Made by a program: the position numbers and the translations under genes. From a virus, in IMG/VR virus record IMGVR_UViG_3300009152_000143, positions 1 to 30,144 of that record: DNA of 30,144 bases; one strand, written 5' to 3'. Under the pieces are notes generated by a model that had not been told where the DNA came from, did not search any database, and saw only the letters and a list, made by a program, of their open reading frames with translations. Below, piece by piece: positions 1-30,144 of the stretch (position 1 is its first letter; every line of letters starts with the position of its first letter).

Positions 1-588
1 AGTGGTACTTTAACTAATGATGGCAATACAAACGTTCCTATTACCTTCACAATTTCTGGTGGGGTTTCTGCAAACTTAACTGCGCCTATTACTATCAATA
101 ACACGACCCTAAGTAAAACGCTAACTGTGGTAAAAAATCTACGCAGTGCTGCATACGCTGTAAATATAACTGCGTCTGAGAGGACCGGAAATGTTGTAAC
201 CCTAACTACGGCCGGGCATAGCTACTATGTCGGGGATATTGTCACTATTGCCAGCGTCACCACTGTCGGTAGAACCGGACTAAACGAAGCGGCTAGAACA
301 ATCACTGCCGTTACTTCTACCACTATTACCTATACAAGTGCTACTAGCGGAACTTTAGCAAGTCTTGCAACCAATGGAAATATTGGACTGGATAGTGCAG
401 ATACCCTAGTTGTCGATAATTATAACAAAACAGCATTATTCAATGGATCTGCAACTAATGCTCGTTCTTACATTGATGCCTTGGTTGACTGGATAGTTCT
501 AGCTCCAGGAGATAACACAATTACATTTACCGATTCCGGCGGGACTACAGATATGTCTGTCGAATACCGCTCCGGCTGGATAGGCTAA
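1..588 (+). CDS. Dit-like distal tail protein, 5' end outside window
   Basis: The frame is open from the first base of the window and stops at 588, so this is the C-terminal 195 residues of a longer protein. The end of the protein, from about residue 130 of the visible part (DTLVVDNYNKTALFNG, then W..LAPGDNTITF and the final YRSGWIG), matches the C-terminal domain of siphovirus distal tail (Dit-like, SPP1 gp19.1 type) proteins of actinophages, which form the hub joining tail tube and tip. Between the two halves sits an insertion at about residues 54-115 with the pattern VVTLTTAGHS..VGDIVTI..NE..TITAVTSTTITYTSA, which is one copy of a module repeated in the next two genes. It is followed after 38 bases by the tail-tip gene, as expected for the Dit-Tal gene order. 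The GTG at 127 is only an internal codon. The family call rests on the C-terminus and position; the repeat insertion is directly seen. Confidence 0.62.
   Translation, partial: SGTLTNDGNTNVPITFTISGGVSANLTAPITINNTTLSKTLTVVKNLRSAAYAVNITASERTGNVVTLTTAGHSYYVGDIVTIASVTTVGRTGLNEAARTITAVTSTTITYTSATSGTLASLATNGNIGLDSADTLVVDNYNKTALFNGSATNARSYIDALVDWIVLAPGDNTITFTDSGGTTDMSVEYRSGWIG
160..360 (+). repeat. FCCH-like beta module in the Dit-like gene
   Basis: One copy of the tail-module pattern (TLTTAGHS, VGDIV, ITAVTSTTITYTS) inserted in the distal tail protein. It is the first of about eleven copies spread over three consecutive genes. Boundaries are approximate. Confidence 0.5.
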
Positions 589-626
589 AATAGTTGTATA
601 ACGACGTTTAGACATAAGGTTAGACA

Positions 627-3600
627 ATGCCAATTACTACGAATGATTTTTCTGCAAAAGTAGCAGACTATCGTTATTTTGTCGTAGACATCGTAACCAA
701 CGAAATAGCCGCTGAAATTCCGTTTAGTGATGTGAGCTTTGAACGTGCACTTAAAGGTGCTGGTAGTTTTTCTGGAACTATTGCTGTAGCTCCGGACACA
801 AAGAATTTAAACCTTTATGATAACACCATGCCTGGAAAAATGGCACTCTACGTAACAAGAAACAATATCTGCGTATGGGGTGGAATTATTTGGTCTCGGG
901 AATACACTCTTTTAGATAGAACTCTTTCCGTAAATGCGTCCGAATTTACTAGCTACCTGACGCACAGATTTGTCTGGAAGACGTTTAACTACGACGTAGA
1001 GGCTATAGCTACAAAAACAACCACTGGTGGTAATGTAAAAATTACCATGAAAGATAGGGAAATTATTTACCCTACTGTAGATGCCAGCGGTAATAGAACT
1101 AAAGTAAAAATCTCATTCGGTGAGACTGGCATTGGCGGTTACTATAACGGATACTATGAAATCTTAGCTAGCCCAGCTCCTGGAACTACAGTTGCAGCTG
1201 AAGGTACTGAATCCTATTTTTATGTAACAATTCCAAAACTTCCTGCACGCCCGAGCAGCTACTACTCTCTAGTTACAGTTACCTCAAAGGTTGATACCTA
1301 CGATTATGCTAGAAAACTTATAACTGAAACTTTTAATGACTTTACGTCAATTGAATTTGCAAATGAGCTAGTAGAGCCTGGTGTAACTAATGCCTATGAA
1401 ACAACTTATCGTCAAGTTGTTAGCGGTATTGCTACGATCACTACAAGCGAACCCCACGGTTTAGTGGCCGGTCAAACAGTTCAGCTTACAAATGTTCATG
1501 TTGATTTGAATAACGACATTGATAAAAACGAATCATGGACTGTGACTGATGTCCCCTCTACTACCACTTATAAATTTGATACAGGTGATTCTGGCTTAAC
1601 CGTTGCCAACAATGCGTCCGCTCTGTCTGAGACTGCCTATCCGTTAAAGTATCGCAGAGTTAGTGAGACCCTTAAAAAGTCTATTAATAAAGTTTTTGTT
1701 TCCGGAAACGTTGCCACTATGCAAACAATAAAGCCTCACTACTTTAAAGTCGGCGACGTAGTAATCCTAAACGTAGAAAAAAATAAAGTAATATCAAAAG
1801 ACGTAAAATCTGCTGTTTTAAATAAAGATGGCCAGGGGGCTCTAGTCACCGCCGTTCCAACTAAATATAAATTTAGCTACAGCCTGACAACTGCAAATAC
1901 AACTACTCAGGGTGTGGCTCTTACTAATTCTTATGTAAACTACTCGGTTCCTAGACGAAGACTAGAACTAGACACGTACGCTGCATATCCACACGATTTC
2001 GTAGCCAGAGATCACATCTATGTTTCTGGTGTAGATGATCCCAGCTGGGGAGAGCCGCTTTATGGCGGATATCACACTGTAACTGCTGTCGAAACTGGTG
2101 GCACACCTACATGGTTCCAGTATGAACCTCTATATGATATGACCGTAGAGCCTGGTAGTAAAGCAACTATTAAAAAGTTTCAATACAAAAAGAAAAACAA
2201 AAGCAATGCCACTATTAACAAGGTGTTTGTGACTACTGAACGTGCTCACGGATTTTTAGTTGGTGATAACATAACCGTTAATATTAATGCAAAAGGAAAC
2301 AGCAATGACAAAGTATTTGATGGTACCCAGGTTGTCGCTTCTGTAGTTGATGATATTACTTTTACATATACTCCAGATACTGCGGCTAGTGCTAATGTCA
2401 CTCTACAAGATGCTTCTGGAACGGTCACCAGAACTAAAGCACTAATTAGCTCTGTTTCTAAAAGCTATAAAACTATAACTGCTAAGCAAAGAGTTGGGTC
2501 TACGGCCACCATAACAACATCTGCTGCGCATGGCTTTGTAGAAGATGATTTTGTAATGGTTCAATCATCTGACAGTACATTTAATAACTCCGGCGATCCA
2601 GTAAAAGTTACTGACGTTATTTCTACTACCAGATTTAGCTACGTTAATACCGGAACTGCTACAGGAAACACTGCAGCTACTGGGTCTACCGCTCTTGTTT
2701 ACTCTAACTTTGGTACAGCACTATTTCCTACTGGAGCTGCCTGCACCTCGGGGCTAACTACTAGAACAATAACTTGCGCGGATCATGGACTAGAGGTCGG
2801 CAACTGGGTTGTTGTAAATATTGTTGGAAACGAATCGCATTTTAGTAATGACAATATTCCTGTAAAAGTTGCTTCGGTGCCCTCTACTAGTACTTTTACT
2901 TATGCTTACACAGCGCCGTCCGTAACCCTTGCTCTTACTGGCTTAACTAAAGCAATAGTAACTAGGGCTGCCTATGCTTCTAAACTTCCTCTAACCTATG
3001 TTAAAAGTTATGGTGAATTTCCAAACAACACCAACCTAGGTGGAATGGATTTTTCAACGGATGACTACAGCACCTATCCGGTATTGACTAACACTCTTCT
3101 TGGTGGAAATTTAACAAACGTTGGAGAACACCTAGACAAATACTCAGAAAGTATAGATGGGTTTGAATACAGAATCGACTGCGCCGTACAAACTATAGGC
3201 GGTATAAGCAGCTTCAAAAGAACTTTTGTTTTTATTCCAAGAAAACCGGACTCTCTAACCGAATATCTATCGGCAACCCCTCTTGCCGCCGGAGCGTACG
3301 CTCCTCCAAGTGCTTTTGGGGCAGATAAATTAATTTTTGAGTACCCTGGAAATATTAGTACTGTTAGTTTGTCAGAGAACGCAGAGAACGCTGCCACCAG
3401 AATGTTTATTACTGCCGATAGTGGTGGCTCTGGTTCCGAGTCCTCTCCTAGATATTCGGCTGCTACCGACACCGAACTTCTTGCAAATGGCTGGCCTATT
3501 CTGGATGCTACCGAAAAAGTTGACTGGTCTGCCTCTCCTGTAGATATGATTAACGTAGATGACTGGGGAAACTACGATATCGAGCGTGATCTATATAACA

Positions 3601-3890
3601 CTGCAACTAGGTACCTAAAACAGTCAAAACCACCTATGGGTGAGTACTCTATCGAAATTAATGGTTCGTTAGATCCTGTTGTTGGTTCCTATAATCCTGG
3701 TGACTGGTGTCAAGTTATTATCAATGATGACTTTATTGCGGAACGTTTAAACAGTTATTTGGAACCGCGTAGTAATCTACTTCTTAGAAAGATAGAATCA
3801 ATTAAGGTAAGTGTGCCAAATTCTCCAGCGTTTCCGGAGCAAATTACATTAAATCTAATCCCTGAATGGCAGGTTGATACCAGTGGCTAG
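627..3890 (+). CDS. Tail-tip (Gp37-like/Tal-like) minor tail protein with inserted repeat array
   Basis: 1087 residues. The first about 200 residues (start MPITTNDFSAKVADYRYFVV, then SFERALKGAGSFSGTI and WGGIIWSREY) look like the ReqiPepy6 Gp37-like tail proteins of actinophages, which bind on the Dit hub and often start the tail tip. The conserved body seems to resume near residue 790 and runs to the end (a segment PGDWCQVIINDDF near the C-terminus and a final LNLIPEW). In between, residues about 260-780 hold five to six copies of a module of about 50-60 residues: hydrophobic strand with ITT, then HGF or HGL, VGD.V.V, an N or F-rich loop, V..V.STT.F.Y. The pattern resembles the FCCH-type small beta domains found in phage tail proteins. 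ATG at 627 has AAGG about 8 bases upstream. Overlaps the next gene by 8 bases. The protein acts in the virion, probably in host-surface contact. Confidence 0.7.
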   Translation: MPITTNDFSAKVADYRYFVVDIVTNEIAAEIPFSDVSFERALKGAGSFSGTIAVAPDTKNLNLYDNTMPGKMALYVTRNNICVWGGIIWSREYTLLDRTLSVNASEFTSYLTHRFVWKTFNYDVEAIATKTTTGGNVKITMKDREIIYPTVDASGNRTKVKISFGETGIGGYYNGYYEILASPAPGTTVAAEGTESYFYVTIPKLPARPSSYYSLVTVTSKVDTYDYARKLITETFNDFTSIEFANELVEPGVTNAYETTYRQVVSGIATITTSEPHGLVAGQTVQLTNVHVDLNNDIDKNESWTVTDVPSTTTYKFDTGDSGLTVANNASALSETAYPLKYRRVSETLKKSINKVFVSGNVATMQTIKPHYFKVGDVVILNVEKNKVISKDVKSAVLNKDGQGALVTAVPTKYKFSYSLTTANTTTQGVALTNSYVNYSVPRRRLELDTYAAYPHDFVARDHIYVSGVDDPSWGEPLYGGYHTVTAVETGGTPTWFQYEPLYDMTVEPGSKATIKKFQYKKKNKSNATINKVFVTTERAHGFLVGDNITVNINAKGNSNDKVFDGTQVVASVVDDITFTYTPDTAASANVTLQDASGTVTRTKALISSVSKSYKTITAKQRVGSTATITTSAAHGFVEDDFVMVQSSDSTFNNSGDPVKVTDVISTTRFSYVNTGTATGNTAATGSTALVYSNFGTALFPTGAACTSGLTTRTITCADHGLEVGNWVVVNIVGNESHFSNDNIPVKVASVPSTSTFTYAYTAPSVTLALTGLTKAIVTRAAYASKLPLTYVKSYGEFPNNTNLGGMDFSTDDYSTYPVLTNTLLGGNLTNVGEHLDKYSESIDGFEYRIDCAVQTIGGISSFKRTFVFIPRKPDSLTEYLSATPLAAGAYAPPSAFGADKLIFEYPGNISTVSLSENAENAATRMFITADSGGSGSESSPRYSAATDTELLANGWPILDATEKVDWSASPVDMINVDDWGNYDIERDLYNTATRYLKQSKPPMGEYSIEINGSLDPVVGSYNPGDWCQVIINDDFIAERLNSYLEPRSNLLLRKIESIKVSVPNSPAFPEQITLNLIPEWQVDTSG
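1405..2950 (+). repeat. Array of FCCH-like modules in the tail-tip gene
   Basis: Protein-level repeats. Clear copies begin near 1423 (ATITTSEPHGL), 1708 (ATMQTIKPHYF, VGDVV), 2220 (VFVTTERAHGFLVGD), 2494 (ATITTSAAHGF) and 2752 (RTITCADHGLEVGN); a more degenerate copy lies near 1980-2130 (YPHDF, DHIYVSGV). Each copy ends in V..V.STT.F.Y or close to it. The DNA of the copies has diverged, so this is old or selected diversification and not a recent tandem duplication. Confidence 0.6.
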
Positions 3891-6800
3891 TGGACGACTT
3901 AGAAGAAATAAAAGTATTGGCTCTTATTTAACCTCTCTGGAGCAGACTGCAACTAACCTAAATACTAGGCAGAATTTTCTTACAACCGGTCTGGCTTCGG
4001 GAAGTGTTTCCGAGTCGGCTCTGTCTGAAGAATTGACTATTGCTAATAAGACAATTCAAACTGAAAACTTTGTAGAAGGCTATTCTGGTTGGCGCATTTC
4101 TGGAGACGGGGCTGCAGAGTTTGGAAGCGTCGTAGTTCGTGGAGATATTAATGCTTTCTCTGGGACAATTGGTTACTGGAATATTTCGACCCCGGCGGTG
4201 TCTCGTGTAATTGGTCCATACACGCTGCTCGGCACATTTGTTGAAAGCAGTGCTACAGGCAGCAACGATGTAGACACTACTAGTGGAACTTACGTTGGTC
4301 TTTACAAGTCCTACTCTCCCGAAGAAATTGTTGTAACGTCTAAATTTAGAGCGTCAAACGTAGCGTCTCTGACTGCAGAAAATCACCAATTTGAGGTTGG
4401 TGATTATGTAATAGTTTCTCTAGAAGATGACACTACTTTTAACAATGGTTTTATTCCTACAATAATTACAGATGCCACTAATGATACGTTTACCTACGCT
4501 AATACCGGATCTAACGTGGCAGAATCCGCTGCAACTGGCGTGGTTCAGCTCTACAATCCTGACGTTGCCGGACTCTATCTAAGAGACTATGGCAAACGTG
4601 AGTTTGATTACGGGTACTTCTCTAGCACTGGCGTGGCTTATGTTGCTGCTGAAACTTTGAACTTAATCTACAACCCTAGCTTTGAGTTTACTGATACTAA
4701 TACTTATACAGTAACTGCAGCTTCATCTTCTTCGGTAAACGTCGCTACCTACACCGTTAACTACGTAGCTGCATCAAACCCATTCACTATTGGTCAAAAA
4801 ATAACCATTATTGGCATGACTGCTTCTTATTTTAATGGAAGCTTCTTTGTAACTTCTATTGCCGGATCATCTGGTGCATGGACGGTTACTGTAACTGATA
4901 CAACCTCCCCGTTTACATTCCCGGGAACTGCTACCGGATTTGGAACCATAAGCTCGACAGTAAAACCTTCTGTTCTTAGCTGGGATACGTCGACTGCTGG
5001 TTCAGTGACCAGCTGGTCATTTATTAGTGCAACTCTTAGAGATTATGCCACTGCCAGTAGTTACGGTGGTGCTATTAGCTGGACAAATACCGTTCCAACA
5101 ACTAAATTCCGTGGAATTGTTGGATACGGGGTTGGGGATGCTTATAAAGTATTTGACACCAGTAGATCCTTATACTTCAGTTATGATGCTTTCTTAAACT
5201 ATCGACCATTCTCATCTACTATTTCAAACTTTGTTACAACTTCCGGTTCAGTAGTAACTATTACCACTAGCGGAACTCACGGGCTATCCGTTAATGACAT
5301 TGTTTATCTAGACTTTGATGCAAGAGGTGCCACTGGTTTTCCAGGTGGAGCTAATGAGAACTGGGCAACGGACGAATTAAACGATAACAGTAGGCTATTT
5401 AAAGTATTAACTGTACCAACGACCACAACTTTTACAATCACTAATATACAGGCTGCTACCGCAACTGCTGGAATCACTACTATAGCTAGGAGTACCCGTG
5501 ACGGTATTACCACAAGAGCTAAAAATGTATATAAGGTAGTCTGGCCAGCTATAGACCTAAGCGAAGTTGTTTTTGAGTTCCCTAATGCTACAACAACTAC
5601 CCTGTATAGCGTGCTAGATGTCACCACTAAAGCCGCCTGGGATGCAAGCACCTATTATAAGTACAAAACCATCAATCCAAATGACTGGATGCTAGAATTT
5701 TTGGATCCAGTGGATGGGATAGAACCGCTTCTAGGTAACCAAATTCTTATAGATGGTGCTGCCCTTAGAAGTGCATACGCTACTAATGACAATACAAATT
5801 TTCTTTTGGAAGCTGATATAAAAGTCCAAATTCCAATCAAAACATACTCTCAAACGTATGACAATGGAGATGCTGGAACCTACACTTCTACTACAGGTAC
5901 GTTGCATACTTCTAAAGCAAATATTACTGCTATTAGCTACACTGCAAACACCATTACATATACAGCAGCTAATAACTTTGCAGCTGGAGACTATGTCACC
6001 GTTACAGGTGCATCATCAGCTCAATACAACATTACTAATGAGTTGATAGCTACTGCAACAGCAGCTAACTTTACTGTGACAAAAACAATAGCTGCCGGTA
6101 CAACATCTACTGCAAATGCTGTAGCAAATAACGTTCTTAGCACTGTAATAGACCAAGTATTGCTTTCCACCGAACCGGTGGCATTCTTTGGTGATACGTC
6201 ATCATCTTTTTATTGGAAAGACGAAACACTAAACTCTCCTAGTCAGGTTTCGGTTCAGGAGCCTAAAAAGTGGATTGATATCGATCTAGCTACTCAGACT
6301 GGTACTTTAAATAATCTAGACTACATAGGATTTAAAACAGGCTATATCAGCCACCCAATGTTTGCTAAGCCTAGTATCTCTACCATATATGATTCTTCAT
6401 ATAACCCTCCAGCAGGCTTTGGGATAGATGACTATGAAGAATTAAAACTTAGTAGCGGTATTTTTCAGAAAGCTAATGCCGATGATACTTCTATAGTTAG
6501 TTTTGAATCATATATCAGACCGCTAACTGACGTAAAATCAGCAATGTCCGAGATGGTTTCTAAGGCCTATACAAGCGAAGCTAGTGTAAGAACTTATGCT
6601 GAGTATCTTAATAGCAGAGTTGTAATTTATGGCGATTTTACTCATTTTGAGAGCGCAATATTGGCCAATAATATATACCCAAATAGCGCCGGTTATGGTG
6701 CGGACTATGGGTATCACGAGACCCCGCTGACTGATGATGGCACTATAAATATATATGGTTCTTATGTAGAAATCGGTAATAGTGCAGACACTCTTCCCAC

Positions 6801-7530
6801 TCAGCTTAGTGCCAACGGTGATGCTACTTTTGCAGGGACTGTAGATGTTACCGGACTATCTACTCTAAGTACTGTAGAAGTTTCCAGTAGCGTTAAAGTC
6901 CTCACTACCACTGGATCATTTACCACTGCCGATACTAGTGGTACGGGTATTTGGCTTGATACTGGCTTTATTGCTGTAGCTCGATCTGCTGCCACTCCTA
7001 TGTTTGTTAAACGACAGACCGATGATGGGCCTTTAATTTCTTTAATACAGTCTGGCACTCAAGAAGGAAGTATATCTGTCGCTGGTACCACCGTAAGTTA
7101 TAACACATTCCTTGGTTCGCACTACTCGGAAATTACTGAACCTACTCCACCTAAAGGCACAGTTATGGAATCTACAAACAGCCTTGTAGAAAATAGATAT
7201 CAAAGCCAAGAACGTATGCCTAAAGCAAAAATCTCTGATACTGCCGGTAGCAGCAAAGTATATGGAGTATATTTGGGACCAGACTACGATGAGAATGATC
7301 AGCGGAGTGGGCACCTAATTGCTGCTATCGGAGCTGCTTGGATTAGAATTGCTTCTGGCGTATCCGTGCAGCCGGGAGATCTTATTCAATCTAATGGCGA
7401 TGGCTGCGGTCAAGTTCAGTCAGACGACACTATCAGATCATCAACTGTCGGAAAAGTCATATCAAACGTTGTCGTTGAGACTTACGAAGATGGTTCTTAC
7501 CTAGTTCCTTGTGTTCTGTATTGCGGTTAG
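3883..7530 (+). CDS. Minor tail protein with repeat modules and C-terminal peptidase-G2/IMC-like domain
   Basis: 1215 residues from the GTG at 3883. The frame also has a TTG at 3874, but GGCAGG at 3868-3873 is well spaced only for the GTG, which overlaps the upstream stop in GTGGCTAG. The N-terminus (about residues 45-100) has EENFVEG-like then GWRISGDGAAEFG and VVVRGDI, common in tail proteins that link the tip to side fibres. Four copies of the FCCH-like module sit near residues 156-220, 275-350, 455-540 and 677-745. The C-terminal 140 residues (FLGSHYSE, then LPxFKISDT-like MPKAKISDT, VYGVYLG, VQPGDLIQSNGDG, IRSSTVGKV, and final PCVLYCG) resemble the intramolecular-chaperone/peptidase G2 type domain of phage appendage proteins, which can cut itself off after folding the trimer. 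I name that family from memory; the catalytic serine cannot be fixed here. No transmembrane segment or signal peptide. Confidence 0.68.
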   Translation: MASGRLRRNKSIGSYLTSLEQTATNLNTRQNFLTTGLASGSVSESALSEELTIANKTIQTENFVEGYSGWRISGDGAAEFGSVVVRGDINAFSGTIGYWNISTPAVSRVIGPYTLLGTFVESSATGSNDVDTTSGTYVGLYKSYSPEEIVVTSKFRASNVASLTAENHQFEVGDYVIVSLEDDTTFNNGFIPTIITDATNDTFTYANTGSNVAESAATGVVQLYNPDVAGLYLRDYGKREFDYGYFSSTGVAYVAAETLNLIYNPSFEFTDTNTYTVTAASSSSVNVATYTVNYVAASNPFTIGQKITIIGMTASYFNGSFFVTSIAGSSGAWTVTVTDTTSPFTFPGTATGFGTISSTVKPSVLSWDTSTAGSVTSWSFISATLRDYATASSYGGAISWTNTVPTTKFRGIVGYGVGDAYKVFDTSRSLYFSYDAFLNYRPFSSTISNFVTTSGSVVTITTSGTHGLSVNDIVYLDFDARGATGFPGGANENWATDELNDNSRLFKVLTVPTTTTFTITNIQAATATAGITTIARSTRDGITTRAKNVYKVVWPAIDLSEVVFEFPNATTTTLYSVLDVTTKAAWDASTYYKYKTINPNDWMLEFLDPVDGIEPLLGNQILIDGAALRSAYATNDNTNFLLEADIKVQIPIKTYSQTYDNGDAGTYTSTTGTLHTSKANITAISYTANTITYTAANNFAAGDYVTVTGASSAQYNITNELIATATAANFTVTKTIAAGTTSTANAVANNVLSTVIDQVLLSTEPVAFFGDTSSSFYWKDETLNSPSQVSVQEPKKWIDIDLATQTGTLNNLDYIGFKTGYISHPMFAKPSISTIYDSSYNPPAGFGIDDYEELKLSSGIFQKANADDTSIVSFESYIRPLTDVKSAMSEMVSKAYTSEASVRTYAEYLNSRVVIYGDFTHFESAILANNIYPNSAGYGADYGYHETPLTDDGTINIYGSYVEIGNSADTLPTQLSANGDATFAGTVDVTGLSTLSTVEVSSSVKVLTTTGSFTTADTSGTGIWLDTGFIAVARSAATPMFVKRQTDDGPLISLIQSGTQEGSISVAGTTVSYNTFLGSHYSEITEPTPPKGTVMESTNSLVENRYQSQERMPKAKISDTAGSSKVYGVYLGPDYDENDQRSGHLIAAIGAAWIRIASGVSVQPGDLIQSNGDGCGQVQSDDTIRSSTVGKVISNVVVETYEDGSYLVPCVLYCG
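4340..6125 (+). repeat. FCCH-like modules dispersed in the minor tail protein gene
   Basis: Copies begin near 4351 (VASLTAENHQFEVGDYVIV), 4720 (NVATYTVNY, FTIGQKITIIGM), 5248 (VVTITTSGTHGLSVND) and 5930 (TITYTAANNFAAGDYVTV). The spacing between copies is uneven and other sequence lies between them, unlike the near-tandem array in the preceding gene. Confidence 0.5.
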
Positions 7531-7539
7531 GAGACAAAC

Positions 7540-7668
7540 ATGTACAAAATTATTAAAACTTTAGTAGACGAGGCTGAATGCTACATTGTCTACAACACAA
7601 TTAAAAAACTAGAAGAAGCAAGGTTTTCTACCAATAAAGAGGCAATGTCCTACGTTATGGGCAGATAG
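7540..7668 (+). CDS. Small unknown protein, 42 residues
   Basis: ATG at 7540 follows the tail gene stop by 9 bases and has TTAGGAG just upstream, a good ribosome binding site. The product is 42 residues, begins MYKIIKTLVDEAECYIVYN and ends MSYVMGR; it has no membrane segment. It is followed at once by a perfect hairpin, so it seems to be the last gene of the tail operon. No family recognised. The short length leaves some doubt, but the ribosome site, spacing and terminator support it. Confidence 0.5.
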   Translation: MYKIIKTLVDEAECYIVYNTIKKLEEARFSTNKEAMSYVMGR

Positions 7669-7671
7669 TAG

Positions 7672-7692
7672 CCTAGCAAAAAGTTTGCTAGG
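7672..7692 (+). terminator. Hairpin terminator after the tail operon
   Basis: Perfect 9-base inverted repeat CCTAGCAAA-AAG-TTTGCTAGG, starting 3 bases after the stop of the 42-residue gene and followed by ATTTAAATAT. The downstream T run is weak, so termination may be partial, but the position at the end of a gene run fits. Confidence 0.6.
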
Positions 7693-7727
7693 ATTTAAAT
7701 ATACACATTACATATTAAGGAAAAATA

Positions 7728-7913
7728 ATGACTGAAAACAATCAATCAGAACTTCTAAATGGGGTCCTAAGCATTACTCGAGACCAGCTAACCCGTTCTA
7801 TGAGCATGGCTACTGAGCTAGAAGCTCTTCTAATCATTGAACGAAAAAAGACTGCTGAGCTAGACGCTAAGGTTGCTGAACTAAAAGCCGCTTTGGAAGA
7901 AAAAAAGAAATAA
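7728..7913 (+). CDS. Small coiled-coil protein
   Basis: 61 residues, ATG preceded by AAGGAAAAATA, a good ribosome site. After residue 20 the sequence is almost all helix-forming with heptad-like leucines and alanines and charged residues (ELEALLIIERKKTAELDAK, then AELKAALEEKKK), so a coiled coil is likely. The stop TAA is directly followed by the ATG of the next gene, which suggests coupled translation. Function unknown; it might be a small structural or scaffold-type accessory protein, but nothing in the sequence shows this. Confidence 0.6.
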   Translation: MTENNQSELLNGVLSITRDQLTRSMSMATELEALLIIERKKTAELDAKVAELKAALEEKKK

Positions 7914-8384
7914 ATGATAGCCGTAAAAGACGGCAACCGCACTTTATATGTTGATGGCGAGTTGCTAGCCGACTCGACTTCATATAGACGTGGATCCACT
8001 AGGTGGATTGAGTTTAAGCTCTACAAAACAGTGAATGGTCAGTATGTGCTGTCCCGGGTGGGCGTCTCTATTATTTATCATGGAGCCGCCTGCGAGCTGG
8101 TGACTAATTACAACTTGCAAGAGACTTCGCACGAAAACCTAGAATTAAGTAGTATTCCTTGCGAAAGGTGTTGTCCAGACGATAGCATTGCTTTAATTTT
8201 TCCAGAGAAGAATCGCTACTGGGCTCAGGTTAGCGATCAGGCATCAGCAGTATTAGATGCACTGTATAAGTACGATAACGGCGGTGCTAGGTATCTAACT
8301 AACGTCGCTCAAAGGCTTTTGGAAGATGCTGCTAAAAAAGACAAAGATATTGCAAAAGTCTACAGATTTGAGATAATCGAATAA
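7914..8384 (+). CDS. Unknown protein with CERCCP motif
   Basis: 156 residues. The ATG at 7914 directly follows the TAA of the coiled-coil gene. The N-terminal half looks beta-rich (VKDGNRTLYVDGELL, WIEFKLYKTVNGQYVLSRVG). Cysteines at 60, 83, 86 and 87, the last three in PCERCCPDD, could bind a metal. The C-terminal half is helical (ASAVLDALYKYDN, AQRLLEDAAKKDKDIAKV). No signal peptide or membrane segment. A strong promoter for the polymerase gene overlaps its 3' end. I do not recognise the family; similar small proteins occur near replication genes of actinophages, but I cannot name one. Confidence 0.6.
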   Translation: MIAVKDGNRTLYVDGELLADSTSYRRGSTRWIEFKLYKTVNGQYVLSRVGVSIIYHGAACELVTNYNLQETSHENLELSSIPCERCCPDDSIALIFPEKNRYWAQVSDQASAVLDALYKYDNGGARYLTNVAQRLLEDAAKKDKDIAKVYRFEIIE

Positions 8385-8396
8385 AAGTAGTAATAT
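8368..8396 (+). promoter_or_regulatory. SigA-type promoter for the replication operon
   Basis: TTGAGA at 8368-8373, exactly 17 bases, then TAATAT at 8391-8396. The start of transcription would be near 8403, leaving a leader of about 19 bases with GAAAGAC ahead of the ATG at 8422. It overlaps the end of the preceding gene. Confidence 0.6.
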
Positions 8397-8421
8397 AGCT
8401 TTACCAATACGAAAGACGCAA

Positions 8422-10236
8422 ATGACAAATTTAGACGGTGTAAAACTGGAGCTTGTTGACAATGTCGATAAGGCCCGTGAGTTTATATCTTGGTTGGGCG
8501 AACGCCGACCTCACAATGCAATCTCTATAGATACCGAAACCGGCGAACGCCCTGGCGGCAAGCGTGATGATGCACTATCACCTTGGCACGGACAGCTTCG
8601 ACTAGTTCAGGTTGGCGACGGGATGACTGGGTGGGCTATCCCGTGGGGTGAATGGTCTGGAGTATTTTATGAAGCCATGGATAAGTTTGATGGTCCAATA
8701 GTCTGCCACAACGTAGCATTCGAAGCTCGTTGGTTTGAGATTCAATCTCGTTGGAAGATGCCTTGGCATCGAGTTCACGACACTATGATTATGGCTCACC
8801 TAATCGATCCGCTTGGTTCTGGTGCCCTAAAAAATCTAACATCTCGTTATGTGGATGCAAATGCTGCTCGTATGCAACAAGTTTTAGATGATGGCATGAC
8901 AAAAAACGGCTGGACTTGGGGGACCGTTCCAATCAACTTTCAGCCTTACTGGGCGTATGGTGCCCTAGACCCCGTCCTTACAATGCGCCTTTGGGAGATA
9001 TTCTGGGAAAAGTGTGGCCCCGATAAGCCTTATAGCCAAGCTTACGAACTTGAAATGAACACCCGTCGCATTGTTACTCGCATGGAGCTCAATGGTGCCC
9101 GCCTAGACCTCGACTACTCAAAAAAGAAGTACCAAGAACTAGTTGACTATACAGAGCAGGTCAAGGACTGGGCAAAGACTACTTATGGGTTCTCTATCAC
9201 AAGTAATGCCCAGCTGGTTCGTCAATTTGAGGCACTTGGTGCAATGATTACCGAGACAACCCCGTCTGGGGCTAAATCCGCGAGTGCGGACCAACTCAAG
9301 CTTCTATTGCGTGACGGTACTCCAGAGGTTCAGCAGCTTGCAGACGTAGCTCTTAAGCAACGCAAGGCAGACAAACTTGCGTCCACCTACTTCTCTAACT
9401 TTATTAACGACAACGTCAATGGCTTTGTTCATCCGTCTGTAAAGACTCTTGGTGCTCGTACCGGTCGTATGTCTATTCAGAACCCAGCATTACAGACTCT
9501 TCCGAAAGGTGACGACACTGTCCGTCGTGCTTTCTTGCCTAAAGACGACAAACACGTAATTATTACTTCGGACCTTGACCAAGTTGAGTTCCGTATGTTT
9601 GCGTCGCTATCTCAAGACCCGAATCTGATTAATCTGTTTAACCTTGCTGATGCAACTGGTTCCGATCCGTTCACCGAAATTGGTCGTGAGATTTATGGTG
9701 ACCCGACGATGCAAAAGTCCGATAAGCGACGTGGACTAATCAAGGGTGTGGTTTATGGACGCCTCTATGGTGCAGGTGTTGCTAAGCAAGCTTTGACTGC
9801 CGGCGTTCCAGAGGATCAAATGCGTGCGGTATCTAACGAATTTGATAAGCGTTTTCCGGGTATGCAACTGTTTCAAAAAAGAGTTGAAGATATTGGAATG
9901 CGTCGTCTTCGTACTGAGGGTCAAGGCTATGTAAATACTTGGACTGGACGTCGCCTACCTTGTGACGAAGACCGTGTTTATACTCTTGTAAACTATCTCA
10001 TTCAAGGTGGTGCGGCTGAGGTCTTTAAGTCAAACCTAGTAAAGCTTGATCAAGCCGATTTGACAGAACTACTCATTGTGCCTGTTCACGATGAAATTGT
10101 TTTGAATGCTCCTCGTGAAGATGCCGCTGAGATTCAACGGATTGTCCGCGAATGCATGACTACAACAGACGGTTGGGCAGTTCCACTAACTGCCGATGTA
10201 GATGGTCCATTAGAGAATTGGGGGCAAAAGTATTGA
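8422..10236 (+). CDS. polA: Family A DNA polymerase with 3'-5' exonuclease
   Basis: 604 residues; replicates phage DNA. Exonuclease motifs are present: D37 and E39 (SIDTETGE), HNVAF near 96-100, and Y179/D183 (YGALDP). Polymerase motif A is SDLDQVEFR with D384 as metal ligand, motif B is R437/K441/Y445/Y449 (RRGLIKGVVYGRLYG), and motif C is HDE at 556-558. There is no 5'-3' exonuclease domain, as usual for phage versions. Two variants stand out: motif A has DLDQ in place of DYSQ, and the residue at the place of E. coli Phe762 is tyrosine, as in T7 polymerase. The ATG at 8422 is preceded by GAAAGAC and by a promoter. The stop overlaps the TTG start of the resolvase gene. Cytosolic; expected partners are the prim-pol helicase at 19959 and the SSB at 14285. 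Confidence 0.95.
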   Translation: MTNLDGVKLELVDNVDKAREFISWLGERRPHNAISIDTETGERPGGKRDDALSPWHGQLRLVQVGDGMTGWAIPWGEWSGVFYEAMDKFDGPIVCHNVAFEARWFEIQSRWKMPWHRVHDTMIMAHLIDPLGSGALKNLTSRYVDANAARMQQVLDDGMTKNGWTWGTVPINFQPYWAYGALDPVLTMRLWEIFWEKCGPDKPYSQAYELEMNTRRIVTRMELNGARLDLDYSKKKYQELVDYTEQVKDWAKTTYGFSITSNAQLVRQFEALGAMITETTPSGAKSASADQLKLLLRDGTPEVQQLADVALKQRKADKLASTYFSNFINDNVNGFVHPSVKTLGARTGRMSIQNPALQTLPKGDDTVRRAFLPKDDKHVIITSDLDQVEFRMFASLSQDPNLINLFNLADATGSDPFTEIGREIYGDPTMQKSDKRRGLIKGVVYGRLYGAGVAKQALTAGVPEDQMRAVSNEFDKRFPGMQLFQKRVEDIGMRRLRTEGQGYVNTWTGRRLPCDEDRVYTLVNYLIQGGAAEVFKSNLVKLDQADLTELLIVPVHDEIVLNAPREDAAEIQRIVRECMTTTDGWAVPLTADVDGPLENWGQKY

Positions 10237-10703
10237 GTAAATTTGTTTTAGCTGTAGACCCTGGCAAAGCCAGCGGTATTGCGTTGTTTAAAAAAGAAGA
10301 TGGTAAGGACCCGGAGCTAATCTGGTCTGGCGAGTATCAGCAAGATGAGTACGCTCAGCCGATTAGAAAAGCTCTAGCCCAGGCTATGATGGAGGGCATT
10401 GCCATAGAGATTGCTTGCGAGCGATTTACTATCAATGCTCAAACTGTGAAGAACTCCCAGTCTCCTTACTCTTTGGAGCAAATTGGTATTTTGAAGCAGT
10501 GCATGATTGATTTAGGTATGAAGGCCGAAGATTTAAATTTACAAGCCCCGTCAGACGCTAAAGCTCTTTTCCCTAATCCAGCACTAAAGAAGCTCGGTTA
10601 TTGGCACAAAGGTGGCGAAGGTCACGCACTTGACGCAATCCGACACGGCTTGCTAAGATTTGTAAAAACAGGGTGGCATCCTATAGGCTTACTAAAAGAA
10701 TAA
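10233..10703 (+). CDS. RuvC-like Holliday junction resolvase
   Basis: 156 residues from a TTG at 10233 that overlaps the polymerase stop (TATTGA). An upstream ATG at 10152 lies deep in the polymerase gene and would add a tail unlike the family, so it was not used. The N-terminus FVLAVDPGKASGIALF carries the first acidic residue of the RuvC/RNase H fold, ACERF near residue 68 gives the second, and HALDAIRHG near 135 gives the last acidic pair region. Such enzymes cut four-way junctions or branched DNA in phage replication and before packaging. Length fits the small phage RuvC-like proteins. It is co-transcribed with the polymerase; the recombination genes follow after a short spacer. Confidence 0.8.
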   Translation: MSKFVLAVDPGKASGIALFKKEDGKDPELIWSGEYQQDEYAQPIRKALAQAMMEGIAIEIACERFTINAQTVKNSQSPYSLEQIGILKQCMIDLGMKAEDLNLQAPSDAKALFPNPALKKLGYWHKGGEGHALDAIRHGLLRFVKTGWHPIGLLKE

Positions 10704-10720
10704 AAAGTATTAGCAAAAAA

Positions 10721-10751
10721 TTAACACAACAGAGTTTTTTTCTGCTAGTAT
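10721..10751 (+). promoter_or_regulatory. Possible promoter for the helicase/recombination operon
   Basis: TTAACA at 10721-10726 and TAGTAT at 10746-10751 with a long 19-base spacer. The pair lies inside an imperfect inverted repeat (TATTAGCA at 10708-10715, TGCTAGTA at 10743-10750). Leader of about 20 bases then AAAGGA and ATG at 10780. Weak by itself because of the spacer. Confidence 0.35.
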
Positions 10752-10779
10752 GTATATACACAACGACAAAAGGAATCCA

Positions 10780-12576
10780 ATGACTGTATTTGTAGACCTC
10801 GACCCAGCGGGCGGGCACATTGTCATTAACGCTGAGTGGCGTTTAAAAGAACTATGTAAAAGCCTTCCCGGAGCTTCCTGGGACACCAAAACTTCTGTAT
10901 GGCGTATTCCTCTTTCATGGGCTGGTTGTTTGGCGCTGCGTTCTACTTTCCGCGAAAGCCTAGTTATTGGAGAGGGTTTAGCTGCCTGGGCAGCTACTGA
11001 AAAACTTACTCGTATTGACCCGTCAAATGCTCTGCGTGACGTTGATATTTCAGAGATTGGTGACCAAGACCTATTTCCACACCAGCGTGCTGGAGTTGAG
11101 TTTTTAGCTACCGCTAAGCGTGCACTACTTGCTGATGAACCTGGACTTGGTAAAACTGCTCAGGCTATCCGTGCTCTAAAAAAGATGCATGACAATGGTG
11201 AACAAGTTTTCCCTGCGCTAGTTATCTGCCCGAACACTCTCAAAAAGAACTGGGAGCGTGAGTTTGATCGCTGGTGGCCTGGAGTAAACGTTACCGTTAT
11301 CAATGGCTCTGCCGTTAAGCGTCGTGGTCAGTTTGAGCAGCAGTCAGATGTGATTGTTATTAACTGGGAATCACTACGCACTCATTCAAGACTTTCTTCT
11401 TATGGCTCTATTGCCCTTGCCCGTTGCGTTGATTGCAAGGGTCACGATTCCAGAATCACTCCTGCCCGCTGTGAGGTACATACTCGTGAACTAAATGAGA
11501 TTGACTTTAAAGCTGTTATTGCTGACGAGATTCACCGCTCAAAGGATCCGAAGTCTAAGCAGACTCGTGCTCTCTGGGCGGCTACTGGTGATGCCAATAT
11601 CCGCTACGCTCTCACTGGTACCCCTATTGCTAACAATGTGATTGACCTTTGGCCGATTCTCCACTGGTTGGAGCCAAAAGAGTGGCCTAGCAAAACTAAG
11701 TGGATTGACCGCATGATTGACACCATGATTAATGCTTTTGGTGGCATGATGGTTCTCGGTGTTAAGGCTCACATGGAAGATGAGTTTTACGCTGCAATAA
11801 ATCCTCGTATGCGTAGAATGCTCAAGTCTCGTGTACTTCCTTGGCTACCAGAGGTCATCACTGAACGTCGTGACGTTGAGATGGGTGCTAAGCAAGCAAA
11901 AGCTTATAAGCAGATGCTGGAACACATGATTACTCTTCTAGAAAGCGGAGACTCGCTAATTGCGTCTAACCCACTTACCCAGACTCTACGTCTTCTACAG
12001 TTTGCTAGCTCTTATGCCGATGTGTCTGTAGACGAGACTGGAAAAGAAAAAGTTACTTTGTCGGACCCATCCTGTAAAGTAGATGCTCTAATGGATGATA
12101 TTAAAAGCGGTGACTTTGGAGAAGACTCTGTAGCAGTTTGTGCAGTGTCTCGTCAGCTCATTGAAATCCTAAGTGCTCGCTTAACTAAAGAGGGTATCGA
12201 GCACGGTTTGATTACTGGTGCTCAGGACCAAGACGAGCGTCAGAAGTCTATTGACGACTTCCAGTCTGGCAAAACTAAGTGGATTCTTTTCACTGCTCAA
12301 GCTGGTGGTGTTGGTGTCACCTTGACAACTGCTCGCAGACTTGTTATGCTACAAAGACCATGGTCTCTTGTTGACTACAAGCAAGCACTAGATCGAGTTC
12401 ACCGCATTGGCTCTGAGATTCACGACTGCGTGATTATCACTGACTATGTAACCGAAGGAACTGTCGAAGAGCGTGTAATTCAGGCTCTAGATACAAAATC
12501 AGATAACTTTGAGCAGATTGTTCGAGACAAAGAACAGCTACTCAAGATGCTTAAAGAAAGCAAGGCAACTCTATAA
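10780..12576 (+). CDS. SNF2-family (SMARCAL1/HARP-like) helicase
   Basis: 598 residues; ATP-driven remodelling of branched DNA, probably fork reversal or annealing during recombination. The ATG at 10780 with AAAGGA six bases upstream was chosen over the ATG at 10750. Walker A is DEPGLGKT at 119-126, motif II is DEIH at 249-252, motif III region LTGTP at 278-282, and the C-terminal helicase lobe has GVGVTL, LVMLQRPWSLVDYKQALDR and HRIGS. The N-terminal about 90 residues (WDTKTSVWRIPLSW) resemble the short HARP-like part seen in phage versions. Cysteines 216, 219 and 231 with H234 sit between motifs Ia and II and might form a zinc site, which I see as an insertion. Start/stop overlap (TAATG) with the next gene indicates coupling. 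Confidence 0.9.
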   Translation: MTVFVDLDPAGGHIVINAEWRLKELCKSLPGASWDTKTSVWRIPLSWAGCLALRSTFRESLVIGEGLAAWAATEKLTRIDPSNALRDVDISEIGDQDLFPHQRAGVEFLATAKRALLADEPGLGKTAQAIRALKKMHDNGEQVFPALVICPNTLKKNWEREFDRWWPGVNVTVINGSAVKRRGQFEQQSDVIVINWESLRTHSRLSSYGSIALARCVDCKGHDSRITPARCEVHTRELNEIDFKAVIADEIHRSKDPKSKQTRALWAATGDANIRYALTGTPIANNVIDLWPILHWLEPKEWPSKTKWIDRMIDTMINAFGGMMVLGVKAHMEDEFYAAINPRMRRMLKSRVLPWLPEVITERRDVEMGAKQAKAYKQMLEHMITLLESGDSLIASNPLTQTLRLLQFASSYADVSVDETGKEKVTLSDPSCKVDALMDDIKSGDFGEDSVAVCAVSRQLIEILSARLTKEGIEHGLITGAQDQDERQKSIDDFQSGKTKWILFTAQAGGVGVTLTTARRLVMLQRPWSLVDYKQALDRVHRIGSEIHDCVIITDYVTEGTVEERVIQALDTKSDNFEQIVRDKEQLLKMLKESKATL

Positions 12577-13508
12577 TGACAACTGAACCGATCAGAATCT
12601 CTAACTCCGAAATTCAAACATTCAAGGACTGCCGTCGCCGTTGGTGGTTTACCTACTATCGTCGTCTAAGACCAAAGATGGAGAACTACACAGGCGCACT
12701 AGCTCTTGGTTCTCGCATCCACGAAGCCCTAGACCAGTACTATTCAACTGGCACCCCGCTTCTGGAGGCTCACGCAGGCCTAGTTGCTAAGGATATGAAA
12801 ACCCTTACCGACCAGTATCGTGACACTACTGAACTTGAAACCGAGGCTGAACTTGGTCGCGTAATGCTTGAGGGCTACCTAGAGTGGGTAGAAATTGAGG
12901 GTATCGACGCAGAGATTGAAATGATTTCTACTGAAGAGATTATCGAACGTCCAATGATGGATGGTCGGGTAACGCTACAAGGTAAAATCGATATGCGTGT
13001 TCGTCGTAAGATTGATGGCGTTCGTATGTTCCGTGACTTCAAGACTGTCGGTAGCTCATTTACTGAGTTCGGGTCAACTGCCCACATGAACGAGCAGATT
13101 CTTACTTACATGCTTCTAGAAGAAGCTCAGAACCAAGACGGCGAACGCTCCGAGGGTGGTATCTTCACTATGCTCCGTAAAGTAAAGCGTGGAGCATACG
13201 CAAAGCCACCATTCTATGGTCAGATTGAGGTTCGCCACAATGCCTTTACACTTCGCTCATTCTGGCAACGTCTTGAGGGTACTCTTGAAGACATGCTCCG
13301 AGTCCGTGATGGTCTCGATGCTGGAGAGAGCCACTATAAACTTGCATATCCAAAGCCGTCTCGCGACTGCAAATGGAAATGCCAATTCTTCTCTATTTGC
13401 CCTTTAGTTGACGATGGTTCGGCAGCTGAAGCAGCAATTAGCGATGCGTTCGTGGTCGCCGACCCTTACGGTTATTACAACAACACAGAGACGAAAGGAG
13501 CAGAGTAA
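12576..13508 (+). CDS. Cas4/RecB-like PD-(D/E)XK nuclease with Fe-S cysteines
   Basis: 310 residues, ATG overlapping the upstream stop by one base. Typical parts: SNSEIQTFKDCRRRWWF near the N-terminus with C19, GSRIHEALDQYY with H49, GKID with D139, RDFKT with D154 and K156, and NEQILTYML with Q174. The C-terminal cysteines C265, C269 and C275 (DCKWKCQFFSIC) with C19 make the four-cysteine cluster that binds a [4Fe-4S] in Cas4, AddB and related nucleases. Expected to resect DNA ends and give 3' single strands to the neighbouring Sak4-like ATPase and SSB. No CRISPR array or other cas gene is nearby, so a recombination role is more likely than a CRISPR role. Confidence 0.88.
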   Translation: MTTEPIRISNSEIQTFKDCRRRWWFTYYRRLRPKMENYTGALALGSRIHEALDQYYSTGTPLLEAHAGLVAKDMKTLTDQYRDTTELETEAELGRVMLEGYLEWVEIEGIDAEIEMISTEEIIERPMMDGRVTLQGKIDMRVRRKIDGVRMFRDFKTVGSSFTEFGSTAHMNEQILTYMLLEEAQNQDGERSEGGIFTMLRKVKRGAYAKPPFYGQIEVRHNAFTLRSFWQRLEGTLEDMLRVRDGLDAGESHYKLAYPKPSRDCKWKCQFFSICPLVDDGSAAEAAISDAFVVADPYGYYNNTETKGAE

Positions 13509-14278
13509 TGTCGCAAGTCGATCGCAGTTTAACCATTATGGTTTATGGCGAATCTAAGGTTGGTAAATCAACCTTTGCCGTTACAGCCCCCTACCCACGT
13601 TTGATGTTGGATGTAGAAGGCGGTCACCGCTTCCTACCTATCAATGTCAAATACTGGGACCCAATCCGTGAAGAGCCACCAGTGGCTGACGGAACCTGGG
13701 ACACAGTTGTAGTCCAAGTTCGTGACTATGACGTCGTTATGAAGACATTCCAATGGCTTCAGAGCGGCAAACACCAGTTCAAGTCCTTAATCATTGACTC
13801 AATTTCCGAGTTGCAGGTTAAGTGCATGGATCAAATTGCAGGTACAGAGCAAATGAAGATGCAGCAGTGGGGCGAACTACTTCGCCACATGGGTGCACTA
13901 CTTCGTGACCTCCGTGACCTTACAATGCACGCAACCCAGCCACTGGAGGCTGTGGTGCTAACTGCAATGGCTCGTAAGGGTCAGGATGGCGTATACCGTC
14001 CTTACCTACAGGGTCAACTTGCAATTCAAGCTCCATACTTCTACGATATTCTTGGGGCAATTACAGTGGAGCAGATTCCAAATCCTGACCCAATGCAGTC
14101 GCCTTACAAGGTTCGTCGAATGTATGTAGAACGCACTCCGGAATATGAAGCCGGTGAGCGTGTACAAGGACGACTTGGAAAAGTCGTTGAGCAAGGCGAT
14201 CTAGGAGTAGAACGCATGCTCGACATAGTCTTCGGTGAGAAGGCTACAACCACAACTACTAATAAGAAAGCAGGCTAA
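13508..14278 (+). CDS. Sak4-like RecA-fold ATPase
   Basis: 256 residues, ATG overlapping the nuclease stop by one base. Walker A is GESKVGKST at 14-22, Walker B SLIIDS at 93-98 with D97, and MLDVEGG near 33-39. This is the phage AAA/RecA-type ATPase family often named Sak4, which promotes single-strand annealing together with the phage SSB. The gene order nuclease, ATPase, SSB is a common phage recombination set. The C-terminus is basic with repeated threonines (ATTTTTNKK). Cytosolic. A general AAA ATPase without annealing activity cannot be excluded. Confidence 0.82.
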   Translation: MSQVDRSLTIMVYGESKVGKSTFAVTAPYPRLMLDVEGGHRFLPINVKYWDPIREEPPVADGTWDTVVVQVRDYDVVMKTFQWLQSGKHQFKSLIIDSISELQVKCMDQIAGTEQMKMQQWGELLRHMGALLRDLRDLTMHATQPLEAVVLTAMARKGQDGVYRPYLQGQLAIQAPYFYDILGAITVEQIPNPDPMQSPYKVRRMYVERTPEYEAGERVQGRLGKVVEQGDLGVERMLDIVFGEKATTTTTNKKAG

Positions 14279-14284
14279 ACCAAA

Positions 14285-14815
14285 ATGACATCAGTCAACT
14301 GGTCCGACCTAATCAAAGAAGCTGGCGACACAACCACCAACTTCGAACCACTGCCAGACGGCGATTACGAACTTAAAGTAATTGACTCTAAGGCAACCAC
14401 CACCCAGACGGGTAAAACTATGTTCAAGATCACCACTGAAGTTCAGGGTGGTCCACATGGTAAGCGTCGCGTCTGGGACAACCTTGTTGTCTCTCCTGAG
14501 AATGGCAAGGCTCTCGGCATGTTCTTTATGAAGATGACCGCACTTGGTTTGGGAAAGTCATACTTTGACCAGAACCCAAGCAATGCTCAGATTGAGCAGG
14601 CCCTATTCGGTCGCTCATTCCGTGCAACTCTTGGTACCAAGACCTATAACGGTAACCGTAGCAACGAAATTAAGCAGTACCACATTATTCGTACTGATGT
14701 TGCTCCAGCCCCTACCGAAGCTCCTCAGGCTGTTACAGCGGCTGCTCCTGCCCCTGCTCCAGCTCCGGCTCCAGCTCCGGCATCACCTGTTACTTCGGAC
14801 GCAACTCCGTTCTAG
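14285..14815 (+). CDS. Single-strand DNA-binding protein (DUF669-like) with SSB-type tail
   Basis: 176 residues, 6 bases after the ATPase stop. The first about 135 residues look like the beta-barrel phage SSB/DUF669-like group: PDGDYELKVIDSKAT, GKTMFKITTEVQGGPH, KRRVWDNLVVSPEN, then TYNGNRSNEIKQYHI. Then comes a flexible Ala-Pro linker (repeats of APAP, residues about 152-167) and a last stretch SDATPF. The ending in Pro-Phe after an acidic residue copies the tip by which bacterial SSB proteins recruit partner enzymes. It probably coats single strands for the polymerase, nuclease and ATPase encoded upstream. The last gene of the operon, followed by a hairpin. Confidence 0.8.
   Translation: MTSVNWSDLIKEAGDTTTNFEPLPDGDYELKVIDSKATTTQTGKTMFKITTEVQGGPHGKRRVWDNLVVSPENGKALGMFFMKMTALGLGKSYFDQNPSNAQIEQALFGRSFRATLGTKTYNGNRSNEIKQYHIIRTDVAPAPTEAPQAVTAAAPAPAPAPAPAPASPVTSDATPF
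14738..14790 (+). repeat. Low-complexity Ala-Pro coding repeat
   Basis: Repeats of GCTCC(A/G/T) triplet pairs encode the Ala-Pro linker in the SSB gene. A length-variable simple repeat; no other function seen. Confidence 0.6.
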
Positions 14816-14830
14816 CACTCAGATAGACTC

Positions 14831-14850
14831 GGGGGGCACCTTATGGTGTC
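14831..14850 (+). terminator. GC-rich hairpin after the recombination operon
   Basis: GGGGGGCACC at 14831-14840, a 4-base loop overlap region, and GGTGTCCCCC starting at 14845; the arms pair with one G-T wobble, right arm extending to 14854. Located 15 bases after the SSB stop and ahead of the next ribosome site. No T run follows, but such stems act as terminators in actinobacteria. Confidence 0.6.
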
Positions 14851-14875
14851 CCCCGTATCTATAAGAAAGGTACTT

Positions 14876-15874
14876 ATGAAAATCCTGTTCACAGGTATGG
14901 CTTCGCACCACACCAAGCCATCGTCAAACGTTACATTTTTTAGGACTCTATCTGAAAGAGTTGAAACATTCTCCACCATAGAGTGGGCAACTCCAAGCGT
15001 TACTTGGACCGAAGATTATTTAAATCAGTATGATTATGTTGTAGTTGGATTGACTCCACCAACTAGTCTGAGTGCAAATAAAATTTATGGGGCATTGCAC
15101 ACAATAAACGTTATGTATGACTCACCTAAGCTAGTCATGGTTCTAGATCACCCGCAGCTATGGCAGTACAAGCACGGATTTAACTCGATTGATTCTGACC
15201 CTACTAGCATATTTACTAATTTTTATTCAAAGCGTAGAGAGTTTTCCCTGGCTAAAGAATCCTATGTGGGAAGCATAGCTGAAGCAAATAAAAAACTACT
15301 TACTAAGAAATGGCCTAAAACCATTTATCCATCACTCCCCTGGGATAATTCAAGAAATATAGATAAACTTCTTGGCCTATGTGCAGAAGAGAGCTTAATA
15401 CCTGTAAATTTGGACGCATTTCTACTAATAAAAGATGAGCCATTAGGTAAAAAAGTTGGATCTGGCTGGGTATCGGATCAGTCAAAATCTAGATGGTTAT
15501 CTGACTTATCTAAACTTTTAACCCTGCCTGTGGGCTCTATAAGCTCCTCCAAGAAGTTATCTGATTCTGACGCGTTTGAATCCATAAAGAACTCCTTTGG
15601 CCTTCTAATGGCCCCTCAAGAGCGAGGAGTGGGTGTTTGGTGGTCGTATAGACTAATTCAAGCACTGAATTCAAATACTCCTGTTTTATCGGATTGGAAA
15701 GAGACTTCCCGGCTTGGCCCAGAGTGGTCATTGCTAGGCTATGAGCTTGAAAACCAGACAAAAGAAGATATAATTAATATTGCAAAACTGCAAAAAGAAT
15801 CTTATCTAAGCAATATTTCAACAAAAAAGGATTCAGATAATCTTCTGAGTTCCATATTCAAAGAGACAAAGTAA
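14876..15874 (+). CDS. GT-B-like glycosyltransferase
   Basis: 332 residues. ATG at 14876 with AAAGG six bases upstream was chosen; an ATG at 14843 lies inside the hairpin. The N-terminus MKILFTGMASHH and the C-terminal part GVGVWWSYRLIQALNSNTPV, followed by SDWKETSRLG, look like the two Rossmann domains and nucleotide-sugar-binding end of GT-B glycosyltransferases, including those that act on phage DNA. Acceptor unknown: modified bases, a virion protein or a cell-surface glycan are all possible. Codon choice (AGA/AGG for arginine, more A and T) differs from the replication genes on its left, as expected of an accessory gene. Isolated between a hairpin and small unknown genes. Confidence 0.6.
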   Translation: MKILFTGMASHHTKPSSNVTFFRTLSERVETFSTIEWATPSVTWTEDYLNQYDYVVVGLTPPTSLSANKIYGALHTINVMYDSPKLVMVLDHPQLWQYKHGFNSIDSDPTSIFTNFYSKRREFSLAKESYVGSIAEANKKLLTKKWPKTIYPSLPWDNSRNIDKLLGLCAEESLIPVNLDAFLLIKDEPLGKKVGSGWVSDQSKSRWLSDLSKLLTLPVGSISSSKKLSDSDAFESIKNSFGLLMAPQERGVGVWWSYRLIQALNSNTPVLSDWKETSRLGPEWSLLGYELENQTKEDIINIAKLQKESYLSNISTKKDSDNLLSSIFKETK

Positions 15875-15883
15875 AGGAAAAAA

Positions 15884-16306
15884 ATGCCAGAAATTAATTT
15901 TGACTGGGTACGTCAACAAATGCAGGATGCCAAAGTAAAAATTGGCACCGGAAATGCTTTGCTTGCATTACTAGAAACCTGGAATGCTCAAAATCTTAGC
16001 GATAATCAAGTAAAAGAAACTATAGAGTACTTCTCTAAGCTTGCTGCTGGAAAAAATATCCACGAAGACAAGTTAGTAAATGAGGTTTGGGTACCAGCTA
16101 TGCCAGGTCAACTAACCGTTGGCGACGAGGTAAGAGTTTTATCAGACGCATTTAGCGACAAAGCTGGAGTAAGTCACAATGGAAGACGCGGTAAAATAAT
16201 CGCTATTCGATATGGCGATGTCATCTTCAAGTCTACCGATGGTAAAGACCCGGTGCTTGAAGGAACCCACTATTCCCCGTACAAGCTAGAAAAAAGAGTT
16301 CGATAA
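15884..16306 (+). CDS. Unknown protein with C-terminal SH3/KOW-like barrel
   Basis: 140 residues, ATG preceded by AAAGGA. Residues 1-65 are helical (FDWVRQQMQDAKVKIGTGNA, VKETIEYFSKLAAG). Residues about 78-138 have the beta-barrel look of SH3/KOW domains: LTVGDEVRVLSDAF, NGRRGKIIAIRYGDVIFK, then YSPYKLEKRV. No catalytic motif seen. Stop overlaps the next ATG by one base (TAATG), so it is translated together with the 74-residue gene. Probably an accessory protein that binds a nucleic acid or protein; unproven. Confidence 0.55.
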   Translation: MPEINFDWVRQQMQDAKVKIGTGNALLALLETWNAQNLSDNQVKETIEYFSKLAAGKNIHEDKLVNEVWVPAMPGQLTVGDEVRVLSDAFSDKAGVSHNGRRGKIIAIRYGDVIFKSTDGKDPVLEGTHYSPYKLEKRVR

Positions 16307-16530
16307 TGCGTACTTCATTTGAGCTAAAGTTTGAAGCCAAGAACTACGAGGCAGCTATGAACATTGCGGCTAAATATATTGGTGAGTTTTTAGATGTACC
16401 CGTACACGAGGTTGCTGATAAAACTGACACCGAGCTAAAAGTTGAGCTAGTTGATGGGAAATATCAAGTAACAGCCTATGGCAAATTAAAAACAAATTTT
16501 GCCACATTTGGGCTTGACAAGCATAAATAA
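16306..16530 (+). CDS. Unknown 74-residue protein
   Basis: ATG overlaps the stop of the preceding gene by one base. Predicted alternation of strand, helix (YEAAMNIAAKYIGEFL) and strands (TELKVELVDGKYQVTAYGKL) suggests a small alpha/beta fold. No cysteines, no membrane segment. A promoter for the next gene starts within its last codons. Function unknown. Confidence 0.55.
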   Translation: MRTSFELKFEAKNYEAAMNIAAKYIGEFLDVPVHEVADKTDTELKVELVDGKYQVTAYGKLKTNFATFGLDKHK

Positions 16531-16542
16531 ATCCCATATTAT
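16514..16542 (+). promoter_or_regulatory. Consensus SigA promoter giving a leaderless mRNA
   Basis: TTGACA at 16514-16519, 17 bases, TATTAT at 16537-16542. Transcription would start about 7 bases on, at 16549, which is the A of the ATG of the next gene. There is no ribosome site upstream of that ATG, which fits a leaderless message. Confidence 0.75.
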
Positions 16543-16548
16543 TTAGTC

Positions 16549-17040
16549 ATGCAAACATTTGTACCTATAACTACTAGTTTCGAAGATATCGCCAAGGTGC
16601 TTGACAACAAGCGTCTCAACAAGCAAGCCCTTGAGGGCTGGCAGATTCTTATGGTCCTGCTTGAGCTCGATCCACAAGGAGAGCATCGTGTGCCAAAAGC
16701 TTGGGTAAACCACCCCGCAGTAAAGATGTGGAGAGGCCACGAAATGGCTCTGTATATTTATATCCAGTGCATGGTAGACGAGTGGAAACGTCGTGGCTAC
16801 AAGTCAACTATTGGCGACAAAGCTAAAGCAACAATTTTTCGTGCGCTTGATCTAGAGATAATTGATGACTCTAATATGTTTAATCCTGATTGGATGCGCT
16901 ATCAGCCTAGTTATAAAGAGATTGCTGCAAGTCACAGAGCTGCGCTTTTAAGTAAAGATTACGAGTGGTATTCGCAGTTTAATTGGCCAGAAGACAAAGG
17001 ATATCGTGTAGAAACATACGAATATGTATGGCCTGTGTAA
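16549..17040 (+). CDS. MSMEG_6728-like protein, pyrimidine-dimer glycosylase-related
   Basis: 163 residues. The start MQTFVP, then VLDNKRLNKQALEGWQIL, NHPAVKMWRGHEMALYIY and EWKRRGYKS match a family of small proteins annotated in actinobacteria and their phages as MSMEG_6728-like and related to the pyrimidine dimer DNA glycosylase of phage T4. If the relation holds it may protect or repair phage DNA after ultraviolet damage, useful for a phage of surface waters. The T4 enzyme uses a threonine right after the start methionine; here the third residue is threonine, so the chemistry is not certain. Transcribed from its own leaderless promoter; no Shine-Dalgarno site. Confidence 0.6.
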   Translation: MQTFVPITTSFEDIAKVLDNKRLNKQALEGWQILMVLLELDPQGEHRVPKAWVNHPAVKMWRGHEMALYIYIQCMVDEWKRRGYKSTIGDKAKATIFRALDLEIIDDSNMFNPDWMRYQPSYKEIAASHRAALLSKDYEWYSQFNWPEDKGYRVETYEYVWPV

Positions 17041-17057
17041 TTTGTAATTTACCGTAA

Positions 17058-17073
17058 GTTTAGTACACTAAAC
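17058..17073 (+). promoter_or_regulatory. Candidate operator: 16-base palindrome at the -35 position
   Basis: Perfect inverted repeat GTTTAGT-AC-ACTAAAC. It is centred about 34 bases before the predicted transcription start at 17100, where the -35 hexamer would be, and no good -35 hexamer is present. This suggests a site for a regulator of the WhiB operon. Confidence 0.5.
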
Positions 17074-17087
17074 GGGACTTATCAATA

Positions 17088-17093
17088 TATAAT
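17088..17093 (+). promoter_or_regulatory. -10 element TATAAT of a leaderless promoter
   Basis: Perfect TATAAT; 7 bases later, at 17100, is the A of the ATG. No ribosome binding site is present, so the message is probably leaderless. The -35 region is replaced by the palindrome at 17058-17073. Confidence 0.65.
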
Positions 17094-17099
17094 CTTTAT

Positions 17100-17450
17100 A
17101 TGGCTAAAGATTCTAGAATCGGTGAGTCCCTCTGGTTTATCTGGGATGGGGATAGTAGTGAGCCATTTCACGAAGACTCTATTGTGTTCTACACAGAAGA
17201 GCACGTAGATATTGAAGAAGATGTTGTAAGAAAAGCTCTAGCTTCTTCAATACAGAGGGAAGGCATATCTGATTCACTATCTGGTGGATTTATGCTAATA
17301 GCCTCTGGGGCCTCTGGTCATTCTTATTATGGCTACTCCCTTGACTATGAGACGCAAGCTATTTGCAACTCTAATGGTTACTCGGAATCTGGACTATTTT
17401 TTAGTCAAGTTGCTCCAATTACCTGGGTAGAAATTTTTGATGTTTATTAG
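17100..17450 (+). CDS. Unknown acidic protein upstream of WhiB
   Basis: 116 residues, leaderless from the TATAAT at 17088. Acidic N-terminal half (DGDSSEPFHEDS, EEHVDIEEDVVRKALASS) and an aromatic, glycine/serine-rich C-terminal half (SGASGHSYYGYSLDYE). No cysteines fit for metal, no membrane segment beyond a short hydrophobic run (GGFMLIASGASG). Its end overlaps the WhiB gene by 11 bases, so the two are co-expressed. No family recognised. Confidence 0.6.
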   Translation: MAKDSRIGESLWFIWDGDSSEPFHEDSIVFYTEEHVDIEEDVVRKALASSIQREGISDSLSGGFMLIASGASGHSYYGYSLDYETQAICNSNGYSESGLFFSQVAPITWVEIFDVY

Positions 17451-17901
17451 TAATGAAGATTGGCACGAAGATGCTGAATGTGCCAAACCAGAAAACAAAG
17501 ATTACGTAAAAGATTTTTTTGCCAATAGGCCATCTAAGCAATACAAGGCATTAAATATCTGTGAAGCATGTCCTGTCAGGAAAGAGTGTCTTCGCTGGGC
17601 GTTAGATACCAAGCAAGTGTGGGGGATCTGGGGAGGTCTTAACTACAAACAGATCCGTAGGACTCTGTCTGTAAACTGGGAAGGTCAGGAGATGCGCCAC
17701 AATAGGTTCCCGCTCTGCCCTTACTGTAAATCAAAGACAGCTTCTCTGTCTACTAAAACTATCTCCAGGCCAAACGGTGGGCGTTGGGCAACTATGAAAA
17801 TGGTTGAGTGTTCTGACTGCTTATTCAGCTGGCAAAGTAGAACTAGTGCTAACGCGGTTGACGCTTATCACTCACTAGAAACTAAAAAGAAAAAGTCTTA
17901 A
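17440..17901 (+). CDS. whiB: WhiB-family regulator with C-terminal zinc ribbon
   Basis: 153 residues from ATG 17440 (a TTG lies one codon upstream). WhiB proteins carry a [4Fe-4S] cluster, bind the housekeeping sigma factor and control transcription in actinobacteria. The four cysteines are C14, C41, C44 and C50 (C-x26-C-x2-C-x5-C), and the turn GIWGG at 62-66 is the family signature. Unlike usual phage WhiB proteins of about 70-110 residues, it has an extra C-terminal domain with C93-x2-C96 and C124-x2-C127 (LCPYCKSK, ECSDC), a zinc ribbon, and a basic end. The ribbon may bind DNA or RNA polymerase. Overlaps the preceding gene by 11 bases. The gene marks the host as an actinobacterium. Its stop lies 6 bases from the stop of the convergent phosphoesterase gene. 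Confidence 0.9.
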   Translation: MFISNEDWHEDAECAKPENKDYVKDFFANRPSKQYKALNICEACPVRKECLRWALDTKQVWGIWGGLNYKQIRRTLSVNWEGQEMRHNRFPLCPYCKSKTASLSTKTISRPNGGRWATMKMVECSDCLFSWQSRTSANAVDAYHSLETKKKKS

Positions 17902-17907
17902 ATAGTT

Positions 17908-19113
17908 TTATTTATTTTTTACAGGGATAACGCTGATATATTCGCGTGGATCAAAGTCTCCACCAAAAGCCATTGTCAATAGTCCAGGTTTTGACTCTAG
18001 ACCTGCACGGTCACGGAACCACTCTGAACCGGGGTCAGTTGTTGGGCACTGTAGCCACAGTCGGTCACCTATATCCATAGTTCGGAAGTTGTGGAAGTGT
18101 CCAGATACCCAAATATCAGCAAGTCCTAGTGCAGTCTGTCCGGCAGCTTGACCTGACAAATATCTTAGAACGTTGTTCTGATTTGCTTGATGTCCATGGA
18201 ACATTCCTAGGTGGGTTCCGCAAATCTCTGTGACTAGGGTTTGATGTCCAGAGGATGGAAAACGAAACTCTACGTGCTGCAATGCAGGGTTTTCAGCACA
18301 GGCATCTTGAACTGCAGATGCAATTTCTACGTTCCAGCCGTCTGCCGGGTCTGCTGCAACTTGACGAGTTACTTCATCATGGTTTCCGTTAATAACCGGA
18401 ACAATCATATTTTCTGCTAGTGGTGCAAAAGCTTTGATTTGAGCCATGAGTAATCTACGTGCAACTCTTACCTGTTCGGTCAGTCCAAGGTCCGAAGCAG
18501 CTTGACCCTGGAGACGACCATGCTGGCTGACGTTACCCTCTACATGGTCTCCCGGAAGGCCGAGAGTAATTGTTCCAAATGAGAGTCCCATTTTTTGGTA
18601 GTTAGTGAATTTGTTTACAGCCGCTTCAGTTAAATATAGAAGTCTATCAATTGATTGTTGAGTTCCCTGTCCTCCAGTTTTTTTACCAATTTGCTGATCG
18701 CTTGGAAATACTCCATAAGACCCAGTTCCGGTTGCTTTTTTAATTCCTGTTGCTGGACGCCATTTTTTAAGTTCATCAACTAACTTTTCGGCATCTAATT
18801 GATCGTAATGAATAAGTGTGTTTGGGACTAAGTTAACTCGAAGTGATTCAAGGAATTCGCCGTCATACTTTTGCCACTTGCCGCGACGCATAGATGAGAC
18901 AGTCCACTCGTTCGGATCTAATCCAAACTCTTCAATTACCGTAGCGGCGTCTGGAATTTCCGAAGAAGGTCTAGGTTTAGAAATAATAAACCCGCCCTTA
19001 GATGTGTCTACGTCCATCCGTGGACGCCAGTCTTCTGGGATGTTTAGAGCTTTAACATCTGAGCCAGATTTTCCAGGACTACTTAAATCTTCTAAACGTT
19101 CCGAGATTCCCAT
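17908..19113 (-). CDS. Calcineurin-like metallophosphoesterase (Mre11-like)
   Basis: 401 residues, start directly after the TAA of the HTH gene. The motif order of the metallophosphoesterase fold is present: SDQQIG with D139, LPGDHVEG with D189, NGNHDE at 242-247, MFHGH near 305-308, and GHFHNF with H339/H341. The first motif is D-x-Q where D-x-H is usual. Residues about 65-110 (DPNEWTVSSMRRGKWQKYDG) form an N-terminal region seen in actinophage versions, of unknown role. It could be a nuclease for recombination (Mre11-like, without an Rad50/SbcC partner visible here) or a nucleotide phosphatase. Transcribed on the minus strand with the HTH gene; convergent with whiB. Confidence 0.85.
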   Translation of the reverse strand: MGISERLEDLSSPGKSGSDVKALNIPEDWRPRMDVDTSKGGFIISKPRPSSEIPDAATVIEEFGLDPNEWTVSSMRRGKWQKYDGEFLESLRVNLVPNTLIHYDQLDAEKLVDELKKWRPATGIKKATGTGSYGVFPSDQQIGKKTGGQGTQQSIDRLLYLTEAAVNKFTNYQKMGLSFGTITLGLPGDHVEGNVSQHGRLQGQAASDLGLTEQVRVARRLLMAQIKAFAPLAENMIVPVINGNHDEVTRQVAADPADGWNVEIASAVQDACAENPALQHVEFRFPSSGHQTLVTEICGTHLGMFHGHQANQNNVLRYLSGQAAGQTALGLADIWVSGHFHNFRTMDIGDRLWLQCPTTDPGSEWFRDRAGLESKPGLLTMAFGGDFDPREYISVIPVKNK

Positions 19114-19380
19114 TTACTTAGCCATTCTTTTACATGGGCAGTCGCCACGACGGTGGCGATCTACGGCACTGTTACTTATGTCATGTCCTTCTTCACGAAG
19201 GATGCGGCCTATAGTGCTGTTATTAATTCTAGTCGGGTTTGCGTCTTCTACGTCGAGAACGGCTTTTAAATTTGCTTTGTCTTGCTCTGGCAGCATGTTG
19301 CCGGCTAGTAGAGTTCCTATTTTGCACAGCCGGACTACGTGGGTAGTGTTGGCAGCAGATAATTTGTCAGATAATGACAT
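19114..19380 (-). CDS. Small helix-turn-helix DNA-binding protein
   Basis: 88 residues. The start has AAGGAGAG just upstream on the minus strand, the strongest ribosome site in the window. Residues about 53-82 (INNSTIGRILREEGHDISNS then AVDRHRRGDCPC) look like a helix-turn-helix of the kind found in actinophage regulators or small terminase-like proteins, followed by a short cysteine pair. Its stop is directly followed by the ATG of the phosphoesterase. A TATACT at 19409-19414 on the minus strand could serve as -10, but no good -35 is seen, and read-through from the membrane-protein gene upstream is also possible. Function could be repressor or DNA-end binding; not decided. Confidence 0.6.
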   Translation of the reverse strand: MSLSDKLSAANTTHVVRLCKIGTLLAGNMLPEQDKANLKAVLDVEDANPTRINNSTIGRILREEGHDISNSAVDRHRRGDCPCKRMAK

Positions 19381-19430
19381 TGCTCTCCTTATGTCGTTTA
19401 TGTCTTTTAGTATAGCGAGGTTTTATTAGA

Positions 19431-19769
19431 TTAGCTAGCTTTTTTACGTGTTCTAACTGGTTTAACTTTTGGCTCTTCTACAGGGATACTCTGGCCTAAA
19501 ACCAAGGTTTTAATAATTCCGATCTCTGCGCCAGTTTTCATTACATGCGCTTCTATGTTATTCACCCTGTCAGCTAGAGAGCTGCCGCCATTTTCCCAAA
19601 GCTGGTGCTCTACGCGGTCTAGTCGATCTGCTAAAGTTCTGCCATCTTTATCGGTTCCTAATGCTTGTCCAATACGATAGACTAATCTGTATATTGAATA
19701 GATACCGCCAAAAATGACTCCTAATGCTGTAATAACAGCAGCTATGGTAAAAATAGTCTCTGCAGGCAT
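19431..19769 (-). CDS. Membrane/coiled-coil protein (DUF2746- or holin-like)
   Basis: 112 residues on the minus strand. One hydrophobic segment at about residues 5-27 (IFTIAAVITALGVIFGGIYS), then a charged helical part with repeated pattern LADRLDRVEHQL and LADRVNNIEAHVM, and a basic tail (RTRKKAS). This is the shape of small actinophage membrane proteins such as DUF2746 or holin accessory proteins. No ribosome site; TATTAT ends 5 bases before the ATG, so the message seems leaderless. Whether it acts in lysis or membrane binding of the replication proteins is unknown; no lysin is seen next to it. Confidence 0.6.
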   Translation of the reverse strand: MPAETIFTIAAVITALGVIFGGIYSIYRLVYRIGQALGTDKDGRTLADRLDRVEHQLWENGGSSLADRVNNIEAHVMKTGAEIGIIKTLVLGQSIPVEEPKVKPVRTRKKAS

Positions 19770-19774
19770 GGTCT

Positions 19775-19780
19775 ATAATA
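19775..19780 (-). promoter_or_regulatory. -10 element of a leaderless promoter for the minus-strand block
   Basis: TATTAT on the minus strand, then AGACC and the ATG, so transcription would begin at the start codon. It sits in a small palindrome TCTATAATAGA. The -35 region is poor. Confidence 0.5.
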
Positions 19781-19897
19781 GAACTCTCTAGGAAGCAATT
19801 AGGTTTGCTTTTTCTATTTTACCCTATAAGGGATTGCCTTATTTGACGGGCTGTTAGCTCGAGCCGCCAATAAGTATAGCCATTTCGGCATTTCAAC

Positions 19898-19926
19898 TTG
19901 CACTCGTATGTCTGCGGGTGTACTAT
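19898..19926 (+). promoter_or_regulatory. SigA-type promoter for the prim-pol/helicase gene
   Basis: TTGCAC at 19898-19903, exactly 17 bases, TACTAT at 19921-19926. A leader of about 26 bases contains GGAAAG before the ATG at 19959. Divergent from the minus-strand promoter at 19775-19780. Confidence 0.65.
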
Positions 19927-19958
19927 TTTGATTACTAACTTATTGGAAAGACGTTTAT

Positions 19959-22556
19959 ATGAGCAACTGGGAGTCGGCTGGCAATGGCCGTTTAGCTAAA
20001 GGAGCCGATTGGTACGCAAAACAAGGATGGGTTTTATTACCTGTCCATGGTATTGAAGATGGCCGCTGTACTTGTAACAAGCCTCACGGGGATTCTAAAG
20101 ATGTTGGTAAACACCCTGCCCTAAATAGCTGGAATACCGAAGCGTCGTCCGACCCCACTCAAGTTGGTATTTGGTGGGAGCAAAACCCTGAATATAACGT
20201 TGGTGTTTTTTGTAAGCCGTCTGGATTTTTTGCAATCGATGTTGACCCACGCTCTGGTGGTGATGAGTCATTTGAGATTCTAGAAGCTCGTGCCGAGGGA
20301 AATCTACCTCCAACTGTTGAGGCCATCACTGGTGAATACAACGTTAAAGGCAAAGTAGTTCGTGGACGTCACCTTATTTATCGTTGTGACCCGAATGAAA
20401 AATTCCTAGGCAATCTATCTAAAGAGGGTCTAAAAGGAATTGATATCAAGCACAACGGATACATTCTTATTGCTCCATCACGTCACTTCTCGGGTACATC
20501 TTATGACTGGAAGCCGGGTCATGCTCCCTGGGAGATGGAAATTGCTGATGCTCCGGAAGACCTATTGTCAGTACTTAGAGCCAAAACACTTCGTCAGTCA
20601 AGCGGATCTGCATATAAAGACGGAAACTGGGACTGGGTATCTGAACTTGAGTTTGCTGGCGAACGTGTTGATATTGAAAAAGTTCTTGAAGAAGGAATTG
20701 ACGAGGGTCATCGAGCAGTCGAGGTATATCGACTAGCCTGTGCTTTGGCTAATAAGTTTGGAACCAGCACTGAATCTAGATTGATGATTGAATCTATGAT
20801 GATTCGTTTTAATCACGAGATGGTTCGCCCACCGATGGAACTAGAGGGCACTAACTCGCTTCTAATGCACGTTCACCGTGCCATTGACTTTGTTGGCTCT
20901 AGTCCAAAGATTGACCGCTCTTGGCCGGGGCTTACTGAGTGGGTTGCTAGCCAGGGTCAAGAATGGGCAAATAACTCGTCTTCCGAGACTGCAGCTTCGC
21001 ACTCCCCTAACGTAGTCGGCACATCGGTAACTAAATTAATTGAAGATGGTATGTCGGTATCTGATGCATCCGGTAATGGAAATCTAGACCTACCTAAAGA
21101 CTTAGATGCTATCTCTGAAGAAGATGGTGGTCGACCTGGTTGGCGTACGCTTACTGATGTTGGAAATGGTCGTCGATTAGTTGACACATATGGCTCCGCT
21201 ATTCGATATACCCCTGGACTTGGTTGGTTTCACTGGGATGGAACATACTGGCGTCCAGATGCCGAAGACTTAGAGCTTCAAGAACTTGCAAAGCGCATTG
21301 CTCCTGTAATTGCTAGTGAAGTTGGAAACTATGGTGAAGACGAGCAGCAAAAAAAGCAAGATGTAATTAAGTGGGCTAATCAGGCTAAATCAAATAGCAG
21401 AATTAGCAACATGATTAGCAGCTGCGTCTCCGACCCTCGTGTTGTTGTTGGTGTAGAACGCTGGGACGGAGATGAAAATCTACTTGGTGTGATGAATGGT
21501 GTAATCGACTTGAACACTGGTGAACTACTACGTGGTAAGCCGGACCTATATATTACAAAGCGTGCTCCAGTTAACTACACTCCTGGACTCCGTAACGTTC
21601 GCTGGGAGCAGTTTATTGACTTTGCAACTGGCGGAGACAAGGAGCTTCAGGACTGGATTCAAAGAGCGGTTGGTTACACGTTAACTGGTATGAATAATCA
21701 GGACATAATGTTCTTGGTTTACGGCCCTCCCGGGTCTGGTAAAAACACTTTTGTTGAGACTATTGTTGAAGCACTCGGCACCGAGCAGTATGCTGGAGCA
21801 CTTTCTTCTGAAGTTCTTGCTGCCGGAGATGGGCGATCTACCTCTTCTGACCAGTACTATCTGGCTGAGCTTCGCGGTAAGCGTATGATTTGGGTCGACG
21901 AGTTGCCTGAGACTGAGCGTCTAAAAGAAAACAAGATTAAGCAACTTACCGGTTCATCTACTATCCAAGCACGTTCTCCTGGCGAAAAGCCATTTACATT
22001 CCGTGCACAGGGTAAATTGTGGGTAACAACTAACCACCGCCCTATGATTACTGATGATGCTATGTGGCGTCGTATTCGTCCTATCCCGTGGGCAAACGTA
22101 GCAGAGAATCCAGATCCAGCATTAAAGTCTTACTTAGCTGACCCTGAGGGTGGGCTTCCAGCGGTGCTTGCTTGGGCTGTTGAGGGTGCAATCAAGTACT
22201 TAGGCTCATCTGCTCGTGACCCGCTTGGTTGGTGCTCTGCTGTTCGTGAGGCGGCAGATATTTATCGTAAGAATGAAGACCGTATTGGTCTCTTCCTAGA
22301 CGAAGAAACACGCGAAACCGAGGGTGCTTCGGTACTTGTTAAGCAGCTATTTTCTATCTATAGAATGTGGTCTGATGAACGCGGTGAACGCCCAATGACT
22401 CAGATTGCATTCCAGCGTAAGTTGACCGACCGAGGGCTACCTATTTTTGGTCAAGGAGCTAGAGCCGAGGTTAGAAACCGAACTCAGATGCCGAGGATAG
22501 TTGAAAATACTGAAGTTGACTGGATAACTGCTACACGTTTTGCACGTAATATTTAG
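19959..22556 (+). CDS. Prim-pol / D5-type primase fused to SF3 helicase
   Basis: 865 residues; makes primers and unwinds DNA at the fork. N-terminal bifunctional primase-polymerase domain, residues about 10-200: GADWYAKQGWVLLPVHG, GKHPALNSW, IWWEQNPEYNVGVF, catalytic D94 and D96 in FAIDVDPRSGG, then RGRHLIYR with H138 and IDIKHNGYILIAPS. A helical and acidic linker (about 210-400) leads to the D5-like N-domain (GLGWFHWDGTYW) and the superfamily 3 helicase: Walker A GPPGSGKNT at 589-597, Walker B MIWVDELP with D647/E648, sensor VTTNHRP near 689-695, and arginine finger at WRRIRP near 703-708. Winged-helix-like C-terminus. ATG at 19959 with GGAAAG eight bases upstream. Single-gene transcription unit with its own promoter, ending before a hairpin. 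Confidence 0.93.
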   Translation: MSNWESAGNGRLAKGADWYAKQGWVLLPVHGIEDGRCTCNKPHGDSKDVGKHPALNSWNTEASSDPTQVGIWWEQNPEYNVGVFCKPSGFFAIDVDPRSGGDESFEILEARAEGNLPPTVEAITGEYNVKGKVVRGRHLIYRCDPNEKFLGNLSKEGLKGIDIKHNGYILIAPSRHFSGTSYDWKPGHAPWEMEIADAPEDLLSVLRAKTLRQSSGSAYKDGNWDWVSELEFAGERVDIEKVLEEGIDEGHRAVEVYRLACALANKFGTSTESRLMIESMMIRFNHEMVRPPMELEGTNSLLMHVHRAIDFVGSSPKIDRSWPGLTEWVASQGQEWANNSSSETAASHSPNVVGTSVTKLIEDGMSVSDASGNGNLDLPKDLDAISEEDGGRPGWRTLTDVGNGRRLVDTYGSAIRYTPGLGWFHWDGTYWRPDAEDLELQELAKRIAPVIASEVGNYGEDEQQKKQDVIKWANQAKSNSRISNMISSCVSDPRVVVGVERWDGDENLLGVMNGVIDLNTGELLRGKPDLYITKRAPVNYTPGLRNVRWEQFIDFATGGDKELQDWIQRAVGYTLTGMNNQDIMFLVYGPPGSGKNTFVETIVEALGTEQYAGALSSEVLAAGDGRSTSSDQYYLAELRGKRMIWVDELPETERLKENKIKQLTGSSTIQARSPGEKPFTFRAQGKLWVTTNHRPMITDDAMWRRIRPIPWANVAENPDPALKSYLADPEGGLPAVLAWAVEGAIKYLGSSARDPLGWCSAVREAADIYRKNEDRIGLFLDEETRETEGASVLVKQLFSIYRMWSDERGERPMTQIAFQRKLTDRGLPIFGQGARAEVRNRTQMPRIVENTEVDWITATRFARNI

Positions 22557-22599
22557 TATTTATGTGGTAGGATATCAGTGTGTTTCTCGGGAGAGAGTA

Positions 22600-22641
22600 A
22601 TGACACCAAGGGGTCTGCGTAAAGCAGGCCCCTTGAACTAA
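22600..22641 (+). CDS. Possible 13-residue leader peptide through the hairpin
   Basis: ATG at 22600 with GGGAGAGAG two to eleven bases upstream, reading MTPRGLRKAGPLN and stopping at 22641. The ORF spans both arms of the hairpin, so ribosomes on it would melt the stem. It could be a leader peptide controlling the glycan genes, or chance. Confidence 0.2.
   Translation: MTPRGLRKAGPLN
22607..22635 (+). terminator. Strong hairpin after the primase-helicase gene
   Basis: Arms CAAGGGGTCTGC (22607-22618) and GCAGGCCCCTTG (22624-22635), loop GTAAA, 12 pairs with one G-T wobble, then AACTAAATCTTAT. Located 50 bases after the primase stop and before the glycan gene group. A 13-codon ORF runs through it (see separate entry), so attenuation is possible too. 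Confidence 0.65.
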
Positions 22642-22663
22642 ATCTTATAAATTAAGGAAAACC

Positions 22664-23404
22664 ATGCACGTAAGAATTGCTACTCCTATGTACGGTGGAA
22701 ACTGTAAAGGTATATACGTAGACAGTATTTTAGGCCTAACCTTTGAACTAGCTAGAGCTGGGCATGAAGTTTCTTTTTCCAAGGTCTATAATGAGAGCCT
22801 AATTACCAGGGCAAGAAATAATCTTGTTTATGAATTTTTAAATAGCACTGCTGATGTCTTACTATTTGTAGATGCAGACGAAGGATTTAACGCAGCCGAT
22901 GTTGTTAAAATGTTGGAATGTGATAAAGACATTATTGGTGGCATCTACCCGATGAAAAATATTAACTGGGAAAATATTAAAAAAGCTGTACTAGCTGGAA
23001 AAGAAAATTTAGCAGAGTATACTGGATTTTTTGCACTAAACATGTTGCCTGGAGAAACTCAGATAAGACTGAATGAGCCGATTGAAGTTACAGAAGTAGC
23101 CACTGGTTTGATGGCTATTAAACGTTCTGTTTTTGAAAAAATGGAAGAACATTGTCCAAAGTACGCTTTGAACAATAGTACTGCTAACTTTGAGTTTGAC
23201 AAAATGGTTACAGAATTTTTTGCAACTAGCATTACTCCAGAAGGTATTCTGTTGTCGGAGGATTATCACTTCTGCCGTAAGTGGAGATCGTTAGGTGGTC
23301 AGGTTTATGCAGCCCCTTGGATTTCTGTAGATCATGCGGGAGAATACATATTTAGTGGACGGTTTGCTTCTCACATAACACTAAATGGAACTAAAAATGA
23401 ATAA
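22664..23404 (+). CDS. GT-A-fold glycosyltransferase
   Basis: 246 residues, ATG preceded by AAGGAAAACC. Residues 1-75 hold the nucleotide-sugar part: RIATPMYGG, ITRARNNLVYEFL with R49 and R51, and LLFVDADEGF with the metal-binding D70-x-D72. Residues about 90-155 have IIGGIYPMKN and VATGLMAIKRSVF, and SEDYHFCRKWRSLGGQ near 205-220 gives the acidic residue that often acts as base. The shape fits family 2-like glycosyltransferases carried by phages of aquatic bacteria. Acceptor and sugar unknown. First gene of a group with a propeller protein, a TPR-like protein and a methyltransferase. Arginine codons AGA/AGG and higher AT content than the primase gene suggest separate origin. Confidence 0.75.
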   Translation: MHVRIATPMYGGNCKGIYVDSILGLTFELARAGHEVSFSKVYNESLITRARNNLVYEFLNSTADVLLFVDADEGFNAADVVKMLECDKDIIGGIYPMKNINWENIKKAVLAGKENLAEYTGFFALNMLPGETQIRLNEPIEVTEVATGLMAIKRSVFEKMEEHCPKYALNNSTANFEFDKMVTEFFATSITPEGILLSEDYHFCRKWRSLGGQVYAAPWISVDHAGEYIFSGRFASHITLNGTKNE

Positions 23405-23406
23405 GA

Positions 23407-24423
23407 ATGACATCAAGTAATTTAGTTCAAAAATCTGTGGCTAATGGTGGCAAACTTGCCCCTTTGGTTATCTCTAACGGATTAACTTCCGGTACTGGGC
23501 TTATGAACCCGTCTGTTTTTGTCAACTCTAAAAACGAGATTCTTGTAAACCTCCGTCACGTCAACTACACTTTGTATCACTCGGAGAACAATCAACGATT
23601 TATTAGTCGCTGGGGTCCGCTTTCTTATCTACACCCCGAGCAAGATCAGGCTCTTCGCACAACTAACTATATCTGCAAGTTGGACTCTAACCTGTCTATG
23701 GTTGGCTACGGCGCTGTTGATACATCGAAGCTGGACATAGAGCCGCTGTGGGAGTTCACTGGTCAAGAAGACTGCCGACTGGTCCAGTGGGGTGGTGACT
23801 ACTACAACATCGGTGTTCGTCGCGATGTAACCCCGGATGGTCAGGGGCGCATGGAGATCAGCAAGTTGGAGATTGACTGGGATACCTGGGAAATCAAAGA
23901 GGTATCTCGATTGCGCATTCCTGCTCCTGGTCTTAATGACTCTTACTGCGAAAAAAACTGGATGCCGATAGTAGACAAGCCTTTTCACTTTGTGAAGTGG
24001 ACTTCTCCAACTGAAGTTGTGAGGACTTGGCCAGACGAACCAGCCCGCTGTGAGCAGGTATCCCTAACCCCTGGACTAATTCCACCAAAAGACCAGCGGG
24101 GTAGTTCCCAAGTGGTGCGATGGGGCAATGTCTACATTGCTATAACGCACGAGGTAGATCTTTTTAAAAACTATCTGGACCAAAAAGATGGAATCTATCG
24201 CCATCGCCTAGTTGTTTGGGACGAGCAGTTTAATCTTATTGGGCTATCTCCAGAACCGTTCACGTTCTTAGAAGCTCGCATTGAGTTTGTAGCTGGTGCT
24301 GCAAAGTATGAGAATGATCTTCTGATTAGTTTTGGTTTTCAAGATAACGCTGCGTTTGTTTTAAGAACCCCTAAGATTGTTGTTGAAAATTTGATTATGG
24401 AGGCGTTGCGTTATGAGTTCTAA
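23407..24423 (+). CDS. GH130-like five-bladed propeller protein
   Basis: 338 residues, starting 2 bases after the glycosyltransferase stop. Repeating blade-like strands are seen: MNPSVFVNSKNEILVNLRHV (residues 33-52), EDCRLVQWGGDYYNIGVRR (121-139), CEKNWMPIVDKPFHFVKW (181-198), RGSSQVVRWGNVYIAITHEV (near 230-250) and LLISFGFQDNAAFVLR (near 308-323). The N-P-S start, E-D-C-R and K-N-W motifs are those of glycoside phosphorylase family GH130 and related propellers, which usually accompany glycosyltransferases. It may cleave or phosphorolyse a glycosidic bond, or just bind sugar. Catalytic residues cannot be assigned safely. Overlaps the next gene by 11 bases. Confidence 0.65.
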   Translation: MTSSNLVQKSVANGGKLAPLVISNGLTSGTGLMNPSVFVNSKNEILVNLRHVNYTLYHSENNQRFISRWGPLSYLHPEQDQALRTTNYICKLDSNLSMVGYGAVDTSKLDIEPLWEFTGQEDCRLVQWGGDYYNIGVRRDVTPDGQGRMEISKLEIDWDTWEIKEVSRLRIPAPGLNDSYCEKNWMPIVDKPFHFVKWTSPTEVVRTWPDEPARCEQVSLTPGLIPPKDQRGSSQVVRWGNVYIAITHEVDLFKNYLDQKDGIYRHRLVVWDEQFNLIGLSPEPFTFLEARIEFVAGAAKYENDLLISFGFQDNAAFVLRTPKIVVENLIMEALRYEF

Positions 24424-24997
24424 TGAAATCATTGAACAACTGATTGTTGACGCATCTACAGATTCGCTAAATCCGGAAAAGAACTTCAACATTGCCCTTG
24501 AGTATGAAAAATTGGGGCAGACTGCATCTGCTGTTGGGTTTTATCTTCGAGCCGCAGAGTATGGGTACAAAACTGACCCACTCACTGCGTACTGCGCTCT
24601 GCTTAAAATTTCTATTTGCATCGAGGGGCAGAAGAACCGCGACCTTACAGTTAGCAATGTCTTGTTGCAGGCAGTAGCTTTTTTACCTGACCGCCCTGAA
24701 GCATATTTTCTTTTGTCAAGATTTTATGAAAAGTCTGGTCTATGGCCAGAAAGCTACGCTTATGCAGTTATGGGCACTATGTACAATCGACAGTTTATGG
24801 GCTTACCGTCAGACGTTGGTTATTATTCTTGGTACTCGTTAAACTTTCAAATAGCTATAGCCGCATGGTGGGTTGGACGTAAGGAAGATAGCATCGAGAT
24901 TTTAACTAACATAGCAACCGACCACCGTTCCCCAAAGCTATATAAAGATGCTGCAAATGAAAACTTAGATAGGCTGGTTCCAGATGTTGATGTTTGA
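24413..24997 (+). CDS. TPR-like helical repeat protein
   Basis: 194 residues. ATG at 24413, inside the end of the propeller gene, with GGAGG at 24399-24403. Helical pairs typical of tetratricopeptide repeats: FNIALEYEKLGQTASAVGFY (residues 25-44), AEYGYKTDPLTAYCALLKIS, RPEAYFLLSRFYEKSGLWPE (near 94-113), and AIAAWWVGRKEDSIEILTNI (near 148-167). Such proteins often hold glycosyltransferases or other enzymes together. Its end overlaps the methyltransferase start by 14 bases. Likely a scaffold for the glycan enzymes; inferred from context. Confidence 0.6.
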   Translation: MSSNEIIEQLIVDASTDSLNPEKNFNIALEYEKLGQTASAVGFYLRAAEYGYKTDPLTAYCALLKISICIEGQKNRDLTVSNVLLQAVAFLPDRPEAYFLLSRFYEKSGLWPESYAYAVMGTMYNRQFMGLPSDVGYYSWYSLNFQIAIAAWWVGRKEDSIEILTNIATDHRSPKLYKDAANENLDRLVPDVDV

Positions 24998-25652
24998 TAT
25001 CGGGGCTAACCGTGGGGACGCAACTGTAGCTGGCGTAAACTTAGGGTACAAAGTTATTGCACTAGAACCAGCTCCTAAAGTGTTTGCCGAGCTTGTACGT
25101 AATTTTATTTATGACCCAAATGTGGTTCCGCTAAGACTGGCTGTGTCCGAAACTACTGGCGACAGAATAGAGTTTTACGAATGCGTTGAAGATGGGCTGT
25201 CCACTATGGAAAAGTCTTGGTTGACTGACTCGTCTATGCCTTACAACGGTAAAGAGTTTAGAACTATCTACGTGAACACATGCACCATGGATTGGTTAGT
25301 CGAGCAATATGGGATGCCGGATCTTATCAAGATTGATGTTGAGGGGGCGGAGTGGGCTGTCTTTAGGGGTATGACTAAAAACTACGGAAAGCTTGCTTTT
25401 GAGTGGACACAAGAAACTTTGGATCAGCACGAAGAGCAACTTTTGTATTTAAAGTCAATTGGTTACACCAAGTTTAGAATGCAATTTATTGAGCACCACC
25501 TGCAGGAACCTGATATTGAATGGTCGCCAATTAAATCTAAAAATGATCTAAAAAAGCTGAGAGAAAAACTTGCCCTAGAGTGGGAGCAAGTTGGTTGGAA
25601 AAAAGCAAACCTACGCCCTACATCGGATGTTGGAATGCTTTGGGCTATTTAG
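24984..25652 (+). CDS. FkbM-family SAM-dependent methyltransferase
   Basis: 222 residues from ATG 24984 (ATG 24990 is an equal alternative). SAM-binding motif FDIGANRGD at 4-12, acidic E28 in VIALEPAP, and the FkbM signature LIKIDVEGAEWAVFRG at 114-129. FkbM enzymes methylate hydroxyl groups, often on sugars of exported glycans. Last gene of the glycan group, overlapping the TPR-like gene by 14 bases. The stop is 6 bases from the stop of the convergent DUF2061 gene. The C-terminal 60 residues are helical and charged. Its probable target is the sugar made by the upstream glycosyltransferase. Confidence 0.85.
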   Translation: MLMFDIGANRGDATVAGVNLGYKVIALEPAPKVFAELVRNFIYDPNVVPLRLAVSETTGDRIEFYECVEDGLSTMEKSWLTDSSMPYNGKEFRTIYVNTCTMDWLVEQYGMPDLIKIDVEGAEWAVFRGMTKNYGKLAFEWTQETLDQHEEQLLYLKSIGYTKFRMQFIEHHLQEPDIEWSPIKSKNDLKKLREKLALEWEQVGWKKANLRPTSDVGMLWAI

Positions 25653-25658
25653 TAACTT

Positions 25659-25853
25659 TTATTTATTAAACTTTACCCATATGCGTTCGTGCCAGTAGTA
25701 CACAACAACCTTAACAACCACTTCTAGACTGACTATCTGAGCAGCAGTCTCAAACTTGCCTGTGATGAATAAAGCAATTAAAAAAGTGTTTATGCTTTGC
25801 CAAACCCTATATGTTATTGCTTTAGTAATAGAGATTTTTCTAGAACTAGCCAC
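25659..25853 (-). CDS. DUF2061 small membrane protein
   Basis: 64 residues, two hydrophobic helices at about 20-33 (NTFLIALFITG) and 36-54 (TAAQIVSLEVVVKVVVYYWHE). The order K-x-I-T-Y-R-x-W, then FITG, then EVVVKVVVYYWHERIW is the DUF2061 signature, in particular the YYWHER end. DUF2061 proteins are known to sit beside adenylylsulfate kinase genes in bacteria and phages, and here the APS-kinase-like gene directly precedes it, the ATG overlapping its stop by one base. Role unknown; something tied to sulfate or PAPS is the usual guess. Last gene of the minus-strand fibre operon. Confidence 0.85.
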   Translation of the reverse strand: MASSRKISITKAITYRVWQSINTFLIALFITGKFETAAQIVSLEVVVKVVVYYWHERIWVKFNK

Positions 25854-26599
25854 TATAGCCCCAGTTCGGCACGCTTTTTAGTTGCTGAGATAGCCTGAAG
25901 TTCTGGGCTCAGTTCTACCTTCTCGATTAGGTAGCCGACATCACGCCCGTAAACAATGTTTGTAATGTTTGGTAGACGCATCTTTAGGGTATCTGGTTGC
26001 TCTGGAATGAACTCGACTACTTGATGAAAAGTGAGAGGGTCTTTCTCGGAAGTGCCGTAAGTGTTTCGGATACCGACTAAGACTTGCTCGGTTCGGTTAT
26101 GTGCTTCCTCTTTTAGAGCTTGATGACCCTCGTGCCAAGGCTGGTAGCGGCCTAGCATCAGAGTTGTTGGGGCAGACCAGTCGAAAAGGCTAAACTTTTT
26201 AATTACTTCGTCAGCCATTTCTTTGTCTGACTTCCACTCGTAAAAAGTGTGGTCAGCGTCAATGACTGGAATCCACATAGCGTCTGTATCGGAAAAACGA
26301 CTAGAGGCAATAGTGTTCATCACAATCTTGATGTCTGGGGTGCCGAACGCTTTACGAGTTGCCTTAGTTGGGCAGATAAAGTCAACAATTACAGTGTGAC
26401 CTTGCTTAGATAGCAAGCGAGCCATCTCAGCGAGGCGACGAGCGTTTTCTGCTCTATCTTTCTCACTAAAGCCTAGGTCAGAGTTTAGGGTGGAGCGAAC
26501 CTCGTCTGCGTTTAGGTGAATAGCGTTTAGACGCTCCTTTAGGGCTTCTGCCAAGGTTGTTTTACCTGAGCCTGGTAGTCCTAGGATTTGAATAATCAC
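25853..26599 (-). CDS. cysC: APS kinase (CysC-like) fused to HxGH nucleotidyltransferase
   Basis: 248 residues. Residues 1-100 are CysC-like: Walker A GLPGSGKTT at 7-15, LNADEVR at 29-35, DLGFSEKDRAENARR at 41-55, and HTVIVDFICPTKATR at 68-82. This part would phosphorylate adenylylsulfate to PAPS, the sulfate donor. Residues about 145-248 are a second domain with LGRYQPWHEGHQAL (HxGH at 156-159), YGRDVGYLIE and ISATKKR at 237-243, the signature of nucleotidyltransferases such as NadM-type adenylyltransferases. The HxGH fold is shared with ATP sulfurylase, so the fusion could cover both steps from sulfate to PAPS, but by motif it looks closer to NadM. Start overlaps the sulfotransferase stop (4 bases, ATGA). 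Arginines here use CGT/CGC, unlike the sulfotransferase. Confidence 0.85.
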   Translation of the reverse strand: MIIQILGLPGSGKTTLAEALKERLNAIHLNADEVRSTLNSDLGFSEKDRAENARRLAEMARLLSKQGHTVIVDFICPTKATRKAFGTPDIKIVMNTIASSRFSDTDAMWIPVIDADHTFYEWKSDKEMADEVIKKFSLFDWSAPTTLMLGRYQPWHEGHQALKEEAHNRTEQVLVGIRNTYGTSEKDPLTFHQVVEFIPEQPDTLKMRLPNITNIVYGRDVGYLIEKVELSPELQAISATKKRAELGL

Positions 26600-27426
26600 T
26601 GCACTTTGTCTTTCACATAGTTGTAGAGTTCTAAGTCTAGCGAGTTGTTTTCGTACACTCCTGCAATCTCTTCTTCAGTTAAAAGTGCCTTCAGTTTAGC
26701 AGTGGTCCACTCGTTGCCTTGGTTATCAGTGAATATGCTGTAGTTGAAGGTAGGGTTTTCGTTGACCAGAGACGCTCTAAACTCTTCTTCAATATCCAGG
26801 TCGTAGTTTTCTTTGAACCAGTTGCAAACATTGGTAGTAAATCGGTCATGGTTTTCCAAGGTGTCGATAATAGTCATCTTGTCTACTTGAGATTTTGCGT
26901 ATTCAATTGAGGTCTTATCGTTTGCAATCATCCACTCTTTCCAAAAACTACCGTGAGAAGGCTGGGTTTCAAACTTAATCGAGCCATCTTCAGGAAGTAG
27001 TTTATTAATGTGTTTTACATAAAAAATAGCCTCTTCAACCCCATTACAAACAAATTTTGTTTGCAAGTTATTATTATTTACAAACTTTTCATCCGTAAAA
27101 AGAAAATACTTAAATAGGTTCCCAATATCATCTTTTGTATATTCTTCAAAATAAACTGACCAAGCATCAGTCATCATTGCCCAAGCAAACTGACTCACCA
27201 TTCTGTCCAATGGGTCTCTAAAGACACAAGCAGTCTCGATTTCTGGGTAGTTATCACTTGGGTGTGAGCCGTAGTGAGTTTGAACAAAGGCGTACTTATT
27301 GTAGCCATCAAAGTTTTGAGTGATATTAGAAAAAACTTTTAAACCGTTGTCTTCTAGAATTGGAATAAGGTTTTTAAATCCTTTTCCTCCGCATTTTGGA
27401 ATGTGTAAATACGAGAGTGTTTTCAT
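26596..27426 (-). CDS. PAPS-dependent sulfotransferase
   Basis: 276 residues. 5'-phosphosulfate-binding loop LHIPKCGGKGFKNL at 7-20 and 3'-phosphate-binding motif CVFRDPLDRMVSQF at 67-80 (R70, S78). Both are in the order and spacing of the carbohydrate sulfotransferase families that move sulfate from PAPS to a sugar or other hydroxyl. No signal peptide or membrane anchor, so it acts in the host cytosol. The ATG lies 3 bases after the stop of the tail fibre gene with AAGGGA upstream, and its own stop overlaps the APS kinase start by 4 bases, so donor synthesis and transfer are produced together. The middle and C-terminal thirds are acidic, and AGA is used for the arginines in the RDPLDR motif, which differs from the APS kinase gene. 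Confidence 0.85.
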   Translation of the reverse strand: MKTLSYLHIPKCGGKGFKNLIPILEDNGLKVFSNITQNFDGYNKYAFVQTHYGSHPSDNYPEIETACVFRDPLDRMVSQFAWAMMTDAWSVYFEEYTKDDIGNLFKYFLFTDEKFVNNNNLQTKFVCNGVEEAIFYVKHINKLLPEDGSIKFETQPSHGSFWKEWMIANDKTSIEYAKSQVDKMTIIDTLENHDRFTTNVCNWFKENYDLDIEEEFRASLVNENPTFNYSIFTDNQGNEWTTAKLKALLTEEEIAGVYENNSLDLELYNYVKDKVQ

Positions 27427-27429
27427 TTG

Positions 27430-30144
27430 TTATCCCTTCACTTTTAAGAATGTAAAACTAGTTCCGTCTCCACTAGAAGTACTAAGCGACGAGGAATCCC
27501 CCGTTGCATTGTCAGGAACAAAGCGTTTTACAGTAACTGCTGCGGTGCTATAAACATCAAATACTAAAATAGCACTAGCAAAACTTGCTCTAGAGCGTAG
27601 CAATGCGTTAATTGGTATTGTTGCAACTCCCTTAACCCCAGAGATTGCTGGAATAGTTACTTCTGACGAGGCTAGTCCGCCCAAAGATACATTATTAGTA
27701 TCTTTTGACCAAAGTTTAACAGTAACTATAGCCGCAGTATTATTTGCCTGTGTTTGAATAATTATGTTTCCACTAACTATCCAAGAAGCATCTCCCAAAG
27801 CACTGGTTCCATTGATAGTAATGTTGCTACCAGTAAAAAAACCAACCTCAGTCCAAGTATTTGCTGCTACTGCGACATCAGCACCCATAGGCATATGGGC
27901 TACTTTGTTTGTGTTTGGATTGGCACTGGTAATGCTTGTAGTTAGATTTAGTGCATTAGCAGTGACTAATGTACCACTGATTGTAGTACCAGTGATTGCA
28001 CCCGTTGAAGTAATCCCAGCGACAGTGAGAGCACCTGCGTAAGACACATTGGCTAAGGTAGTTCCAGCAGCATTTTTAATGTCCAGTAAGTTTACATATG
28101 AGTAGGCAACTATCGTTACACCAGTTACGCTAAAGGAGTTTGGGTACCCAGGATAGTAAATATAGAAATAATAACCACCATAGTTGACAGCATCATAATA
28201 GAGAGATGCACTAAATGGAGTTCTAAGTCCAACTGGTGAATTTGAGCCAGTCAGGTAGACAGTGTAGCCATTATTGTTTGTAAGACCAGATGGTAATGTC
28301 ATTCCTATTGAAAAATAGTAGTAGCCATTGCCTTTATCATAGTAAGTGTATACTGCTGTAAGAGGTGTAGTTATTGTCCCTTGATTAATAACCACTGGGG
28401 CAGTGTTACCGCTTGTGGTAGCAAAAGTTTGAGTAGCAGTAAAAGTATTATTTGCTGAAAGTGAAACTCCACCAGCCCCGCTAATTCCTTGAACACCCTG
28501 AGTTCCTGTTCCAGTTAAACCTTGAAGACCTGTGGTTCCTTGTGTACCAGTTATTCCCTGAGTTCCAGTGGTTCCAGTTGTACCTTGTAGTCCTGTTGTT
28601 CCAGTTGTTCCCTGAGTTCCAGTTGTACCTTGAGTACCTGCCCCAGTTCCACCTTGCGTGCCAGTTGTGCCTTGAGTGCCTTGAGTACCTGTCCCAGTAA
28701 GACCCTGTGTACCAGTTGTACCTTGAGTGCCTGAGGCACCACGCTGCCCAACTACAGATACTGTCCAGCTTGTGAACGTTCCGCTTCCACTAAATACATC
28801 TACGGTAACTGTGATACTGCTGTTAGCAGTAATTGCGGTGATAGGGCCATCCATGTAATAGGTTGGCGTAGAAACTGGGCTTATACGAACTCTTGTTCCT
28901 AGAGCAAGTGCTCCAGTAGAAGACATTGAAAATGTTTTTGCCGTTGTCCCCATAACCACTGATGATGATGAAGTTAAGTTGTCATATCCTATGCCATTAG
29001 CCCCGGTAATTCCCTGAGATCCAGTTGTGCCTTGTAAGCCTGTGTCTCCCGTGGTTCCTGTGGTTCCCTGAGATCCGGTTAATCCCTGAGGACCTATAGT
29101 ACCTTGAGTACCTTGAATACCAGTTGTTCCTTGGGCTCCAACTGGGCTTATAGAGTCAAGCGAGCCGTCACCCTTTACATACTGGGCAGAAGTACCACCT
29201 TGGGTGATGAACTTATCTGCGTTGATGTACTGGAAGTAATCAATGGCGTTTGTTGTGCCACCAGTACCAGACGAAGCAACTAAGGTTGAATTTGGCTTAT
29301 CGTATACGCAGTTGAGGATTGAGTAGAAGCCGCTCAAAACGACTGGTGCGACATTGTTTAGTGCGGAAGTCAGTAGTTGACAGTTTGCTAAAGTAATCAC
29401 ACTTGAGGCAGCCGATGTCACGGCATTGGTCACAGCAGCAACGACTACAGAATCTACAAGGCTTAGAGTTCCAGCAGTTAGAACAGGGGCAACGGTGACA
29501 GCACTTTTTACAATTACATTGGCACTAGCGTTGTTGACGGTTATGAAGTTTGGATTTCCACCAAAGATAGCGACTAAACCAGACCCAGTGATGCTTGCGG
29601 CAGCAAGGTCACACAAACGAAGAACGGTGTAGTCAGCATTACTGCTCTTTGTAAAAGTTCCAGAAACTTCACAGTTCAAGATGTTTACATTCCCTGTACC
29701 AGTGGGCGTAGTGATAGTAAGGTTTGTTATTTTTAAACCCGAGATAGTACAGCCAACACTTGTACTTACAGTTCCAGAGATTACGATGTTTCCACCAATA
29801 AGACCAGGTCCAGTTATGGTCGTGTACTGAGTAGTTATTGAAGGGCTTTCAGTGTAAGTCCCTGGGTGAACAATAATGGTTTTACGCTGTGAATCTACTA
29901 AAGTCAATGCCTTAGTAATAGAAGCAACTGGAGTAAGCAAATCACCATTACCAGTAGTGTCATTTCCATCTACTTGACTAACGTGAATTTCATAGTCATA
30001 GCCTGTGAAGGTTGTGCCTTGTACACCTTGAATACCTTGGACACCTAGAGTACCTTGAGTACCTTGAATACCAATTAGGCCTTGTGCTCCAGTTGTACCT
30101 TGAGTACCTAACTCACCCTGGGTACCAGTTGTTCCTTGCGCACC
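27430..30144 (-). CDS. Collagen-like, beta-helix tail fibre protein, 5' end outside window
   Basis: The minus-strand frame is open to the right window edge, giving 904 residues of a longer fibre. Reading from its visible N-terminal side: Gly-x-y repeats (GTQGTTGAQG), a linker with EIHVSQVDGNDTTGNG, a right-handed beta-helix-like part (ASITKALTLVDSQRKTIIV, HPGTYTESPSITTQYTTITG), a short ADKFITQGGTSAQYVKGDG segment, two more collagen-like blocks around a folded segment (YDNLTSSSSVVMGTTAKTF), then a beta-rich C-terminal half ending in FTFLKVKG. This is the make-up of phage tail fibres and spikes that recognise host glycans. No enzyme motif can be assigned. The sulfotransferase gene starts 3 bases after its stop, an unusual neighbour for a fibre. 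The internal TTG at 29938-29940 is not the real start. Confidence 0.85.
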   Translation of the reverse strand, partial: GAQGTTGTQGELGTQGTTGAQGLIGIQGTQGTLGVQGIQGVQGTTFTGYDYEIHVSQVDGNDTTGNGDLLTPVASITKALTLVDSQRKTIIVHPGTYTESPSITTQYTTITGPGLIGGNIVISGTVSTSVGCTISGLKITNLTITTPTGTGNVNILNCEVSGTFTKSSNADYTVLRLCDLAAASITGSGLVAIFGGNPNFITVNNASANVIVKSAVTVAPVLTAGTLSLVDSVVVAAVTNAVTSAASSVITLANCQLLTSALNNVAPVVLSGFYSILNCVYDKPNSTLVASSGTGGTTNAIDYFQYINADKFITQGGTSAQYVKGDGSLDSISPVGAQGTTGIQGTQGTIGPQGLTGSQGTTGTTGDTGLQGTTGSQGITGANGIGYDNLTSSSSVVMGTTAKTFSMSSTGALALGTRVRISPVSTPTYYMDGPITAITANSSITVTVDVFSGSGTFTSWTVSVVGQRGASGTQGTTGTQGLTGTGTQGTQGTTGTQGGTGAGTQGTTGTQGTTGTTGLQGTTGTTGTQGITGTQGTTGLQGLTGTGTQGVQGISGAGGVSLSANNTFTATQTFATTSGNTAPVVINQGTITTPLTAVYTYYDKGNGYYYFSIGMTLPSGLTNNNGYTVYLTGSNSPVGLRTPFSASLYYDAVNYGGYYFYIYYPGYPNSFSVTGVTIVAYSYVNLLDIKNAAGTTLANVSYAGALTVAGITSTGAITGTTISGTLVTANALNLTTSITSANPNTNKVAHMPMGADVAVAANTWTEVGFFTGSNITINGTSALGDASWIVSGNIIIQTQANNTAAIVTVKLWSKDTNNVSLGGLASSEVTIPAISGVKGVATIPINALLRSRASFASAILVFDVYSTAAVTVKRFVPDNATGDSSSLSTSSGDGTSFTFLKVKG
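28467..28750 (-). repeat. Collagen-like Gly-x-y coding repeat, main block
   Basis: Repeats of GTTGTQG, GLQG and related triplets, read on the minus strand from GQRGASG to GISGAGG. Forms the collagen-like stalk. Highly similar codons make it a likely site of repeat-number change. Confidence 0.85.
28993..29145 (-). repeat. Collagen-like Gly-x-y coding repeat, second block
   Basis: Minus-strand reading from PVGAQGTTG to GANGIGYDN (about 17 Gly-x-y triplets). Separated from the main block by a folded segment of about 80 residues. Confidence 0.8.
30010..30144 (-). repeat. Collagen-like Gly-x-y coding repeat at the window edge
   Basis: Minus-strand reading starts GAQGTTGTQGELGTQG at the edge and ends IQGVQGTT before the FTGYDYE linker. 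Continues beyond the window. Confidence 0.8.

Follow-up and report, generated by a model that had tools for sequence, protein, structure and literature searches.

Eleven copies of one homologous domain of ~65 residues, all of common ancestry, are distributed over three consecutive tail genes of the virus analysed here. The window is the whole stretch of 30,144 nucleotides that was analysed (positions 1-30,144 of IMG/VR record IMGVR_UViG_3300009152_000143), and the three genes encode a Dit-like distal tail protein with one copy, a tail hub with six and a minor tail protein with four. The module is predicted to be a six-stranded beta-barrel of the endosialidase-barrel/E1-FCCH fold. In the reading that we prefer, to which we give a probability of roughly 0.55, the barrels in the Dit, the hub and the fibre would point outward and make many weak contacts with host-surface glycans, acting by avidity.

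The three open reading frames are arranged head to tail (Table 1), the first being open at the window start. The Dit-like protein matched Pfam SPP1_Dit at aa 127-193 (37.5 bits, cut-off 25), and its module adjoins this domain; a second candidate module at aa 119-176 (10.2 bits) overlaps the Dit domain and was left out of the count. In a close relative, the full-length Dit (L010:6298-7962) weakly matches CBM_4_9 at its N-terminus (E 3.5e-4, below the cut-off). The body that the modules interrupt in the second protein is a Mu gp44-like tail hub: Foldseek matched its AlphaFold2 monomer model (pLDDT 75, pTM 0.47) to Mu gp44 (1wru, 1e-7), 3cdd (1e-6) and diffocin (8v3w, 7e-8), and more weakly to the Bxb1 and Douge tail tips. 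Compared with Mu gp44/gp27-type hubs, whose fold it matches, the window hub adds two insertion sites, with ~530 module residues at the main one. The third protein is likely the central fibre; its Phage_Tail_Tip match is weak (0.0041, under the cut-off), and its homologues match Peptidase_S74, the endosialidase chaperone domain (in phage DSL-LC01 above the curated cut-off, in L010 just below).

Table 1. Features of the three tail genes and of the WhiB-like gene, in window positions; bit scores of modules are from the independent profile.
Feature	Position	Strand	Description and evidence
Dit-like distal tail protein, C-terminal part	1..588	+	gene cut by window start; SPP1_Dit; PHROG distal tail protein Dit
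Dit-like module	187..333	+	aa 63-111; 31.8 bits
Tail hub with module array, 1087 aa	627..3890	+	PHROG 1885 minor tail protein, 1.5e-20; Foldseek
Hub body, N-terminal piece	657..1001	+	aa 11-125; 73% mean identity, six relatives
Insertion site A	1002..1241	+	aa 126-205; degenerate module-like stretch, 3.9 bits only
Hub body, middle piece	1242..1391	+	aa 206-255; 65% mean identity; alignment
Hub module 1	1422..1577	+	aa 266-317; 41.8 bits
Hub module 2	1704..1880	+	aa 360-418; 31.9 bits
Hub module 3	1950..2123	+	aa 442-499 (profile match 455-499); 19.9 bits
Hub module 4	2217..2369	+	aa 531-581; 37.0 bits
Hub module 5	2496..2642	+	aa 624-672; 40.7 bits; model and Foldseek
Hub module 6	2742..2906	+	aa 706-760 (profile match 714-759); 23.4 bits
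Hub body, C-terminal piece	2988..3887	+	aa 788-1087; 67% mean identity
Minor tail protein, likely central fibre, 1218 aa from TTG	3874..7530	+	GTG four codons downstream possible
Minor tail module 1	4354..4497	+	aa 161-208; 37.1 bits
Module-sized stretch missing from L016	4717..4965	+	249-nt in-frame indel; DNA alignment
Minor tail module 2	4732..4896	+	aa 287-341 (profile match 289-331); 19.9 bits; absent in L016
Minor tail module 3	5245..5436	+	aa 458-521; 29.2 bits
Minor tail module 4	5929..6081	+	aa 686-736 (profile match 693-733); 19.8 bits
WhiB-like transcription factor	17437-17901		Pfam 61 bits

The count of the copies comes from an independent module profile, built from 400 modules that were all taken from other phage loci, with the window and its close relatives excluded. 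It found exactly eleven copies at 19.8-41.8 bits, against a best score of 10.0 among 900 shuffles, and the alignment of motif-anchored segments also gave eleven candidate modules. The copies span 187 to 6081, in good agreement with the original prediction of about eleven copies of one pattern in the Dit-like, tail-tip and minor tail proteins between 160 and 6125. A model built from the six hub copies only detected the Dit copy at 12.8 bits and two of the minor-tail copies at 20.5 and 22.8 bits, with shuffle maxima of 10.7 and 4.0; minor-tail copy 2 was not recovered by this model, and copy 4 reached just 5.4 bits. The same prediction held that the DNA is diverged while the pattern is kept, which is what we observed: window positions 1-7530 contain no direct DNA repeat longer than 44 nt, and the median amino acid identity between the window copies is 34%.

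Alignment of the window hub with the insert-free hub of Streptomyces phage OnionKnight located two insertion sites, ~aa 126-205 and aa 256-787, flanking a conserved middle piece. The second comprises 532 residues, close to the insert of ~520 residues that had been proposed to split the tail-tip body. The N-terminal body piece is kept in relatives both with and without modules, and at insertion site A the hub of L010 carries one additional full module. Homologous hubs that bear this module at the site corresponding to that of the window array were found in Actinomycetia phage DSL-LC01, with 2 modules, and in Microbacterium phages Cece, Pumpernickel and A3Wally, with ~7-9 modules plus half-length repeats. 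Among the relatives, the number of modules per hub is 0, 2, 3, 4, 6, 7 or up to ~12. The distance separating the outer body pieces, compared in 80 hubs, varies between 57 and 1487 residues; as the hub-body tree lacks full resolution along its backbone, we claim no number of independent array expansions. Hub bodies line the channel in solved tails. Burial of the insert within the tail tube or a plug, for which the baseplate core described in PMC13252515 could be cited, is nevertheless very improbable, because the same sites hold from none to ~1500 residues per subunit while the body is conserved, and because other virion proteins carry the same module. With three copies of an insert of up to ~1500 aa, a position in the lumen would hardly be possible.

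Hub aa 610-696, which contain module 5, were folded alone by AlphaFold2 using an alignment with 60 relatives, and the model (pLDDT 88.9) has six strands. Its top eight Foldseek matches were K1F and phi92 endosialidases (prob 1.00, TM 0.62-0.65, 20-26% identity), and ubiquitin E1 chains ranked next (prob ~1.00, TM 0.50-0.73; TM 0.54 for the isolated FCCH 2v31). Searched against the PDB, the module sequence profile matched endosialidases over nearly the whole module (4hiz, 9e-6; 1v0e/3gvj, 4e-4); TAL-effector matches in these profile searches consisted of summed fragments of 14-19 residues, no single domain exceeding ~5 bits, and were rejected as chance. Pfam recognised E1_FCCH in 10 and End_beta_barrel in 6 of 40 modules, and tblastn searches of isolated phages with single modules yielded weak matches only. 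Taken together, the independent profile and the module model bear out the expectation that one fold is common to the three tail-tip genes, and both the sequence profile and Foldseek place the endosialidase barrel closer to it than the E1 FCCH domain.

The phage endosialidase beta-barrel (PF12195; K1F and phi92 spikes) has the same predicted fold over the whole module and weak but significant sequence similarity to it, the full-domain match in sequence being less certain than that in fold: the best single-module match is 2.8e-5, but the family was not listed for any window protein in the Pfam search. In the endosialidases, a single barrel lies within a capsule-cleaving enzyme, whereas in the window the Dit, the hub and the fibre carry multiple copies and no recognised enzyme domain. 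E1_FCCH (PF16190), for its part, has the HG..VGD.V.V...NG motif and a similar fold in common with the module. The window proteins score 15.7-16.7 bits with it, under the curated cut-off of 29.5, which is passed by whole proteins of relatives (L010 hub, 33.1 bits; Cece gp81, 39.0 bits). Read literally, the Pfam name, these weak matches and the E1 structures among the Foldseek matches would assign the modules a part in a ubiquitin-like E1 reaction. We rejected this reading, whose probability is negligible: the endosialidase barrel is closer, the genomic context is purely tail structural, and Pfam found no adenylation or other E1 domain in any of the three proteins.

The original prediction suggested a shuffled domain, and this proved correct for the relatives but not, as far as recent exchange is concerned, for the window genome itself. 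Each hub module of the window has its best match in the same-position module of L009 or L010 (~61-84%), its own paralogues being far weaker: the array is old and was inherited in place. Given this position-by-position orthology of the six hub modules with those of relatives, the window genome shows no sign of recent exchange among the three genes. On the other hand, single-module gain or loss and copying between genes do occur in the relatives. The nearest relative, L016, is 89% identical over 7.8 kb and is without minor-tail module 2 owing to a 249-nt in-frame indel. The best match of the additional L010 hub module is the Dit module of the window (55% over 75 aa). In L017, the Dit module shares 77% identity with a minor-tail module over 70 aa, and the two are alignable as DNA, whereas the best between-genome match is far weaker; in L080, Dit, hub and minor tail modules are 54-61% alike, and L056 is a further case. 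We infer the direction of each of these events. Module pairs within one gene that appeared 100% identical came from overlapping extraction windows and not from repeats.

A permutation test of within-genome cross-gene similarity points to a modest genome-wide excess. It was found between hub and minor tail modules (0 of 2000 shuffles reached the observed count) and between Dit and minor tail modules (11 of 2000), whereas between Dit and hub modules there was none (317 of 2000); the whole test depends on very few lineages. The domain might also spread and decay nearly neutrally through recombination among tail genes, with small effect on fitness. Near relatives do differ in module copy number, and a few lineages do have cross-gene copies. 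However, the hub modules are position-orthologous and keep 42-68% identity across relatives, and the arrays are large and a cost to the virion, making such drift unlikely.

The modules are a general tail decoration, and confining them to the tail tip, as was first supposed, is too narrow. The major tail protein of A3Wally carries a module (71.5 bits), as do the major tail proteins of several metagenomic relatives, and head-tail adaptors (phrog_783) have a C-terminal extension with a module (L075:53-1453, L080:800-2188 and L083:701-2101). The upstream genes covered for L010 contained no module copy, and in L009 one weak match (14.1 bits) was found in a partial upstream ORF. A second upstream gene (L004:804-3590, and the matching gene in L005, L006, L078 and L084) encodes tandem half-length repeats of ~36 aa after the Dit domain, which correspond to the front half of the module; the carriers are Microbacterium phages and metagenomic relatives.

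Small beta domains in tandem often serve as spacers. The barrels could be inert, like Ig-like or fn3 domains, and lengthen or stiffen the baseplate as structural arms that hold other parts, copy number then being a matter of geometry. We regard this pure spacer role as a serious rival, possible although not the one we favour. Microbacterium phages have an fn3-rich gene between Dit and hub, the modules of the tail tube and adaptor are equally compatible with a structural role or with general decoration, the conserved positions within the module (T, H and the terminal Y) look structural, like a fold core, and E1 enzymes have this fold without using it to bind sugar. Against a spacer stand the functional glycan site in the nearest solved relative and the strong variation of copy number and loop lengths at one hub site.

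Weak glycan adhesion becomes more credible in view of the closest solved structure, a phage endosialidase barrel that binds polysialic acid. In the K1F endosialidase, three regions bind polysialic acid, of which this barrel is one; the S460R substitution in it causes host-specific defects, and substitutions there alter plating on particular strains (PMC12632334). In the window proteins, the barrel is inserted singly or in tandem into loops of Dit, gp44-like hub and minor tail protein, and under the adhesion reading the modules would lie outside the trimeric hub and the hexameric Dit. Many weak module contacts with host-surface polysaccharide could then add up to avidity, and the gain or loss of a module, or a change in its variable loops, would tune reversible adsorption while the tube-sealing core stays untouched.

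Such a design would be that of an 'evolved Dit / evolved Tal' in which an endosialidase-type barrel replaces the usual carbohydrate-binding module (CBM). Evolved Dits, evolved Tals and decorated MTPs with CBMs are documented (PMC7291167). In siphophages of lactic acid bacteria, accessory beta modules are likewise inserted in the Dit, the gp27/gp44-like hub and the major tail protein (PMC7291167), and in the window, too, the accessory domain lies in a loop of a conserved core, the hub body being conserved with and without the insert and SPP1_Dit standing beside the module. There, however, one or two CBMs are found, whereas here the module has a different fold, forms tandem arrays of 2 to ~12 and belongs to actinobacterial phages. 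What appears new is thus the module with an endosialidase-type barrel in tandem arrays, the evolved Dit/Tal design being known already.

The virus probably infects actinobacteria, as suggested by the WhiB gene in the window and by its Streptomyces and Microbacterium relatives. Farther along the window, positions 25853-27426 (- strand) encode an APS kinase (Pfam 76 bits) with a fused cytidylyltransferase-like domain, the latter weakly matched. This fusion adjoins a Sulfotransfer_2 protein, beside a large fibre-like ORF of collagen repeats (GTQGTTG-type) at 27430-30144 (- strand) that is open at the window end, and could form part of a phage sulfation cassette.

Searches for the site of phage host contact usually look to the receptor-binding fibre; in this virus, the hub that seals the tail tube bears a variable array of adhesive-looking barrels, and near relatives let single-module gains, losses and between-gene copies be read directly. 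Glycan binding by the modules would also correct the misleading 'ubiquitin E1' family name of the module in Pfam. More speculatively, one interchangeable glycan-binding barrel might be used throughout the virion (adaptor, tail tube, Dit, hub and fibre) and be copied between genes, so that recognition would change by module number and loop sequence and not by swaps of the receptor-binding fibre; we hold this wider idea only tentatively. If the modules bind glycans, their copy number would be a readable adsorption trait in many mostly uncultured phages.
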